Of a DNA stretch of 64,000 nucleotides, positions 1 to 64,000 are shown in pieces. The notes under the pieces were generated by a model that searched no databases, was not told where the DNA came from, and saw only the letters and a list, made by a program, of their open reading frames with translations. The DNA lies in contig JACSRE010000437.1 of NCBI GenBank assembly GCA_014879945.1, forward strand, positions 62,001 through 126,000. Reading direction: 5' to 3'. A program made the position numbers and the translations under genes. Origin of the DNA: Myxococcus sp. Lineage in GTDB: Bacteria > Myxococcota > Myxococcia > Myxococcales > Myxococcaceae. How positions within the stretch are numbered: the stretch's first letter is position 1; every line of letters starts with the position of its first letter.

Positions 1-1101
1 GGGGTCGTCAGCCGCCTCTTCGAGGAAGCGCACCACCGGGTCGAAGGACTCGTAGGGGTGGTGCACCAGCTGATCGCGCTGGGCGATGGCGGTGAAGATC
101 GAGTCCTCCTTCATGAAGGCGGGCATGGCCGGCACCAGCGGCTCCACCCGGTTCTCGGGGCGCGGGTCGGCGTCGCTGATCGCCGTCAGATCAGACAGCT
201 GGAGCGGCCCCTGCACCCGGTAGACGTCCGAGGGCGTCAGCTTCAGCGCCGCGGTCAACATCGCCTCGATGGCGGGGCTCGCGCTGGCGTCGATCTCGAG
301 GCGCACGGCGGCGCCGCGGTCGCGTCGCCGGAGCTCCTGCTGAATCGAGGCCAGCAGATCGATCGACTCCTCTTCGTCGACGTCGATGTCCCAGTTGCGG
401 GTGACGCGGAAGGTGAACGACTGCTCGACCGCGAACCCGGGGAAGAGCTCCGAGGCGTGCATCGAGATCAGCTCCTCGAGGAGCAGGAAGGCCGAGCCCG
501 TCGCCGTCGGCATCGGCACCAGCCGCGGCAGCACCGAGGGCACCTGCACCACCGCCATCGACGACTCGGTCGCGTCCTTCTTGCGGCGGCGATCGCCCCG
601 GCGCACCACCATGGCGAGGTTCAGCGACTTGTTGCGCAGGTGGGGGAAGGGGTGGCCCGGGTCCACCGCCAGCGGGGTGAGCGCGGGGAAGATCTGCGTC
701 TGGAAGGCCAGCCGCGCGGCCGCCTTCTGCTCGGGGAGCAGGTTGTCGCGGGTGAGCAGGTTGAGCCCGTTGGCCGACAGCAGGGGCACCAGCTCTCGCG
801 TCCACACCCGTGACTGCTCGGTCACCATGAGGTGCGCGCGGTCCGAGATCGCCGCCAGCTGCTCCTGCGGCATCATGCCGTCGTCGGGCAGCTCGGCCAC
901 GCCCCCGCTGGCCTGTTGCTTGAGGCCGGCCACGCGCACCATGAAGAACTCGTCGAGGTTGCTCGAGACGATCGACATGAACTTGATGCGCTCGTGAATC
1001 GGGATGGTCGGGTTGCGGGCCTCCGAGAGCACGCGCTCGTTGAAGGCCAGCCACGACAGCTCTCGGTTGATGAACAGGTGGCGGTCGGACGGGTCGACCA
1101 T
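1..1101 (-). CDS. ppk: polyphosphate kinase 1, N-terminal part (gene runs off the window)
   Basis: PPK1 makes inorganic polyphosphate from ATP at the cytoplasmic membrane. Only the first 367 codons are in the window, starting at the ATG at 1101. The N-terminus contains the family's INRELSWLAFNERVL segment and then an IVSSNLDEFFMVRVAGLK stretch, both characteristic of the PPK1 N domain. The head domain follows, and the phospho-His catalytic domains lie outside the window. The gene is divergent from ppx with about 125 bp between the starts, so poly-P synthesis and degradation genes share one control region. Recognition is strong; the only limit is truncation by the window edge. Confidence 0.95.
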   Translation of the reverse strand, partial: MVDPSDRHLFINRELSWLAFNERVLSEARNPTIPIHERIKFMSIVSSNLDEFFMVRVAGLKQQASGGVAELPDDGMMPQEQLAAISDRAHLMVTEQSRVWTRELVPLLSANGLNLLTRDNLLPEQKAAARLAFQTQIFPALTPLAVDPGHPFPHLRNKSLNLAMVVRRGDRRRKKDATESSMAVVQVPSVLPRLVPMPTATGSAFLLLEELISMHASELFPGFAVEQSFTFRVTRNWDIDVDEEESIDLLASIQQELRRRDRGAAVRLEIDASASPAIEAMLTAALKLTPSDVYRVQGPLQLSDLTAISDADPRPENRVEPLVPAMPAFMKEDSIFTAIAQRDQLVHHPYESFDPVVRFLEEAADDP

Positions 1102-1225
1102 GGTGCGCTCCTCAGGGCTGCGTTCTTGGCACGTCGCGACGGGTTCGCAAGCAGGCCCACCTCACCGGGGGGGCGCGAGAAACGTGGCGGGCCCGGCCCG
1201 GTTGACTACCCTCGGCCATCACTCC

Positions 1226-2737
1226 ATGACGACGCGACGCCCGGACTCTGGTGGTGAGGTGCTGGCGGCGATCGACGTCGGCACCAACGCCGTGCGCCTC
1301 GAGATCGCCATGGCGTTCGCGGACGGCACCCTCGAGACGCTGCACACCGAGCGAGACCCGGTGCGGCCGGGCGAGGGGCTGTTCAAGACGGGCGTCATCT
1401 CGAAAGAGGTGGCCGGGCGGCTGGTGTCGACGCTCCGGCGCTACGCGGTGGTGTGCAAGCGGCACGGCGCCCGCGTTCGCGCCGTCGCCACCAGCGCGCT
1501 GCGGGAGGCGAAGAACCGCGACGAGATCGTGCGGCGGGTCAAGCGCGAGGCCGGCGTCACCCTCGACGTGGTGTCGGGGCGTGAAGAGGCGCGCCTCATC
1601 TGCCTGGGGGTGCTGGCCGGCAAGCCCGAGGGCCAGCGCGCGCTGTGCATCGACATCGGCGGCGGCAGCACCGAGGTGATCTCGGCGCTCGGGGAGCAGC
1701 CCAAAGAGCTCTGGAGCGTCGACATCGGCGCGGTGCGGCTGACCGAGTTGTTCGAGGTCAAGGGCGAGGTGCCCCGGCGCCAGCTCACCCTGATGCGCTC
1801 GTTCGTCCGTGAGCTGATGGAGGAGTCGATTCCCCACGGGGTGGGCGGGCTGCCGCGCACCGCGCTGGGCTCGAGCGGCACCATCGGCGCCGTCGTCACC
1901 CACGCGCGCTCCGAGGGCGTGGGCCACGCCACCCTGCTCGAGGTCTCGCGCACCGTCGAGGCGCTGGCGGACATGGATCTGGCCAAGCGGCGCAAGCGCT
2001 TCGACCCGCGGCGCGCCGACATCGTCACCGCGGGCGCGGTGATCCTCGAGTCGGTGATGAAGCACCTGAAGGTGCAGTCGGTGACCGCCGTCGATCGCGG
2101 CCTGCGCGAGGGCGTGCTGGTCGATCTGGTGCGCCGCAAGAAGCAGCAGGCCGGCGAGGTGTCGTTCGCCGACGCCGCCATCGCCGTGGGGCGCCGCTTC
2201 GGCTTCGGAGAGGCCCACGGGCGCCAGGTGGCGAAGCTGGCGCTGACGTTGTTCGACGCGCTGGGCCCGGTGCACAAGCTGCCCGCCGCCGCGCGCCCCT
2301 GGCTCGAGGCCGCGGCGCTGCTCCACGACATCGGGCACGCGGTGAACTACCAGCGGCACCACAAGCACGCCTTCTACCTGATCTCGAACGTCGATCTGCC
2401 GGGCCTGTCTGACCGCGAGCGGCTGATGGTGGCCACCATCGCGCGCTTTCACCGCCGCACCGCGCCGGAGCTCACCCACGAGCTGATGGCGCCGTTCACG
2501 CCGACCGAGCGCCGCGTCGTGCGCCGGTGCGCCACGCTGCTGCGCGTCGCCGACTCGCTCGATCGCAGCCACCACCAGCCGGTGCAGCAGTTGCAGCTGG
2601 CGTCGAGGGGCCGCACGGTGTGGCTCAAGGTGAAGTCGCGGCAGTCCATCGATCTCGAGTTGTGGGACGTCGAGCACGAGGTCGGCCTCTTTCGCGAGGT
2701 GTTCGGCCGCGCGTTGGTCGTCACTGGGGCTCGCTGA
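1226..2737 (+). CDS. ppx: exopolyphosphatase / pppGpp phosphatase (Ppx/GppA) with C-terminal HD domain
   Basis: This predicted cytoplasmic enzyme releases phosphate from polyphosphate ends and/or converts pppGpp to ppGpp. The 503-residue product is close to the length of E. coli Ppx. It starts with the ASKHA phosphate-binding motif AIDVGTNAVRLEIA, carries the second motif CIDIGGGSTEVIS near residue 140, and ends with an HD-type domain (LLHDIGHAVNY, then HHKHAFYLI). I chose the ATG at 1226 because the AIDVGTNAVR motif begins shortly after it; the open frame upstream runs into ppk's control region. Whether it prefers poly-P or pppGpp cannot be read from sequence, but the divergent ppk favours poly-P. 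Confidence 0.92.
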   Translation: MTTRRPDSGGEVLAAIDVGTNAVRLEIAMAFADGTLETLHTERDPVRPGEGLFKTGVISKEVAGRLVSTLRRYAVVCKRHGARVRAVATSALREAKNRDEIVRRVKREAGVTLDVVSGREEARLICLGVLAGKPEGQRALCIDIGGGSTEVISALGEQPKELWSVDIGAVRLTELFEVKGEVPRRQLTLMRSFVRELMEESIPHGVGGLPRTALGSSGTIGAVVTHARSEGVGHATLLEVSRTVEALADMDLAKRRKRFDPRRADIVTAGAVILESVMKHLKVQSVTAVDRGLREGVLVDLVRRKKQQAGEVSFADAAIAVGRRFGFGEAHGRQVAKLALTLFDALGPVHKLPAAARPWLEAAALLHDIGHAVNYQRHHKHAFYLISNVDLPGLSDRERLMVATIARFHRRTAPELTHELMAPFTPTERRVVRRCATLLRVADSLDRSHHQPVQQLQLASRGRTVWLKVKSRQSIDLELWDVEHEVGLFREVFGRALVVTGAR

Positions 2738-2741
2738 CGGC

Positions 2742-3533
2742 TCACGCCAGCGTCAGGGCGCGCAGCGGCGCCTGCCAGTGCTGGGGGCTGGGCCGTGGCC
2801 TTTGGGTCACCTGCACCCAGCGCGGCTCGGTCAGCAGCGCTCCGTGATCGAGCAAGAAGGTACGAAACGCGCCCAGCGCGGTGGTGCTCCCGGCGTTGAA
2901 GATGCGCAGCGGGCGCGCGCCCTCGGCGTCGACGACGAACTGCCGCGGCACGTGGCGGTGGCCGTGCAGCACGAGGTCGCAGCGCCCCCGCAGCACCTTC
3001 AGCAGCGCGGTGCCCAGCGCGAGCTCCGAGTGGTTGGGCAGCCCCAGCACCTCTGAGACGTGCTCCCAGAAGCCCTCGGCTGGCAGCGGCACGACGTGGT
3101 GGTGCAGGGCCACCACCGTCGTCAGCCCCCGCGGCACGCGCGCGAGCGCCTCGTCGATCAGCCGCAGCACGTCGTCGCAGAGCCGCCCGTGGCTGAGCCA
3201 GGCGACGCGGTTGTGGGGGGCGGTGGAGTCGACTCGCACGATCGCGCAGCCCTCGCGCAGCTGGAGATCGACGCGTGCGCCGCTCATCAGCGCGCTGCCG
3301 AGATCGTCGCCGCACCGATCGTGATTGCCCGGCACCACCACCAGGCGGTCGCCCAGGGGCGCGGTCAGGCGGTGGAAGGTGGAGAGATCGGCGGCGCGGC
3401 CCCCGTCGGTCAGGTCGCCGGTCACCACCACCAGCTCGCGGCCCGAGAGGGTCGCGACGGCGTCTTCCAGCGTTCTGGGCGCCAGCGGCGAGGCGCCCAG
3501 GTGAAGATCCGACAGGTGGGCGATGGTGATCAT
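2742..3533 (-). CDS. calcineurin-like metallophosphoesterase
   Basis: A 263-residue metallophosphoesterase of the Icc/CpdA-like type that hydrolyses phosphomono- or phosphodiesters with a two-metal centre. All signature blocks are visible in order: SDLHLG at the N-terminus, GDLTDGG, PGNHDRCGDD, ALHHH and HGHRHVP. The ATG at 3533 places the first metal motif seven residues in; a longer frame adds only a Pro-rich stretch. It has no signal peptide, so it is cytoplasmic. It is the last gene of a minus-strand run with phoB/phoR-like genes and converges on ppx with a 4-bp gap. The substrate is unknown; a cyclic nucleotide or phosphoester role is only inference. Confidence 0.85.
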   Translation of the reverse strand: MITIAHLSDLHLGASPLAPRTLEDAVATLSGRELVVVTGDLTDGGRAADLSTFHRLTAPLGDRLVVVPGNHDRCGDDLGSALMSGARVDLQLREGCAIVRVDSTAPHNRVAWLSHGRLCDDVLRLIDEALARVPRGLTTVVALHHHVVPLPAEGFWEHVSEVLGLPNHSELALGTALLKVLRGRCDLVLHGHRHVPRQFVVDAEGARPLRIFNAGSTTALGAFRTFLLDHGALLTEPRWVQVTQRPRPSPQHWQAPLRALTLA

Positions 3534-3549
3534 CGGCGGGCTCCTCGGC

Positions 3550-4248
<699 letters not shown>

Positions 4249-4335
4249 GCGCGGGTGATAGGCCGCGCGTTCGACGAGGTGATGGCTCGCCCGTGACAAG
4301 CCCCGCCCCGTCGTGTGACGGGCCGGTGTCTGGCG

Positions 4336-5376
4336 TCAGGTGCCGGTCTCGGGCTCCGCGTCGGCGTGGGGGCCGTGCGAGGGGTCCACGTGCTCGCCCG
4401 AGCTCTCGGCGCTGCTGGCCTCGGTCTCGGCCGGCACGTCGGTGCGGGTGGGCAGCTCCAGGCGCGCGAGCACCTCGTCGGCGGCCTCGTCGGCGCGAAT
4501 GGCGTCTCCGGGCGTGAGCGGCTCGAGGCCGGGAGGCGGGGGCAGCGCAGGCGCGACCTGGCCCAGGGCCTTGAGGTGTGAGGGCGCGCCCGGGGGCGGC
4601 TTGAGGTAGGGCGGCAGGCCCGAGTGACGGCGCGCGGCCTGGGCCATCAGCTCGTGGTGGCGGTAGCGGCACTCGAGCATCTTGTGGATGAGCAGCGACG
4701 CGCCCGGCACCTTGCGCTCCTGCAGGCCCGAGGTGGCGCGGCGCACCGCGTAGCGCACCCGGCGAATCTGCACCCGCCAGCCCCGCGGCGTCCACGTGAA
4801 GAGGCCCCAGGCGGGCCGCAGGTCGCCGTCTCGCGGAATGCCGGCCGAGGCGACGTCGGCGATCACCATGCGCCCGAGCCGCCGGCGATAGGGGAAGTGC
4901 AGGTGCCCGAAGGCCAGCGCCGCGGCGTCGAGGTGCCCGAGCAGGCGCCTGAGCGTGTGATCGTCGAGGGTCGGCTCGAGCGAGTCTTCGAGGTTGCGCG
5001 GGTTGGCGTGGCAGACGAACAGATCTTGCCCCTTGCGAGGCGAGTAGCGCACCGAGAAGGCCAGCTGCCCCAGGCGGGCGGTCTTCTCGGCGCCGAGCTG
5101 ATCGCGGCTCCACTCGAGGAGGTTGCGCTTCCAGTGGTCGCGCTCGCGGTAGGCGCCCGACAGGTAGTTGCCCGAGAGGTAGCAGTCGGTGTTGCCCATC
5201 AGCAGGTCATCGCAGGCGTCGTCGAGCAGCTCGAAGGTCTCTCGGGGCCAGGCGCCGCGCAGGCAGAGATCGCCCGCGGCCACGATGTAGTCGGGGCTCT
5301 GGCGCTTGATGTCCTCGAGCACCGCTTCGCAGGCCGGCAGGTTTCCGTGAATGTCAGCCAGCACCGCCACGCGCAT
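4336..5376 (-). CDS. metallophosphoesterase family protein with charged C-terminal tail
   Basis: A 346-residue calcineurin-like phosphoesterase of the YfcE/ApaH-like branch. Visible motifs are LADIHGNLPACEAVL at the start, GDLCLRG, MGNTDCYLSG (the Asn block), CHANPRN and AFGHLHFPYRR (GH metal block). The catalytic domain ends near residue 215. A linker follows, then a Pro/Glu-rich tail from about residue 265 that ends in acidic, probably disordered sequence. It has no signal peptide. It sits 12 bp downstream of the PhoR-like kinase and is probably co-transcribed with it. The substrate cannot be told from sequence. Confidence 0.85.
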   Translation of the reverse strand: MRVAVLADIHGNLPACEAVLEDIKRQSPDYIVAAGDLCLRGAWPRETFELLDDACDDLLMGNTDCYLSGNYLSGAYRERDHWKRNLLEWSRDQLGAEKTARLGQLAFSVRYSPRKGQDLFVCHANPRNLEDSLEPTLDDHTLRRLLGHLDAAALAFGHLHFPYRRRLGRMVIADVASAGIPRDGDLRPAWGLFTWTPRGWRVQIRRVRYAVRRATSGLQERKVPGASLLIHKMLECRYRHHELMAQAARRHSGLPPYLKPPPGAPSHLKALGQVAPALPPPPGLEPLTPGDAIRADEAADEVLARLELPTRTDVPAETEASSAESSGEHVDPSHGPHADAEPETGT

Positions 5377-5388
5377 CGCGGGCGCATC

Positions 5389-6495
5389 CTAGCTTGAGGC
5401 GGGGCTATTCCCAGCAACCTCGGGCGCGACGGGCAGGGTGACGAAGAAGGTGCTGCCCTGGCCGGGGGCGCTCTCGACGCGCACGTCGCCCTTCATCGCC
5501 GTGACGAGGTGCTTCACGATCGACAGGCCCAGGCCCGTGCCGCCCATGTCGCGGCTGCGGCCCTTGTCCACCCGGTAGAAGCGCTCGAAGAGGCGGGGCA
5601 GGTGGCGCGCCTCGATGCCGGGGCCGTCGTCCTTCACCGTCAGCTCGACCTGCGCGCCCGCGCGGCGGGCGTGCACCCACACGTGGCCGTTGAGCGGCGT
5701 GTACTTGACCGCGTTGTCGAGGAGGTTGAGCACCACCTGCTCGACCCCCCGGGGGTCGGCCAGCACGAAGAGCTCGGGCGACACCTCGATCACCAGCTCG
5801 GTGTTGCGCGCCCGGGCCTTGGGGCGCACCGCCTCGGAGGCGCCGAGCGCGGCCATGGCCAGGTTGATGGGCTTCTCGAGCAGCTGCAGCTCGCGCGACT
5901 CGAGCCGCGAGAGCTCGAGCAGATCCTCCACCAGCTCCGAGAGGCGCTCCGATTGGCGGTGGATGATGTCGACCATCTTCGGCGCCGCGGCCGGGTCGCT
6001 CAGCGCGCCCGACAGCAGCGTCTCGGCGTACCCACGAATCGCGGTCACCGGCGTGCGCAGCTCGTGGCTGACGTTGGCCACGAAGTCCTTGCGCACCTTC
6101 TCGAGGCGGCGCAGCTCGGTGACGTCGAAGAACACCGCCGAGCTGCCGCCGAGATCGTGCCCGAGCGGCGAGACGTGCACCGACACCACGCGCGGGCGCA
6201 CGCCCTCGAGGTTGAGCTCGAGCCGGCTCGAGGTGTGCTCCCGGCAGGCGCGCTCGACGGCCTGCTGGAGCTCGTCGCTCTCGACGATCTCTCCGGCCTT
6301 GTGGCCCACCAGCGCGGTGCCCGAGAAGAGCAGCTCCTTGAGCGCGTTGTTGTGCTCGACGACGGTGCCGTCTTCGCTGGTGACCCACACGCCCTCGGCC
6401 ATGCCGTCGATCACCGCCCGCAGCACCGCCAGCGCGCGCGACACCTCGTTCACCGGGCCCGGGTCGGCGCTCGCAGTGGCGATGAGGTTCTTCAT
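5389..6495 (-). CDS. phoR: PhoR-like sensor histidine kinase, soluble, with PAS domain
   Basis: A 368-residue kinase. Residues about 20-128 form a PAS-like sensor (VIDGMAEGVWVTSEDG, then VFFDVTELRR). The DHp domain has the phospho-acceptor His144 in NVSHELRTPVTAI. The HATPase domain has an N box (LLDNAVKYTP), G1 (KDDGPGIEARHL) and G2 (MGGTGLGLSIVKH). It closely resembles PhoR but lacks the N-terminal membrane helices that E. coli and B. subtilis PhoR have, so the signal must come from inside the cell or through a partner. It is 10 bp downstream of the phoB-like gene, as expected for a cognate pair. The phosphate role is inferred from resemblance and from neighbouring ppk/ppx. Confidence 0.88.
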   Translation of the reverse strand: MKNLIATASADPGPVNEVSRALAVLRAVIDGMAEGVWVTSEDGTVVEHNNALKELLFSGTALVGHKAGEIVESDELQQAVERACREHTSSRLELNLEGVRPRVVSVHVSPLGHDLGGSSAVFFDVTELRRLEKVRKDFVANVSHELRTPVTAIRGYAETLLSGALSDPAAAPKMVDIIHRQSERLSELVEDLLELSRLESRELQLLEKPINLAMAALGASEAVRPKARARNTELVIEVSPELFVLADPRGVEQVVLNLLDNAVKYTPLNGHVWVHARRAGAQVELTVKDDGPGIEARHLPRLFERFYRVDKGRSRDMGGTGLGLSIVKHLVTAMKGDVRVESAPGQGSTFFVTLPVAPEVAGNSPASS

Positions 6496-6505
6496 GGGTG
6501 AACCC

Positions 6506-7192
6506 CTACTCGGTGGGCGCCAGCTTGTAGCCGACGCCGCGAATGGTCTCGATCACGTCGCCCGCGGGGCCGAGCTTCTCGCGCAGCCGCTTGATGTGGG
6601 TGTCGACGGTGCGGGTGGTGATCTCGGCGTCGATGCCCCAGACGTCCGACAGGAGCATCTCGCGGGTCTGCACCCGGCCCGGCCGCTCGAGGAACGTCTT
6701 GAGCAGGCGGAACTCGAGGGCGGTCAGCACCACCGGCTTGCCCTTGACCTTCACCTCGTGGCGCTCGACGTCGAGCACGATGTCGGGGGCGGCGAGCGTG
6801 CCGTGGGCCTGCGGCTTCGCCTCGCTGCCGTCGCGGCGCAGCACGTTGCGAATGCGCAGCAGCAGCTCCTTCACCGAGAAGGGCTTGACCACGTAGTCGT
6901 CGGCGCCCTGCTCGAGGCCCCTGACGCGATCGGACTCCTCGCCGCGCGCGGTCACCATGATGATGGGAATGCGCTTGCCGTCGCCCTCGCGCACCAGCCG
7001 CGCCACCTCGGTGCCGCCGATGTCCGGGAGCATGAGGTCGAGGAGGATCAGATCGGGCTTGAACGCCCTGGCCCGCGACACGCCGGCGGCGCCCGTGCGC
7101 GCCACCTCGATCTCGAAGCCCTCTTGCTTCAGGTTGTATTCGAGCAGCGACGCCAGGTCCTGTTCGTCTTCGACGATGAGGATGCGCGACAT
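6506..7192 (-). CDS. phoB: PhoB-like response regulator
   Basis: A 228-residue OmpR/PhoB regulator. The receiver begins ILIVEDEQDLASLLEYN, with phospho-acceptor Asp52 in LLDLMLPDIGG and the switch Lys in VVKPFSVKEL. The winged helix carries the RPGRVQTREMLLSDVWG and TVDTHIKRLREKLG segments and ends in GVGYKL. It is the first gene of a minus-strand run continuing into the PhoR-like kinase. Together with ppk, ppx and two phosphoesterases it suggests a phosphate-starvation regulon, although no Pho box could be recognised in the 47-bp gap to the divergent PilZ gene. Confidence 0.9.
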   Translation of the reverse strand: MSRILIVEDEQDLASLLEYNLKQEGFEIEVARTGAAGVSRARAFKPDLILLDLMLPDIGGTEVARLVREGDGKRIPIIMVTARGEESDRVRGLEQGADDYVVKPFSVKELLLRIRNVLRRDGSEAKPQAHGTLAAPDIVLDVERHEVKVKGKPVVLTALEFRLLKTFLERPGRVQTREMLLSDVWGIDAEITTRTVDTHIKRLREKLGPAGDVIETIRGVGYKLAPTE

Positions 7193-7239
7193 GACCGGCT
7201 TCCTAACGCATCTGGCTCCATGGCATAAGCCGCACGCGT

Positions 7240-7575
7240 ATGGCGACCGGCAAAGAGAAGCGGAAGGAAGAGCGCGTTCCCGTCGACCTGTGGATCGAGG
7301 CGTCGCTCGACGGGGAGCTGTACTTCCAGCGCGCGTCGAACCTCAGCGTCGGCGGCGCCTACTTCACCCAGACCATTCCACTGCCGGTGGGCACGCGGGT
7401 GGCGCTCAAGTTCGAGCTGCCCCCCTCGGGCGCCGAGGTCGCGTGTGAAGGCGAGATCGTCACCGCCAAGGAGCTCGGCATGGGGGTGAGCTTCATCGGC
7501 CTGAGCGCCACCGACCGGCGCCGCATCGAGGCGCTGATCAGCGACGTGGCGGCCCGGGCGTCGAAGGCCCGCTGA
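7240..7575 (+). CDS. single-domain PilZ protein, probable c-di-GMP receptor
   Basis: A 111-residue stand-alone PilZ protein. Both c-di-GMP contact motifs are present: an N-terminal RxxxR (R8-KEE-R12) and NLSVGG, matching [D/N]xSxxG. The rest has the expected beta-barrel pattern ending EGEIVTAKELGMGVSFIGL and a C-terminal helix. It is divergent from phoB (47 bp) and converges with a lipoprotein gene (3-bp gap), so it is probably monocistronic. Such proteins usually relay c-di-GMP to motility, pili or transcription; the partner here is unknown. Confidence 0.85.
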   Translation: MATGKEKRKEERVPVDLWIEASLDGELYFQRASNLSVGGAYFTQTIPLPVGTRVALKFELPPSGAEVACEGEIVTAKELGMGVSFIGLSATDRRRIEALISDVAARASKAR

Positions 7576-7578
7576 CGG

Positions 7579-8088
7579 CTACGGCACCAGCCGCGGGTCA
7601 CACATCTTCGGCGGGTCGTACTGCTGCAGGCGCAAGAGCACCCGCGCGTTCGCGCCCGCGGTGACCGGCTGGAGCAGCCCGCACTCGGCCCCCGCGAGCC
7701 GCTGCCCGTCCTTCGAGATGGCCTCGATGATGAGCCCGTAGTCGCGGCCAGGCGGCACCTCGGTGAGCGTCAGGTCCTGCGTGTTGGGGGTGCCCGCGGT
7801 GAGGTTGATGGGGAAGAGGAGCGCCGCCTGCTGCTTGTTGGCGGCCGCGTTCTTCAGGGGCACGAAGCGGCTGGTCGGCACCTGCTCGCGAATGCAGCGC
7901 TGCCGAATGACGGTGCAGTCGCCGCCCTCGACCGACGAGATGTTCGTCACCAGCGCGACCTGAAAGGCGCTGATCACGTCGAGCAGCCCGCGCTGCACGA
8001 CGAGCTCGAGATCGAAGCCCGGCGTGGTGGGCTCCGCGGGCCCGCACGCCCCCAGCGCCAGCAGCACCCCCGCCGCGGCCGCCCTCAC
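7579..8088 (-). CDS. predicted lipoprotein of unknown function
   Basis: A 169-residue product with a type II signal peptide: a short positive N-terminus, a hydrophobic stretch and the lipobox LGAC, placing the lipidated Cys near residue 15. The mature part has a further Cys pair (GGDCTVIRQRCI) and two later cysteines, with no family I recognise. Its start overlaps the end of the upstream TPR protein gene by 4 bp (ATGA), so the two are translationally coupled and probably act together at the outer membrane or in the periplasm. Confidence 0.7.
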   Translation of the reverse strand: MRAAAAGVLLALGACGPAEPTTPGFDLELVVQRGLLDVISAFQVALVTNISSVEGGDCTVIRQRCIREQVPTSRFVPLKNAAANKQQAALLFPINLTAGTPNTQDLTLTEVPPGRDYGLIIEAISKDGQRLAGAECGLLQPVTAGANARVLLRLQQYDPPKMCDPRLVP

Positions 8089-8951
8089 GGCGCGCCCTCG
8101 ACCTGCAGGGTGATCGGCAAGGTGCCCGTCGGCTTCTGGGTCGCGAGAATGACCGCGCCGGTGGTGACCGCCGCGACGCCGGCGCCGATGCCCACCCAGA
8201 CCCAGGGGTTGGCGTACCAGGCCGCGGGCTTCTCGGGCTCGACGGCAGCGGCCCTGGCGTTGACGTTGAAGGTGAGGGGGGTGAAGGCGTCACCCCGGCC
8301 GGCGAGGCGGCGCTGCGCGGCGTCGGCCACCTCGACGTAGTACTCGAGCGCGTAGGCGGCGGTCTCTTCGGGCAGCTCGAAGGCCGGAATGGTGGCGCGG
8401 TAGAGGCCCCGGTCGCTGCGGTCGCGGAGGAAGTCGATGGAGCTGTAGTTCTGCGCGCCCGAGCGCCGGTAGAAGAGCTTGGCCTTCGCGCCCAGCGCCA
8501 TGTCGTCGATGCGCGACTCCACGGTGACGGCCTGCCCGGGGTTCTGCTCGGGCACCCCCGAGAGCGTCAGCGTCACCGGGCGCACCCGGCGCTTGCGGAT
8601 GTCGTCCTTGATGCGGCCGTAGAGGGTGCGGATCTTCGGCGGCGTGGCCTTGGGCAGCTCGTAGTCGGGCCGGGCCTGCAGCAGCTTCTCGAAGGCGTCG
8701 CGCGCCTTGTCCTCGTTGCCCAGGTACAGGTTCGCCAGGCCCAGCAGGCGGTACAGCTCGGCCAGCTGCTCGTCGGTGAGATCGGGCGCGTCGATGCCCG
8801 CCTGGAGCGTCTTCACCGCGTCTTCGAAGTCGCCCTCGTCGACCTGCTGCTGCCCCTTCGTCAGCGCGTCGTTGCGTGGCGCGACCTGGGCCAGGCCGGC
8901 CGCCGACGACACCATCACCACCACTGCGAAGAAGCTCCCCACCTTTTGCAC
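8085..8951 (-). CDS. exported TPR-containing protein with C-terminal membrane segment
   Basis: A 288-residue product with a signal peptide (hydrophobic residues 7-20, predicted cut after GLAQ). Residues about 28-100 form two tetratricopeptide-like helical pairs (LAELYRLLGLANLYLGN, then KARDAFEKLLQARPDYELP). A beta-rich domain follows, then one strong hydrophobic helix near residues 245-265 (WVWVGIGAGVAAVTTGAVIL). The layout resembles exported TPR proteins of myxobacteria that precede a small lipoprotein. It is divergent from yceD and overlaps the downstream lipoprotein gene by 4 bp. The role is unknown; assembly of an envelope complex is a guess. Confidence 0.7.
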   Translation of the reverse strand: MQKVGSFFAVVVMVSSAAGLAQVAPRNDALTKGQQQVDEGDFEDAVKTLQAGIDAPDLTDEQLAELYRLLGLANLYLGNEDKARDAFEKLLQARPDYELPKATPPKIRTLYGRIKDDIRKRRVRPVTLTLSGVPEQNPGQAVTVESRIDDMALGAKAKLFYRRSGAQNYSSIDFLRDRSDRGLYRATIPAFELPEETAAYALEYYVEVADAAQRRLAGRGDAFTPLTFNVNARAAAVEPEKPAAWYANPWVWVGIGAGVAAVTTGAVILATQKPTGTLPITLQVEGAP

Positions 8952-9006
8952 GCGGGGGCCCTTACCAGAAACCGCCCCCGGGGAGCAGGGCGGGTCAGGG
9001 CGGCGT

Positions 9007-9035
9007 TTGACTCCCGTCTCCCTGACATGTAGGTT
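9007..9035 (+). promoter_or_regulatory. probable sigma-70-type promoter for yceD-rpmF
   Basis: A TTGACT -35 element (9007-9012) is followed after 17 bp by TAGGTT (9030-9035), a reasonable -10. Transcription would start near 9042, about 20 bp before the yceD ATG. It lies in the divergent gap with the TPR gene. This is motif recognition only. Confidence 0.5.
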
Positions 9036-9063
9036 CCGCGCCCCTTGCTGGGAAGCAACGCAA

Positions 9064-9681
9064 ATGCTCGTAAAGATTGAGGAAATTCAAGAGCCTGGGC
9101 TCGAGTTGAGCAAGCCGATCGAGCGCAAGGTGCTCGATGAGGCGCTTCGCGAGTCCGAGGGCTTCCGCCTGGTGGCGCCGGGGACGCTCTCGGTCGAGTT
9201 CCGCAAGGTGAGCGGGCAGGTGCACCTGACGGGCGACTTCGAGGCCCAGGTGGTGGGCCCGTGCCGGCGCTGCACGCGCGACGTGCCGGTGACGGTGCCG
9301 GTCGACTTCGCCCTGCGCATGGTGAAGGAGCTGCCCAAACCCGACGAGGACGACGAGGACGAGCGCCCCGCCGGGCCGGTCAAACCCTCGAAGAAGCGGA
9401 AGCAGCAGCGGGAAGACGACGAGGCCGCCGAGGCCGCCGCCAGCTTCGAGCTGAACGAGATCGACGCAGAACCCTTCGATGGCAAGACGATCGATCTGGA
9501 CCCGATCGTGCGTGAACAGGTATTGCTGGCGCTCCCGGTGACCGTGCTGTGTCGGGAGGACTGCAAGGGCCTGTGCCCGACCTGCGGCCAGGACCTCAAT
9601 GAGAACGATTGCGGTCACTCCGAGAAGAAAGACATCGATGTCCGGCTGGCGAAGTTGAAGGACATCAAGCTGAAGAACTGA
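9064..9681 (+). CDS. yceD: YceD/DUF177 family protein, ribosome-linked Cys-rich protein
   Basis: A 205-residue DUF177 protein, the family almost always encoded just upstream of rpmF and tied to 23S rRNA/ribosome homeostasis in other organisms. The first conserved Cys pair is GPCRRCTRDV near residue 70. The C-terminal cluster REDCKGLCPTCGQDLNENDC would bind a metal ion. Between them, near residues 95-130, lies an acidic then basic insertion (PDEDDEDERP, then KKRKQQREDDE) longer than in many homologues. The ATG at 9064 is the only start giving a normal N-terminus. It is 24 bp upstream of rpmF, under the promoter at 9007-9035. Confidence 0.85.
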   Translation: MLVKIEEIQEPGLELSKPIERKVLDEALRESEGFRLVAPGTLSVEFRKVSGQVHLTGDFEAQVVGPCRRCTRDVPVTVPVDFALRMVKELPKPDEDDEDERPAGPVKPSKKRKQQREDDEAAEAAASFELNEIDAEPFDGKTIDLDPIVREQVLLALPVTVLCREDCKGLCPTCGQDLNENDCGHSEKKDIDVRLAKLKDIKLKN

Positions 9682-9705
9682 AGAAGTCGAAAGGAAGATG
9701 AAGCC

Positions 9706-9894
9706 ATGGGTGTCCCCAAGAAGCGCACGTCGAAGATGCGGCGCGATCGCCGCCGCGCCGGCAACAACTCGCTGAAGACGGCGGTGCAGGTCACGAAGTG
9801 CAGCAGCTGCGGCGCGCCGACGATGCCTCACCGCATCTGCCCGGCCTGCGGCAACTACGCGGGCAAGAAGGCGGCTCGCGGCACCAGCGACTGA
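9706..9894 (+). CDS. rpmF: ribosomal protein bL32
   Basis: A 62-residue large-subunit protein with the invariant MGVPKKRTSKMRRDRRRA start. It is the zinc-binding (C+) form: Cys32, Cys35, Cys45 and Cys48 as CSSC and CPAC. It is preceded by an AGGAAG-type ribosome-binding site and probably co-transcribed with yceD. It ends just before an intrinsic terminator. Confidence 0.97.
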   Translation: MGVPKKRTSKMRRDRRRAGNNSLKTAVQVTKCSSCGAPTMPHRICPACGNYAGKKAARGTSD

Positions 9895-9936
9895 CCTCGA
9901 CGTTCGAGGTCGTTCGAGCCCTCCCACTGCTCCTGA

Positions 9937-9977
9937 CCTCTCGTAGCGCGCCCGCGCTGCGAGGGGTTTTCGTGTTT
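9937..9977 (+). terminator. intrinsic terminator after rpmF
   Basis: A 13-bp stem (9937-9949 with 9954-9966, two G-U pairs) closes a 4-base loop and is followed by TTTT and a further T-rich stretch to 9977. It is the clearest rho-independent terminator in the window and separates yceD-rpmF from the fab genes. A second perfect 8-bp hairpin (9893-9900 with 9904-9911) overlaps the rpmF stop but has no T-tract. Confidence 0.8.
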
Positions 9978-10030
9978 CTCCCCGACAATCCGCCTGGGCG
10001 CTGCGGCCGTGGATGAGGCTCGAAGAACCT

Positions 10031-10063
10031 CAAAACCACCTCAGTGACATGTGAGTGGTTTTG
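10031..10063. promoter_or_regulatory. inverted repeat in the fabH leader (operator or attenuator candidate)
   Basis: CAAAACCACcTCA (10031-10043) is the near-perfect inverted complement of TGAGTGGTTTTG (10052-10063), with one bulged C and an 8-base spacer. It ends 4 bp before the AAGGAG ribosome-binding site of fabH (10068-10073). As DNA it could be a repressor operator for the fatty-acid genes. As RNA it folds into a stem followed by TTTT and could act as an attenuator. It does not match the FapR or FabR consensus sequences I know. Confidence 0.5.
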
Positions 10064-10083
10064 CAGTTAAGGAGCCCCGGCAC

Positions 10084-11064
10084 ATGCGCGCACACATCAT
10101 CGGCACCGGCAGCTACGTTCCCGAGAAAGTCGTGACCAACCGCGACCTCGAGAAGCTGGTCGAGACCACCGACGAGTGGATCGTGGAGCGCACCGGCATT
10201 CGCGAGCGGCGCATGGCGGCGCCGGGCGAGAACACCTCGGACATGGCGGTGAAGGCGGCCGTGCGGGCGCTCGAGCTGTCGAACACCCGTGCCGACGAGC
10301 TCGATCTGATCATCGTGGGCACGGTGACGCCCGACATGCCCATGCCGGCGTGCGCGGCCTTCGTGGCCCACAAGCTGGGCGCCACCAAAGCGTTCGCGTT
10401 CGATCTCTCGGCGGCCTGCGCCGGCTCGCTCTTCGGCCTGTCGGTCGGCGCGCAGTTCATCGAGACCGGCCGGGCGAAGCGGGTGCTGGTGATCGGCGTC
10501 GAGCTGCTCACCCGCATCATCGACTGGAACGATCGCAACACCTGCGTGCTCTTCGGCGACGCGGCCGGCGCGATGGTGCTGGGCCCCTCGAGCGACGACG
10601 CCCGCGGCCTCATCTCGACGCACCTGCACACCGACGGCGCGCAGACCGGCATCCTCTGCATTCCCGGCGGCGGCTCGAAGACGCCGGTGACCCACGAGAT
10701 GGTCGACCAGCGGCTCCAGTTCGTCTCGATGAACGGGCGCGACGTCTACAAGTTCGCGGTGCGCGCCCTCTCTGACGCGGTGGGCGAGGCCTTCACCGCC
10801 AACGGGCTGACCGCCGACCACGTCACCCACGTGGTGGCCCACCAGGCCAACGTGCGCATCATCGACGCGGTGCTCGAGCGCGTGAAGGTGCCCAAAGAGA
10901 AGGCCTTCCTCAACATCGACAAATACGGCAATACGTCGTCGGCCTCGCTCCCGATGACGCTCGACGAGGCCAATCGCGCCGGGCGGCTCAAGCCGAACGA
11001 CACGATCCTGATGATGGCCATCGGCGCGGGCATGTCGTGGGGCAGCGCCATCGTTCGCTGGTAG
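10084..11064 (+). CDS. fabH: beta-ketoacyl-ACP synthase III
   Basis: Starts fatty-acid synthesis by condensing acyl-CoA with malonyl-ACP in the cytoplasm. The 326-residue product has the full catalytic triad: Cys112 in AACAGSLFGL, His253 in VAHQANVRIID and Asn283 in YGNTSSAS. The ATG at 10084 follows an AAGGAG site by about 10 bp; a longer frame from 10051 would start inside the leader hairpin. It is the first gene of the fab cluster and lies 39 bp before fabD. plsX, commonly directly upstream, is absent here. Confidence 0.96.
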   Translation: MRAHIIGTGSYVPEKVVTNRDLEKLVETTDEWIVERTGIRERRMAAPGENTSDMAVKAAVRALELSNTRADELDLIIVGTVTPDMPMPACAAFVAHKLGATKAFAFDLSAACAGSLFGLSVGAQFIETGRAKRVLVIGVELLTRIIDWNDRNTCVLFGDAAGAMVLGPSSDDARGLISTHLHTDGAQTGILCIPGGGSKTPVTHEMVDQRLQFVSMNGRDVYKFAVRALSDAVGEAFTANGLTADHVTHVVAHQANVRIIDAVLERVKVPKEKAFLNIDKYGNTSSASLPMTLDEANRAGRLKPNDTILMMAIGAGMSWGSAIVRW

Positions 11065-11103
11065 CAGGCAGGCCGTAACCTTCTTCTCGAGGAGAGCCGC
11101 TTC

Positions 11104-12039
11104 ATGGGTTCGGTGGCGTTCGTGTTTCCAGGGCAGGGCAGTCAGTCGGTCGGCATGGGCAAGGCGCTCGCCGAGGCGTTCCCCGAAGCGAAGGCCGTGT
11201 TCGACGCGGCTGACGATGCGCTGGGCGAGAAGCTCTCGACGTTGTGCTTCGAGGGCCCGGAGGACGCGCTCAAGCTGACGGCGAACACGCAGCCCGCGAT
11301 CCTCACCGTGTCGATCGCCGCGCACGCCGTGTTCACGAAGCGGTTTGCCACCGCGCCGGCGTTCGTCGCGGGCCACTCCCTCGGTGAGTACTCGGCGCTG
11401 GTCGCGGCTGGAGCGATGTCGCTCGCCGACGCCGTTCGCGCCGTTCGCGCGCGAGGAACGTTCATGCAGGAGGCCGTGCCGGCGGGCGTCGGCGCGATGT
11501 CGGCGGTGCTGGGTCTGGCTCCCGAGAAGGTCGCCGAGCTGTGCCGCGAGGCCGCGCAGGGCGAGATCGTCTCGTGCGCGAACTTCAACGAGCCTTCGCA
11601 GACGGTGATCGCCGGCCACGCGGCGGCGGTCGAGCGGGCAGGGGTGCTGCTCAAAGCGGCAGGGGCGAAGCGGGTGTTGCCGCTGCCGGTGAGCGCGCCG
11701 TTCCACTGTGAGCTGATGGCGCCGGTCGTGCCGCGGCTCGACGCGGTGCTGTCGACGATCACCTTCAAGGCGCCGACGGTGCCGGTGGTGACGAACGTCG
11801 AGGCCACGCCCAACGCCGATGCCTCGAAGGTGAAGGCCCTGTTGCTGCGCCAGGTGACCGGCTCGGTGCGGTGGATCGAGTGTGTCCAGGCGCTCGAGCA
11901 GGCCGGTGTGACCAGGGTCGTCGAGCTTGGGCCGGGCAAGGTGCTCTCTGGCCTCGTCAAGCGCATCGCCAAGGGCCTCGAGTGCGTCAACGTGGAAGAT
12001 CCCCCGAGCCTCGAGAAGGCGCTCGCAGCCGCGCCGTAG
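11104..12039 (+). CDS. fabD: malonyl-CoA:ACP transacylase
   Basis: Transfers malonyl from CoA to acyl carrier protein. The 311-residue product opens with FVFPGQGSQSVGMG, has the nucleophile Ser92 in GHSLGEYSAL and the partner His201 in PFHCELM, and ends with the GPGKVLSGLVKR segment. A GAGGAG ribosome-binding site lies about 7 bp before the ATG. It follows fabH by 39 bp on the same strand and converges with the Kunitz lipoprotein gene with a 3-bp gap. Confidence 0.96.
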   Translation: MGSVAFVFPGQGSQSVGMGKALAEAFPEAKAVFDAADDALGEKLSTLCFEGPEDALKLTANTQPAILTVSIAAHAVFTKRFATAPAFVAGHSLGEYSALVAAGAMSLADAVRAVRARGTFMQEAVPAGVGAMSAVLGLAPEKVAELCREAAQGEIVSCANFNEPSQTVIAGHAAAVERAGVLLKAAGAKRVLPLPVSAPFHCELMAPVVPRLDAVLSTITFKAPTVPVVTNVEATPNADASKVKALLLRQVTGSVRWIECVQALEQAGVTRVVELGPGKVLSGLVKRIAKGLECVNVEDPPSLEKALAAAP

Positions 12040-12042
12040 CGT

Positions 12043-12264
12043 TCACCCTCCGCAGATCTGGCGGCACTCCTCGAGGGTGTCGAACGGAACGACGCCGTCG
12101 CAGCCGCCCCACGTGAACACTGCGCACCGCCTGGTGGAGGCGTCGAAGTACGCTTTGGGGACCGCGGCCCGGCAGGGGCCCGGCTCAGGCGCGCGGCTGC
12201 AGCGCCCGTCACAACCGGCGAGCGTCAGCGCGGCGAGCAGCCACCAGGTCGAGTGCGAAAGCAT
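12043..12264 (-). CDS. Kunitz/BPTI-domain lipoprotein
   Basis: A 73-residue product with a lipoprotein signal peptide (lipobox LAGC, lipidated Cys18) and then essentially one Kunitz/BPTI serine-protease-inhibitor domain. All six cysteines are present: 22, 31, 47, 55, 67 and 71. The numbers of residues between them are 8, 15, 7, 11 and 3, against 8, 15, 7, 12 and 3 in BPTI. GPCRA gives the reactive-site loop with Arg32 at P1, typical of trypsin inhibitors, and YFD, FTWGGCDG and the EEC xxx C ending follow the family. It is encoded opposite to, and between, fabD and fabG. The likely role is inhibiting a trypsin-like protease at the cell surface; the target is unknown. Confidence 0.82.
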   Translation of the reverse strand: MLSHSTWWLLAALTLAGCDGRCSRAPEPGPCRAAVPKAYFDASTRRCAVFTWGGCDGVVPFDTLEECRQICGG

Positions 12265-12396
12265 TTGTGCAGTCTGCCCGGAGTGCGAACGAACTTCTCC
12301 ACCTGCCGCCCTCGACATCGGGCTGATCACTCCGTAAACGGCGCGCAGTGAAGGGTCCCCGGTTTGCACGGGGGGCCGCGCCTCCAGGAGCGTGCG

Positions 12397-13143
12397 ATGA
12401 AGGACTTCAACCAGAAGGTCGTGCTCGTCACCGGCGGCTCGCGCGGCATCGGCCGGGCGATCGCGCTCGAGTTCGCCTCGCGCGGCGCCACCGTCGTCAT
12501 CACCTACGCCGGCAACGAAGCGGCGGCGATCGAGACCATCAAGCTGCTCACCGACACCGGCGTGAAGGCCCAGGCCAAGCGCTTCGACGTCAGCGACCCC
12601 GCGGCCTGCTCGGCCTGCATCGACGAGGTGATGCGGGAGCACGGCCGCCTCGACGTGCTGGTGAACAACGCCGGCGTCGCCATCGACGGCCTGTTGATGC
12701 GCTTCAAGGACGACGACTGGGACAAGACGCTCGACACCAACCTCAAGGGCGCCTTCTCGCTGATGCGCGCCGCCAGCCGGCCGATGATGAAGGCCAGGGG
12801 CGGCGCCATCGTGAACGTCTCGAGCATCGTCGGAGAGATGGGCAACGGCGGCCAGGCGGCCTACGCGGCGTCGAAGGCGGGCCTCATCGGCCTCACCAAG
12901 GCCGTCGCCAAAGAGCTCTCGTCACGGAACATTCGCGTCAACGCCGTCACCCCGGGCTTCATCACCACCGACATGACCGCGGCGCTCAACGACGAGCTGA
13001 AGGCCAAGATGGCCGACGCCATTCCCCTGGGCCGCATCGGGAACCCCGAAGAGGTCGCCAAGGCCGTTGCTTTCCTCGCCTCGGACGCCGCCAGCTACAT
13101 CACCGGCGAGGTCCTGAAGGTGAACGGCGGCATGTACATGTAG
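12397..13143 (+). CDS. fabG: 3-oxoacyl-ACP reductase
   Basis: NADPH-dependent SDR enzyme that reduces 3-oxoacyl-ACP. The 248-residue product has the cofactor motif TGGSRGIG, the structural NNAG, and the catalytic Ser142/143, Tyr156 and Lys160 (NVSSIVGE, then YAASK). It ends in [13 protein letters not shown], typical of FabG. The ATG at 12397 sits about 7 bp after a CCAGGAG ribosome-binding site. It is separated from fabD by about 357 bp holding the opposite-strand Kunitz gene, so it may have its own promoter in 12265-12396. Confidence 0.96.
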
Positions 13144-13222
13144 TTTCACCGTTGTCCCCTCCACGCCGTGTGCTACGCGCGCGGCGCAACACGTCACTCC
13201 CCCAACACCAAGGACACACGCA

Positions 13223-13465
13223 ATGACGGCCCAGAACATCGAAGCCAAGGTCAAGTCGATCATCGCCGACCAGCTCGGCGTCAGCGAGGACGAGATCAAG
13301 ATGGAGTCCTCCTTCATCGAGGACCTGGGCGCCGACTCGCTCGACATCGTCGAGCTCGTGATGGCGATGGAAGAAGAGTTCGAGATCGAGATCCCCGACG
13401 AAGAGGCCGAGAACATCAAGACCGTCGGCGACGCGATCAACTACATCAACACCCACAAGAAGTGA
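13223..13465 (+). CDS. acpP: acyl carrier protein
   Basis: An 80-residue acidic four-helix carrier for acyl chains. The phosphopantetheine attachment Ser39 lies in [14 protein letters not shown], the most conserved ACP segment. Spacing is 79 bp after fabG and 32 bp before fabF on the same strand, the usual fabG-acpP-fabF order. Confidence 0.97.
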
Positions 13466-13497
13466 GCTGACGGGCTCTTCCGTCCCAGGGTCTTCTC

Positions 13498-14759
<1,262 letters not shown>

Positions 14760-14760
<1 letters not shown>

Positions 14761-15014
14761 TGCGCCCGGGCCTGATGGTCGGCCTGGTCGGTCTGCTGGG
14801 GGCCTGTTCGTTCGATCTCGCGGCGGTGCGGGCCGAGCTGACGCCCCGGGCCGCGAACGATCTCGGCTGCAAGGCCAACAAGCTCGACTTCGAAGAGATC
14901 AAGGCGCCGCTGGCGCCGTCGAACGTCCGCGTCACGGGCTGCGGCAAGAAGAACGAGTATTCGCTCGTCGAGGGCCGGTGGACGCCGGTGCGCCGCTCGC
15001 AGCAGTCGAACTGA
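14760..15014 (+). CDS. small lipoprotein downstream of fabF
   Basis: An 84-residue product with a short type II signal peptide and lipobox LGAC (lipidated Cys16). The mature part is small and has two more cysteines (DLGCKANKLDF, VTGCGKKNEYSL) that could pair. I recognise no family. Its ATG overlaps the fabF stop by one base, so its translation depends on fabF. A link to envelope lipid supply is tempting but rests only on position. Confidence 0.65.
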
Positions 15015-15059
15015 GGGCGCCGTTCCTGTCCGAGGGCGAAAGGCTGTAGAACGCGCTCC

Positions 15060-15506
15060 GTGAGCTCCTACGCCATCGCCGCCGACCACGCCGGAGTCGC
15101 CCTCAAAGCCGAGCTGATCTCAGAGCTCGCGAAGCTGGGCCACGAGGCCACCGATCTGGGCCCCGCCTCGACCGCCTCGGTCGACTACCCCGACTTCGCC
15201 GCGAAGCTCACCGAGCTGGTGTCGAAGGGCACGCCGGCCCTGGGCATTCTGGTGTGCGGCACCGGCATCGGCATGAGCATGGCGGCCAACAAGGTCAACG
15301 GCATTCGCGCGGCCGTGTGCCGGACCGAGTTCGAGGCCCGGCTGACCCGCCAGCACAACGACGCCAACGTGCTGTGCCTGGGGCAGCGGGTGACCGGCGG
15401 CGGCGTGGCGCTCGAGATCGCGAAGGTGTTCTTGAGCACCGGGTTCGAGGGGGGCCGGCATCAGGCGCGCGTGGACAAGGTGATGGCGCTCGAGGGCTCG
15501 CGATGA
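15060..15506 (+). CDS. rpiB: ribose-5-phosphate isomerase B
   Basis: Interconverts ribose-5-phosphate and ribulose-5-phosphate in the pentose phosphate pathway; RpiB-type LacAB fold. The 148-residue product begins YAIAADHAGVALK and has the active-site Cys66 in VCGTGIGMSMAANK and the phosphate-binding RQHNDANVLCLG. The start is GTG at 15060. Its end overlaps the next lipoprotein gene by 4 bp (ATGA). In many related genomes rpiB precedes glyA, nrdR and ribD, as it does here. Confidence 0.93.
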   Translation: MSSYAIAADHAGVALKAELISELAKLGHEATDLGPASTASVDYPDFAAKLTELVSKGTPALGILVCGTGIGMSMAANKVNGIRAAVCRTEFEARLTRQHNDANVLCLGQRVTGGGVALEIAKVFLSTGFEGGRHQARVDKVMALEGSR

Positions 15507-15850
15507 AGGCGCTGCTGGTGGTGGCGGCGGTGCTGGCGTGCGGGTGCCGCACCGAGATCCTCCCGGCGATGAAGAAGGCCGACCCGGGGCCGAAGACGCG
15601 GCTGGTCGATCGCGGCTGCGAGGCCACCGACTACCCGGCCGGCACCGACGTGCCCGCTGGCGCGAAGAACATCGGGTGGATTCGGGTGGACCGGCTCGAG
15701 AACGACGACGACACCTTCGCGGCGCTGCGCGAGGCGGTGTGCAAGGCCGGAGGGAACGCCTTCTCGCGCACCCGGTGGATTCGCGCCGCCGGGGCGAGCG
15801 TGGCCGACCCGCCCGTGCACCTCGAGGCGAACGCCTGGTCGGTGCCGTAG
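15503..15850 (+). CDS. small lipoprotein overlapping rpiB
   Basis: A 115-residue product with a signal peptide ending in LACGC; the likely lipidated residue is Cys14 or Cys16. The mature part has a Cys pair (DRGCEATDYP, REAVCKAGGNAFSRT). The segment around CKAGGNAF resembles that of small bacterial envelope lipoproteins of the RcsF/DUF4156 kind, but I do not assign a family. It is translationally coupled to rpiB by a 4-bp overlap. After it, 15851-16023 holds only a 6-bp perfect hairpin (15917-15922 with 15926-15931). Confidence 0.65.
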   Translation: MKALLVVAAVLACGCRTEILPAMKKADPGPKTRLVDRGCEATDYPAGTDVPAGAKNIGWIRVDRLENDDDTFAALREAVCKAGGNAFSRTRWIRAAGASVADPPVHLEANAWSVP

Positions 15851-16023
15851 GCCTCGAGCGTCCGACGCGGGCGTCATGGCGCGCGTGTCAGCCTCGCCTC
15901 GCGGTGAAGCCTCGTGGGTGGCGCAGCCACCTGAAACTCATGGAGGCCGCGCGACGCCGGCGCTGGTCGCAGGCTTGCTCCTGAGGCGAGGCCCATCCCG
16001 GGGCACTCAACGAGGGGACCTGA

Positions 16024-16980
16024 ATGCGAGCTGGAACGATGGCGGCGCTGCTGCTGGCGGTTGGCTGTAGCCCGATGACGACGACGACTGACGCGGGCGC
16101 GGGTGGAGGAACGACGTCGGGCGGAGGGAGCGCCGCCGGTGGGAGCGCCGCCGGAGGGAGCGCCGCTGGTGGGAGCGCCGCCGGTGGGAGCGCCGCCGGA
16201 GGGAGCGCCGCCGGTGGGAGCGCTGGCGGTGGGAGCGCTGGCGGTGGGAGCGCCGCCGGTGGGAGCGCCGGCCCGACGCGAATCGGCACGGTCAGCATCA
16301 CGCAGAACGCCATTAGCGCCGCGGGTCAGACGTTCTACTCGGGCCTGCTGCTGGCGAGCTTCTTCGAGATCCCCGCGCAGTATCAGGGGTGCACGACCAC
16401 GACGATCGGCGCCTGCACGGTCAGTGACTGCGCGGCCGCGGCCGACGGAGGAACGCCTCCCGATGGCGGGCAGGTGGGCGCTGGCACGTTGACCTTCACG
16501 GGCCTCGTCGACGGAGGCGTCACCCTCGCGCCCAACGCCATGGGCAGCTACGTCACCTCGATTCAGGCGCAGCTCTTCACGGCAGGGAGCACGCTGCAGG
16601 TGTCGTCGACCGGCGGCGCCGTGCCGGCCTTCAACGGTTCGGTGATGGCGCCCGAGGCGCTGGTGCTCACCACGCCGGCCTGCCCGAGCAACGACTGCGG
16701 CATGATCTCGAAGGCCGCCGGCCTCCCCCTGGCGTGGACTGGCGGAAGCTCGGGCTCCTTCGGGGTCCAGCTCCTCAGCGGCAGCGGGCAGATCAGCTGC
16801 TCGTTCCCGGCCGCCGGCGGCGCTGGCTCCGTGCCGGCCGCGGCGCTCGCGTCGCTGTCTTTGGGCGCCGGCACCCTGATCGTCGGCGGGAGCAACTCGA
16901 CGACGGTCCAGGCGGGCGCCTTCCCGGTGGTGCTCTCGGCCAGCCAGATGACGGCCTATCAGCTCACGCTCGCGCCCTGA
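16024..16980 (+). CDS. lipoprotein with (Gly-Gly-Ser-Ala-Ala)n linker
   Basis: A 318-residue product. A lipobox LAVGC (Cys15) is followed by a Thr/Gly-rich stretch and then nine consecutive GGSAA or GGSAG pentapeptides (about residues 35-82), a flexible tether between the lipid anchor and a C-terminal beta-rich domain of about 230 residues. That domain has Cys pairs (YQGCTTTTIGACTVSDCAA; TPACPSNDCGM) and no family I recognise. The ATG at 16024 follows a GAGGGGA ribosome-binding site. Tethered surface lipoproteins of this design are common in myxobacteria; the function is unknown. Confidence 0.7.
   Translation: MRAGTMAALLLAVGCSPMTTTTDAGAGGGTTSGGGSAAGGSAAGGSAAGGSAAGGSAAGGSAAGGSAGGGSAGGGSAAGGSAGPTRIGTVSITQNAISAAGQTFYSGLLLASFFEIPAQYQGCTTTTIGACTVSDCAAAADGGTPPDGGQVGAGTLTFTGLVDGGVTLAPNAMGSYVTSIQAQLFTAGSTLQVSSTGGAVPAFNGSVMAPEALVLTTPACPSNDCGMISKAAGLPLAWTGGSSGSFGVQLLSGSGQISCSFPAAGGAGSVPAAALASLSLGAGTLIVGGSNSTTVQAGAFPVVLSASQMTAYQLTLAP
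16126..16270 (+). repeat. 15-bp tandem repeat inside a lipoprotein gene
   Basis: Nine full copies of a 15-bp unit, consensus gggagcgccgccggt, run head to tail from 16126 to 16260, with a partial tenth copy to about 16270. Units differ only at a few third-codon and Ala/Gly positions. The unit length is a multiple of three, so copy-number change by slippage would keep the frame and only alter linker length. Confidence 0.9.
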
Positions 16981-16991
16981 CGACGGCCTGT

Positions 16992-17026
16992 GCCTGTCCC
17001 CGGCGCCAGCGGCCTCGGGGACAGGC
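16992..17026 (+). terminator. strong hairpin between lipoprotein gene and glyA
   Basis: A perfect 11-bp stem (16992-17002 with 17016-17026) with a 13-base loop sits 12 bp after the lipoprotein stop and 51 bp before the glyA ATG. There is no T-tract, so it may be a weak or rho-assisted terminator or a structure in the glyA leader. No glycine or SAM riboswitch motif is recognisable. Confidence 0.45.
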
Positions 17027-17076
17027 GCTCGATGTGGCTGTTGCCCCCTCGGGCACGGTGCGTTACTCGCGTGCGC

Positions 17077-18339
17077 ATGGAGAACACCGCCACGCTGTCG
17101 CAGGTCGACCCCGCCATCGCCGAGCTGATCATCGCCGAGACGCGCCGCCAGGAAGACGGCCTCGAGCTGATCGCCTCTGAGAACTTCGTCAGCCCCGCGG
17201 TCATCGAGGCCCAGGGCAGCACGCTCACCAACAAGTACGCCGAGGGCTACCCCGGCAAGCGGTACTACGGGGGCTGCGAAGAGGTGGACAGGGTCGAGAC
17301 GCTCGCCATCGAGCGCGCCCTGAAGCTCTTCGGGGCCGAGGCCGCGAACGTGCAGCCGCACTCCGGCAGCCAGGCCAACATGGCCGCGTTCATGTGCCTG
17401 ATGAAGCCGGGCGAGCTGATGCTCACGCTCGATCTCAACTCGGGCGGCCACCTCACCCACGGCGCGACGTTCAACTTCTCTGGCAAGCAGTACAAGGTGG
17501 CGCACTACGGCCTCGAGAAGGACTCCGAGACCATCGACTTCGCGCAGGTCAAGGCGCTGGCCACCGAGCTCAAGCCGCGGCTGATCATCGCCGGCGCCTC
17601 GGCGTACCCCCGCACGCTCGACTTCCCCCGCTTCAAGGAGATCGCCGACTCCGTCGGGGCGGCGCTCCTGGTGGACATGGCGCACATCGCCGGGCTGGTG
17701 GCCGGCGGCGTGCACCCCTCGCCGGTGCCGTTCGCCGACGTCGTCACCTCCACCACCCACAAGACGCTGCGCGGCCCGCGCTCGGGCATGATCCTCTCGA
17801 AGGAGCAGTACGCGAAGAGCCTCAACAGCCAGGTGTTCCCCGGCATTCAGGGCGGCCCGATGATGCACACCATCGCGGCGAAGGCGGTGGCGTTCCACGA
17901 GGCGCTCCAGCCCTCGTTCAAGGAGTACGCGAAGCAGGTGGTGGCCAACGCGCAGGCGCTCGCCGAGGGGCTCAAGGGCCAGGGGCTGCGGCTGTGCTCC
18001 GGCGGCACCGACAACCACCTGATGCTGGTCGATCTGCGCGCCAAGAAGGTCACCGGCAAGCTGGCCGAAGAGGTGCTCGACAAGGCCGGCATCACGGTGA
18101 ACAAGAACCAGATCCCCTTCGACCCCGAGAAGCCGACGGTGAGCTCGGGCGTGCGCATCGGCACGCCGGCGATGACCACCCGCGGCCTCAAGGCCGGCGA
18201 CATGGCGGCGGTGGCGAAGTTCATCGGCACCGCGCTCGATCACGCCAACGACGCCGCGGCCCTCGCGAAGGTGCGCGCCGAGGTCTCGGAGTTCACGCGC
18301 TCCTTCCCGCTGTACGCCTCGCGGCTGAAGAAGAGCTGA
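17077..18339 (+). CDS. glyA: serine hydroxymethyltransferase
   Basis: PLP enzyme converting serine and tetrahydrofolate to glycine and 5,10-methylene-THF, the cell's main one-carbon source. The 420-residue product has the family's normal length. It has [33 protein letters not shown], and the PLP-binding Lys229 in [14 protein letters not shown]. The ATG at 17077 gives the usual N-terminus; an upstream in-frame extension has no homology. It is followed 7 bp later by nrdR. Confidence 0.97.
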
Positions 18340-18346
18340 GCGCTCC

Positions 18347-18835
18347 ATGCGGTGCCCCTTCTGCGCCACCCAGGACACCCGGGTGATGGACAGCCGAGAC
18401 GCCAGCGAGGGCGCCGTCATTCGCCGCCGGCGTGAGTGTGAGAGCTGTCGCCGCCGCTTCACCACCTACGAGCGCGTCGAGGAGCTCAACCCGCTGGTGG
18501 TGAAGAAGGACGGCCGCCGCGAGGGGTTCGATCGCGACAAGCTGATCCTCGGGCTGAAGAAGGCGTGCGAGAAGCGGCCGGTGTCGGTCGATCAGCTCGA
18601 GGCCTTCGTGACCGACCTCGAGCGCAAGCTGCAGGAGCTGGGCGAGAAGGAGGTCACCTCGACGACGCTGGGCGAGCTGATCATGGAGCGGCTCCCGAGC
18701 CTCGACGAGGTCGCCTACGTGCGCTTCGCCTCGGTGTACCGGAGCTTCCGCGACATCTCGGAGTTCATGGACGAGCTCAAAGAGATCCTCCAGTCGCGCG
18801 CCGCCGCGCCGCCACGCCCCCCGAGGAAGGGGTAG
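18347..18835 (+). CDS. nrdR: transcriptional repressor NrdR
   Basis: Nucleotide-sensing repressor of ribonucleotide reductase genes. The 162-residue product has the N-terminal zinc ribbon (Cys3, Cys6, Cys31, Cys34: MRCPFC and CESCRRRF) followed by an ATP-cone domain ([20 protein letters not shown]). The C-terminal tail is short and basic. It lies between glyA and ribD with gaps of 7 and 6 bp, a conserved arrangement and probably one transcript. No NrdR box was seen in the window, so its targets lie elsewhere. Confidence 0.95.
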
Positions 18836-18841
18836 CGCCCG

Positions 18842-19942
18842 GTGAGCCGCGCGCCCAACGACGAGCGCTTCATGCGCCTGGCCCTCGACGAAGCCCGCAA
18901 GGGCCTCGGGCGCACCCACCCGAACCCCGCCGTCGGCGCGGTGATCGTCAAGGCGGGCAGGGTGATCGCCACCGGGTACCACGCGCGCGCCGGCACCGCG
19001 CACGCAGAGGCCAACGCGCTGCTCCTCGCGGGGAAGCGGGCGAAGGGTGCCACCATCTACTCCACCCTCGAGCCCTGCGATCACTTCGGCCGAACGCCGC
19101 CGTGCACCCAGGCGATCCTCGAGGCTGGCATCTCGCGCGTGGTCTACGGCTCGGCAGACCCGAACCCGCTGGTGGACGGCAAGGGCGTCAAGCGGCTGCG
19201 CCGCGCGGGGGTCCAGGTGCTGGGCGGGCTCTTGCGCGCCGAGTGTGATGCCCTCAACGAGCCCTTCTTCAAGGTGATGCGCACCGGCCTGCCCTTCGTC
19301 ACGGTCAAGGCGGCGATGACGCTCGACGGGAAGATCGCCACCCGCCTCGGGGCCTCGAAGTGGATCACCTCGGCCGCCTCGCGGCGCAAGGCACACGAGC
19401 TGCGCGACCGCGTCGACGCCATCGTGGTGGGCGCGGGCACGGTGGCGGCAGACGACCCCCAGCTGACGACGCGCCTGCGGTCGGGCCGCGACGCCATGCG
19501 GGTGGTGATCGATCCGTCGCTGCGCACCAAGCCGACCGCGAAGGTGTACGCGCCCGGTGGCGCCCCGACGGTGGTGGTGACGTCGAAGCCCGAAGACTCG
19601 TACCGCGCGCGGGCGTTCACCAAGCGCGGCGTGCGGGTGCTGACGGTGCCCGAAAGACGCGGCGCGCTCGACCTCGACGCGGCGCTGCGCGCGCTGACGA
19701 AGCAAGGCGTGCTCCACGCGCTGGTCGAGGGTGGCGCGGCGACGACGAGCGCGTTCTTGCGGGCGGGGCTCGTCGACGAGGTGGTGCTCTTCATCGCCCC
19801 CACGTTGTTCGGCGCCGAGGGGCTGACCTGGTCGGGCTCGCTGCCAGTGCTGACCCCGGTGGACGGCTTCAAGGCGCGCGTGCTGTCGGTCGAGCGCGTC
19901 GGCGTTGACCTGCTGCTGCGCGCCCGCCTCGAGCGCCGGTAG
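18842..19942 (+). CDS. ribD: bifunctional riboflavin deaminase/reductase RibD
   Basis: Second and third steps of riboflavin synthesis. The N-terminal deaminase (about residues 5-145) has the zinc site HAEANALL and PCDHFGRTPPC. The C-terminal reductase (about 150-366) starts FVTVKAAMTLDGKIA and has VVGAGTVAADDPQLTTR and the late ALVEGGAATTSAFL segment. The start is GTG at 18842, 6 bp after nrdR. The usual ribE/ribAB/ribH genes do not follow. A perfect 6-bp hairpin (19947-19952 with 19956-19961) lies just after the stop, and 19962-20158 shows nothing else recognisable. Confidence 0.95.
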   Translation: MSRAPNDERFMRLALDEARKGLGRTHPNPAVGAVIVKAGRVIATGYHARAGTAHAEANALLLAGKRAKGATIYSTLEPCDHFGRTPPCTQAILEAGISRVVYGSADPNPLVDGKGVKRLRRAGVQVLGGLLRAECDALNEPFFKVMRTGLPFVTVKAAMTLDGKIATRLGASKWITSAASRRKAHELRDRVDAIVVGAGTVAADDPQLTTRLRSGRDAMRVVIDPSLRTKPTAKVYAPGGAPTVVVTSKPEDSYRARAFTKRGVRVLTVPERRGALDLDAALRALTKQGVLHALVEGGAATTSAFLRAGLVDEVVLFIAPTLFGAEGLTWSGSLPVLTPVDGFKARVLSVERVGVDLLLRARLERR

Positions 19943-20158
19943 CGCGGCCTCGCAGCGAGGCACTCGGAGGAGCCCGGCCGCGGGCGGATCGGTCCCTGCC
20001 GCCCTGGGCCTTCGCACGGGGCGTCCTTGTGCGACGGGCGGCGTCGTGGCCCGAGGCCGCTCGAGCGCTCAGGGGCCGAACGAGGCCGACGTTTGGGCTC
20101 GAACGTTGGGCCAGGTCGCCCGCCGATCGTCCTGGCGCGCGGCGGCACCAGAGCAGGC

Positions 20159-20797
20159 ATGCGACGAAACCTCCTCTTCAGCGTGGCGGCGGTCAGCTCG
20201 GCCCTGTCGGTCCTCTCGGCGTGCGGCCATGCGCCAGGCGGTGACCGGGATGAGCCGCGGGACTGCGAGTGTCTGATCGGGGCCGACGTCCCCTCTGCTG
20301 GCACCGTGACGCTCCGCGCCCGCGCGCTGGGGCCCGACACCGACGAGACGTACTGGAAGGCGGCGGTCAGCTTCGAGCACGGCGGCGCCAGCGGGAGCAT
20401 CGGCCAGACCAACAACGACTGGGACCTGCTCTTCGGCAACAACAAGGGCCGGGAGCCCGTCGATCTCTTCCAGGTGAACATGGTGACCGACGATCGCAGC
20501 TTCATCGTCGATCTCGGCGAGCTCCCGCTGCGCGACGCGCCCGTCACCATCGACCCCTCCACCGTTCCGCCGCAGACCCAGGTGAACCTGGGAGACGTCG
20601 ACCGCGACGACGTGCGGCAGCGCGACTACGCGCCGGTGGTCGAGGGGCACGTGTACTGGGTGCGCACCGCCGACGACGACTCGAGGCTCATCACGCTGGT
20701 CGGCGTTCAGCGGCACGTGCCGGGCAGCTCCGTCACGCTGGCGTGGTTCCGCTCCAGAGTACCTGACCGCTTCGTCTTCGACTGGCCCGCGAAGTAG
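20159..20797 (+). CDS. predicted lipoprotein of unknown function
   Basis: A 212-residue product. A signal peptide ending in the lipobox LSAC (lipidated Cys near residue 22) is followed by an acidic, beta-rich mature domain with two early cysteines (DCECLIG). I recognise no family. The ATG at 20159 gives a standard signal peptide; the open frame extends further upstream but that part is Arg-rich and not protein-like. It is 8 bp upstream of the ArsC-like lipoprotein gene, so the two exported proteins are probably made together. Confidence 0.65.
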   Translation: MRRNLLFSVAAVSSALSVLSACGHAPGGDRDEPRDCECLIGADVPSAGTVTLRARALGPDTDETYWKAAVSFEHGGASGSIGQTNNDWDLLFGNNKGREPVDLFQVNMVTDDRSFIVDLGELPLRDAPVTIDPSTVPPQTQVNLGDVDRDDVRQRDYAPVVEGHVYWVRTADDDSRLITLVGVQRHVPGSSVTLAWFRSRVPDRFVFDWPAK

Positions 20798-20805
20798 GGG
20801 GTAGG

Positions 20806-21495
20806 GTGCGACGGGTGAAACGCCTCGCGCTCCTCTGTCTCACCCTCGCCGGATGCCGAACCATGCCCACCGCCCTGCCCACGCCCAACGCCACGCTCGA
20901 GCAGCGCTTCGCCGCCTGGGAAGCCGCCGGCCCCACCGGCGACGACGCCCACCGGGCGAAGCTCAAGGGCCTCGTCGAGGCCCTCAAGGCGCAGCAGCGC
21001 AGCGGGCTGCCGCTCGATCTGCTCTTCGTCTGCACCCACAACTCCCGCCGCAGCCACATGGCTCAGCTGCTCGGCGCCGTCGCTGCCGCGCGGGCCGGCG
21101 TGCCCGTGCGCACCTTCTCGGGAGGCACCGAGGCCACCGCCTTCAACCCACGCGCCATCGCCGCGCTCTCGCGGGTCGGGTTTCAGATCTCGGGTGAGGG
21201 CGAGAAGAACCCGCGCTACCGCGTCGCGTGGTCGCCCTCGGCGCCTGCCTTCGAGGCCTTCTCGAAGACGATGGACGACGCGGCCAACCCGAAGAAGCAC
21301 TTCGTGGCGGTGATGACGTGCTCCCAGGCCGACGCCGCGTGCCCGCTGGTGGTGGGCGCCAGCCAGCGGGTCGCGGTGCCCTACGAAGACCCCAAGGTGG
21401 CCGACGGAACACCTGAAGAGGCGCAGCGCTACGACGAGCGGGTGGAGCAGATCGGCCGCGATCTCGCGTGGGTCTTCCGTCAGGTGCGCGGCTAA
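20806..21495 (+). CDS. ArsC / low-molecular-weight phosphatase-like lipoprotein
   Basis: A 229-residue product with a type II signal peptide (lipobox LAGC, Cys17) and then a domain of the thioredoxin-linked arsenate reductase/LMW phosphatase superfamily. The P-loop is LLFVCTHNSRRSHMAQLL: nucleophile Cys76, CX5R Arg82. A second motif, MTCSQADAACP, carries Cys172 and Cys179 at the spacing of the ArsC resolving cysteines 82 and 89, followed by YEDPKVADGTPEE, the expected acid-bearing loop. Family members are normally cytoplasmic, so the lipobox is unusual. The GTG at 20806 is chosen for the signal peptide. It overlaps mgtE's end by 4 bp on opposite strands. Substrate unknown. Confidence 0.75.
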   Translation: MRRVKRLALLCLTLAGCRTMPTALPTPNATLEQRFAAWEAAGPTGDDAHRAKLKGLVEALKAQQRSGLPLDLLFVCTHNSRRSHMAQLLGAVAAARAGVPVRTFSGGTEATAFNPRAIAALSRVGFQISGEGEKNPRYRVAWSPSAPAFEAFSKTMDDAANPKKHFVAVMTCSQADAACPLVVGASQRVAVPYEDPKVADGTPEEAQRYDERVEQIGRDLAWVFRQVRG

Positions 21496-23048
21496 GGAGC
21501 CGTCGCGGCGCCCGCGTCGGCCGGGCCCACGGCGAGCTTCGAGGCCCCCGCGTCGAGCGGGCCCGCGATGAACCGCGCCGGCCCTGCGTCGGCCTCGCTC
21601 CTGCCCTCACGGGCGCCCTCGATCGCCGCGGGCTTCGTCGGCCCGGGCGGCGCCAGCAGGGTGGTGCGCAGCAGCACGCTCGCCACGGTGAAGTAGACGA
21701 CGATGCCGGTGACGTCGACGATGGTGGCGACGAAGGGCGCCGAGGCCGCGGCCGGGTCGAAGCCCAGGCGCCGCAGCGCGAACGGCAGCATCGCCCCGAT
21801 GAGGGCGCCGAACAGCACCACCCCCACCAGGCTCGCCGACACCGTCAACCCGACCAGCACGTAGTGCTCTCCGTAGCCGCGACTGAAGACCCCGAGCCGG
21901 AAGAGGTGCTCCCACGCGATCACGCGGCCGAAGCCGATGGTCGCCAGCATCACGCCCAGCATCAGCCCGCTGCGCAGCTCCTTGAGCGCCACCCTCCACC
22001 AGTCGCGCAGCTCGATCTCCCGCAGCGAGAGCGCGCGGATGATGAGCGAGGTGGCCTGGCTGCCCGAGTTGCCGCCAGACGCGATGATCAACGGCAGGAA
22101 GAGCGAGAGCACGTCGGCGCGCAGCAGCTCGTCCTGGAAGAAGCCCATCGCGGTGGCGGTCAGCATGCCGCCGATGAGGAGCACCGCGAGCCAGCCGCCG
22201 CGCTTCTTGAGCATCTCGAGCGCGCTGATCTCCATGTACGGCGCCTCGAGGGCCTCCATGCCGCCGAGCTTCTGGATGTCCTCGGTCGCCTGCTCTTCCT
22301 GCACGTCGAGCACGTCGTCGGCGGTGATGATGCCCAGCAGCGCGCCCTTGGTGTCGGTCACCGGCAGCGCGACGCGGTCGTACTTCTCGAACGTCGCGAC
22401 GATCTCGTCCTTCGAGGCCGTCGCGGGAATCGAGACCAGCGCCCGCGTCGGGAGCTCTCCCACGCGCGCCTGCGGTGGGGCGAGCACCAGCTCGGCCAGC
22501 CGCAGATCGGCCAGCAGCAGGTTCCGCTCGTCCACCAGGTACATCACGCTCAGGGTCTCGCGGCCCTTGCCGTGCTCGCGCAGGTAGGCGAGGCCCTCGG
22601 CCGCCGTCATCGAGGGGCGCAGCGCCAGGTACTCGGGCGTCATGTAGCGCCCGGCGGTGCCCTCGGCGTAGCCCAGCAGCTGACGGGCGACCTTCAGCTC
22701 CTCGGGCGTCAGCGTCTCGAGCGCGCGGCGGGTGACCTCGGCCGGCAGCTCCTCGAAGAGGCGCGTGCGGTCGTCAGGCGCCATCTCGTTGAGCACGTTC
22801 TCGAGCTGCTCACTGCCCAGCGTCTGAATCAGCTCGGTCTGCTGGTCGAGCGGCAGGTACTCGAACGCCACGCCCGACGCCTCACGCGGGAGGATGCGGA
22901 AGATCACCCCCGAGTCTTCGGGCGGCAGATCGTGCAGCACCTCGGCGATGTCGGCGGGGTCGAGGTCTTCGAAGGCGATCCGGAGCGACTCCCAGTCCTT
23001 CTTCGCGATCAGCTCTTCGTAGTCGGCCTTGAGCAGATAACCGAGCAT
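21492..23048 (-). CDS. mgtE: MgtE-family magnesium transporter
   Basis: A Mg2+ channel/transporter of the inner membrane; 518 residues from the ATG at 23048. The N-terminal alpha-superhelical domain (LRIAFEDLDPADIAEVLHDLPPED) is followed by paired CBS domains (VPAT-type segment RALVSIPATASKDEIV, then LLGIITADDVLDV). The membrane domain has about five helices and the pore motif ASGGNSGSQATSLIIRAL. After the last helix there is an unusual Ala/Gly/Asp-rich tail of about 50 residues, probably disordered. A longer start 25 codons upstream is possible. It is downstream of trxA on the same strand (109 bp). Confidence 0.93.
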   Translation of the reverse strand: MLGYLLKADYEELIAKKDWESLRIAFEDLDPADIAEVLHDLPPEDSGVIFRILPREASGVAFEYLPLDQQTELIQTLGSEQLENVLNEMAPDDRTRLFEELPAEVTRRALETLTPEELKVARQLLGYAEGTAGRYMTPEYLALRPSMTAAEGLAYLREHGKGRETLSVMYLVDERNLLLADLRLAELVLAPPQARVGELPTRALVSIPATASKDEIVATFEKYDRVALPVTDTKGALLGIITADDVLDVQEEQATEDIQKLGGMEALEAPYMEISALEMLKKRGGWLAVLLIGGMLTATAMGFFQDELLRADVLSLFLPLIIASGGNSGSQATSLIIRALSLREIELRDWWRVALKELRSGLMLGVMLATIGFGRVIAWEHLFRLGVFSRGYGEHYVLVGLTVSASLVGVVLFGALIGAMLPFALRRLGFDPAAASAPFVATIVDVTGIVVYFTVASVLLRTTLLAPPGPTKPAAIEGAREGRSEADAGPARFIAGPLDAGASKLAVGPADAGAATAP

Positions 23049-23157
23049 GAGGCTCCCGAGGGGCGCTCCCAGAGGCCCGAAAGGGAGCGGGCGCCTTGTG
23101 CATCCGACCCGCGCCGTTCGCAAGCGCAGGCCGGCGCACCGGTGACGATTTGGCGGC

Positions 23158-23484
23158 CTACAGCTGCTTCTTGATGGCCTCTTCCAGCTTGGCCTTGGGC
23201 ATCGCGCCGACCAGCTGCTCGACGACCTTGCCGCCCTTGAAGAGCAGGAGCGTCGGGATGGAGCGAATGCCGAACTGCTGGGCGACCTGCTGGCTCTCGT
23301 CCACGTCGACCTTGGCGATCTTCACCTTGCCCTTGTACTGGGTCGCCAGCTCCTCGAGCGCCGGCGCGATGGCGCGGCAGGGGGCGCACCAGGTCGCCCA
23401 GAAATCGACCAGCACTGGAACGCTGGAATCGAGCACTTCGGCCTTGAACGATGCATCTTGAACGGCGACGGTGTCTTTGCTCAC
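23158..23484 (-). CDS. trxA: thioredoxin
   Basis: A 108-residue cytoplasmic disulfide reductase with the classical active site WCAPC: Cys33 and Cys36 in [16 protein letters not shown]. The cis-Pro loop [15 protein letters not shown] and the Gly-rich end LVGAMPK are present. The start is a GTG at 23484, chosen because it gives the exact normal N-terminus; the frame is open far upstream but that is antisense to the hemD-like gene. The gap to the divergent gene at 23578 is 93 bp. Confidence 0.95.
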
Positions 23485-23577
23485 TGAGTTGACCCTTCCC
23501 CCGGGTGGGGCTTTGGTTGGACGTTCAGGCGTGTGTAATACGCAACTTCTGTTCTTGCAGGCTACGGAGTCGTCTTC

Positions 23578-23955
23578 GTGAAGCTCTTTCTGCCCCAAAC
23601 AGCCCTGGAAGAATGGTCGATGGCCGAGAAGGCCGACCTTCAAGACGGCAAGCTCGTCGTGAAAGAGGGCGGCGCGTCGACCCACCCCGCCACGCCCGCG
23701 GCCCACTTCGTCAAGGTCGTGTCGGGCGAAGACACCAACGGGCTGGTCGGGCGGGTGAAGACCATCGAGCAGATCGTCGCGCTCGGCGGCGAGCACCTGG
23801 CCGACTCGGTGATCATGGGCGACACCGCGTACGAGGTCGCCGAGGGGTACCTCACCGAGGTGCAGGCGCCCGCGCCCGCGAAGGCCGACCCGAAGAAGAA
23901 GACCGCGAACCCCGAAGCCGATCTGTTGGCCGCGTTCATCCTCGACAAGCTGTAG
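23578..23955 (+). CDS. hypothetical cytoplasmic protein
   Basis: A 125-residue product from a GTG at 23578. It begins [21 protein letters not shown] and has a compact middle domain ([18 protein letters not shown], then [20 protein letters not shown]). An Ala/Pro/Lys linker leads to a short C-terminal helix ([12 protein letters not shown]). There is no signal peptide, membrane helix or recognised motif. It lies 9 bp upstream of the hemD-like gene and is probably co-transcribed with it. Codon use looks normal and the frame is well conserved in character, so I believe it is a real gene of unknown role. Confidence 0.6.
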
Positions 23956-23964
23956 ACGCTGCCG

Positions 23965-24690
23965 ATGTCGACCGTCCTGCTGCTGCGAGAGCCCTCTGAG
24001 GTGCGGGATCTGACCTGGCTCCTCGAGGAGGAGGGCGCGGCGGTGCTGCACTGGCCGTTGCTGTCGGTGTCGCTGCTGGCGTCGAGCCCGGCGACGCAGG
24101 CCCTCGGCGAGCAGCTGGGCCGCTTCACCTGGGTGATCCCCGAGTCGCCCACCGCGGTGCGGGTGTTGGCCGAGCTGGTGCGGGCGACCGGCGCCTCGAC
24201 GCCTGCGCACCGGGCCGCGTTCCTCGCGCCCAGCCTCGACACCGTGCGCGCCCTGGGGCGGCACGGCTGGGAGGCGCGCCACGTGCTGCCGGATCGCGAA
24301 GAGGGCCGGCTCGAGACCCTCTCGTCGTTGCTGCATGAGGACGACGAGGTGCTGTGGGTCGGCGGGCCCCGCGAGGCCCAGTGGCGCCAGTGGCTCGGCG
24401 CCGTGCCAGGGCGCGCCACCCTGGTGAAGCTGTACGACGAGGTCGCCGTGCCGCAGGTGCCGGCGCTGCCGCCCGGGAGCGTGGTGGTGGTGCACTCGCC
24501 GTCAGCCGCCGAGGCGTTCGCGGCCTCGACCGAGCCCGAGTTCCGCGCGCTCCATCGGGTGGTGGCCAGCGGCCCGTCGACCACGTCGGCCCTGCAGGAG
24601 CTGGGCGTGCCCGTGGTGGCGGTCGCCGCGCGGCCCACCACCGAGGCGCTCTTCGACGCGGCTCGACACGCCCTCGCCAGCCCCAACTGA
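23965..24690 (+). CDS. hemD: uroporphyrinogen-III synthase family protein
   Basis: A 241-residue single-domain HemD-like protein (tetrapyrrole ring closure; cytoplasm). It has the weakly conserved family layout: an N-terminal [34 protein letters not shown] in the hinge region (the SPTAVR segment is a hallmark), then [11 protein letters not shown] and [16 protein letters not shown], ending with PTTEALFDA. HemD diverges strongly, so assignment rests on these patterns. No hemA/hemC neighbours are present, which is a reason for caution. Confidence 0.75.
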
Positions 24691-24758
24691 CTGACGGCAC
24701 GCCCCAGGCCGAAGCGGGGTACGCTCGCCCGCAGGGCCACTCGAGGAGGCTGTACCCG

Positions 24759-25277
24759 ATGACCAGGAGATTCCTTGCGCTGCTGGCGCTGGCGCCGTTC
24801 GCGGCGCTGGCCACCAGCCTCATTCCCCACACCGTGCCGCAGCGCGCGCTGGCCTCTGATCGGGTCGCGCTCGTCGAGGTCATCGAGCGCCAGACGGTGG
24901 CCGAGCCCGGAGCGCCACGCCGAATCAAGACGCACACCCAGCTGTTGGTGCGAGAGAACGTGCGCGGCACCGGCCCCTCGAGCGTGACGCTGGTGCAGCT
25001 GGGCGGCACCCTGGGCCAGCAGGCCTTCATCGTTCCCGGCGACGCCGAGTTCGTGGTGGGTGAGCGCGCGCTGGTGTTCCTGCACTGCCCCGCGCCCGAG
25101 CGCTGCTACCTGGTGGCCATGGGCGAGGGGAAGCTGCCCATCGTCGACGGTGACGCCGTGGTGGTGCACGACATGGTGACGGGGGAGTTCGCCCGGCGCC
25201 CGCTCAAGGCGCTCATCGCCGAGCTGCGCGCGTTGCCTCCGGGCAAGGTGAAGGGCCCGGCGGGAGGCGCGCGATGA
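24759..25277 (+). CDS. exported protein of unknown function
   Basis: A 172-residue product with a Sec signal peptide (RRFLALLALAPFAALA, cut near residue 17). A beta-rich domain follows (LVEVIERQTVAEPG, RTKTH-type segment, VTLVQLGGTLG) with a Cys pair (FLHCPAPERCYLVAMGEGKLP). It resembles small periplasmic domains often found beside myxobacterial secreted proteases, but I name no family. Its end overlaps the following protease gene by 4 bp (ATGA), so the two are translationally coupled and it may be that protease's partner, chaperone or inhibitor. Confidence 0.6.
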   Translation: MTRRFLALLALAPFAALATSLIPHTVPQRALASDRVALVEVIERQTVAEPGAPRRIKTHTQLLVRENVRGTGPSSVTLVQLGGTLGQQAFIVPGDAEFVVGERALVFLHCPAPERCYLVAMGEGKLPIVDGDAVVVHDMVTGEFARRPLKALIAELRALPPGKVKGPAGGAR

Positions 25278-27040
25278 CGCGCCTGCACGTGCTCCTGGCG
25301 CTGGCGACGCTCGGCGTGGCCTCGACCGCCGCCGCGCAGGACCCGAAGTACCTGCCGTTCCGCATGGTCTCGACGGCGCAGAACCCCTTCCCGTACTACA
25401 TCGACAACCGCGCGCCGGCCCCGGGAGGCTTCTCGATCGCCGCCGCTCGCCCCGCCATCGAGGCCGGGTGGGATCAGTGGAACAACACCCAGTGCGCCAT
25501 GCCCAAGGCGCAGAGCCAGGGCTTCACCGGCGCCGGGGTGCCCAACCCGGCCGATCGCTACGACACCTTCAGCGTCACGCCGGTGTGGGTGACCAACGCG
25601 GGAGATCCCGACGCGCGGGAGCTGCTCAACAACGGCTTCACCGTCGCCATCGCGGTGCCCCAGGCCTTCGGCGGCGTGCTGCAGACCTGCGACATCTTCC
25701 TCAATGGCCTGGGCACCACGTTCACCTACAGCACCGCCACGCCCACGCCCGCCAACGACATCGACATTCAGTCGGTGATCACCCACGAGGCCGGCCACTG
25801 CCTGGGGCTCGACCACTTCGGCCTCGGGCTGATGCAGCAGGCCATCTACAAGGGGGAGCAGAAGCGGCTCCTCACCCAGCTCGACGTGCGCGGCATCTGC
25901 GAGCGCAACCCGGCCTTCGGCCAGGCGGGGGCGCAGTGCACGGCCGACGGCGGCTGCGACGTGAACCTCAAGTGCGTCACCCGCACCGGCAACGTGGGGC
26001 CGACGCGCTACTGCGCCAACTCGTGCGTGCCGAACACCACGCCCTGCGCGCTCCCGATGGACTGCCAGCCCTCGACCGCCTTTCCGACGTCGATGAACGC
26101 CTGCCAGTACCCCAACGCGGGCGTCACCCAGATCGGCAAGACGTGCGCAAGCTCGCCGGAGTGCGGCTCCGCGGTGGGCAACTGCCTCTTGCCGTCCACG
26201 GCTCCGACGGGCACGCGGCTCTGGGAGGGCGGCTACTGCACCCAGGGCTGTGAGGTGGGCCAGCCGGCGTGCCCGGCGAACTCGGTCTGTCTCCCCACCG
26301 CGCAGAACACCCGCCTCTGCATCGCCAGCTGCCGCGTGGGGCTCGCCGACTGCCGCGCGGGGTACACCTGCGACACGCTGAGCCCCACCTCGGGCAACGC
26401 GGGCATCTGCATTCCCAACTGTCGCGTCGAGGCCGACTGCATCGACCCCGTCATCAACGGGCAGGTCGTCGACTTCGACTGCCGCCAGTGTGACGGGCGC
26501 TGCGTGCCCAAGCAGACGCCGGGCGTCGGCATCGGCACCGTCTGCAACGAAGACGGCCAGTGCGGCTTCGGGCAGGTGTGTCGGCAGGCCGATCGCCGCT
26601 TCGCCGCCAGGCAGTGCACGCAGAGCTGCGCGCGGGGGTGCAGCACCTGCCCGGCCGGCGCCGCGTGCGTGCCCGACGATCGGGGCGAGCTCTTCTGCCT
26701 CAAGACGTGCTCGGGCCCCCGCAGCTGCGGCTCGGGGCTGCGCTGCGCCGACTACCCCGGCGTGAAGGCCTGCATCCCCGCCTGCCAGGGCGACATGGAC
26801 TGTCCGGTGGGCCAGGCCTGCCTCGACCAGGAGTGCGTGCTGCCGGTCGACCCCAACGACGCCGGGTGCGGCACCTTCTGCAACGTGCCCGACGCCGGGC
26901 GCCCCTTCATCCCCCGGCCCGACGCGGGCGTGACGACGGGCGGCGGAAACGCCGGGTGCGCTTGTTCGACGCCGAGCGCGTTCAGCCCCATGCTGGCGCT
27001 CGCCGCCCTCGGTCTGGTGGCGAGGAGACGCCGACGGTGA
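25274..27040 (+). CDS. secreted matrixin-like metalloprotease with MYXO-CTERM tail
   Basis: A 588-residue product. A Sec signal peptide (about 1-22, ending AAAQ) is followed by a zincin domain with the metzincin zinc site HEAGHCLGLDH (His171, Glu172, His175, His181). From about residue 215 on there is a long Cys-rich region of short EGF/disulfide-repeat-like modules, then a Pro/Asp linker. The end is a MYXO-CTERM signal: CACS, a hydrophobic helix (MLALAALGLVA) and an Arg cluster. Such tails are cleaved and the protein is retained at the cell surface or released. It overlaps the upstream gene by 4 bp and the downstream ATPase gene by 4 bp. Substrate unknown. Confidence 0.85.
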   Translation: MTRLHVLLALATLGVASTAAAQDPKYLPFRMVSTAQNPFPYYIDNRAPAPGGFSIAAARPAIEAGWDQWNNTQCAMPKAQSQGFTGAGVPNPADRYDTFSVTPVWVTNAGDPDARELLNNGFTVAIAVPQAFGGVLQTCDIFLNGLGTTFTYSTATPTPANDIDIQSVITHEAGHCLGLDHFGLGLMQQAIYKGEQKRLLTQLDVRGICERNPAFGQAGAQCTADGGCDVNLKCVTRTGNVGPTRYCANSCVPNTTPCALPMDCQPSTAFPTSMNACQYPNAGVTQIGKTCASSPECGSAVGNCLLPSTAPTGTRLWEGGYCTQGCEVGQPACPANSVCLPTAQNTRLCIASCRVGLADCRAGYTCDTLSPTSGNAGICIPNCRVEADCIDPVINGQVVDFDCRQCDGRCVPKQTPGVGIGTVCNEDGQCGFGQVCRQADRRFAARQCTQSCARGCSTCPAGAACVPDDRGELFCLKTCSGPRSCGSGLRCADYPGVKACIPACQGDMDCPVGQACLDQECVLPVDPNDAGCGTFCNVPDAGRPFIPRPDAGVTTGGGNAGCACSTPSAFSPMLALAALGLVARRRRR

Positions 27041-28860
27041 CGAAGCTCCCTGAGAAGCGCAGGCTCGCGCAGGACTTCTCGCTCAAGTTCGTGCTCGACG
27101 CGCTGGTGGCCGCGAAGCTGCTGACGCCCAGCCAGTCGGGTGACGTGCTCCAGCGCGAGGCGCAGGCGCGCAAGCGGGTGCTCAAGCAGGCCGGCGACGA
27201 CAAGTACGACGTCTCACCGGTCGAGATCGTCGCGCTCTTTCAGGTGCCGGTGCCAGGCAAGCCGGGCGAGCTGCTCGATCAAGATCGCATCAGCGAGGTG
27301 GCCGCCCGCGCCGCGAAGGTGCCGTACAAGAAGATCGACGCGCTCAAGCTCGACATGAACCTGGCGGCGCGCACCATCTCGAAGCCCTTCGCCACCAAGC
27401 ACTGCCTGCTGCCGCTCGAGGGGGGAGGGGCCGGCGCGCCGCTGCTGGTCGCGGTCGCCAACCCGTTCGATCGCGATCTCTTCGAGAACCTCGAGCGGCT
27501 GGTGAACTGCCCCATCGAGCCGGTGCTCTCGGCCAAGCAGGACATCTTGAAGGGCATTCAAGACGTCTACGGCTTCCGGCGCACCCTGGCCGCCGCCGCC
27601 GACGAGTTCGCCACCACCGCGGGCGGCGTCTCGAACTTCGAGCAGCTCGTCACGCTCTCGAGCACCTCGAACAAGGAGCTCGCCCCCGAAGACAACTCGA
27701 TCATCCAGGCCGTGGAGCACCTGCTCCGGTCGGCCTTCGACAACCGCGCCAGCGACATTCACATCGAGCCCAAGCGCGACAAGTCGATCGTGCGCTTCCG
27801 CATCGACGGCGTGCTGCACGGCGTCTACACGCTGCCGCAGCAGGTGCACGCGCCCGTCATCTCGCGCGTGAAGATGATCTCGCGCATCGACATCAGCGAG
27901 AAGCGCAAGCCCCAGGACGGCCGCATCAAGATCGATCGCGACGGCCACGAGGTCGAGATCCGCGTGTCCACGCTCCCCACCGCCTTCGGCGAGAAGGTGG
28001 TGATGCGCATCTTCGACCCCGAGACCCTGGTGGTCGACATCGCCGCGCTGGGCTTCGACCCGACCGAGAAGCAGCAGTTCGAGTCGTGGATCGCCGAGCC
28101 CCACGGCCTCATCCTCGTCACCGGCCCGACCGGCTCGGGCAAGACGACTACGCTCTACTCGGCGCTCAAGGCCCTCGCCGGCCCCGACGTCAACGTCACC
28201 ACCATCGAAGACCCGATCGAGATGGTGTGGGACGCCTTCAACCAGACGCAGGTGCAGCCGAAGATCGGCCTCGACTTCGCCAACGCGCTCCGCCACATCC
28301 TCCGGCAAGACCCCGACATCATCATGGTCGGCGAGATCCGCGACCCCGAGACCGCCGAGAACGCCATCCAGTCGGCGCTCACCGGCCACCTGGTGTTGTC
28401 CACCCTGCACACCAACGACTCGGTCGGCGCCATCGGCCGCATGCTCGATCTCGAGGTGCCCGCCTTCCTGCTCGCCTCGAGCGTGCTGGGGGTGATGGCC
28501 CAGCGCCTGGTGCGCCGCATCTGCCCCTCGTGCGCGGCGCCCACCACGCTCTCTGCGGCCCAGCTCGAGGCGCTGAAGATGCCGATGCCCACCGATCTGG
28601 GCCCGCCGCAGTTCAAGCAGGGCGCGGGCTGCGTGAAGTGCCGCGGCACCGGCTACCGGGGCCGCACCGCGGTGTTCGAGATCTTCACCGCCACGCCCGA
28701 GATCAAGTCGCTCATCACCCGCAAGGCGCCCTACCAGGCGCTGGTGACCGAGGGCCGCAAGTCGGGCATGCGCACGCTGCGCGAGGCCGCCGTTCGCAAG
28801 CTCTACGAGGGCGTCACCGGCTTCGACGAGGTGCTGCGCATGACGACCGGCCTCGAGTAG
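27037..28860 (+). CDS. GspE/PilB-type secretion or pilus assembly ATPase
   Basis: A 607-residue hexameric ATPase powering type II secretion or type IV pilus extension at the inner membrane. The N-terminal domain (about 1-190) resembles MshEN/T2SSE_N. The motor has an Asp-box RASDIHIEPKRDKSIVRFRIDG, Walker A GPTGSGKTTT (Lys369), MVGEIRDPETAENAIQSALTGH (Walker B region and His box) and a zinc-binding CPSC...CVKCRGTGYRGR. The start is GTG at 27037, overlapping the protease stop by 4 bp. No gspD/pilC genes are adjacent, so it is an isolated ATPase. It may serve a secretion system whose other parts are elsewhere. Confidence 0.88.
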   Translation: MTKLPEKRRLAQDFSLKFVLDALVAAKLLTPSQSGDVLQREAQARKRVLKQAGDDKYDVSPVEIVALFQVPVPGKPGELLDQDRISEVAARAAKVPYKKIDALKLDMNLAARTISKPFATKHCLLPLEGGGAGAPLLVAVANPFDRDLFENLERLVNCPIEPVLSAKQDILKGIQDVYGFRRTLAAAADEFATTAGGVSNFEQLVTLSSTSNKELAPEDNSIIQAVEHLLRSAFDNRASDIHIEPKRDKSIVRFRIDGVLHGVYTLPQQVHAPVISRVKMISRIDISEKRKPQDGRIKIDRDGHEVEIRVSTLPTAFGEKVVMRIFDPETLVVDIAALGFDPTEKQQFESWIAEPHGLILVTGPTGSGKTTTLYSALKALAGPDVNVTTIEDPIEMVWDAFNQTQVQPKIGLDFANALRHILRQDPDIIMVGEIRDPETAENAIQSALTGHLVLSTLHTNDSVGAIGRMLDLEVPAFLLASSVLGVMAQRLVRRICPSCAAPTTLSAAQLEALKMPMPTDLGPPQFKQGAGCVKCRGTGYRGRTAVFEIFTATPEIKSLITRKAPYQALVTEGRKSGMRTLREAAVRKLYEGVTGFDEVLRMTTGLE

Positions 28861-28870
28861 GCCGCCCGCC

Positions 28871-30433
28871 TCAGAAGCGCGCCTGCATCACCGCGTTGAA
28901 GCCCAGCTGGTTGGGCTGCTCGAAGGTGGGCTGCGAGATGCTGGCCGTCGAGTCGCGGAACGTCACCCGGTTGTCGTCGCGCGTGTAGAAGACCTCGCCG
29001 ATGATCGCGAAGTACTCCGAGAGATCGAGCCGGAAGGTGCCCTTGATCGACACGATGGGCAGCACCGCCACCGGGTTCCCCGCCGAGTCGGTCGCCGGGA
29101 GGATGTTGAAGAGGTTCACGTCGCGCACCACCACCACGCGCGGGCCGGTGAGGCCGGGGGGCGGCGCGTTGCCCCCGAAGTCGAAGCGCGGCGCCGTCAG
29201 CGACGCCGGCAGCTGCACGCCGCCGATGAGGCCGAAGGTCGAGTGCAGCCGGGGAATGTAGCGGTCCACGCCCAGCGCGAACCACGTCTCGGGGTTCACC
29301 GTGCTGCCCTTCGAGAAGTCGAAGAACGGAGGGAACCCCGGCACGTCGAACTGAATGAACGACAGCGTGCGCATCAGGCCCAGCAGGTTGATGCGCCAGA
29401 AGTCGATCTTCACCCGCGTGTTGAGCGCCAGCGCGCCCGCCAGCTGCGGCTTGGTCGCCGCGAAGCGATCGGGGTCGATGAGGGTCTGCGCCAGCACCGA
29501 GCCCTCGATCTCTGCGGTGACCGAGAAGCCGCCCGGGTACACCTCGGGGCGGAAGAAGCGCGCCAGCACGTCGGGGTCGTTCTTGTACAGCCGCATGTCG
29601 ATGGACTGCTGAATCTCGGCGCCCCGCTGAAACGAGAGCCGCGCCGAGCCGCCCACCGAGTTGATGGGCGCGCGCACGCCCTGCAGCGCCAAAGACGGCG
29701 CGATGCCGCGGTTGAAGTAGCCGCCGTTGACCTCGAACCGCAGCGCCGAGTTCTCGACCTTGTAGAGATCGATGCCCGCCCCGCCCAGGTACCCGTAGAC
29801 GCGCTCCTGCACGTTGAGCAGGTTGTTGAGGAGCAGGCCCGTCTTGAGGCCCACGAAGGCGTAGCCCCAGTCCTTGGTGATCTGCAGCTTGCCGCCCGGC
29901 GCCGCGCTGGGCCGCCCCGTCGACGAGAGCCCCGAGCCCTGCTGGTAGGTGAAGGCCGAGTCGCCGCCCCAAGTGACGCGCCAGTTGTACCCGAGCCGGA
30001 AGCGGTCGGACGACACCGGGAAGCCGGTGAGCGAGATGTCCTCTTTGGCGCCCCAGCCCAGCGGCTTGTAGTTGAGCTTGATGTAGCTGGAGTTGTCGAA
30101 GAGGGTGATCTGCCCGTTGGGCTGCGTCAGCAGCAGCACCGACAGCGCCGCCTCGCCCTCGAAGCCCTCGAAGAAGCTGAACGCCTTCTTGTAGAGCGTG
30201 AGGTTCGACAGCGTCTCGAAGCCCGAGAAGCGGGTGTTGAAGTTGTCGAAGAACTGGGTGTTCTGCCGCGAGGCGCCGAAGCCGACGCCCGGGCTGTTGG
30301 GGGTCGTCTCGCCGGGCCGCACGAAGACGTTGTCGTGCGCGAACGCGAAGGTGACGCGCGTGTCGATGAAGTCTCCGGCCCAGGCAGGGCTCGACACACA
30401 GATGGCCAGCAGCAACGGCTTCACGGCTCTCAC
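28871..30433 (-). CDS. predicted outer-membrane beta-barrel protein
   Basis: A 520-residue product with a clear signal peptide (LLLAICVSSPAWAG, cut near residue 19). It has no transmembrane helix but many amphipathic, aromatic-rich strands and a terminal Phe (VMQARF), all typical of outer-membrane barrels. I recognise no transporter family. It is the third gene of a minus-strand set, 62 bp downstream of the RCC1-repeat lipoprotein, and converges with the secretion ATPase gene (10-bp gap). It may form the outer-membrane part of the surface system encoded upstream. Confidence 0.7.
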   Translation of the reverse strand: MRAVKPLLLAICVSSPAWAGDFIDTRVTFAFAHDNVFVRPGETTPNSPGVGFGASRQNTQFFDNFNTRFSGFETLSNLTLYKKAFSFFEGFEGEAALSVLLLTQPNGQITLFDNSSYIKLNYKPLGWGAKEDISLTGFPVSSDRFRLGYNWRVTWGGDSAFTYQQGSGLSSTGRPSAAPGGKLQITKDWGYAFVGLKTGLLLNNLLNVQERVYGYLGGAGIDLYKVENSALRFEVNGGYFNRGIAPSLALQGVRAPINSVGGSARLSFQRGAEIQQSIDMRLYKNDPDVLARFFRPEVYPGGFSVTAEIEGSVLAQTLIDPDRFAATKPQLAGALALNTRVKIDFWRINLLGLMRTLSFIQFDVPGFPPFFDFSKGSTVNPETWFALGVDRYIPRLHSTFGLIGGVQLPASLTAPRFDFGGNAPPPGLTGPRVVVVRDVNLFNILPATDSAGNPVAVLPIVSIKGTFRLDLSEYFAIIGEVFYTRDDNRVTFRDSTASISQPTFEQPNQLGFNAVMQARF

Positions 30434-30495
30434 GTCGGTCTTCCTCCCGCAGCGCCCGGTGGCTGGGCGTGCCCTTCACATACGGTGTCGCTACT

Positions 30496-33400
30496 TCACG
30501 TTCCGCGGCACGAGCTCAGCGGCCTCGGGCACTCGAGGCCCGGGCCCGGATAGCAGCAGATGTCATCAGGGTCGCGCGGAATGACGATCCACCTGGGGCG
30601 GGCGGGCTGCACCTGCTTGAGGTGGCCGACGATGTCGTAGGTGGCGCCGCGGGTGTTCCGGCAGCGCTCCGCGGCGGCCGGGTCGGGGTCATCGAGCCGG
30701 CAGTTGGGGTTCAGCTGGGGGATCGCGTCGGTGGTGTGCACGTTGAGGCGCGCGCGCGGGTTGATCGCCGCGTAGCAGCGCCCCGACGCGGCGGTGGGCC
30801 TCAGGCTGATCGAGTCTTTGCCCGCCGGCAGGCGGAACTTGAGCACCGTGCGCGCGTCGAGCAGCGGGTCGCTGTCGTCGGCCGCGGTGGAGGCGTCGCC
30901 CAGGCGCCAGCGCACCGGCACGTCGCACACGGCCACGGCGTAGGTGCCCGCCTCGAAGCCGGCCTCGACCGGCACCAGCAGCCCGCCGATGCGGCTGTTC
31001 GTCACCACCACGCCGCCGTCGGCCATGCCGACGGTCACCGGGGTCGACGCGATGCGCGCGGGGTTCGAGTCGTCGAGGTTCGCCCAGGCCGGGCCGGGCG
31101 GCGCCATCTCGACCGCGTACTGCCCGAAGCCGATGAAGGTCGACGTCTCGGAGCAGACCTGCTCGCCGTCTTGCCCCCGCCCCAGCGTGCAGTCCTGCGT
31201 GCAGGTGCGCTCGAGGCGCTCGTTCTCGGGCTCGGGCGCGGGCGGCGTGTCGAAGTCGCAGTTGCCCCACGAGCGAATGGTGGTGCCCATCGGGTCGGTG
31301 TCGGTGCGGTTGCAGTAGAAGGGCACGCCGCCGCTGGCGTCGAAGTCGCAGTTGACGAACCGGTCGGGGAACTTCACGCCCCGCACCTTCACCAGGGTGC
31401 CCTCGAGGCTCTCGAGCTTGAGGTTGGTGCTGCTCATGCCGCACAGCGCGTCGGTGACGAAGGGGCTGAACACGTTGTCGAGCCCGCAGATCCGGTAGTT
31501 GAGCTCGACGGGCGGCACCAGGTTGAGCCACTTGTTCCACTGCGCGGGCGGCAGCAGGCGCACCCGCTCGGCGATGGTCCACGCGGGGAACGTCAGCTGC
31601 GTCGTCGAGGTGAACTCCTGCACGGCCCCCGACAGGCTGAACAAGAGGTCGCCCTGGTTGAGGCCCTCGGGGAACGAGAAGTTGAAGATGAAGAGGCTGG
31701 CGAAGGTGCCCGGCGAGTAGCTGGAGCACTGGGCGCGCGCCGTGCACGCCGCCCTCGAGATGGAACACCGCCCGTCGCGCGCTCCGGGCACGTCTTCGAT
31801 GTCGGCTACGCCGCCGTCGGGCAGCGCGACCCGGCAAGGCTCCTTCGGCTCGGGCGTGCGCACGCGAAGGGAGCCGATCTGCTGCACCTCTTTGAGCCGG
31901 CAGGCGGTGATGTCGGTGACGTAGAAGCCCGTCGACTCGACCCCCGTCACCACCATCGCCATCGGTTGGCCGTTGCGCTCGGGGTCGTCGAGGCAGGTCT
32001 GCCGCAGCACCTCGCCCGCCTCGGGCGGCGTGCCGATGCGCACGAACTCGCCGACGAAGGGTGAGGAGCGGTTGTCGAAGGTGTCGGGCACGTTGAGCGT
32101 CTGGAGCGTCTGCTCCTCGAACCAGACGATGGGCGAGCTGCCGGTGGCGAAGGTGTAGACGCTGTCGGCCGGGGGCAGGCGATCGGGCGCCACGGTGGAG
32201 CCGCCGTCGAAGAGCTCGCGCGGCGGCGCGTTCTCGAGCCACAGCCGCGCCTGGCCGTACTGGTGCTGTACCCGCACCACGCCGCGCACCTCGCCGTTGA
32301 CCGCCTGCCGCCAACGGTTCTCGTAGCCGGCCGTCTGCACGCGCGTGGGGCTGCGTCGAAACGGGTCGACTCCGCCGTCGCGCAGCGAGGGGAGCAGCAC
32401 CCCCAGCTGGCCCGAGGTGTTGCGGCCCCAGGCGTTGATGCTGCCGTCGTCGCGCACGCCCACCGAGAAGGTGTCGCCGGCGGTCGCCAGGGCCCAGTCG
32501 GTCGCCAGGCCCACCGGCTGCGGGGTGGTGCGTTGGGTGACGGTGCCGTCGCCCAGCTCGCCCTCGGCGTTGCTGCCCCAGGTGTAGAGGATGCCCGGGC
32601 GCCGAATGCCGAGGGAGTGCGTCACCCCGGCCGAGACGCTCTCCCAGTCGACGAGCGCGCCGACCCGCGTGGGCGCGCCGACCGCGTTGGCGGTGCCCAG
32701 GCCCAGCTGCGCCTTGTCGTTGCGGCCCCAGGCCCACAGGGAGCCGTCGGCCCGAATGCCCAGGGAGTGCCCTTCACCCGCGGCGACCACCCGCCACGTC
32801 GTCACCTGATCGACCTGCACCGGGCTGAGGGCGTTGGCCACCATGGCGCCCAGCTGCCCCTGATCGTTGGCCCCGAACGCCCACAGCGTTCCGTCGGCGC
32901 GCACCGCGAGCGAGTGGCGCGCGCCGGCCGCCACCGCCGTCCACGACTCGGCGCCCACGCGCGCGAGCGTGGTGCGGGTCGTCGAGGTGCCGTCGCCGAG
33001 CTGGCCCGCCTCGTTCTGGCCGATGCTCCAGAGGCTGCCGTCGGCCTTGAGCGCCAGCAGGTGGCCCGCGCCGGCCGAGAGCTGGCTCCACGAGGCGTCG
33101 TCGCTGAGCTGGCCGTTGAGCGAGCCGAAGGCCCACAGCGTGCCGTCCGACCGAATGCCCGCGGTGAAGGTCGACCCCGCCGACACGCGCTGCCATCGAT
33201 CGGCTGGCGCCACCGGCAGCGGCGTCGGCTGCGGCGTGTTGGTGCCGTCGCCCAGCTGGCTCGAGTCGTTCTGGCCCCACGTCCACAGGGTGCCGTCGCT
33301 GCGAACGCCGGCCGCGTGGGCCTGGCCCGCGACCGCCGTCGTCCAGCCCACCGGGTCGGCGAAGTCTCCGGGGATGACGCGCACCGACACCGGCCCGTTG

Positions 33401-33705
33401 AACGACGCCACCAGGTTGCGCTGGGCGTCGACGGCCCGGCCCGCGTAGTCCACCTCGATGGCCCCGCGGGGAATGAGGTAGCGGCACGTCTCTTTGCCGC
33501 GCACCTGCAGCGGCACCGCCGCCTGGCCGCCGTCGAACTGCGCCGCGCAGCTGGCCACCACCGGCAGCGGCGTGCGTACGCCGTTGGCCGAGGTGTAGAG
33601 CCCCTCGATGGCCACCTCGAGCGAGGCGACCTCGCTGCGGGTGGGCGAGGGAATGTTGGGGCACCCGGCCAGGGCGAGGGCCGACAGCAGGAGCAGCCGA
33701 CGCAT
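30496..33705 (-). CDS. RCC1-repeat lipoprotein with Cys-rich C-terminal half
   Basis: A 1069-residue product. The lipobox ALAGC (Cys near residue 16) is followed by a small beta domain and then seven RCC1 repeats (about residues 115-470, each with an xxAGxxHSLGIRxDGSLWxWG core and QLGDGT), enough for one seven-bladed propeller. After them comes a domain with VTGVESTGFYVTDI, resembling the OB-fold units found in secreted nucleases and nucleotidases. A Cys-rich region of several hundred residues follows. The ATG at 33705 overlaps the 5'-nucleotidase stop by 4 bp, so the two are coupled. It is probably a surface scaffold; its ligand is unknown. Confidence 0.75.
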   Translation of the reverse strand: MRRLLLLSALALAGCPNIPSPTRSEVASLEVAIEGLYTSANGVRTPLPVVASCAAQFDGGQAAVPLQVRGKETCRYLIPRGAIEVDYAGRAVDAQRNLVASFNGPVSVRVIPGDFADPVGWTTAVAGQAHAAGVRSDGTLWTWGQNDSSQLGDGTNTPQPTPLPVAPADRWQRVSAGSTFTAGIRSDGTLWAFGSLNGQLSDDASWSQLSAGAGHLLALKADGSLWSIGQNEAGQLGDGTSTTRTTLARVGAESWTAVAAGARHSLAVRADGTLWAFGANDQGQLGAMVANALSPVQVDQVTTWRVVAAGEGHSLGIRADGSLWAWGRNDKAQLGLGTANAVGAPTRVGALVDWESVSAGVTHSLGIRRPGILYTWGSNAEGELGDGTVTQRTTPQPVGLATDWALATAGDTFSVGVRDDGSINAWGRNTSGQLGVLLPSLRDGGVDPFRRSPTRVQTAGYENRWRQAVNGEVRGVVRVQHQYGQARLWLENAPPRELFDGGSTVAPDRLPPADSVYTFATGSSPIVWFEEQTLQTLNVPDTFDNRSSPFVGEFVRIGTPPEAGEVLRQTCLDDPERNGQPMAMVVTGVESTGFYVTDITACRLKEVQQIGSLRVRTPEPKEPCRVALPDGGVADIEDVPGARDGRCSISRAACTARAQCSSYSPGTFASLFIFNFSFPEGLNQGDLLFSLSGAVQEFTSTTQLTFPAWTIAERVRLLPPAQWNKWLNLVPPVELNYRICGLDNVFSPFVTDALCGMSSTNLKLESLEGTLVKVRGVKFPDRFVNCDFDASGGVPFYCNRTDTDPMGTTIRSWGNCDFDTPPAPEPENERLERTCTQDCTLGRGQDGEQVCSETSTFIGFGQYAVEMAPPGPAWANLDDSNPARIASTPVTVGMADGGVVVTNSRIGGLLVPVEAGFEAGTYAVAVCDVPVRWRLGDASTAADDSDPLLDARTVLKFRLPAGKDSISLRPTAASGRCYAAINPRARLNVHTTDAIPQLNPNCRLDDPDPAAAERCRNTRGATYDIVGHLKQVQPARPRWIVIPRDPDDICCYPGPGLECPRPLSSCRGT

Positions 33706-36131
33706 CACTTCACTCTCCGGCCGATGCGGCCGTCTTCGATGCCGGTGGCGACGGGAATGCGGGTGGGGTTCTCGCAGAAGTTCTGCACGGCGCGCGTCAC
33801 CGTGCCGCAGACCGGGTTGCCGGCCAGCGCGTCTCGGCAGCTGCACTTGCCGGTGTTGGGCCCCGGCGGGAGCGACCTGGCGCACTGGGCCGCGACGTCG
33901 GCGGGTGAAGCACAGGCGGTGGTGTCGTTGCGGAAGGCGGCCACGCAGGAGCACCCGGCGCCGTCGTCTGCCTTGAGCTTGTCGCCGAAGTCCTTCGACT
34001 GGGCGCAGAACGAGAGCTCCTGCGAGTCGACCTTCCACCGGCTGGGGTTCTCGGGGTCGCGCGAGCCGCACGTCTGCCCGTTGGCGCCGATGATGTTGCC
34101 GTAGCCGTCGAGCTTCGCGGCCAGCAGGTCGTCGCAGGTGCAGAAGTTCTGCATGAAGCCGATGAGCGAGTCGCGCAGCGGAATGCCCGACTCGATGCGC
34201 GTGGTGTTGCGCTTGAGCACCAGGAAGCCCGAGCCGCCGCGCGCGATGTAGTCGTTCACCGCGATGCGGTACGACTCGTTGAGCTGCACGGGCGCCCCGT
34301 TGATGGTGAGGTTGGTGGCGGGGCTCGACCAGCAGCGCCCGAAGCCCGAGGTGGTGTCAGCCAGGCACTGCCAGGGCAGGCGGCCCTGGGTGCGGCCGTC
34401 GTTGGGGCACTCGGCGGCGTCGCCCGCGGGGTCGCACGGCAGCCGCAGCTGGTTCAGCTGGGCCTGGGCGCAGTCCATCACGAAGCGGGCGCCCGAGACC
34501 TGCGCCTGGCTGACGCAGCCGCGCCCGGCCGAGCGCTCGGTGATGAAGTCGAACAGCTCCTGCATCTCGCGGCCCGAGAGGAACATGACGTTGATGGTGT
34601 TCTCGAAGGGGAACACGTTGAACATCGACTCGATGCTGACGGGCCCGCCGTAGAGGTTGTCGCGAATGCCCAGGGAGTTGGTGATGGCCACCTCGGCCTC
34701 GATGCCGCGCCGCTTGCGCATCGAGTCCGACGTCATGTTGCCCAGGGGGCTGTCGCCGCCGGTCGAGTTGTTGCGGCGCGCGATGTCTCGGGGCGCGAAG
34801 GCGAAGAGCGTGGTGAGGGCCAGCCGCGCGTCGAGATCGGTGATGTAGCTGAGCAGGAGCTGGGTCGCGTCCTTGTCCTCTTCGGCCTTGCACTGCTCGA
34901 TGCCCGCCAGCACCCGCGGGTCCTTGATGAAGGCGCCCGAGTCCCAGAACTGCTCCCGGTACAGCTGGTGGAGCGCGTCGGAGCACCACACCGCGTCGAT
35001 GGGGAAGACCCTGAAGTCGTGCGACAGAATCTCGCCGCCCTCGCTCTGGTCGCCCAGCTTCGGCGGCATCTGCACCACGAAGTCGAGGCGGTTGACGTAC
35101 TTCGAGAACGCCCCGCCGTGGCTCAAGATCACCCGGCGCCCCCGGGGGTCGCGCAGCAGCTGGGGCGGGTTGAGCACGATGTGCAGGTGCCCGCCGAGGA
35201 TGGCGTCGATGCCCTCCACTCCGGGGATCTGCACGCGCACGATGGTGGCGTCGCTGGTCGGCCGGCCGTCCTGGTCGGTCTCGCCGAAGACCTCGATCAG
35301 CTGCCACGGCGTGCCGGGGCGGTCGACGTACTTCCGCGCGATGCCCCACTCGTAGAAGGCCTCGTAGCCCTCGACGAGATCTTGATCTTCGGTGAGCCCG
35401 GCGTGGCTGGTCACCATGATGAGATCGACCGCGGGCCGCAGGAACTCGACGTAGCCGCGCACCACCTCGTTCTGCTCGAGGGGAATCGCCTGTAGCGAGT
35501 TGCCCTGCTCCACGATCGAGTTGAGCGAGCCGATGTTACCCAGGCCGATGATGCCCACCCGCAGGCCGCCCACGTTCTTGATGGTGTACGGCTGGGTGTA
35601 GAGCGCGGTGGTGTTCGAGGGGCCGTTGTTGATGGGGCTGCGGTAGTCCTCCCACTCGTAGTTCGCCACCAGCACGGGGAACCGGGCGGCCTCTTTCGCG
35701 CGCTGGGTGAAGTTGAACGCGCCGGCGTCGAACTCGTGGTTGCCGATGACGGCCGCGTCGAGCCCGACGAGCGAGAGGAAGCGGTACTCCACGTCGCCGA
35801 GGTTCAGGTTGAAGATCGGCGCGCCCTGAAAGCTGTCTCCGGAGTCGAGGTGAATGACGCGGTCGGCCTTCTTGCGCTCCCGCTTGAGGATCGCGGCCAT
35901 GCGCGTGGCGCCTCCGAAGGGCCCCGCCTCGGGGATCAGGCCGAGGTCGATGTCGGTGCGCAGCGGCCGGAAGTCGAAGGGCAACAGCCGGGAGTGGAGG
36001 TCGGAGGTGTGGAGGATCGTCAGCCGCAGCTGTTGATCGGCCAGGTCGATGTCCTGGCCCTCGACGATCGGCAGACAAGACCCATGCACGAGGCCCAGGG
36101 CGAGGACGGCACAGCAGCGAAGAAAGCGCAT
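33705..36131 (-). CDS. surface/periplasmic 5'-nucleotidase family protein (UshA/CpdB-like)
   Basis: An 808-residue exported metallophosphoesterase with a 5'-nucleotidase C-terminal domain. It has a hydrophobic signal sequence with a Cys near residue 19. The N-terminal metal blocks are complete: LTILHTSDLHSRLLPFD, HLDSGDSFQGAPIFN, VIGNHEFDAGAFN, VTSHAG and ILGGHLHIVL. The C-terminal domain has NSLGIRDNLYGGPVS and YRIAVNDYIARGGSGF, the nucleoside-binding strand. The last 120 residues add Cys-rich segments not found in UshA. It heads a minus-strand set with the RCC1 lipoprotein and the outer-membrane barrel. It probably releases phosphate and nucleosides from nucleotides outside the cell. Confidence 0.88.
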   Translation of the reverse strand: MRFLRCCAVLALGLVHGSCLPIVEGQDIDLADQQLRLTILHTSDLHSRLLPFDFRPLRTDIDLGLIPEAGPFGGATRMAAILKRERKKADRVIHLDSGDSFQGAPIFNLNLGDVEYRFLSLVGLDAAVIGNHEFDAGAFNFTQRAKEAARFPVLVANYEWEDYRSPINNGPSNTTALYTQPYTIKNVGGLRVGIIGLGNIGSLNSIVEQGNSLQAIPLEQNEVVRGYVEFLRPAVDLIMVTSHAGLTEDQDLVEGYEAFYEWGIARKYVDRPGTPWQLIEVFGETDQDGRPTSDATIVRVQIPGVEGIDAILGGHLHIVLNPPQLLRDPRGRRVILSHGGAFSKYVNRLDFVVQMPPKLGDQSEGGEILSHDFRVFPIDAVWCSDALHQLYREQFWDSGAFIKDPRVLAGIEQCKAEEDKDATQLLLSYITDLDARLALTTLFAFAPRDIARRNNSTGGDSPLGNMTSDSMRKRRGIEAEVAITNSLGIRDNLYGGPVSIESMFNVFPFENTINVMFLSGREMQELFDFITERSAGRGCVSQAQVSGARFVMDCAQAQLNQLRLPCDPAGDAAECPNDGRTQGRLPWQCLADTTSGFGRCWSSPATNLTINGAPVQLNESYRIAVNDYIARGGSGFLVLKRNTTRIESGIPLRDSLIGFMQNFCTCDDLLAAKLDGYGNIIGANGQTCGSRDPENPSRWKVDSQELSFCAQSKDFGDKLKADDGAGCSCVAAFRNDTTACASPADVAAQCARSLPPGPNTGKCSCRDALAGNPVCGTVTRAVQNFCENPTRIPVATGIEDGRIGRRVK

Positions 36132-36221
36132 GGAGGGGAGTCGCAGGGGTTCAGCGGCCGAAGGTGATTCTTCGCGGGCCACCGTATGCAACGGGCCCCG
36201 TCTGGTAAAGCCGCGACTGCG

Positions 36222-36893
36222 ATGCGAAACGCTCCCGTCACCGCCCTCGAGGTCGTCGAAGACTTCTCGTCGTCTGCCCGGTGCGACGAGGGGTTCCTCC
36301 AGATCAGGCGGCTGCGCGTCCGCAACCTTCGCAGCGATGGCTCCCATTCGGCCGTCTACCGGGTCGACGTCGTCGATCGCCCCCGGCTCGACGCCGTGGC
36401 CGTGCTGGTGTGGCGGCGGGGCGCCTCGGGCCTCGAGTTCCTCACCCGCATGAACCTGCGGCCCGCGGCCTACTTTCGCGCCGAGAAGGCGAAGGTGATG
36501 CCCGAGGCGCGAGACTGGCTCTTCTGCGAAGAGATCGTCGCCGGGCTGCTCGAGCCCTCTGACGAAGGCGAGCGCGCGGTGCGGGCCCGGGCGGTGGAGG
36601 AGGTCGACGAAGAGGCCGGCCTGCGCGTCGAGGTCGACGCGGTCAAGCACCTGGGCCCCCCGTTCTTCGTCGCTCCGGGGATCATCAGCGAGAAGATCTT
36701 CCTCACGCACGTCGACGCCACGGGGCTGACCCCGAGCGACGAGCCGCGAGGTGACGGCAGCCCGCTCGAGGAGGGTGGCGGGCTGCGCTGGCGCTCGCTG
36801 GCCTCGCTCCAGGCTGCGTTAGCCGACGGCGAGATTCAAGACGCGAAGACCGAGCTGGCGCTCACGCGGTTCCTCGCGACGGCAGGCGCCTGA
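36222..36893 (+). CDS. Nudix hydrolase family protein
   Basis: A 223-residue product from the ATG at 36222 with a Nudix-like domain. The catalytic helix region reads ARAVEEVDEEAGLRV, matching the REUxEExGU core except that Glu stands where Arg is usual; the Gly-x5-Glu part upstream (AGLLEPSDEGE) is shifted by one residue. The N-terminal third (LQIRRLRVRNLRSDGSHS, then YRVDVVDRPRLDAVAVLVW) matches ADP-ribose pyrophosphatase-type Nudix proteins. It is cytoplasmic and divergent from the 5'-nucleotidase gene (90-bp gap). The substrate is a guess, and the altered box lowers certainty about activity. Confidence 0.72.
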   Translation: MRNAPVTALEVVEDFSSSARCDEGFLQIRRLRVRNLRSDGSHSAVYRVDVVDRPRLDAVAVLVWRRGASGLEFLTRMNLRPAAYFRAEKAKVMPEARDWLFCEEIVAGLLEPSDEGERAVRARAVEEVDEEAGLRVEVDAVKHLGPPFFVAPGIISEKIFLTHVDATGLTPSDEPRGDGSPLEEGGGLRWRSLASLQAALADGEIQDAKTELALTRFLATAGA

Positions 36894-36977
36894 CGCCCGC
36901 GGGCTCCGACAGCGCAGGGGCCGGTGGCCGGCGCGTGCGCGGCGCTCGTCCCGTCCCGTGGGCGTCGGCGTCGTCGG

Positions 36978-37820
36978 TCAGGCGTTCAGCAGCCGCTGGC
37001 TCTCTCGCAGCATGAAGCCGCGATCTTCGGCCCGCAGGTCGAGGTGCACGCCGAAGCCCCGCAGCGTCTGATCGGGCGCCGCGCTCTCGAACGACACGGC
37101 GCCCCGGGCGCTGATCACCCGCCGCGCCTCCTCGAACTCGAAGGCCAGGCCCAGCTTCGTGCCGAGCGGCAACGGGGGAATGCAGGGGAAGAAGACCGAG
37201 CTGGTGCCCAGGTTCATCAGGCGGTGCGCCGAGAAGACGAAGGCCGTCTTCCGGGTGACCGAGAAGTGCGCCGCCACGTGCTGCGGCTCTTGCTTGAGGT
37301 GCAAGATGTCGAGCTGCCAGGTCGGCAGGCGCGACGGCGCTGGCGGGGGCGCCGAGGCGCGCGGCGGGGGCGCCGTGGCGAGCTGCGCCTCGACCTGCTG
37401 AATCACCTCGGTCAGGTACTGGTAGACGGCGACGTGGGCCCGCACCAGCGCGGGCGCGGCGTCGCGAGGCAGCCGCCCCGGGTGGAAGCGCTTGGCCAGG
37501 TTCAAGAACCCCTGCCGGTACTCCCTGGCGTTGGCAGACCGCGGCACCCCGAAGAGCGCGTGCGGCTCGAGCTCGTGAAAGCGGTCGAGCTCGAACAGCG
37601 CGCGCTCGGTCTCTTGCTGCTCGCGGCGCGCCCGGGCCTCGGGAGGCTCAGCGCCGACGAGCGACTGAACGGCCTCCCCTCGAACCGGCTGCCAGCTGAC
37701 CCGGTCGGACGACGCGTGAAGGAAGACGCCGGGCCGGCTGCGGATCAGATCGATCGCGACCTCGCGCGAGAGGGGGCCCACCTCGCTCCCGCGAGCATCC
37801 TTCAGGTACCAGTCGGCCAT
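36978..37820 (-). CDS. GYF-like / J-domain-like / PilZ-like fusion protein
   Basis: A 280-residue cytoplasmic product with three parts. Residues 1-55 (DWYLKDARGSEVGPLSREV) resemble the GYF_2 domain. Residues about 80-140 resemble a DnaJ J domain (HALFGVPRSANAREYRQGF, then KRFHPGRLP) but with HPG instead of the HPD tripeptide needed to stimulate Hsp70. After an Ala/Pro linker, residues about 165-278 form a PilZ-like barrel (MNLGTSSVFFPC, LGTKLGLAFEF, RGFGVHLDL) without an obvious RxxxR. The combination suggests an adaptor. Transcription is away from the Nudix gene region; function unknown. Confidence 0.65.
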   Translation of the reverse strand: MADWYLKDARGSEVGPLSREVAIDLIRSRPGVFLHASSDRVSWQPVRGEAVQSLVGAEPPEARARREQQETERALFELDRFHELEPHALFGVPRSANAREYRQGFLNLAKRFHPGRLPRDAAPALVRAHVAVYQYLTEVIQQVEAQLATAPPPRASAPPPAPSRLPTWQLDILHLKQEPQHVAAHFSVTRKTAFVFSAHRLMNLGTSSVFFPCIPPLPLGTKLGLAFEFEEARRVISARGAVSFESAAPDQTLRGFGVHLDLRAEDRGFMLRESQRLLNA

Positions 37821-37924
37821 CGGTAGACCCCCGCGTGCGAAGACTTCGCCGAAGTGTCATCGCATCTGCTGATCGCGCGCAAGCCGCGCGGGGGTCGCGT
37901 GACGGGCGTCGGCCAACCAGCGGC

Positions 37925-38512
37925 TCAGGCCACCATCGAGAAGAAGTCGGCGTCTTTCCAGACGCTGACGATCGCGCCGTCGGCCAGGGCCCGGTAGCCC
38001 TCGGGCACCGACGCGGCGATGCGCAGGGCCGTCGCCGACGCCGAGAGGCCCTGGTGCACGGCGATGGTGACGCGGCGAGCGTCGCAGAGGATGGTGAGGT
38101 GCGCGGCGGTGCCGACGGGGCCGCGCACTTCGATGCGGTTCTCGTCGAGCTGAACGATGCGCTGCGCGAGATCGGTCGAGAACACCCTCAGCCGCGGAGG
38201 CTTCGCGGCCGGCACCAGCGCCTCGATCATCGACAGCTCGAGGCCGCCGATGCGCTCCATCACCTTCAGCACCACGTCGCGCGGCAGGTCGCGTCGAAGC
38301 TGCGCGACCGCGTGCCGAGGCCCGCTCTGGGTCGCCAGGGTGACGTCGAAGGCCGTGGTGGGGGTCTCGACGCCCAGCGCGGCGGTCGGCTCGGCGCTGA
38401 CCTGGCCAGAGAGCAGGAAGCGGTGCGCGCTCTGCCGCTCGATCACGAACGATGGGTCGCTGCTCTCGAGGTGAAAGCGGCGCGCGCGCAGCTGGGTCAC
38501 GGTTTCGATCAC
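37925..38512 (-). CDS. hypothetical cytoplasmic protein
   Basis: A 195-residue product with no signal peptide, transmembrane helix or recognised motif. The N-terminus is beta-rich (QLRARRFHLESSDPSFVIER, SAHRFLLSGQVSAEP), with a helical middle (RRDLPRDVVLKVMERIGGLE) and a second beta-rich part. It is 104 bp upstream of the GYF/J/PilZ fusion on the same strand and may be co-transcribed, and it is divergent from the RDD membrane protein. Composition and codon use match its neighbours. Confidence 0.55.
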   Translation of the reverse strand: MIETVTQLRARRFHLESSDPSFVIERQSAHRFLLSGQVSAEPTAALGVETPTTAFDVTLATQSGPRHAVAQLRRDLPRDVVLKVMERIGGLELSMIEALVPAAKPPRLRVFSTDLAQRIVQLDENRIEVRGPVGTAAHLTILCDARRVTIAVHQGLSASATALRIAASVPEGYRALADGAIVSVWKDADFFSMVA

Positions 38513-38617
38513 GCCGGCCTCTCGAGTTACTAAGCTGTGGCGGCTCTACCGCTTCCTGCTGTCTCAGAAAAGAGGGGCGCTTTTCACTCGCACAACCCTC
38601 TGAAACCACGGCCCATC

Positions 38618-39217
38618 ATGCAAGCTCCGGTCGACTCGCAGTGCGCGCATCACCCAGGCACGCCGGCCACCGTGGTGTGCGGCCGCTGCGGCACCTTCGT
38701 CTGCGGGGCGTGCACCTCGCCCCAGGGGGAGCCCCTTCGCTGTCAGGCCTGCGCGACGCCGTACATCCCGCGAGGCTCGCGGAGCGCGCGCTTCCTGGCC
38801 AACCTCATCGACACCGCGGTGGTCACGGTGCCGTTCGTCGCGTGCCTGCTGCTGTTCGTCGTCTTCATCGCGGCGCACGATCACAAGGAGCCCTCTGACG
38901 TCGCGGTGGGCCTGGTGGTGCTCGCCTGCTTCGGCGCCGTCGCCGTCGGGCTCGGGCTGCAGGTCGTCATGCAGGTGCGCTTCGGCCAGTCGGTCGGCAA
39001 GCGGCTGCTGAAGCTGAAGGTGGTGCGCAGCGACGGCGCGCCGGTCGAGCTGTGGCGCATCATCGTCTTGCGCAACCTCGCCCTGCAGGCCGCGGCGCAG
39101 CTGTGTGGCCTCGTCGGCATCATCGACGGGCTGATGATCTTCAGCGACGAGATGCGGTGCCTGCACGATCTGATCGCCGACACCGTGGTGGTCGACGTCA
39201 GCGGGCGTGACGCCTAA
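38618..39217 (+). CDS. RDD-family membrane protein with N-terminal Cys/His zinc module
   Basis: A 199-residue product from the ATG at 38618. Residues 1-45 form a B-box-like zinc module (CAHHPGTPATVVCGRCG, then CGACTS, then CQACA). An RDD domain follows with the signature RSARFLANLIDTAVVTVP, two to three membrane helices and GQSVGKRLLKLKVVRSDG. RDD proteins are poorly understood inner-membrane proteins, some linked to Na+/H+ exchange. Its stop overlaps that of the convergent YIP1 gene by 4 bp, and that protein carries a very similar zinc module. Confidence 0.78.
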   Translation: MQAPVDSQCAHHPGTPATVVCGRCGTFVCGACTSPQGEPLRCQACATPYIPRGSRSARFLANLIDTAVVTVPFVACLLLFVVFIAAHDHKEPSDVAVGLVVLACFGAVAVGLGLQVVMQVRFGQSVGKRLLKLKVVRSDGAPVELWRIIVLRNLALQAAAQLCGLVGIIDGLMIFSDEMRCLHDLIADTVVVDVSGRDA

Positions 39218-40032
39218 CGACCCAGCTTGCTGAGCACCGACGCGGCGACGAGGGCGCCGCCGAGGCCGCCGCAGCAGCAGAAGAGCGCGAGCGGCCAGAG
39301 CACCGCGACGATCGCCCGGCCAGTGGTGAGCCGGTGCGAATCACGAATGCCCCACACCTCGAGCACCAGGGTGTAGAGGCCGACCAGGCCGCCGACGACG
39401 GGAATGCCCTGGAGCACGTTGGGGGCCAGCGAGTAGCAGATGGCCCGCAGCGTGGTTCCGAAGGGGCGCTCGGTGCCGCCGACCATGCGCACACCCAGGT
39501 GCGTCAGCCCCGCCGAGATCATCGCGGTCACCGGGAACAACACGACGCCCACCACCCCCAGCCCGACGGCGACGGCGAACGGGTTCTGGAGGAAGAGCTC
39601 GAGGCCTGCCTTCGCGGGGCCGGGCAGCTCCTTCATCGCCGACGTCAGCTCCTTCAGCTGCGCCTGCGTCTGCGCGAGGTTCAAGATGAGGAAGGGGACC
39701 TGCAGGAGCGACGCGGCGCTGGTGATGAGCCAGCCGTAGAGGAACGCGTCCATCGGAGGGCCGTGCGGGTCGAGCTGGCCCCAGAACTTCGCGGGCTCGA
39801 GCACCGTCATGCGCCAGGTCTGCCAGAGCGCCTGCGCCAGCCCCAGCTCGCCCCGGCGCTCCCACGGGGTGGGCGTCGGCGCTCCGCCCGGCAGCCCGGT
39901 GAGCTGCTGACACCCGGGACACTGGCGCTGCCCGCCCGGGTTGCACTCGGCGCAGGTGAAGGCCCCGCAGCGGGGGCAGACCGAGGTGGCGGCGCGATCG
40001 GCGTGAACGGCACACTGCGCGGTGGGCGTCAT
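39214..40032 (-). CDS. YIP1-family membrane protein with N-terminal Cys/His zinc module
   Basis: A 272-residue product. The N-terminal 45 residues are a B-box-like module (CAVHADRAATSVCPRCG, CAECN, CPGCQ) closely resembling that of the convergent RDD protein. Five hydrophobic helices of YIP1-domain type follow (FLYGWLITSAASLLQVPF; AVGLGVVGVVLFPVTAMISA; ICYSLAPNVLQGIPVVGGL). The ATG at 40032 overlaps the stop of the DsbA-like gene by 4 bp (ATGA), so it is translated after that redox protein. Role unknown; membrane organisation or a sensor function is inference. Confidence 0.75.
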   Translation of the reverse strand: MTPTAQCAVHADRAATSVCPRCGAFTCAECNPGGQRQCPGCQQLTGLPGGAPTPTPWERRGELGLAQALWQTWRMTVLEPAKFWGQLDPHGPPMDAFLYGWLITSAASLLQVPFLILNLAQTQAQLKELTSAMKELPGPAKAGLELFLQNPFAVAVGLGVVGVVLFPVTAMISAGLTHLGVRMVGGTERPFGTTLRAICYSLAPNVLQGIPVVGGLVGLYTLVLEVWGIRDSHRLTTGRAIVAVLWPLALFCCCGGLGGALVAASVLSKLGR

Positions 40033-40658
40033 GGGCCCGGCGTCTTACTCCGTGGCGCGTAGCCCAGCTTCTCGAAAGCGTGGGCGAAGACCCTGCCGTC
40101 CTGCGCGCCCTCGATGACGAAGCGGTTGCCGACGATGAAGGTGGGCACCGCGTGCACGCCGAGCTCGTGGGCGGCGTCGAGCCCGGCCTGCATCACGGGC
40201 GCCCAGCGGCCAGACTCGACCTCGCGCTGCAGCTCGGCGCCGTCGAGCCCGGCGTCACCCGCGGCCGCCCGGAGCACCGCGAAGTCGTGCAGATCTTCCC
40301 CCCGCGACCAGTAGCGCTCGAGCAGCGAGTGGTGGAGCGGCTCAAAGGCGCCTTTGGTGCGCGCCCACTCTGCCGCCTGGTGCGCTCTGCGGGTCGACGG
40401 CACCACGGCGCGATCGAGGCGCATGGTGAGCCCCAGGGCGCGCGCGCGCGTCGCCAGCGGGTTGTCGGGGTTCGCGACGAAGGCCTTTACCCGGTCGGGC
40501 AGCGGCAGCCCCTCGTCCGGCGTCTCTGGGCGCAACAGGAAAGGGCGCCAGTCGATGACGAAGTCCCACGCTTCTCTGAGGCGGTCGACCTCGCCGAGGC
40601 CGATGTAGCACCAGGGTCAGACGTAGTCGGACCAGACGGTGACGATGAGTGGGCTCAT
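40029..40658 (-). CDS. DsbA/FrnE-like oxidoreductase with in-frame TGA at the CxxC site (candidate selenoprotein)
   Basis: From the ATG at 40658 the frame reads MSPLIVTVWSDYV, TGA (40617-40619, codon 14), then PWCYIGLGEVDRL and on for 190 more codons without a stop. FrnE-like DsbA proteins have a CPWCYIG active site just here, so the TGA replaces the first catalytic Cys (TGC) and would give UPWC if read as selenocysteine. The rest is intact: WRPFLLRPETPDEGLPLPDR, a helical insert, and the cis-Pro loop GVHAVPTFIVGNRFVIEGAQ. An annotation without Sec would start at a TTG (40535) and lack the active site. A hairpin that could be a SECIS follows the TGA. The alternatives are a nonsense mutation or a sequence error. 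It overlaps the YIP1 gene by 4 bp. Confidence 0.75.
40585..40603 (-). promoter_or_regulatory. candidate bacterial SECIS hairpin
   Basis: On the minus strand, bases 40603-40596 pair with 40592-40585 (8 bp, one G-U) around the 3-base loop 40595-40593. The stem begins 13 nt after the TGA and its loop is 22-24 nt from it, inside the 16-37 nt window known for bacterial SECIS elements. An outer GGTG/CGCC pairing can extend it. The loop sequence is not the E. coli fdhF one, so this is suggestive only. Confidence 0.4.
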
Positions 40659-40747
40659 GAGGGAGGAGGTCTCATTCCGGGGCCCTCGGCGCAAGGCCCG
40701 CACGAATTCTCATGATTGCGTCTGAAACGGCGGCTAGCGTTTTCGCC

Positions 40748-41362
40748 ATGGCCGCCAGGAAGAGCGCGAAGCGGGGCACCGCCCCGAAGGCGAAGTCGAA
40801 GCGGAAGGTCAAAGCGAAGCCGGCGGCGAAGCGGAAGGTGGGGGCGAAGCCGAAGAAGGCCGCCCGCAAGCCCGCCGCGAAGAAGGCGATCGGCAAGAAG
40901 CCGGCGCCGAAGAAGGCGGCCTCGAAGAAGCCTGCGCCGAAGCAGCTCGCGCCCGCGAAGGCCGCGCCGAAGAAGACGTGGCCGAAGGTGACGCTGCCCG
41001 CGCTGCCCGAGATCGAGGGCTACGTCCGCAGCCTGCCGCCCCCCATCGTGCCCATCGTCAACCGGCTGCGCCAGTTGGTGCGCGACGCCGCGCCCGAGGC
41101 GAAGGAGCTGCTCGACCCCAACGGCCCCGTCTACGACGCCAACGGCCTCTTCGCCCGCATCGAGGCGACCGATCGCCAGGTGTTGATCACCTTCCTCAAG
41201 GGCGCCCAGCTCGAGGCCGCCGAGGGCACCTTGTCGGGTGACGGCGCGTCGCGCGCCTTCTCGGTCGCGTCGCTCGATCAGCTCCGCGAGAGCGTGCTCA
41301 AGGGCCTGGTGCGTCAGGCCGTGTTGTTGAACGGGCACGACCCGATCTCTGGCGCGGTGTGA
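40748..41362 (+). CDS. DUF1801 protein with histone-H1-like Lys/Ala-rich tail
   Basis: A 204-residue product from the ATG at 40748. Residues 1-78 are almost entirely Lys, Ala, Pro and Arg in AAKK/PAPKK-type repeats, as in bacterial histone-H1-like proteins that bind DNA. The rest is a DUF1801 (YdhG-like) domain: EGYVRSLPPPIVPIVNRLRQ, LLDPNGPVYDANGLFARIE, ITFLKGAQLEAAEG. Isolated DUF1801 domains are small cytoplasmic proteins of unknown function. The fusion suggests a DNA-associated form. It is divergent from the candidate selenoprotein (89 bp), and its stop overlaps the HAD gene start (TGATG). Confidence 0.7.
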   Translation: MAARKSAKRGTAPKAKSKRKVKAKPAAKRKVGAKPKKAARKPAAKKAIGKKPAPKKAASKKPAPKQLAPAKAAPKKTWPKVTLPALPEIEGYVRSLPPPIVPIVNRLRQLVRDAAPEAKELLDPNGPVYDANGLFARIEATDRQVLITFLKGAQLEAAEGTLSGDGASRAFSVASLDQLRESVLKGLVRQAVLLNGHDPISGAV

Positions 41363-42009
41363 TGCTCCCGTTTCAGGCGGTCATCTTCGATCTCGACGGC
41401 ACGCTCGCCGACTCGCTGCGCGATCTGGGCGAGGCGATGAACCTGGCGCTGGCCGACTTCCAGCTCCCCGGGCACCCCATCGACGCCTACCGCGCCTTCG
41501 TCGGCGAAGGCGTCGACGTGATGGTGCGCCGGGCCGCCACCACCAACCGCGACGTCCCGTGGGACAAGCTCGTCGACCGCTACCGCGAGCGCTACGCCGA
41601 GCTCGACCACCGCTATACCGCGCCGTACCCGGGCATTCCGGAGCTGCTCGATGGGCTGACCGCCGCCGGCATCAAGCTGGCGGTCCTCTCGAACAAACGC
41701 GATGACTTCACGCGACAGTTGGTCGCGAAGCAGTTCTCGCGATGGGAGTTCGTCGACGTGCGCGGGGAGCGGGACGGCGTTCCGCGAAAGCCCGACCCGA
41801 CCGCGGCCTTCGAGCTCGCCTTGGTGCTCAACGTGCTGCCCGCGAACATCGTCTTCGTCGGCGACACCGCGGTCGACGTCAACACCGCCCGGAACGCCGG
41901 CATGCGCAGCGTTGGCTGCCTGTGGGGCTTCCGCGGCAAGGCCGAGCTCGTTCACGCCGGCGCGCGCGATCTGCTGAGCCGCCCGGCCGAGCTGCTGTCG
42001 CTGCGCTGA
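41362..42009 (+). CDS. gph: HAD-superfamily phosphatase, Gph-like
   Basis: A 215-residue hydrolase. Motif I is FDLDGTLADS, motif II LAVLSNKRDD, the catalytic Lys sits in VPRKPDPTAAFELA, and the motif IV acidic pair is VGDTAVDVNTARNAGM. The helical cap follows motif I, as in phosphoglycolate phosphatase. The true substrate is uncertain; Gph-like proteins remove phosphoglycolate or other small phosphoesters. The ATG at 41362 overlaps the DUF1801 stop; a GTG start three bases earlier is possible. It converges with ohr (18-bp gap). Confidence 0.85.
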   Translation: MLPFQAVIFDLDGTLADSLRDLGEAMNLALADFQLPGHPIDAYRAFVGEGVDVMVRRAATTNRDVPWDKLVDRYRERYAELDHRYTAPYPGIPELLDGLTAAGIKLAVLSNKRDDFTRQLVAKQFSRWEFVDVRGERDGVPRKPDPTAAFELALVLNVLPANIVFVGDTAVDVNTARNAGMRSVGCLWGFRGKAELVHAGARDLLSRPAELLSLR

Positions 42010-42027
42010 GCCTCGCGGCGCCCCGCG

Positions 42028-42450
42028 TCAGGCGACGACCAGCTCCACTGGCATGTTGCCGCGGGTGGCCTTCGAGTACGGGCACGCCTGGTGCGCCTGC
42101 TGCATCAGCGCCTCGGCCTTGCTGCGCTCGAGCTCCGGGAAGGTGCCGGTCAGCCGGGTCGAGATCGAGAACCCCTCGCCCTCCTTGTTGAAGGTGACGT
42201 CGGCGCCGATGGTGAAGGGGCCCGTGGTGGCGCCCGTCAAGCGGGCCACCATCGCGAGCGCCCCCGCGAAGCACGCCGAGTAGCCCGCCGCGAAGAGCTG
42301 CTCGGGGTTGGTGCCGGTGGCGCCGTCGCCGCCCATCGCCTTCGGCACCGTGAGCGCGAAGTCGATGAGGCCGTCGTCGGACTTCACGGTGCCTCCGCGC
42401 CCCCCTTTGGAGACGGCGTGGGCGGTGTACAGCGGAGTCAGGGTCGACAT
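42028..42450 (-). CDS. ohr: organic hydroperoxide resistance protein Ohr
   Basis: A 140-residue thiol peroxidase of the OsmC/Ohr family that reduces organic hydroperoxides. The two redox cysteines are Cys60 (AGYSACFAGAL) and Cys123 (HQACPYSKAT), in the exact Ohr contexts, and the N-terminal LYTAHAVSKGGRGG is typical of Ohr rather than OsmC. It is 3 bp downstream of ohrR on the same strand, so its expression should follow OhrR. It converges with the HAD phosphatase gene. Confidence 0.95.
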   Translation of the reverse strand: MSTLTPLYTAHAVSKGGRGGTVKSDDGLIDFALTVPKAMGGDGATGTNPEQLFAAGYSACFAGALAMVARLTGATTGPFTIGADVTFNKEGEGFSISTRLTGTFPELERSKAEALMQQAHQACPYSKATRGNMPVELVVA

Positions 42451-42453
42451 GGT

Positions 42454-42909
42454 TCAGCTCGCTTTCAGGGGTGACGCGGCGTTTGCCTCGCGCAGCGTCT
42501 GGGTGAGGCCGTTGAGCTCCTCGCGGAGCCTGGCGACGGCGGGGAGTGAGAGGCCGAGCTGGCAGACGAGCCGCTCGGGAATGCGTTGCGCCTTGCCGCG
42601 GAGCGCCGCGCCGCGGCGGGTGAGGGCGATGCGAACCACCCGCGCGTCGGCGTCGTCCCGCCGGCGGGTCACCAGGCCCTGCTGCTCGAGCTTCTTCAGC
42701 AGGGGCGTCAGCGTTCCCGAGTCGAGCTGCAGCCGCTCGCCCAGCGCCTTCACCGAGACGCCGTCGGCCTCCCAGAGCACCAGCATCACCAGGTACTGCG
42801 GGTAGGTGAGCTGGAGGGGCGCCAGCAGCGGCGCGTAGGCCGCGGTCATCGCCCGCGAGGCCGCGTAGAGCGAGAAGCAGAGCTGCGAGTCGAGCAGGAG
42901 CGCGTTCAC
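42454..42909 (-). CDS. ohrR: MarR-family peroxide sensor OhrR
   Basis: A 151-residue MarR-family repressor that loses DNA binding when its reactive Cys is oxidised by organic peroxide. The sensing residue is Cys11 in LLDSQLCFSLYAASR, matching the LxxQLCFALY signature of OhrR. The winged helix includes LTPLLKKLEQQGLVTRRRD (recognition helix and wing). An OhrR-type operator lies 31 bp upstream of its ATG (42941-42970), so it should be self-regulated and control ohr. A second Cys (LVCQLGL, near residue 114) may allow a two-Cys mechanism. Confidence 0.95.
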   Translation of the reverse strand: MNALLLDSQLCFSLYAASRAMTAAYAPLLAPLQLTYPQYLVMLVLWEADGVSVKALGERLQLDSGTLTPLLKKLEQQGLVTRRRDDADARVVRIALTRRGAALRGKAQRIPERLVCQLGLSLPAVARLREELNGLTQTLREANAASPLKAS

Positions 42910-42940
42910 GGACCCTCAGATGCAGGCGGCGTCGGTTGGT

Positions 42941-42970
42941 TGCAATTAAATCGTATGCAATCGAATCGGC
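42941..42970. promoter_or_regulatory. OhrR operator
   Basis: The 30 bp starting TGCAATTAAATCGTATGCAA line up with the tandem palindromic OhrR site of B. subtilis (TACAATTAAATTGTA twice), as I recall it, at about 22 of 30 positions. Most differences are A/T to G/C changes that fit this GC-rich genome. It sits 31-60 bp upstream of the ohrR ATG, where a repressor would block transcription. Confidence 0.75.
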
Positions 42971-43259
42971 TCGGCCTGGGGCCTCGCGAAACGGCGGCAC
43001 CGCAGCACCGGGAGGCGGCAGCGCGGTCGCGTGGACGTCGGCTCGCGACAGGAACCGCCGGCCGACCGGAGGCCAGCGCGATTGGCGAGGGCGTCCCTCC
43101 AGCGTGGAGCGCACAGCCCTGCGTCGGCTGCCGGTCTCCGATGAAGCTCCGCCCGTGGTGCTCGAGGCTCGTTCACCAGCGCGTGCGGAAGGCCCGGCCT
43201 CCCGCGTCGCCGCCCCGGCTCCAGGGCGCGCTGTCAGCCCGGCGTGCGAGAACGCGGCC
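42971..43259. other. gene-poor interval before yraN
   Basis: About 290 bp with no convincing gene. The frame of yraN is open through it, but the would-be peptide is Arg/Pro/Ala-rich and has no homology or signal peptide. Besides the OhrR operator just upstream I see no terminator, repeat or RNA motif. The promoter for yraN-rsmI is presumably here. Confidence 0.5.
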
Positions 43260-43631
43260 ATGGACACGAAGACGAAGCGCGACGTGGGCGACGAAGCCGA
43301 GGAGTTGGTGGTGGAGCACTACGAGCGCGAGGGCTGGGTGGTGCGCGATCGCAACGTGTTGTCGCGCCGGGGAGAGGTGGACATCGTCGCCGAGAAGGGC
43401 CACTTGCTGGCCTTCGTCGAGGTCCGCATGCGGGCGACCGACGTCTGGGGCGACCCCTCGATGACGGTGGGGCCGGGCAAGCAGCGCAAGGTGGTGCTGG
43501 CGGCGCTCCAGTACCTCCAGCGCCAGCGCCTGATGAACCGCGCCATTCAGTTCGACGTCGCCAGCGTGGTGGGCCGCGGCCGGGCAGGGCGGGTCGAGAT
43601 CATCCCCGACGCGTTCGAGGCGGGCTTCTGA
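43260..43631 (+). CDS. yraN: YraN/UPF0102 nuclease-like protein
   Basis: A 123-residue member of the YraN family, whose fold is that of PD-(D/E)xK nucleases; its cellular role is not settled. Motifs: GDEAEELVVEHYEREGW, the core SRRGEVDIVAEKGHLLAFVEVRMR (the E-D-EVR pattern), and GPGKQRKVVLAALQYLQ. The ATG at 43260 gives the usual length. It is followed 24 bp later by rsmI, a pairing conserved in many bacteria. Confidence 0.9.
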   Translation: MDTKTKRDVGDEAEELVVEHYEREGWVVRDRNVLSRRGEVDIVAEKGHLLAFVEVRMRATDVWGDPSMTVGPGKQRKVVLAALQYLQRQRLMNRAIQFDVASVVGRGRAGRVEIIPDAFEAGF

Positions 43632-43655
43632 TCTTCTGGTAAGGCCTCTGGCCGC

Positions 43656-44504
43656 GTGCCCTCTCTCGTCGAGCCCTCCACGCTGTACCTCGTCGCGACG
43701 CCCATCGGGAACCTCGCCGACCTCACCGCGCGCGCCATCGAGGTGCTCAAGGCCGTCGACTGCATCGCCTGTGAAGACACCCGGCACTCCCGCGTGCTGC
43801 TCGAGAGCTACGGCGTCGGCACGCCCACCACCAGCCTGCCGGCCTTCGCCGAAGGCGCGCGCGCCGAGGGACTGGTCGAGCGGCTCAAGAGCGGCCAGTC
43901 GCTCGCGTTGATCTCCGACGCGGGGAGCCCCGCCATCAGCGATCCCGGTGAGCGCCTGGTCGCCGAGTGCGTCGCCGCGGGCGTTCGGGTGGTGCCCGTG
44001 CCCGGCCCCTCGGCGGTCGTCGCGGCGCTCTCGGCCTCGGGCCTGCCGGCCTCGCGCTTCCACTTCCTCGGGTTCTTGCCCCGCACCCAGAGCGAAGCCC
44101 GCGCCATGCTCGACGAGGTCGCGGGCCTGTCGGCGACCTTGGTCCTCTACGAGTCGCCGCGCCGGGTCGTCGAGACGCTCCTTCTGCTCCACGAGGTGTT
44201 GGGCGATCGGCTTGCGTGCGTCGCCCGCGAGCTCACCAAGCTGCACGAGGAGTTCCTGCGCGGGTCCTTGTCCTCGCTCCACCAGACGCTGGCCGCGCGC
44301 GGCGAGGTGCTGGGTGAGGTGGTGGTGCTGGTGCAGGGCCGGGCGCCGGGCGCCCGCTGGAGCGAGGCCGAGGTCACCGCCGCGCTCACCGCCGGCCTCG
44401 CGCGGGGCGAACGGCTCAAGACGCTCTCGAACGAGCTCGCGAAGGCCGCCGGCTGGCCCAGCCAGGACGTGTACCGCCTCGGCGTCTCGATGAAGTCGCG
44501 CTGA
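43656..44504 (+). CDS. rsmI: 16S rRNA (cytidine-1402-2'-O)-methyltransferase
   Basis: SAM-dependent enzyme that 2'-O-methylates C1402 of 16S rRNA. The 282-residue product has the tetrapyrrole-methylase fold: TLYLVATPIGNLADLTARA, CEDTRHSRVLLESYG, SDAGSPAISDPGERLV, PVPGPSAVVAALSASGLP, then FLGFLPR and YESPRRVVETL. The start is GTG at 43656. It follows yraN by 24 bp and converges with the Cys-repeat lipoprotein gene (3-bp gap). Confidence 0.95.
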   Translation: MPSLVEPSTLYLVATPIGNLADLTARAIEVLKAVDCIACEDTRHSRVLLESYGVGTPTTSLPAFAEGARAEGLVERLKSGQSLALISDAGSPAISDPGERLVAECVAAGVRVVPVPGPSAVVAALSASGLPASRFHFLGFLPRTQSEARAMLDEVAGLSATLVLYESPRRVVETLLLLHEVLGDRLACVARELTKLHEEFLRGSLSSLHQTLAARGEVLGEVVVLVQGRAPGARWSEAEVTAALTAGLARGERLKTLSNELAKAAGWPSQDVYRLGVSMKSR

Positions 44505-44507
44505 CGG

Positions 44508-45929
44508 CTACGGCGCGGCGGTGGCGGGGCAGAAGCCCGACCGCGGCGCGCACGCCCGGAAGTAGACGTGCGGGTTCCCGGTGTTGCCGGCGCAGAAGAA
44601 CTGCTCGCCCTCTTCGTTCTCGACCTGGAACCCCTTGCACGTGATCGTCTGGCCCGAGACCGCGTCGCACACGCCGCCGTTGCGGCACGAGAAGATGACG
44701 CCCCCGCAGTCGAAGCCCGAGGGGCAGTCGTCGTCGTTCTGACAGATCATCCCGCAGAAGGAGCCCGTCTGGCCCTCGGTCACGAACGACAGGCACCTCG
44801 CCGTCGCCGCCGAGCCGCACGTCTGGCCCGTGGTGCCGCACGAGCTGCAGTCGACCCGGCCGGTGCGGGTGAGGCACTGCCCGTTGGTCTTGTCGCAGAA
44901 GCGGTTGGCCGGGCAGCCCTGGTTGTCGCGGCAGAAGGCCTGGCACTGGCCGTTCACGCACGCCAGGCGGGCCGCGGTGGTGGCGGGGCCGTTGGGGAGC
45001 GCGCAGTCACCGTCGCTGCGGCACCCCACGCGGCAGGTCAACGTCTGGCTGCTGCAGATGTTGTTGGCCGCGCAGTGCTCGTCGAGCGTGCACGGGCCGT
45101 CGGCGAGGCAGCGCGTGGTGGTGGTGTCACAGAAGGTGCCCGAGGGGCAGTCGAGGTTCGAGGTGCACGAGGCGAACGACTGGCAGAACCCCAGCGGGTT
45201 GCAGAAGTTGCCCGCCGGGCACCCGGCGTTGCTGGTGCACCGGCAGCCGCCCGAGGCCATGTCGCAGAACTGGTTGGCCGGGCACGACGCGTTGCTGATG
45301 CAGACGCACCGCTCCGAGCCGTCGGTCGCCTTGCGGAACCCGGCCGGGCAGCACATGTCGCCCACGCACACGCAGGCGCCGACGGTGGGGCTGTAGACGT
45401 GGTTGGCGGGGCAGCAGTCGGTGCGGGCGCACACGCAGTCGCGCGAGAGCGGGTCGAACACGTAGTCGATGGGGCAGCAGGTGTCGGCCGAGCAGCGGCA
45501 CGTCTGCTTCGCCTCGTCCCACGAGAAGCCCTTCGGGCAGCAGCCGTCGCCGGCGCACACGCAGGACTTCACCACGTCGTCGTAGCGGTAGCCGTCGGGG
45601 CAGCAGTTCTCGGCGTCACACACGCAGCGGCGCTCGTCGGGCAGCCACCGGTGATCGCGCGGGCAGCACTTCGAGTCGCGGCACACGCAGGCCTCGGAGT
45701 CGCCCGAGTACTCGTAGCCGTCGGGGCAGCAGGCGGTGCTCCGGCACACGCAGGTGCCGGCCTCGCACGAGTGGCCGGTGGGGCAGCCCTCGTCGGTCGC
45801 GCAGACGCACTTCGCGGCCACCTCGTCGAACGCGTAGCCGTTGGGGCAGCTCCCATCGAGCGCGGTGCGCGAGCAGCCGCCCAGGAGCAGCAGGATCGAC
45901 AGGGGCAGGGTGACGTGGCGCGCGCTCAT
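44508..45929 (-). CDS. Cys-repeat lipoprotein
   Basis: A 473-residue product with lipobox LGGC (Cys19) and then about a dozen Cys-rich modules of about 20 residues. The clearest follow CCPxGYxYxxxxxxCVCxxxx (for example CCPDGYEYSGDSEACVC and CCPKGFSWDEAKQTCRC); later ones change to CPxxxFCD-type modules. The C-terminal 80 residues form a different Cys-rich domain. Extracellular disulfide-rich stalks of this kind are common in myxobacteria; no function can be named. It overlaps the VWA lipoprotein gene by 4 bp (ATGA), so the two are coupled. Confidence 0.75.
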   Translation of the reverse strand: MSARHVTLPLSILLLLGGCSRTALDGSCPNGYAFDEVAAKCVCATDEGCPTGHSCEAGTCVCRSTACCPDGYEYSGDSEACVCRDSKCCPRDHRWLPDERRCVCDAENCCPDGYRYDDVVKSCVCAGDGCCPKGFSWDEAKQTCRCSADTCCPIDYVFDPLSRDCVCARTDCCPANHVYSPTVGACVCVGDMCCPAGFRKATDGSERCVCISNASCPANQFCDMASGGCRCTSNAGCPAGNFCNPLGFCQSFASCTSNLDCPSGTFCDTTTTRCLADGPCTLDEHCAANNICSSQTLTCRVGCRSDGDCALPNGPATTAARLACVNGQCQAFCRDNQGCPANRFCDKTNGQCLTRTGRVDCSSCGTTGQTCGSAATARCLSFVTEGQTGSFCGMICQNDDDCPSGFDCGGVIFSCRNGGVCDAVSGQTITCKGFQVENEEGEQFFCAGNTGNPHVYFRACAPRSGFCPATAAP

Positions 45930-47017
45930 GGACGGGCGAAGGCGTACTCGATGCGAACGGTGGAGCCGGGCGGCGGAACGTAGGTGCCCAGGAAGACGAC
46001 GGAGTTGGTGTCGGCGCGGTACTGCCAGCCCGTCACGTCGTCGCGGGGCACCGGGGTGCTGGTCGCGCCGTCGATCACCGTCACCCGAATCGACGAGACG
46101 ATCGGGGTGACGGTCATCGGGAAGACGCGCTTGAGGGTGTTGAGGGCCTGGGCGATGCGCAGCAGCGTCTGCTCGAAGCTCGCGTCACAGATGCTCCCCA
46201 CGATGCCGCCGGTGCGGGTGGCGATCTCGACGTAGCGGTAGCTGGGCTCGGCGAGGCTCCCATAGAACGCCGCCTCGCCTGGAGGGACGCACCCGTTGGG
46301 CACCGGCCCCCCGATGATGCTGAAGCTGACCAGGTTCTCGTTGCCCTTGCCCTTGAGCGTGCGGAACAGGCGGCCGAAGTACTCGGTGGTGCCGAAGCTC
46401 GAGTCGTCTTCGTTGGTGACGACGATCACCGCGAGCGCCGCGTTGGGCCGCAAGAAGCTCGCGTTGGGCCCGCCCGGCGAGGTGTTGGGCGGCGTGAGGG
46501 CGAACTCCGCCATGCGCAGGCCCTGCTCCCAGCGCGAGCGGCTGGCGGGGAAGGTGGTGTTCGCCTCGAACACCGCGCGCGCGTTCGGCGTGCGGTTGTC
46601 GATGATGCGCGGCGTGCCCCGCAGCCGGCCGCCGTCGTTCGACACGATGGAGATGACGCCCATCTGGAAGTCGACCCGCAGCGCGATCAGCTCCTGCACG
46701 AAGCGGTTGAAGTTGTTCACCAGCCGCCGCCGCTCGTTCACCATCGAGCCCGAGTCGTCCACCACCCAGAGGATGTCGACGACGCCGTCGGCCTGCCGGA
46801 GCAGATCGATCTGCGTGGCGTCCACCCGCGGCGGGTCGATCACCTTCACCCGGCCGACGGTGGCGCGGTCGATGCGCGGCGGCTTCACCTCGACCGGCGA
46901 CAGCCTCGGCGGCGCCACCTCGGGCACCGCGTTGGTGCGCCCGTTCTCGCGGCCCACGCGATCGCAACCGGCTCCGACGAGCAACAACAGTGGCAGGACG
47001 CGGCGCATTCGGTGCAT
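45926..47017 (-). CDS. VWA-domain lipoprotein
   Basis: A 363-residue product. The signal peptide ends in lipobox VGAGC (Cys near residue 18). After a Pro-rich linker comes a von Willebrand A domain starting DILWVVDDSGSMVNERRR, with an intact DxSxS MIDAS start; the later VIVVTNEDDSS supplies a further acidic segment. The C-terminal part (VFPMTVTPIVSSIRVTVID and on) is beta-rich. Starts at 47017 or 47008 are both possible. It is translationally coupled to the Cys-repeat lipoprotein gene, suggesting a metal-dependent surface-adhesion pair. Function unknown. Confidence 0.75.
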   Translation of the reverse strand: MHRMRRVLPLLLLVGAGCDRVGRENGRTNAVPEVAPPRLSPVEVKPPRIDRATVGRVKVIDPPRVDATQIDLLRQADGVVDILWVVDDSGSMVNERRRLVNNFNRFVQELIALRVDFQMGVISIVSNDGGRLRGTPRIIDNRTPNARAVFEANTTFPASRSRWEQGLRMAEFALTPPNTSPGGPNASFLRPNAALAVIVVTNEDDSSFGTTEYFGRLFRTLKGKGNENLVSFSIIGGPVPNGCVPPGEAAFYGSLAEPSYRYVEIATRTGGIVGSICDASFEQTLLRIAQALNTLKRVFPMTVTPIVSSIRVTVIDGATSTPVPRDDVTGWQYRADTNSVVFLGTYVPPPGSTVRIEYAFARP

Positions 47018-47134
47018 CACACGATGGAAGACCACGACGGGCGCATGCAAGGGCGAGACATGACGTGCAAGCAGGCCGTTTCTTTCATTCGGTTGCGTTC
47101 GCCCCACAGGCTGCCTACGACACCCGAGTCACAG

Positions 47135-48403
47135 ATGCGCGCTTTTCTGCCACCCGTCGTCGTCGCGCTCGCCCTCTCGCTCGCGGGCTGCACCTGCGCG
47201 CCTGCCACCGCGACCCCCGTCACCCTCCGCATCAAGAACACCAGCCGCGACACGCTGATCGTCAAAGACACCGCCGGCCAGCTCGGCCTCACCGTGCAGC
47301 GGAGCGTCAACGGCCAGTGGTTCTCGTTCGACGATCTGCCCTGCGCGTGCCTGTCGTGCGATCGCATCTGCGAACGCAGTTGCCAGTGCCCCGACGGAGG
47401 GATCACCGGCGTGGTGCGCGGCATCCCTCCGAACGGGCAGGCCGACCGGGCGTGGAGCGGCGTGATTCAGGTGGCTGGTCAGGCGTGCGGCGAGGTCTGC
47501 CTGGTGCCCGAGAACGCGCCGCCCGACGAGACCTTCCAGCTCCAGCTGTGCTTCGTGAACCAGCTCGACGGCGTCGAGGTGCCCAGCGACGGCGGCCGGG
47601 TGTCGGCCTCGTTTCCGCCCGCCGACGTGCAGACCTGCGTGACGCGCACCTTCCAGCCCCAGCAGGGCGTGGTCGAGATCAGCCCCGCGCGCGGCGCCGA
47701 CTGCACCACCACCGAAGGGTGCGCCGGTCGCGACGAGCTGTGCCTGGCCGGCAGCTGCACCGCGGGCTGTCCCTCGAACACGTACCCTGCGCAGCCCGAG
47801 CTCAACGTCACCTTCACCTCGATGGGCTTCTTCGCCGAGACGCGCGAGGGCGCCGACGGTGGGCGGGTGCTCCAGACCGGCACCGGGCGCATCACCGCGA
47901 CCGCCTTCACCGGCGAGACGCTGCAGATCACCCTCTCGAACGCCGGCGGCACCGGGCGCGTCGACGTCAAGCTGCCGGGAGGCCTCGGCGGCCCCTCGCT
48001 CCCCACGACCGTCGACGTCAAGGCGCTGGTCGCGGTTCGCGCCCAGGCCAACCGCGTCGTTCGCGCCTTCACGCTGCGTGACGCCGCCTCGAACGAGGTG
48101 CTCTTCGCCGCCGACCCCGCCATCGCGGCCCCCGTGCTGCGCGAGGCCGAGCTGCTCCCCTTCGCGGTGACGCGCGAGCCGGGCGCGGTGGGCTGCCGGG
48201 TCGACGCCAACTGCGGGAAGCTGGTGTTCTCGAGGCAGAAGCTGACGAACGGGAGCGCCTCGGCGGTGGTGGAGCCAGGGCGGCTGGCCTCGATGACCGT
48301 CGGCTCCTCGAGCTGGCGCTTCTGGAACGTCACCGACGGCCAGTACGGCGCGGCGTCGGCCTGCGACTCCTACCGCCCCTACGCCCTCTGGAGAGAGCGC
48401 TGA
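47135..48403 (+). CDS. predicted lipoprotein of unknown function
   Basis: A 422-residue product from the ATG at 47135 with a signal peptide and lipobox SLAGC (Cys19). The N-terminal part has a cluster of cysteines (LPCACLSCDRICERSCQCPDGG) and a second group near residue 190 (DCTTTEGCAGRDELCLAGSC). The rest is beta-rich. I recognise no family. It is divergent from the VWA lipoprotein gene (117-bp gap) and lies upstream of the Ser/Thr kinase (79 bp). Confidence 0.65.
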   Translation: MRAFLPPVVVALALSLAGCTCAPATATPVTLRIKNTSRDTLIVKDTAGQLGLTVQRSVNGQWFSFDDLPCACLSCDRICERSCQCPDGGITGVVRGIPPNGQADRAWSGVIQVAGQACGEVCLVPENAPPDETFQLQLCFVNQLDGVEVPSDGGRVSASFPPADVQTCVTRTFQPQQGVVEISPARGADCTTTEGCAGRDELCLAGSCTAGCPSNTYPAQPELNVTFTSMGFFAETREGADGGRVLQTGTGRITATAFTGETLQITLSNAGGTGRVDVKLPGGLGGPSLPTTVDVKALVAVRAQANRVVRAFTLRDAASNEVLFAADPAIAAPVLREAELLPFAVTREPGAVGCRVDANCGKLVFSRQKLTNGSASAVVEPGRLASMTVGSSSWRFWNVTDGQYGAASACDSYRPYALWRER

Positions 48404-48482
48404 CCGGCGACGGGCACCCACACCCACATCGCGCGCCATTCGCCCCGATGCGGCGCGGCCCTCGTGCTAGCCTCGCGGCCTC

Positions 48483-50648
48483 ATGAGTTCGGCGAAAGCG
48501 GCCTCGGACTTCGACCGTGGTCGGCTCATCGGCAAGTACGAGATCCTCACCCGCCTCTCGATGGGCGGCATGGCGGAGCTGTACCTGGCGTTTCTGCCCG
48601 GCCCCGGCGGCTTCAAGAAGTTCGTCGCGGTCAAGCAGATCCTCCCCGACGTCAAGCGCGACGAAGCCTTCGTGAAGATGTTCCTCGACGAGGCGCGCAT
48701 CACCGCGGCCTTCAGCCACGCCAACATCGGGCAGGTCTTCGATCTCGGAGAAGACCCGCAGTCGGGCGAGCTGTACCTGGCGATGGAGTTCATCGCCGGC
48801 CAGAACCTGGAGCAGGTGCTCAAGCGCGCCGCCAAACGGCAGCTCGCCATTCCGGCCGGGTTCGCCGCCCGCGTCATTCGAGACACGGCCCTGGCGCTCC
48901 ACTACGCGCACCACTTCACCGAGCCCTCGTCGGGCAAGCCGATGCCGGTGGTGCACCGCGACGTCAGCCCGAAGAACGTGATGATCACCTACACGGGCGA
49001 CGTGAAGGTGATCGACTTCGGCATCGCCAAGGCGCGCGGCCGGTTGAACCGCACCCAGGTCGGCATCGTGAAGGGCACCTCGGGCTACATGGCGCCCGAG
49101 CAGGTGCGCAACGAGCAGCTCGACGGCCGCGCCGATCTCTTCGCCACCGCGGTGATGCTGCACGAGCTGCTGTGCGGTGAGCGCCTGTTCACCGCGCCCA
49201 CCGACGCGGCCATGATGCTCAAGATCGTCGAGGGCGAGGCGTCGGCCCCGTCGAGCGTCAACCCGTACATCAGCGAGGCCTTCTCGAACGTCGTGCTCAA
49301 GGGCCTCGAGAAGCAGCGCGAGCGGCGCTTCTCGACCGGCAAGGAGTTCGCGCGCGCCATCGAGCAGTCGTGCGACGAACTCTTCGAAGAGGAGCAGGTC
49401 GCCGAGTTCATGACGCAGCTGTTCGACGACAAGATCGCGCTGACGCGCTCGATCCTCGAGCTGGCCAACCAGGAGAAAGACGTCAGCAGCCTCACCCGCG
49501 CCGTCGAGGGCCTCACCCAGGAGGAGCAGGACCACCCCTCTGGGGGCCGCAAGAAGATCACCAACGGCGCCGGCGCGAAGAACGTCGCGACCCCGTCGCC
49601 GCGCCCGGGCCTGAGCAAGGCGGCCGCCTCGAGCCAGCGGCTGCCAAAGGTGGGCGCCAGAGGCGGGTCGAGCCAGCGGCTCCCGGCGGTGGACGGCCGC
49701 GCGAAGTCGTCGCAGCGCCTCCCGAAGGTCGGTGAGTCACGCCGCTCGCTGCCGCCGGTGGAGTCGCGGAGCAAGCCTGCTGACGAGACCATTCCCCCCA
49801 GGCCGCGCTCGAACCCCCGCGGGGTGGTGCCCGAGGGCCTGAGCCAGCGCGGCACGGCCGTCGAAGCTGAAGGCGGCGGCGGCAAGGGCATGATCGTCGT
49901 CGCCGTGCTGTTGGTGCTCGCGGTGCTCGGCGGCGGCGGCTGGGCCGTCACGAAGGGGCCGCTCGCCGGCGCGTTCAAGGAAGAGCCCATCGCCGTCGAC
50001 ACCGGGCCCTCGAAGATCGACCCCAACGCGGTGGTGCCCTCGGGCGCGAAGCCCGCCTGGCTGATCGAGAAAGAGGAGCAGGACCGGAAGATCGCCGAGG
50101 AGAAAGCGCGCCAGGCCGAGATCGAAGAGGCGGCCGCCGACCCCGACCGGCTCGCGCTCCTGCAGGAGATCACCGCGCAGATCGAGCAGCTCAACCGCCT
50201 CGAAGAAGAGCAGCGGCAGCTGAAGATCGAGGCCCGCCAGGGAAAGCAGACGACCGAGGCCAACACCAAGAAGATCGACGACCTGCAGAAGCAGATCACC
50301 GATCTCAAAGAGGCGCTCAAGGAGAAGGAAGAGCGCAAGCGCGCGATCTCGCCCAGGCGTGGCGGCGAGCCCGACGGCGTGCAGATCGTGAAAGACGAGA
50401 AGGGCGCGAAGGCCAACGCCCTGGGCTACCTCTCGCTGCGCACGGTGAGCCCCTCGTCGGCGGCGGTGTTCCTCGAGGGCACCGCGCTGGGCTCCACCCC
50501 GCTGGTCAAGCTCCCGCTCGAGGCCGGCGTGCACCGACTCCGCGTCGTGGACGGCGACTCGAAGAACCGGACGTTGTCGGTCACCATCACGGCGGGAAAG
50601 ACCGAGGAGCTGAACGTGAACGTCAGCTCGTTGCCGCTGGGGCGCTAG
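48483..50648 (+). CDS. Hanks-type Ser/Thr protein kinase with coiled coil and PEGA domain
   Basis: A 721-residue membrane kinase. The catalytic domain (about 18-290) has VAVKQILP (ATP Lys), [11 protein letters not shown] (catalytic loop), VIDFGIAKA (DFG) and [13 protein letters not shown] Ser/Pro linker carries three SSQRLP repeats and other basic Ser motifs, probable autophosphorylation or docking sites. One transmembrane helix (about 470-490, [20 protein letters not shown]) is followed by a Glu/Lys-rich coiled coil (about 525-615) and a PEGA domain near 640-715 ([19 protein letters not shown]). The external PEGA part suggests sensing of a periplasmic signal. Confidence 0.9.
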
Positions 50649-50700
50649 GCGTCAATCGTCCTCGCCCGAGGCGACGCCCGCATATAGGGTGCGCGCCGCC

Positions 50701-51676
<976 letters not shown>

Positions 51677-51684
<8 letters not shown>

Positions 51685-53773
51685 CCTCCTCTTCGAGCTC
51701 GGCACCGAAGAGCTGCCCGCGCGCTTCGTGGTGCCCGCCCTCGAGGACCTCGAGCGGCTCTTCACCGAGCAGTGCGCTGCGGCGCGCGTCACCCACGGCG
51801 CGATTCGCCGCTTCGGCACGCCCCGCCGTCTCGCGCTGCTCGTCGAAGGGCTCGCCGACAAGACCGACGACGTCGTGAAGGAAGTGCAGGGCCCCTCGGT
51901 GAAGGCCGCCTTCGAGGCCGACGGCAAGCCGAAGGTGCCCGCCATCAAGTTCGCCGAGTCGGTGAAGCTGCCCGTCGAGAAGCTCAAGAAGGTGACGACG
52001 CCGAAGGGCGAGTACCTGGCGGCCGACGTCGAAGAGAAGGGCCGCCGCGTCGCCGAGCTCTTGCCCGAGGTGCTGGGCACCTGCGTCAAGAAGCTCCAGT
52101 TCCCCAAGTCCATGCGCTGGGGCGACGTGGAGCAGTCGTTCGGCCGCCCGCTCCAGTGGATCGTCTCGCTCTTCGACGGCGAGGTCGTTCCGGTCGTGTT
52201 CTCTGACGTCAAGAGCGGTCGTCAGACGAAGGGCCACCGGTTCTTGTCACCCGGCGCCATCACCCTCGGCAAGCCCTCGGACTACGCGGCCGCGCTCGAG
52301 AAGGCGCACGTCGTCGCCGATCTCCCGAAGCGCCGCGCGCTGCTCCTCGACCGGCTCAACGCCGCCGCGAAGAAGGCCGGCGGCACGCTGATCATGGACG
52401 AAGCGCTGGTCGACCAGGTGCTGAACCTGGTGGAGCTCCCGTGCCCGGTGGTGGGCAGCTTCGACGAGCGCCACCTCGACCTGCCGCCCGAGGTGCTCAT
52501 TCAAGAGATGAAGAGCCACCAGCGGTACTTCTCGCTCACCGACGCAAGCGGCAAGCTGCTGCCGCGTTTCATCGCGGTGTCGAACACCCCGGTGAAGGAC
52601 GAGGCCCTGTCGGTGAAGGGCTACGAGCGCGTGCTGCGCGCCCGGCTCAGCGACGGCCGGTTCTTCTTCGACGAAGATCGCAAGACGCCGCTGCAGGACC
52701 GGCTGCCCAGGCTCGCGCGGCGCAACTGGGTGCTGGGGCTGGGCAGCATGGCCGAGAAGACCGATCGCATTCGGGCGCTCGCCAGCGCGCTGGCCGAGCT
52801 GGCAGGGAAGGGCGGCGAGCGGGCCACCATCGAGCGCGCGGCCACGCTGGTGAAGTGCGATCTCGAGACCGGCATGGTCGGCGAGTTCCCCGAGCTGCAG
52901 GGCGTGATGGGCCGCGAGTACGCGCTCCACGGAGGAGAGCCGAAGGAGGTCGCGCTGGCGATCTTCGAGCACTACCTGCCTCGCAGCGCGAACGACGCCC
53001 TGCCCACGCACGACGCCGGCGCGCTCATCGGCCTCGCCGACCGGCTCGACTCGTTGTGCGGCCTGTTCTCGATCGGGAAGAAGCCCACCGGCGCGAAGGA
53101 CGAGTTCGCCCTGCGGCGCGCCGCCATCGCGATCATCAACCTCATCATCGGCAAGGGCTACCGGCTCTCGCTCTCGGCCGCGGTGGACGAGTCGCTCACG
53201 CTGCTCGAGCCGGCGTTGGCGAACGCCAAGAAGAAGCCGGGCGAAGCGCCGGTGAAGCAGCAGGTGCTCGAGTTCATTCAAGACCGGCTTCGTCCGCTCT
53301 GGGGTGAGCAGCACCGCGCCGACATCATCGAGGCGGTGATCGCCGCGGGCGCCGACGATCTCTTCGCCACGAAGCAGCGCGTCGAGGCGCTCTCGACCTA
53401 CGTCTCGCGGCCCGACTTCTCGAAGCTCGCCGCCACCTTCAAGCGCGTGGCGAACATCGTCGAGAAGCAGGCGAAGGACGTCAGCAAGGCGCCCGTCGAC
53501 GCGGCGAAGCTGACCGACGACGCCGAGAAGGTGCTCGGCGCCGAGGTCTCGAAGGTGCAGGGCGCCGTCCTCGGAGCCATCAAGGCTGATGACTACGCAG
53601 GCGCGCTCGCGAAGGTCGTTCCGCTCGGGCCCTTCGTCGACACCTTCTTCGACAAGGTGATGGTGATGGCCGAAGACCAGGCGCTGCGCGAGAACCGGGT
53701 GCGCCTGCTCATGGAGATCGGCGGCCTGTTCGGCACGGTCGCCGACTTCTCGAAGATTCAGTCGGAGTCCTGA
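51677..53773 (+). CDS. glyS: glycine--tRNA ligase beta subunit
   Basis: Beta chain of GlyRS that binds tRNA-Gly. The 698-residue product has the normal length and [19 protein letters not shown] at the start, [40 protein letters not shown] and a C-terminal HD-type/anticodon-binding domain ([19 protein letters not shown]). The start is GTG at 51677 with an AAGGAGG ribosome-binding site inside the glyQ end. It ends 1 bp before the next lipoprotein gene. Confidence 0.97.
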
Positions 53774-53774
53774 C

Positions 53775-55256
53775 GTGCGCGTCTCGAAGTCTCGATGGCT
53801 GTTGGCGATGGCGGCGGTGGGCCTGCTCGGCTGCCCCGCGGTAGACGTGTCGCTCCCGACGCCGCTCGATCGGCTCTACTTCCCCACGGCCATCGCGCAC
53901 CTCGACAACCCCAGCGGCCCCGACGGCGGGAACGGCCTGCTGGTGGTGGCGTCGACCAACTTCGACAAGCGCTTCTCGTCTGGCTCGCTCATCGCCATCA
54001 ACCTCGACACCTTGTCGCCGCCGCTGCCCGCGTTCGGCGCCACGCCCGCGTCGCCGGTGGTGCAGCTGCCCATGCTCCGCCCGGGGCCGCTCGGCGCCGA
54101 TGGCGGCTCGCCCGACGCGGTGTTGATCGCGCCGTTCGCCGGCCAGATGGCCGCGCTCTCGCTGGGGCCCGACCGGTTCAGGCTCTTCGTGCCGACGCGC
54201 TCCGAGCGCCAGCGGGTGCACGCGGTCGATCTCTCGGTCGGCGCCGGCGGGGCGCTCTCGCTCGACTGCTTCAACTCCGCCGATCGCAACTGCGGGCTGT
54301 CGGCGACCTCGCTGACGACCTTCGAGCAGACCGACACCGCCGTGCCGCGCGCGCCCGGCGCGTTTGGCGTGGCCTTGCGCGAGCGCGCGTGCACCGCCCC
54401 GACCGACTGCGGCGCGTCCACCGACTTCGCCTGCCAGCAGGGCCGCTGCGTCACCGCTGGCGCCACCCCGGAGCCGTCGGTCGAGGTGCTCGTCACCCAC
54501 CTCACCCAGGCCGACTCTCCGCTGGGCTCGAGCAAGGACGCGCGGGGCTACCTGGTGAAGCTGCCGTCAGAGTCGATGGCCGTCACCCCCGAGAGCTTCA
54601 TCAACCTCGGCCCCGGCGCCACGCACGCGGTCGCGGTGGGCCGTCGGTGGAACTACGTCAGCGGGCGCTTCGTGAGCCCCCTGGGCAACCTCGTGCGGTT
54701 GGTGGACACCAGGACCGGTGCCCTCATCTCGACCGGGCTCGAGTCGGTGTTCCGCGTCGCCGAGGCGCGCGGGCTCGCCCTCAGCTCCGATGAGCGCCGG
54801 CTCTACCTGCTGGGCCGCTCGCCCGACGCGCTGCTGGTCGCGAGCATCGACGACCCCTCGAGCGACGCGCCGAAGCTCCAGATCGTGCGCGGCAACCCGC
54901 TGCCCGAGACGCCCAGCGAGGTGGTGGTGCTCTCACGGCCGGGGCGCGGCGACCTGCTCGCCATCACCTGCACCAACGCCGGCGTGATCGCGCTCTACGA
55001 CGACGACGTGGGCGACGTGGTGGTGCAGGTGCCGGGCGTCGGCATTCAGCCCTTCGGCCTCACCGTCGATCGCCGCGGAGCCGGGGCTCGCCTCTACGCC
55101 AGCAACTTCCAGGACGGGCGGGTGGCCGTCGTCGACATTCCCGACCTCGCGCAGCCCCAGGGGGCGCGGCTGGTGGCGCACCTCGGCCGGCAGCAGCTGT
55201 GCCTCATTCGCGCCACCGACCCCTCGTGCTCGCCTGACGCGGGGGGCGCGCGATGA
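53775..55256 (+). CDS. beta-propeller-like lipoprotein
   Basis: A 493-residue product from a GTG at 53775. The signal peptide has lipobox LLGC (Cys near residue 20). The rest consists of repeated beta segments of propeller type (GNGLLVVASTNFDKRF, VFRVAEARGLALSSDERRLYLL, GVGIQPFGLTVDRR) with a Cys pair (CTAPTDCGAS and CQQGRC). It lies 1 bp after glyS and overlaps the following lipoprotein gene by 4 bp. Two co-translated surface lipoproteins are likely; the function is unknown and the glyS neighbour probably does not indicate it. Confidence 0.7.
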   Translation: MRVSKSRWLLAMAAVGLLGCPAVDVSLPTPLDRLYFPTAIAHLDNPSGPDGGNGLLVVASTNFDKRFSSGSLIAINLDTLSPPLPAFGATPASPVVQLPMLRPGPLGADGGSPDAVLIAPFAGQMAALSLGPDRFRLFVPTRSERQRVHAVDLSVGAGGALSLDCFNSADRNCGLSATSLTTFEQTDTAVPRAPGAFGVALRERACTAPTDCGASTDFACQQGRCVTAGATPEPSVEVLVTHLTQADSPLGSSKDARGYLVKLPSESMAVTPESFINLGPGATHAVAVGRRWNYVSGRFVSPLGNLVRLVDTRTGALISTGLESVFRVAEARGLALSSDERRLYLLGRSPDALLVASIDDPSSDAPKLQIVRGNPLPETPSEVVVLSRPGRGDLLAITCTNAGVIALYDDDVGDVVVQVPGVGIQPFGLTVDRRGAGARLYASNFQDGRVAVVDIPDLAQPQGARLVAHLGRQQLCLIRATDPSCSPDAGGAR

Positions 55257-57259
55257 GGGCGCTCGGCTGGGTGTCGGTGCTCGCGCTCGTGGCGTGCTCG
55301 CAGCAGGCCACCAGCAGCGCCAGCGCGTTCATCGGCGCGAACGATCTCGTGCTCGTCGACCTGCTCGACGGCGGCGCGCTCGTCGGTGAGGGCAACGCGG
55401 GCGTCGATCGGTTCCTCTTCGTCACCTCGACGAACACCAACGAGCTGCGGGTGCTCGATCTGAAGGCGGTCTCGGGCACGGCGATCGTCCGCGCGCCGCT
55501 GAAGGCCCCGAACCCGCTCGAGACCCTCTCCATCCCCGTGCTCGATCGGCCCACCAGCCTCTCCATCGACACCCGCTACGAGAACGGCGTGCGACGCAAG
55601 GGCTCGCTGCTCTACGCGACGCGCCAGGGCGGGGCGGAGTTCTCGATCGTCGGCGTCGAGCTGTCGGAGCTCCGGGAGCTGCGGCGGGTGCCGATGCCGG
55701 CGCCGGTGACGGCGATGGCGAACCTGATGGCCGACGCCGCGACCAGCCGGGTGTGGCTGGCGACCTTCGATGGCAACGACGCGGCGGTGCTCGAGCTGTC
55801 GATGCCAGGCGCTGCCGCGGCCCTGCGCGCGCGCACCACCGCGTCGCTGGTCTCGAGCCTCACGACCCGGCTGCAGATTCGCGGCGCCTCGGTGAGCGCG
55901 ATGCTCGCGGTGCCGGGCGTCACTGGCCGAACGGTGGCGGGGCGGCCCTTCTGCGCAAACCCGCTCGAGCCATGCCTGGCGATCGCGACCCGGCAGCGGA
56001 GCGGCGCCGCGGGCACCACCTCGCTCGTCGAGCTCGCCACCCTCGAGACCGTGGCGCTGAACTTCCCCGGCCCGGTGCGCCAGTTGTCGACGTCTGACGC
56101 GCAGCTGCCCGGCACCGGCGCCGACGAGGGCGCCGTCGCCCCGCCGCCCGGCGCCATCCTCTACGGCGTGCTCGACGAAGAGGCGTGCGGCAGCTTCCGG
56201 TGTGGTGGCGTCTCGGCCGTCGACACCCGCGGCGCAGCGCCAGCCGCGGGCTTCGGAGTGCTGGTGGCCGACGGCGCGCCGACCCAGCCGCTGCGGTGGA
56301 ATGACGGGCTGGTGCGGGGCCTCTCTTTCGTCGCTGGCGGCCGCGTGCGCACCATCGCCGCGACCGACGGTGGGGCGGGGGGCTTCGCGGTGCTGGGGGT
56401 GCTCACCATGAGCAACGGCGACATCATCTTCTTCGACGCGCTGACCATGTCGCTCCTCGACCAGGACCCGACGGCGGCGAGCCTCGGCAGCGGCCGGTAC
56501 ACCGGAGGTCCGGCGTGGCTCGAGGGCCCCACCATCAGCGGCGGAGACGCCGAAGCGGCGCAGCTCAACGCCACCGTCAAGGACGGCGCCTTCCGCGCCC
56601 AGACCATCACCGTCTCGTGGGAGGGCGAGCTGACCCCGACCCTCTCGGTGCCACCAGGCACCACCAACGCCTTCGAGGTCGGCGCCCTGGCCAGCCGGCT
56701 CTCGGTCGGCGACCGCGTCGCGTTCACCGGGGAGGGCTGCGCGCCGGCGACGCTCACCGGCGTCGGCGGCACGAGCGTGCAGTTCGCGCCGGCGACGGGC
56801 TGCTCCCCCACCGCGGCGGTGATTCGCGCTGGCCCCAGCGCGCCGTACGTCATCTCGGGGTCGGTTGACGGCTTCCTCGGCCGCGCCGCGTCGGGCTCGG
56901 AGTTCAAGTCGAGCGCCGGCTCCTTCGTGCGCATCGCGGGCGTGGACCCGGTCGCGCCCGGCCTGGTGATCCCCTTCGGGACAGCGGCCGACACGCAACC
57001 ACCTGCTACAGGCGTGTCGTGGTCCTTCGAGCTCACCAGCGGTCTGGCGCCGCTCGTCTCGGTGCTCGACCCGGGGCTCTTCACCGCCGGCAGCACCTGC
57101 CCGGGCACGCTCCAGTTGCCCGGCAGCGTGGTGTACGAGCCCGTGCTCGCTCGCGTCTTCGTGGCCTACCCGTCGACGAACGTGGTGGCCGAGTTCGATC
57201 CCCTCCGTGCCCTCCGAGGGGGCAATGGGCCCAGCGAGGGGCTTTCTTGCCGTCGGTAG
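55253..57259 (+). CDS. large predicted surface lipoprotein
   Basis: A 668-residue product with lipobox VACS (Cys15). Its N-terminal half is propeller-like (RFLFVTSTNTNELRVLDL, LLYATRQGGAEFSIVGVEL), similar in style to the upstream gene, and the C-terminal half has Ig-like or beta-sandwich segments (ITVSWEGELTPTLSVPPG, FVRIAGVDPVAPG). No family is recognised. It is translationally coupled to the previous gene (ATGA). The two may form a surface complex. Confidence 0.65.
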   Translation: MRALGWVSVLALVACSQQATSSASAFIGANDLVLVDLLDGGALVGEGNAGVDRFLFVTSTNTNELRVLDLKAVSGTAIVRAPLKAPNPLETLSIPVLDRPTSLSIDTRYENGVRRKGSLLYATRQGGAEFSIVGVELSELRELRRVPMPAPVTAMANLMADAATSRVWLATFDGNDAAVLELSMPGAAAALRARTTASLVSSLTTRLQIRGASVSAMLAVPGVTGRTVAGRPFCANPLEPCLAIATRQRSGAAGTTSLVELATLETVALNFPGPVRQLSTSDAQLPGTGADEGAVAPPPGAILYGVLDEEACGSFRCGGVSAVDTRGAAPAAGFGVLVADGAPTQPLRWNDGLVRGLSFVAGGRVRTIAATDGGAGGFAVLGVLTMSNGDIIFFDALTMSLLDQDPTAASLGSGRYTGGPAWLEGPTISGGDAEAAQLNATVKDGAFRAQTITVSWEGELTPTLSVPPGTTNAFEVGALASRLSVGDRVAFTGEGCAPATLTGVGGTSVQFAPATGCSPTAAVIRAGPSAPYVISGSVDGFLGRAASGSEFKSSAGSFVRIAGVDPVAPGLVIPFGTAADTQPPATGVSWSFELTSGLAPLVSVLDPGLFTAGSTCPGTLQLPGSVVYEPVLARVFVAYPSTNVVAEFDPLRALRGGNGPSEGLSCRR

Positions 57260-57299
57260 TTTGGACGATCGGGAGAATGGGGCTATCGTCGTGGTCATT

Positions 57300-57317
57300 C
57301 GCCGCCTTCAGGCGGCG
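57300..57317 (+). promoter_or_regulatory. hairpin in the leader of the FHA/Tad genes
   Basis: A perfect 7-bp GC-rich stem (57300-57306 with 57311-57317) with loop TTCA lies 17 bp before the ATG of the FHA protein gene and about 40 bp after the previous stop. It has no T-tract. It may mark the border of the Tad transcript or shape its leader. Confidence 0.35.
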
Positions 57318-57334
57318 CCCAGCGAGCCGATGAC

Positions 57335-58087
57335 ATGATGGATCCGAGCAGCCGCCCACCGAGAAAAGTCTCGATCGCCGACCACATCTGGCAGGCCTAC
57401 GAGGACATGGCTTCGCAGATGGGGTCTGATCGCGACGCGCTGATCAACCAGGCCATGTTCATGTTCGCGCGCCTCAACGGGTTCCTCGACCCGTCGGGTT
57501 CGGCCGCGCCGGCGCCCGGCCCACGCCCGGTGCCCGTCTCGAACGGCACCCCGGCGCCGCGCCCGCCGCAGCCCCGCGGGCCGCCGCCGCAGCTCCAACC
57601 GGCGCCCAGGCCGCCGCAGCGCGCGCCCGAGCCGTCGATGGATGACGACCCGGTGCGGCGCGAGGTGCAGGAGCGCGTGCTCGAGACCGCCGCCGAGCTG
57701 GAGCGGCTGATTCAGAACAAGCGCGGTGGCGGAAACAACGCACCGGCTCCCGAGCCTGACGGCGACAACATCGACATCGACGACCCGGGCAGCGACGCCT
57801 CGGGCGCGCCGGCGCTGTACATGATGGTCGAAGGCGGCGAGCTCGATCGCATCGCGAAAGACCGCTTCGTCATCGGCCGCGGCAAGCACTGCGACTTCGT
57901 GATCAACTCGGGCAAGGTCTCGCGCGAGCACGCCGTCATCAGCCGCGAGGGCAGCGACTTCTTCATCGAAGATCTCGGCTCGTCGAACGGCACCTGGTTC
58001 AACAAGCAGCGCATCAAGCGCCGCAAGGTCGAAGACGGCGACGAGTACTTCATCTGCAGCGACAAGGTGAAGTTCGTCTACCGCTGA
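57335..58087 (+). CDS. FHA-domain protein with helical N-terminus
   Basis: A 250-residue cytoplasmic protein. Residues about 8-48 (KVSIADHIWQAYEDMASQMG and on) form a helical module resembling ribbon-helix-helix proteins. Then comes a Pro/Ala-rich linker with a short helix. The C-terminus is an FHA domain that binds phospho-Thr: FVIGRGKHCDFVI, SGKVSREHAVIS, FFIEDLGSSNGTWFN. It lies 4 bp upstream of the prepilin peptidase gene, so it belongs to the Tad locus and probably links it to a Ser/Thr kinase. Confidence 0.85.
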   Translation: MMDPSSRPPRKVSIADHIWQAYEDMASQMGSDRDALINQAMFMFARLNGFLDPSGSAAPAPGPRPVPVSNGTPAPRPPQPRGPPPQLQPAPRPPQRAPEPSMDDDPVRREVQERVLETAAELERLIQNKRGGGNNAPAPEPDGDNIDIDDPGSDASGAPALYMMVEGGELDRIAKDRFVIGRGKHCDFVINSGKVSREHAVISREGSDFFIEDLGSSNGTWFNKQRIKRRKVEDGDEYFICSDKVKFVYR

Positions 58088-58091
58088 CCGC

Positions 58092-58697
58092 GTGCCCGCT
58101 CCCGAGCTGATTCTCTGGCCGCTGATCGGCGTCGCGGTCGTCACGGCGGCGGGGCTCGATCTCAAGCAGGGCGTGGTGCCCGCGTGGGTGGCGTGGACGA
58201 CGCTGACGGCGGCCCTGACGCTGCGGTTCGCGCTCGAGGGCCTCGGCTCGGTCGAGCAGGGCGTCATCTCGGGCGTCCTCGGCGCGCTGGCCTGTGGCGC
58301 GCCCTTCGCGCTGCTGGCCCTCACCGGGCCCCGGGTCGGGTGGAACGACGTGAAGCTCCTTACGGCCGTCGGGGCCGGCTTCGGCGTGCCGCGCGCCCTC
58401 TCGGCCGTCTTCCTCATCTCGGTCGTCGGCGCCGGCGCCGCGCTCTTCTTCGTGCTCTGGAACCGGCGACGGTCTGCTAGCGTCTCGCGCGCGGAATCGA
58501 AGGCTGAACCTCGCGCCGTCGTCGACAGCGCGAGGTCGATTCCCTACGGTGTGCCCATCGCGATCGGGGCGTTGTGGGCGATGGCGTGGGTTGGACCTGC
58601 GGTGCCTGAGCTTCAAGAGGGCGCGTCGGACATTGAGGTGGGGTTGATGGACGGCGGCCTGCCGGCAGAAGAGGTCGAGCAGCCTGTACTGGAGTGA
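58092..58697 (+). CDS. cpaA: prepilin peptidase (A24 family, CpaA/TadV)
   Basis: A 201-residue polytopic inner-membrane aspartic protease that cleaves Tad prepilins. The two catalytic Asp regions are seen: GLDLKQGVVPAWV (first) and GWNDVKLLTAVGAG (second, usually GxGDxK; here GWND). There are about five to six membrane helices. The Arg-rich insertion near residue 125 is unusual. The start is GTG at 58092, 4 bp after the FHA gene. The secretin gene follows. Confidence 0.85.
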   Translation: MPAPELILWPLIGVAVVTAAGLDLKQGVVPAWVAWTTLTAALTLRFALEGLGSVEQGVISGVLGALACGAPFALLALTGPRVGWNDVKLLTAVGAGFGVPRALSAVFLISVVGAGAALFFVLWNRRRSASVSRAESKAEPRAVVDSARSIPYGVPIAIGALWAMAWVGPAVPELQEGASDIEVGLMDGGLPAEEVEQPVLE

Positions 58698-58712
58698 GTC
58701 TTGGAGGGGTTG

Positions 58713-60155
58713 ATGCGCACTGTGTGGACTCGGAGCTTGGCAGCGCTGGCCGTGGTGACGATGTCGGCGTCGGCCTTCGCCCAGGAGGGCGGCAACATCA
58801 GCCTCGGCGTCGGCACGCAGAAGGTCATCACCGTTCCCGGCATCAACCGCGTCGCGGTCGGTGACGCGTCGGTCGCCGACGTGAAGACCATCGGCAACAA
58901 CCAGCTGCTGATCATCGGCTCGTCGGAGGGCAAGACGACGCTCCTCATCTGGAAGAGCTCGGGCCAGCGCGTCAGCTACCTGCTCAGCGTGCGCAAGCAA
59001 GACCCCAACGAGGTCATCACCGAGATCAAGAAGCTGCTGGGTGAGATCGAAGGCGTCAACGTGCGCATGGTCGGCGATCGCATCTACCTCGACGGTCAGG
59101 CCTACACGCAGTCTGACGCCGACCGCATCGATCAGGTCGTCGGCCTCTACCCGAACGTGAAGAGCTTCGTGAAGATCGCGCCCAACGCGAAGAAGCTGGT
59201 GGCGCAGAACCTCAACGCCGCCTTCCAGAAGGCCGGCCTCAAGAACGTCGCCGCCAACGTCGTCGGGTCCACCATCTTCCTGGAGGGCTCGGTCGAGTCG
59301 CAGCAGGACCTGCAGAAGGCCGAGCTGATCACCAAGGCCATCGGCGAGAAGGTCGAGAACCTGCTCACCGTCGGCATCAAGCGCATGATCCTGTCAGAGG
59401 TGCAGTTCGTCGAGATCCGCCGGGAGTCGAAGGACCGCTACGGCATCAGGTACCCGCTCGACATCTCGGGTACGGCGAACGCGACCGTCACCATCACGCG
59501 CGACCTCTTCCCCGGGAACTTCGGCGAGGGCTTCTTGCGCTCCTTCGGCCTGGGCCAGGCGCAGTTCAACATCGGCTTCCAGAACAACGACGGCTACGGG
59601 CGGCTCCTCGCGCAGCCGAAGCTGGTGTGCGCCTCGGGCGAGCAGGCCGAGTTCCTCGCCGGCGGTGAGGTGCCGATTCCGCTCATCACCAACAACCAGT
59701 TCGCCGTCGAGTTCAAGCCGTACGGCGTGATCTTGCGCCTCAAGCCCACCGCCGACCGCACCGGCAACATCCAGACGAACATCGAGGCCGAGGTGTCAGA
59801 GGTGGACCAGTCGGTCGCGGTGTCGCTCGGCGGCGGCGCGTCGATTCCCGGCTTCCGCACCCGCAAGGTGAAGACCAACGTCACCGTTCGTCACGGCGAG
59901 ACGATCGTGCTGTCGGGCGTCTTCGCGCACGACGAGCAGAAGTCGGTCTCGAAGATCCCCGGCCTGGGCCACATTCCCATCATCGGCGAGCTCTTCAAGA
60001 ACCGGGCGTTCGACTCGAACAAGCGCGAGCTCGTCATCTTCGTCACGCCCCGCATCGTGAACCCCGACTCCGAGAAGATCCGCACCATCATCGAAGACGT
60101 GAAGAGCCGCTACAAGCAGGCCCGCGGTGAAGTGAACTTCGGCATCTTCGACTAG
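58713..60155 (+). CDS. cpaC: Tad/Flp secretin CpaC/RcpA
   Basis: A 480-residue outer-membrane secretin. A Sec signal peptide (ending SASAFAQ) is followed by a pilus-associated N-terminal domain (GTQKVITVPGINRVAVGD), a BON-like segment and the secretin domain (AQPKLVCASGEQAEFLAGGE, VPIPLITNNQ, GETIVLSGVFAHDEQK, VPGLGH-type IPGLGHIPIIGELFKNR, LVIFVTPRIV). The ATG at 58713 has a GGAGGG ribosome-binding site. It has no lipobox. It is 15 bp after cpaA; no rcpB/cpaE follows immediately. Confidence 0.93.
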   Translation: MRTVWTRSLAALAVVTMSASAFAQEGGNISLGVGTQKVITVPGINRVAVGDASVADVKTIGNNQLLIIGSSEGKTTLLIWKSSGQRVSYLLSVRKQDPNEVITEIKKLLGEIEGVNVRMVGDRIYLDGQAYTQSDADRIDQVVGLYPNVKSFVKIAPNAKKLVAQNLNAAFQKAGLKNVAANVVGSTIFLEGSVESQQDLQKAELITKAIGEKVENLLTVGIKRMILSEVQFVEIRRESKDRYGIRYPLDISGTANATVTITRDLFPGNFGEGFLRSFGLGQAQFNIGFQNNDGYGRLLAQPKLVCASGEQAEFLAGGEVPIPLITNNQFAVEFKPYGVILRLKPTADRTGNIQTNIEAEVSEVDQSVAVSLGGGASIPGFRTRKVKTNVTVRHGETIVLSGVFAHDEQKSVSKIPGLGHIPIIGELFKNRAFDSNKRELVIFVTPRIVNPDSEKIRTIIEDVKSRYKQARGEVNFGIFD

Positions 60156-60281
60156 CGACGCTGCGCCCGCGTGTCGGACAAGGTGGGCCCCGCGCCGGGT
60201 CGGTCATCTGGCCGGGGGCGCTTCATTTCCTGAGCGGTATCAGCGCGTTGTCATGGGCGCTCTCTGCTACGCTGAGCAGAC

Positions 60282-62087
60282 ATGTTTCTCATCACGCTGA
60301 CCGAGAAGGGCGGCGAGTCCGAGCAGCTGACCTTCGAAAAAGAAGAGGTCACGATTGGCCGGCTCGCAGGGAACGACATCGTCCTCAACAAGGGCAATGT
60401 CTCGAAGTACCATTCGCGCATCGTCCTGAAGGACGGCAAGTACATCGTGGTCGATCTCAAGTCGACCAACGGCACCTTCGTCAACGGCAAGAAGATCGCG
60501 GCGCCGCAGGTGGTTCGGCCGAGCGACAAGATCTACGTCGGTGACTACATCATCAACGTCGACGCGCCCGAAGAGGGCGACTTCGAGGGCGACGAGACGG
60601 GCTACGCGCCCGACGACGAAGAGGAGCCCCAGGACGACGAGGTCGCTGAGGACGAGGGCGAGTACGAAGACGAAGCGCAGGGTGAAGACGAGGACTACGA
60701 AGACCAGGAAGAGGCCGAGGCCGACGAGCAGGAGGCGCGCGACAAGAAGAACATGCCCGCCTCGCTCGCCGCGGCGCTGCGCAAGAACCGCAAGCACGTC
60801 GACCCGCGCATCGAGGCCTACGCCAACCTCCAGAAGGACATTCACGACCGGCTGATCGAGTACCTCGACCTGCGCCGCCTCGACATGGACCGCCTCGGCG
60901 ACGAAGAGCTCTGGCGCCGCACCGAGAAGGCCATTCGCGACATCGTGGACCAGATGGAGGGCGATCAAGAGATCCCCGAGGACATCGACCGCGAGATGCT
61001 CCTGACCGACGTGCTCAACGAGGCGCTCGGCCTCGGCCCGCTCGAGGCCTTCCTCGCTGACGACGAGATCAGCGAGATCATGGTGAACCACGCCAACCAG
61101 CTCTACATCGAGAAGAAGGGCAAGCTGATCCTCTCGGACAAGATCTTCTCGTCGAACCAGGCGGTGCTGGGCGTCATCGAGCGCATCGTCGCGCCCATCG
61201 GTCGCCGCATCGACGAGTCGAGCCCCATGGTGGACGCGCGCCTCAAAGACGGCTCACGCGTCAACGCCATCATTCCGCCGCTGGCCCTCAAGGGCCCGTG
61301 CATCACCATTCGCAAGTTCAAGCGTGACGCGCTCGCGATCGAAGATCTCATCAAATACAAGACGGTGACGCCGCAGATGGCCGAGTTCATCGAGATGTGC
61401 GTGAAGGCCAAGCGCAACATCGTGATCTCGGGCGGCACCGGCTCGGGCAAGACGACCACCCTCAACGTGGTGAGCTCGTTCATTCCCGAAGACGAGCGCA
61501 TCATCACCGTCGAAGACGCCGCCGAGCTGCAGCTGCGCCAGGAGCACTGGGTGCAGCTCGAGTCGCGGCCGCCCAACCTCGAAGGCAAGGGCGCGGTCAC
61601 CATTCGCGATCTGGTGAAGAACTGCCTGCGCATGCGCCCGGAGCGCATCGTGGTCGGCGAGTGCCGCTCGGGTGAAGCCCTCGACATGCTCCAGGCCATG
61701 AACACCGGCCATGACGGCTCGCTCACCACCCTGCACGCCAACACGCCGCGCGACGCGCTGGCGCGCATGGAGACGCTGGTGCTGATGGCCGGCATGGACC
61801 TGCCGGTGAAGGCGATTCGAGAACAGATCGCCTCGGCCGTGCACATGATCATCCAGCAGACGCGCTTCAACGACGGCAGCCGGCGCATCGCCTACATCAC
61901 CGAGATCTCGGGCATGGAGGTCGACATCATCACCCTCCAGGACATCTTCTATTACAAGCAAGAGGGCTTCACCGAGGACGGCCGGGTGAAGGGGCGCTAC
62001 GTGGCGACGGGCTTCGTGCCCAAGTTCTACGACGAGCTGCAGCGCCGCGGCATGCCGGTGAACATGGGCATCTTCCGCGAGGATTGA
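60282..62087 (+). CDS. cpaF: FHA-CpaF/TadA fusion secretion ATPase
   Basis: A 601-residue protein. Residues about 20-95 are an FHA domain (VTIGRLAGNDIVLNKGNVS, LKSTNGTFVNGKKI), followed by a very acidic linker (about 95-150, dozens of Asp/Glu). Residues from about 170 are a CpaF/TadA motor: GPLEAFLADDEISEIMVNH, Walker A GGTGSGKTTT (Lys390), ESRPPNLEGKGAVTIRDLVK and MNTGHDGSLTTLHANTPRDA. Classical CpaF lacks an FHA domain, so this ATPase can be recruited by phosphothreonine proteins. 60156-60281 before it shows no clear terminator. Confidence 0.92.
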   Translation: MFLITLTEKGGESEQLTFEKEEVTIGRLAGNDIVLNKGNVSKYHSRIVLKDGKYIVVDLKSTNGTFVNGKKIAAPQVVRPSDKIYVGDYIINVDAPEEGDFEGDETGYAPDDEEEPQDDEVAEDEGEYEDEAQGEDEDYEDQEEAEADEQEARDKKNMPASLAAALRKNRKHVDPRIEAYANLQKDIHDRLIEYLDLRRLDMDRLGDEELWRRTEKAIRDIVDQMEGDQEIPEDIDREMLLTDVLNEALGLGPLEAFLADDEISEIMVNHANQLYIEKKGKLILSDKIFSSNQAVLGVIERIVAPIGRRIDESSPMVDARLKDGSRVNAIIPPLALKGPCITIRKFKRDALAIEDLIKYKTVTPQMAEFIEMCVKAKRNIVISGGTGSGKTTTLNVVSSFIPEDERIITVEDAAELQLRQEHWVQLESRPPNLEGKGAVTIRDLVKNCLRMRPERIVVGECRSGEALDMLQAMNTGHDGSLTTLHANTPRDALARMETLVLMAGMDLPVKAIREQIASAVHMIIQQTRFNDGSRRIAYITEISGMEVDIITLQDIFYYKQEGFTEDGRVKGRYVATGFVPKFYDELQRRGMPVNMGIFRED

Positions 62088-62094
62088 CCGACTC

Positions 62095-64000
62095 ATGCCG
62101 ACCCTCGTCATCAAGAACCCCGACGGCACCGAGCAGGAGCAGGACTTCGCCGACCAGCTGACCGTCGGGCGCGCCGAAGGCAACGATCTGATCCTCTCGG
62201 AGGGCGGCGTGTCGCGAAAGCACGCCCGCTTCTTCCTCGAGGGCGCCGACGTGATGGTCGAAGATCTCGGCTCGGCCAACGGCACCATCGTCAACGGCGA
62301 GCGCATCGAGGGGCCCACCAGGCTCGAGCCCGCCGCGGCGATCGTGCTGGGTGACTACGAGGCGACCCTGAAGGCCGGGGCGAAGTCGCGGCCGAAGGTG
62401 GACAAGTCGAAGGCCAGGCCGTCGGGGCGCGGGACCCAGGCGATCAAGCGGCCCGACAGCCTCGCGAAGGGCGAGCGCTCCACGAAGGTGATGCCGGCGG
62501 TGAAGGCGCCCGCCGCGGCCGGGGCCAGGCGGCCGACGCGCGCCGGCTCGACCGGGCCCGCCTTCCGCGGGCTCTCGGGGCCGGTGACGGGCCAGAGCTT
62601 CCCGCTCAAGGGCGTGATGAGCGTCGGCCGCGTCGCGGGCGTCGACCTGCGCGTCGACGACGACTCGGTGAGCCGCCGCCACGCCGAGGTCGAGGTGTCG
62701 GGCGGTGAGGCGGTGCTCCGCGATCTCGGCAGCGCCAACGGCACCACGGTCAACGGCAGCCCCATCACCGAAGACACCCCGCTCAGCGCGGGCGACATCA
62801 TTCAGTTCGGCGTGGTCGAGATGATGTACGAGAACGGCGCCGCGTCGGGCTCGAAGGCGGCGGTGGCGAAGGCCACGCGGCCAGGCGCCTCGAGGCCGCC
62901 CCGACGGCGTGGTGGTGACGATGACGCGATCGAGGCGGCGCCCACCAGCGCGACCTCGACGATGGACCCGAAGAAGAAGCGCCTCTTCATCATCGGCGGC
63001 GGAGTGCTGGCCTTCCTCTTCGTGGCGGTGCTCGTGAAGGGGCTCACCAGCGGGCCCGATGGGCCGGTGGGGCCCGGCGCGGGCGGCGGGCCCGCCGTCG
63101 TCGTCAAGCCGCCGGTGGACCCGGCCGACGAGATCGAAGAGCTGCTCAAGGTCTGCCGCACCTACGCCAGCTGCGAGGGGCGGGCCGCCGACTGGGGCAA
63201 GGCCGAAGAGGCGTGCGGGCGCATTCTCGACATCGAGCCCATTCACCAGCAGGCCAACGAGCTGATGAAGCGCATCAAGCACGAGCGCCTGGCCGAAGAC
63301 GCCTACCTCAAGGGCAAGGAGCTGGCGGCCTCGGGCCGGCTCGAGGAGTCGCTCGACTCGTTCGCGAAGGTGCGGCCGTTCTCGCGCGAGCTCGTCGGCT
63401 GCTTCTTCCTCGACACGCTCTCGGCGGTGAAGCCGATCATCGACGAGGTGAAGAAGACCTCGGCCGCCGAGTGCAAGACGTACTCGGTGAACGCCAAGTG
63501 GGAGAACGCGCTCAAGCGGTGCGAGGTGTACATGCGGCTGGCGTGTCAGACGATGACGCCCGACGAGCTCGACCCGCCGTACCCCTTCAAGGTGAAGCTC
63601 GACGGGCCGCTGGGCAAGACCGACTGGCGCCCCAAAGATCCCAACCACGTCAACTTCCGCAAGGCGCGCGAGAAGCTGCGGCCCGGCGAGGCGCCGTGGA
63701 AGTGCCCCGACATTCCCGTCTTCCGCCCGCCGGCGCCGCCGCCCGACCCGGGGAAGATCGCGCTGCAGGAGTTCAAGGCCCGCTACAAGGAAGAGGCCAT
63801 GGGGCGCGCCCTCGTCCTCTACTACCAGGGCGCGTTCGCCGAGGCGCCGGTGCCGCTGCAGAAGGTGATCGAGAACGTCAACAAGTCGGCCCTGCACGAC
63901 GAGACGCGAGCGCTCCTGCTCGACGTCACCAACGCCATCTCGTACTTCAAGACCGGCCAGACCGAGCTCTCGAACGATCGCCCCGAGAAGGCCGAGGAGC
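62095..64000 (+). CDS. double-FHA membrane protein with C-terminal TPR-like region (runs off the window)
   Basis: At least 635 residues, cut at the window edge. It has two FHA domains (LTVGRAEGNDLILSEGGVS near residue 20 and SVGRVAGVDLRVDDDSVSRR near 180). Both have the DLGSANGT motif. A Lys/Ala-rich linker lies between the two FHA domains, then a transmembrane helix near 300-318 (LFIIGGGVLAFLFVAVLV). After that come helical repeats with scattered Cys (CRTYASCEGRAADWGKAEEAC). It is 7 bp after cpaF. It is an inner-membrane FHA scaffold facing the periplasm at its C-terminus, if the helix is inserted in the usual way. Confidence 0.8.
   Translation, partial: MPTLVIKNPDGTEQEQDFADQLTVGRAEGNDLILSEGGVSRKHARFFLEGADVMVEDLGSANGTIVNGERIEGPTRLEPAAAIVLGDYEATLKAGAKSRPKVDKSKARPSGRGTQAIKRPDSLAKGERSTKVMPAVKAPAAAGARRPTRAGSTGPAFRGLSGPVTGQSFPLKGVMSVGRVAGVDLRVDDDSVSRRHAEVEVSGGEAVLRDLGSANGTTVNGSPITEDTPLSAGDIIQFGVVEMMYENGAASGSKAAVAKATRPGASRPPRRRGGDDDAIEAAPTSATSTMDPKKKRLFIIGGGVLAFLFVAVLVKGLTSGPDGPVGPGAGGGPAVVVKPPVDPADEIEELLKVCRTYASCEGRAADWGKAEEACGRILDIEPIHQQANELMKRIKHERLAEDAYLKGKELAASGRLEESLDSFAKVRPFSRELVGCFFLDTLSAVKPIIDEVKKTSAAECKTYSVNAKWENALKRCEVYMRLACQTMTPDELDPPYPFKVKLDGPLGKTDWRPKDPNHVNFRKAREKLRPGEAPWKCPDIPVFRPPAPPPDPGKIALQEFKARYKEEAMGRALVLYYQGAFAEAPVPLQKVIENVNKSALHDETRALLLDVTNAISYFKTGQTELSNDRPEKAEE

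Follow-up and report, generated by a model that had tools for sequence, protein, structure and literature searches.

The window, the whole stretch of 64,000 nucleotides analysed here, contains a small gene (P0001) whose product is almost certainly a lipoprotein carrying a Kunitz domain. P0001 is a real, inherited gene under purifying selection. By its sequence, the protein belongs to a new, short-loop bacterial form of the domain, with a Cys4-Cys5 segment of 11 residues in place of 12 and a GxVPF motif. In textbooks the Kunitz domain is an inhibitor from animals, and P0001 is probably a protease inhibitor as well. The fuller statement, that it would be a membrane-tethered canonical inhibitor of outside serine proteases, is put forward with somewhat less assurance. 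In the open-access literature, with most subscription papers outside its scope, no paper was found that treats a Kunitz lipoprotein of bacteria, or Kunitz domains in Alcanivorax or myxobacteria. One paper describes pacifastins, an unrelated family, in myxobacteria (PMC13388995), and a term search of another (PMC12620975) returned no mention of Kunitz. The features discussed are collected in Table 1.

Table 1. The Kunitz lipoprotein gene, its parts and its surroundings, in window positions.
Feature	Positions	Strand	Basis
Kunitz lipoprotein gene P0001	12043..12264	-	translation, PF00014 score, orthologues, dN/dS
Lipoprotein signal peptide (predicted), residues 1-17, MLSHSTWWLLAALTLAG	12214..12264	-	motif judged by eye
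Lipobox LAGC, residues 15-18; Cys18 the predicted lipid-bearing residue	12211..12222	-	translation; orthologues keep the lipobox
Kunitz domain, Cys22-Cys71	12052..12201	-	Pfam, predicted structure, cysteine spacing
P1 residue Arg32	12169..12171	-	alignments
Shortened Cys4-Cys5 segment DGVVPFDTLEE, 11 residues, without the NxNNF-type Asn	12067..12099	-	sequence comparison
fabD (malonyl-CoA-ACP transacylase), convergent neighbour	11104..12039	+	name by sequence recognition, no family search
fabG (3-oxoacyl-ACP reductase), divergent neighbour	12397..13143	+	name by sequence recognition
fabG upstream element GTGCGAAAGCATTTGTGCA, containing the Kunitz start codon on the opposite strand	12253..12271	+	kept in 6/6 genus genomes aligned
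Second conserved block upstream of fabG, GTGCGAACGAACTTC	12283..12297	+	genus alignment

The open reading frame runs from an ATG at 12264 to a TGA stop at 12043 and encodes 73 amino acids, in the exact position opposite fabD and fabG given by an earlier note on this DNA. The source genome (7.7 Mb, 98.67% complete) has a single copy, and a whole-genome search of 14 control genomes returned none. Judged by motif, the protein is a lipoprotein: a hydrophobic signal is followed by a lipobox with its invariant Cys, read as VSGC, LAGC and LAGC in the three orthologues. The LAGC motif agrees with the lipoprotein call of the earlier note, which had described the lipobox as clean. That description suits the motif itself and not its surroundings, as the n-region (MLSHSTWW) has neither Lys nor Arg and the first four codons fall within a DNA element that precedes fabG. 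The lack of a basic residue in the n-region counts against the reading as a tethered inhibitor. So do the absence of any visible Shine-Dalgarno-like sequence ahead of the ATG, and a search for a sigma-70-type promoter of P0001 that found none.

The mature part is predicted to adopt the Kunitz fold. The only Pfam family found is PF00014 (Kunitz_BPTI), which we take to be MEROPS family I2, with 49.3 bits for a cut-off of 21 (E 5.5e-13, residues 21-71). The six cysteines follow the Kunitz order with a spacing of 8-15-7-11-3, where the canonical-loop domains compared here typically have 8-15-7-12-3, and the P1 residue is the Arg of GPC-R-A. The six BPTI cysteines at near-identical spacing and the P1 Arg in GPCRA had been read beforehand from the letters alone; translation and alignments confirm both, with one residue fewer between Cys4 and Cys5, and the Kunitz assignment itself holds in the HMM score and in the predicted structure. 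In a sequence search against solved structures (E <= 0.001, 104 distinct sequences), SmCI, TFPI, boophilin and other Kunitz proteins lead the best 60 of 104. The AlphaFold2 model, calculated from 21 aligned sequences, has an overall mean pLDDT of 84.6, and about 95-97 by block in residues 21-70. When the top Foldseek chains are re-aligned by VIA-align, the best 50 of 265 are Kunitz domains or BPTI variants throughout (Z 7.6-8.3), including BPTI, APPI, TFPI and other Kunitz domains. Their rmsd is 1.3-2.2 Å over 52-58 residues in these best 50 of 265, except for the first row, in which an alignment beginning inside the signal peptide gives 5.5 Å over 62 residues. NCBIfam gave no match for the window protein or its Alloalcanivorax counterpart, and one insignificant match for that of Hymenobacter.

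Among 60 genomes searched (the source genome and its relatives), only G000, G002, G004 and G005 carry the Kunitz gene, four of the seven members of the genus group. Each of the four has it between fabD and fabG, in the opposite orientation to both. About 1 kb of additional DNA separates fabD from the Kunitz gene in G004 (L004 495-1495), and is absent from the other three carriers. Without the gene, the fabD-fabG gap measures 156 bases in G006 and 178 in G001; G003, for which the fabD search gave distant matches only, is outside the comparison. In a tree of fabD and fabG from nine genomes, the four carriers group together (98% bootstrap), G006 and, further out, G001 branching off before them, so a single insertion between fabD and fabG is the simplest history. 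Loss of the gene in G006 and G001 is a possible alternative. The NG86 dN/dS ratios among the carriers are 0.22-0.49 in all six pairs for the Kunitz gene versus 0.08-0.18 for fabD, which means that the gene is constrained, yet evolves faster than its neighbours. It is scarcely conceivable that so short a gene, with a domain found mostly in animals, is a spurious frame or eukaryotic contamination, an idea already refuted by the fabD and fabG flanks shared on one contig in four genomes, and opposed by the dN/dS below 1 and the absence of introns.

The beginning of the gene is apparently older than the gene itself. Both blocks upstream of fabG (12253-12297) are shared by carriers and non-carriers of the Kunitz gene, and the fabG-proximal consensus in the six aligned genomes reads GTGCGAAA...TTGTGCA, then GTGCGAACGAA.TTC, then CTCGACA.CGG and CTCCGTAAA. 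The first block, which also includes Kunitz codons 2-4, has a single match in the window with up to two mismatches, 0.06 being expected in shuffles. Since it is kept whether or not the gene is present, the four identical first codons reflect pre-existing DNA, and the invariant MLSH is no evidence of protein constraint. The Kunitz start codon would thus be borrowed from the fabG upstream element. The two blocks are possibly a candidate operator of the fatty-acid synthesis genes.

Domains of the canonical-loop (animal-type) subgroup have a 12-residue Cys4-Cys5 segment with GNxNxF. The window protein has 11 residues and GVVPF, which places it outside this subgroup. One peptide pattern ([RA]C[EAV]xF[TV][WY]GGC), scanned against 84,980 species genomes, yielded 27 stretches, with 21 loci confirmed, a lower bound given that the pattern missed many FIWGGC members. 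Nine of the 21 have the 11-residue segment and GxVPF seen in the window: two in the genus, five in Alcanivorax/Alloalcanivorax (two of them identical), one in Hymenobacter gummosus and one in a deltaproteobacterial MAG. The remaining loci are canonical and have NNF or a variant close to it. Over all loci gathered, a domain pattern recognised 74 distinct domains, of which 39 are short and 35 canonical, omitting L113 and L119 (which have lost cysteines), domains of unusual spacing, the cut-off copy L072 and the frame-broken L021. In the short set, P1 is Arg in 22, Lys in 13, Gln in 2, Met in 1 (Hymenobacter) and Asp in 1 (L031). In the canonical set it is Asp in 16, Glu in 7, Arg in 5, Ala in 2, and Leu, Gly, Lys, Asn and Gln in 1 each. 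An acidic P1 therefore occurs in 23/35 canonical-loop domains versus 1/39 short-loop ones, counts that are not independent because the sequences are related. In ten aligned short-loop rows, the Gly before Cys2, the Ala at P1' and the GGC are invariant. The phylogeny against animal and other bacterial domains, as envisaged in the earlier note, was calculated for 80 Kunitz domains (39 short-loop, 34 canonical bacterial and 7 animal), and does not resolve over its 45 columns, with six loop columns excluded, one canonical row of other length omitted and the end of the Hymenobacter row shortened. A single short-loop clade is neither recovered nor rejected (AU p 0.315), and the same is true of a clade of the animal rows (AU p 0.26), so that the tree speaks neither for nor against transfer from animals. 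Common descent of the short-loop form thus rests on the shared indel and motif.

The form is best represented in the Alcanivoracaceae, a marine oil-degrading family. Here the name stands for the family-level group of an Alloalcanivorax genome and was deduced for it; 38 of the 46 genomes have exactly one Kunitz match. In an order-level sample of 390 genomes, 16 match: 14 were already in the family set, G555 is new and has a short-loop domain, and G606 is broken with stops. P1 is Arg in 24 of the 38 family copies, Lys in 13 and Thr in 1, and this predominance of Arg/Lys (37/38) fits selection for a trypsin-like target. The Cys4-Cys5 segment has 11 residues in 37 copies and 12 in one. Of the copies, 36 have Cys14 as well as Cys38, and both cysteines are replaced in two (G233, which is L119, and G253, which is L113); being kept or lost only together, they fit the 2-4 pairing. 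The lipobox is recognised by pattern in 37/38 copies, and the remaining one (G248) has LNGC. Of the 22 loci whose neighbourhoods were compared, all but L113 and L119 were picked up by motif, leaving 20. A DUF2057 lipoprotein-type gene is directly downstream of the Kunitz gene in 20/20 loci, and an MBL-fold hydrolase gene is clustered upstream in 14/20. In L106, the block at 2626-6371 comprises the MBL hydrolase, an MscS-like domain protein, the Kunitz lipoprotein, a DUF4870-like protein and the DUF2057 lipoprotein, with the Kunitz gene overlapping the DUF4870-like gene by four bases. The conserved neighbours are named only generally, as MBL hydrolase, mechanosensitive-channel domain, DUF4870-like (at or just below cut-off) and DUF2057. 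In the Alcanivoracaceae, the Kunitz gene is an orthologous and long-held one.

The supposed rarity of bacterial Kunitz domains stands for the phylum-level group of the source genome, with matches in 7/195 genomes, and does not stand for the Alcanivoracaceae. The phylum-level group of G202 has matches in 15/282 genomes (drawn evenly), mostly long canonical-loop proteins. In G109, of a sister genus, a Kunitz lipoprotein relative is found at a different locus (L021, 1501-1680), its frame broken near the fourth cysteine by either real decay or a sequencing error; the remainder, translated in another frame, also has a short segment. A tblastn search of phages and plasmids gave no Kunitz match, and a viral-contig scan gave seven matching stretches, none of them confirmed.

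A mechanism can be proposed for the window protein. The signal peptide would be cleaved at Cys18 and Cys18 lipidated, leaving a three-residue linker and then the 50-residue Kunitz domain. Under the E. coli rule, Asp at +2 leads to retention in the inner membrane. In M. xanthus, Lys is at +2 in 8/12 inner-membrane lipoproteins, and Ala at +7 sends FibA to the matrix (PMC3222651). The +2/+7 residues are Asp/Arg in the window protein, Asp/Leu in G005 and Gly/Ala in G002 and G004, so the window protein has neither of the two M. xanthus signals. We prefer the outer membrane, to which the M. xanthus rule would assign P0001; the E. coli rule instead points to the inner one. The anchor would join the domain at its terminus, on the far side from the binding loop, so that the loop would face away from the membrane, free to plug a protease active site. 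In BPTI numbering, this loop is presumably made of Cys14-P1-Ala16 and Gly36-Gly37. Through this loop, an S1-family protease would be reversibly blocked in the canonical lock-and-key manner, and the target would more likely be an outside protease, from prey, a competitor or a grazer, than one of the cell's own.

The candidate targets bear on this choice. Matches to PF00089 (trypsin) occur in 24/24 genomes searched, and Asp at position 189 is what we take to be the mark of trypsin specificity. The source genome has 10 such matches, nine with a readable active-site motif: four have the HtrA-type GNSGG, and the other five GDSGG together with a Gly or Gln at 189. Asp189 is absent from all nine readable matches (of 10), which favours an outside target for an inhibitor with a P1 Arg; at home, this P1 Arg seems to have no evident partner protease. 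In the Alcanivoracaceae, Asp189 is found in 11/11 S1A genes, from 10 genomes. It is unlikely, though it deserves some weight, that P0001 restrains its own envelope or secreted S1 proteases, sparing the cell from enzymes secreted while feeding. The source genome does have its PF00089 matches, including two S1A-like genes in tandem (G000:C205), and every S1A gene read from Alcanivoracaceae Kunitz carriers (8/8 genomes) codes for an Asp189 trypsin, to which a P1 Arg/Lys is naturally suited. Against this, residue 189 is never Asp in the readable matches at home, the Alcanivoracaceae trypsin is also present in G214 and G231, which have no Kunitz gene, and the carrier G254 has just two PF00089 matches, neither of full length. 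The earlier proposal of protection from own trypsin-like proteases is thus not supported, the more so as two of the four orthologues in the genus (G002 and G004) have Gln at P1.

The same P1 changes, with the Met of Hymenobacter and the Asp of L031, mean that trypsin inhibition cannot be general. They lend something to a reading with still poorer prospects, that of a Kunitz scaffold without inhibition, acting as a binder or structural protein of the envelope. Two Alcanivoracaceae copies lack the Cys14-Cys38 pair beside the binding loop, and the non-inhibitory animal Kunitz proteins are a precedent. A scaffold of this kind does not sit well with the invariant P1' Ala and GGC of the short-loop rows, nor with the Arg/Lys retained at P1 across the Alcanivoracaceae. 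A tethered inhibitor of outside proteases is the reading we retain. More tentatively, and with the odds rather against it, the whole set may be seen as a distinct, envelope-anchored bacterial Kunitz lineage. It would consist of single-domain short-loop lipoproteins (WGGCxGxVPF) from at least three phyla, nearly universal in the Alcanivoracaceae beside an Asp189 trypsin, with which they maybe form a trypsin-Kunitz pair. This lineage would have entered the fabD-fabG gap of one Archangium-like clade, taking its start codon from the older fabG upstream element.

A conserved bacterial Kunitz domain that is marked by a diagnostic change in its loop and occurs both in a myxobacterium and in the majority of one family's genomes makes the question of an envelope shield testable, and the same set makes the origin of the Kunitz domain testable. 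It also offers Kunitz scaffolds that have a short loop by nature and a predicted lipid anchor; as a natural experiment, it can show whether Asn43 and the 14-38 disulfide are dispensable.

Compared with BPTI and PF00014, P0001 shares the six cysteines, the predicted fold, the P1' Ala, the GGC segment and the lone domain. It differs by GxVPF where canonical domains have GNxNxF, by a Cys4-Cys5 segment one residue shorter, by the missing canonical Asn (presumably Asn43 of BPTI) and by a Trp at the Tyr35 position. It also has a predicted lipid anchor, whereas BPTI is freely secreted. The multidomain myxobacterial-type proteins (L032, L034-L039 and L084-L094) are likewise bacterial, exported by appearance and equipped with a Kunitz domain, but they have the 12-residue canonical segment and are mostly large, with other Cys-rich stretches. 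Their P1 is mostly Asp or Glu, which could suit Glu/Asp-specific proteases. The folds of Brucella Omp19 and E. coli ecotin are unrelated to that of Kunitz. Both are bacterial envelope inhibitors of outside proteases that resemble P0001 in their proposed working without being its kin, and Omp19 is itself a lipoprotein protease inhibitor guarding the outer membrane (PMC6607954).

Follow-up and report, generated by a model that had tools for sequence, protein, structure and literature searches.

An in-frame TGA in a DsbA/FrnE-like gene of Myxococcus sp. very probably encodes selenocysteine (Sec), which would make the gene product a DsbA/FrnE-like selenoprotein (the probability of this reading is put at about 0.95). 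The gene lies in the window, i.e. the whole stretch of 64,000 nucleotides that was analysed, and had been put forward as a candidate selenoprotein gene in an earlier note; this proposal is now supported by the Sec genes of the genome, by homologues in which there is no alternative to Cys or TGA at this site, and by a covarying hairpin.

The reading frame and its internal TGA

Read on the minus strand, positions 40658 to 40029 form one frame, which starts with the ATG at 40658, continues with MSPLIVTVWSDYV, the sole internal TGA (40619-40617) and PWCYIGLGEVDRL, and closes at the TGA stop 40031-40029 (Table 1). In agreement with the earlier note, this single TGA falls on the codon of the catalytic Cys, i.e. 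on the residue that opens the active site (UPWC) of a DsbA/FrnE-like thioredoxin fold, and a long open frame follows it, although the length of 190 codons given at that time has to be corrected to 195. The read-through product counts 209 residues with U at position 14, the peptide predicted across the site being VWSDYV-U-PWCYIGLGEVDR. The ATG is located 13 codons upstream of the Sec codon, there is no leader peptide, and Cys17 is the sole Cys of the protein. Residues 6-195 of the read-through product match the Pfam DSBA profile with an E-value of 5e-31 over positions 2-190 of 191, and its AlphaFold2 model reaches a mean pLDDT of 95.7. In the cis-Pro loop, which the earlier note had described as intact together with the rest of the fold, P172 and T173 are invariant in the alignment. 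Further upstream, a CTTGC motif is found at 40695-40691 on the minus strand, about 33 bases before the ATG and with a similar spacing in many relatives; it is possibly a promoter element.

Table 1. Features of the predicted selenoprotein locus, with positions in the window.
Feature	Position	Strand	Evidence
Predicted DsbA/FrnE-like selenoprotein gene	40029..40658, including the stop 40031-40029	-	Frame, Pfam DSBA, AlphaFold2, FrnE fold match, pN/pS
In-frame TGA, probably read as Sec (U of UPWC)	40617..40619	-	TGA in 7/7 genus genomes and 63/108 order loci
TGC of the putative resolving Cys17 (UPWC)	40608..40610	-	No variation among 31 aligned sequences
cis-Pro codon (Val171-Pro172) of the thioredoxin fold	40143..40145	-	P172 and T173 invariant in the alignment
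bSECIS-type hairpin UCGGCCUC-GGC-GAGGUCGA	40585..40603; loop 40595-40593	-	Folding, covariation, TGA-linked retention, frozen codons
Yip1-domain membrane protein gene, downstream neighbour	39214..40032	-	Pfam Yip1 E 5e-11; ATG overlaps the selenoprotein stop (ATGA)

The codon in relatives and the downstream hairpin

Homologues were surveyed in 145 genomes of the order, which yielded 108 loci with a scorable codon at the Sec position. This codon is TGA at 63 loci and TGC or TGT at 45, while TAA and TAG are never found, so that the alignment of homologues suggested earlier returns Cys or TGA only. Three groups share the position, namely UPWCY-[IV]-GL, to which the window gene belongs, UPFCF-[IV]-AE...SSLVR and UPWCYLS; the last two (L087-L129 for the former, L107, L114, L116 and L126 for the latter) are additional DsbA-like groups with TGA in the same place.

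The predicted SECIS-type hairpin of the window gene has an 8-bp stem that begins 13 bases past the UGA, and its GGC loop lies 21 bases past the UGA. In a set of 22 distinct TGA sequences, which takes in the outlier L086 and the UPWCYLS group, 97.7% of the cells are paired and changes on both sides are seen at six of the eight pairs. None of 500 shuffles reached the covariation score, 17 cells being changed on both sides compared to 2.8 in the shuffles, and the covariation was gone when the partner was slid by 1-3 columns (four both-side cells at most). Besides, RNAalifold recovered seven of the eight pairs unaided. Within the subfamily of the window gene, the stem is intact in 35 of 36 TGA members versus 3 of 28 Cys members (Fisher 2e-13, a p-value that overstates independence given that the sequences are related). 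In the same line, where the amino acid is fixed within the genus, five of six hairpin codons are identical versus 10 of 79 downstream codons (p 0.0005), and the one hairpin codon that varies within the genus is that of the loop. Single-sequence folding of the window hairpin gave an energy no better than that of shuffles (z 0.5 to -1.1), and the case for a SECIS element therefore rests on the comparison across relatives.

The same place is occupied by a hairpin made of different bases in the UPWCYLS group, and in the UPFC group another hairpin is seen farther downstream, around GCAGCCUGGUCAGGCUGC. When a SECIS model specific to the subfamily was run against the genome, the window gene scored 66 bits and the next match 22 bits, the latter being partial; no other match had a sensible open UGA frame, but such a narrow model can tell little about other selenoproteins. 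As a separate observation, the five codons just upstream of the TGA (TGG TCC GAC TAC GTC; 40634-40620, minus strand) show zero synonymous change among six genus sequences, as if RNA constraint extended upstream of the UGA.

These data bear on the possibility that a shorter protein is made from TTG 40535, the upstream stretch not being translated together with it. A mechanical ORF caller does propose such an ORF (40029-40535, 168 aa) and loses the active site, as had been foreseen for gene callers. This short product is nevertheless very improbable, since the fold, which is modelled in full with the high pLDDT given above, would lose its first strand, its redox motif and helix 1, and since the codons preceding the TGA and those of UPWC are conserved in relatives while the hairpin codons are frozen.

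Selenocysteine machinery of the genome

The genome that contains the window (7.72 Mb, 448 contigs, 98.7% complete) was searched for selA, selB, selD and the selC tRNA, and all four were found: SelA with an E-value of 1.4e-143, SelB over its full length with 316 bits, SelD with 383 bits, and one tRNA-Sec with 72.9 bits (Rfam) and the anticodon TCA (ARAGORN). All of them are located on contigs other than that of the window. Across the order, the 63 TGA loci all belong to SelA-positive genomes, whereas the seven scored loci of SelA-negative genomes all have Cys (Fisher p 0.0016).

In this context, a reading of the UGA by another tRNA, through Cys or Trp misreading, would also yield the full-length protein, and Cys would even restore a CPWC site. 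Such a readthrough is highly unlikely, as it leaves unexplained why the hairpin is kept with TGA and has mostly decayed with Cys codons, why TGA is confined to SelA-positive genomes, and why TAG and TAA are never used. With Sec as the preferred reading, SelB together with Sec-tRNA(Sec) would bind the hairpin just past the UGA (40603-40585) and deliver Sec, upon which translation would proceed to the stop codon that begins at 40031. The window hairpin is unlike the fdhF element of E. coli in that its stem is without a bulged U and its loop is GGC; recognition by SelB is therefore assumed.

Regarding other potential users of Sec, the active site of SelD is here in the Cys form (locus L010, SNCAGCAAKL), and Cys also occupies the usual Sec site of the only unambiguous formate dehydrogenase alpha subunit (L220, CARV-C-HSPT). 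The GrdB/PrdB family PF07355 had no match in the window genome, but neither had it one in any control genome, so that this result carries no weight. Since FdhA and SelD, both among the most widespread bacterial selenoproteins, are Cys forms here, it is conceivable, albeit rather doubtful, that the genus keeps its whole Sec apparatus largely for this small cytosolic thiol oxidoreductase. If true, selenium use in these myxobacteria would be a matter of thiol redox control rather than of formate metabolism.

Constraint on the gene and exchange of Sec and Cys

Every one of the seven genus genomes, i.e. the window genome and six others, has TGA at this codon, and protein identity to the six others is 65-85%. 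Downstream of the TGA, pN/pS within the genus ranges from 0.20 to 0.40. The TGA forms of the order remain open for about 185-200 codons after the TGA, and the frameshifts or extra stops in relatives that the earlier note had named as a possible refutation are thus not seen. In a scan of named genomes, the TGA form was present in Archangium violaceum, Corallococcus sicarius and C. exercitus, and the Cys form in Myxococcus dinghuensis, C. terminator and C. praedator. Outside the order, Chloroflexota (Anaerolineales, Dehalococcoidia) and an Acidobacteria MAG also have TGA forms with a hairpin in the same place (among L141-L164 and L184). In these Chloroflexota and Acidobacteria MAGs, Cys forms are intermixed, and there the hairpin is weaker or lost. 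A search of plasmids returned only distant DsbA family proteins with less than 60% identity.

A single base separates TGA from TGC, and the window stems from a draft genome in many contigs. The chance that the TGA arose by faulty sequencing or assembly, or that it is a nonsense mutation of a gene in decay, is nevertheless negligible: independent genomes refute an origin by chance or error, as the codon is likewise TGA in the six other genus genomes, in many more genera and in further phyla, and decay is at odds with the pN/pS values past the TGA and with the lack of any further stop or frameshift.

In a tree for which the Sec/Cys column had been masked, no fewer than 11 Sec/Cys changes are needed over 90 rows including outgroups; the tree is a rapid one, and many of its branches are weak. 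Both in Corallococcus and in Myxococcus, Cys clades are nested between Sec forms, and, judging from these sequences, Sec/Cys switches are repeated within Myxococcaceae. The Cys clade of Corallococcus (L078, L079 and L081, the terminator/praedator group) has TGC or TGT and has kept all eight stem pairs, which suggests that Sec gave way to Cys recently and that the SECIS persists as a fossil. Close relatives thereby offer natural replicates of the Sec/Cys exchange, some Cys forms having an intact SECIS, and the benefit of Sec to a thiol oxidoreductase becomes testable in cultivable bacteria.

Predicted function and neighbouring genes

The product is probably a cytosolic thiol-disulfide oxidoreductase, its location being suggested by the lack of a leader peptide and its role by its likeness to FrnE. 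In such an enzyme, Sec14 would attack the disulfides of substrates through its selenolate, and the mixed selenenylsulfide formed in this step would be resolved by Cys17.

That the downstream Yip1 gene is coupled to the real stop of the selenoprotein gene, as reported in the earlier note, holds in view of the ATGA overlap. Its use as proof that the gene is intact does not hold to the same extent: the adjacency with the ATGA overlap is kept in only four of the seven genus genomes, the Yip1 gene being nearby in one more, and it is thus weak evidence. On the other side, the divergent neighbours at 40712-42009 (plus strand) code for a lysine/alanine-rich protein and a HAD-type phosphatase, and are syntenic in most of the genus as well as in another genus (g4), indicating that the locus is orthologous.

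Comparison with known systems

The top fold matches in the PDB are FrnE of Deinococcus radiodurans (5cnw/5co3) and SCO1869 (3gl5). The FrnE of D. radiodurans acts in the cytoplasm as a disulfide reductase/isomerase and contributes to the tolerance of cadmium and diamide (PMC8945050). It is the best match of the window protein both in sequence, with an E-value of 1e-21, and in fold, with an E-value of 1.5e-15 (TM 0.81, about 25% identity). The window protein has the DsbA fold, a CP(W/F)C-type site in which Sec would stand for the first Cys (UPWC instead of the CPWC of FrnE), and presumably a cytoplasmic location. It is devoid of the C-terminal extension of D. radiodurans FrnE and hence of the CXXXXC in this extension, which regenerates the active site and which some FrnE proteins are without as well (PMC8945050). 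Owing to this absence, the window protein is called FrnE-like, with no claim to be FrnE.

The sole NCBIfam match of the window protein is the Rcas_1661 family of thioredoxin-like (seleno)lipoproteins (NF041057, DsbG-like), i.e. thioredoxin-fold selenoproteins that are lipoproteins. This candidate was rejected, since the match is confined to the C-terminal half and scores 28.5 bits where the cut-off is 190. NCBIfam thus has no fitting model for the window protein, which would explain why annotation missed the gene.

In the literature that was searched, with few subscription journals, no paper lists the subfamily of the window gene for Myxococcus, Corallococcus or Archangium, no paper names FrnE together with selenoproteins and DsbA, and no relevant selenoprotein paper deals with Myxococcota or myxobacteria. 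DsbA-like selenoproteins as such have a longer record: nine DsbA-like UxxC sequences (COG2761) were described from Sargasso Sea data in 2005, in a study where the bacterial SECIS is characterised as a downstream stem-loop with a small apical loop that holds a G (PMC1088965); one was reported from Anaeromyxobacter dehalogenans in 2006 (PMC1794560); they were counted in 41 organisms in 2016 (PMC5029168); and a 2026 review tabulates a 'DsbA-like protein form 1' (PMC13188914). The window subfamily, with UPWCY-[IV]-GL, is distinguished from the UPFCF-[IV]-AE subfamily of the family f3 genomes, which we infer to be Anaeromyxobacter and its relatives.

The window gene is alike to the DsbA-like selenoprotein family (PF01323/COG2761) in its fold family, in a UxxC site with predicted Sec in the first position and in a SECIS-type element located just downstream, and it does not differ from this family in kind: a full-length Pfam DSBA match, a UGA at UxxC, Cys homologues, a SECIS-type stem-loop and selA/selB/selC/selD are all present. 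Where TGA is taken only as a stop, gene callers shorten this gene or miss it altogether in dozens of genomes of myxobacteria, those of the cultivable Corallococcus and Archangium among them. The kind is already known, and the window gene is an unannotated, widespread addition to the DsbA-like UxxC selenoproteins.
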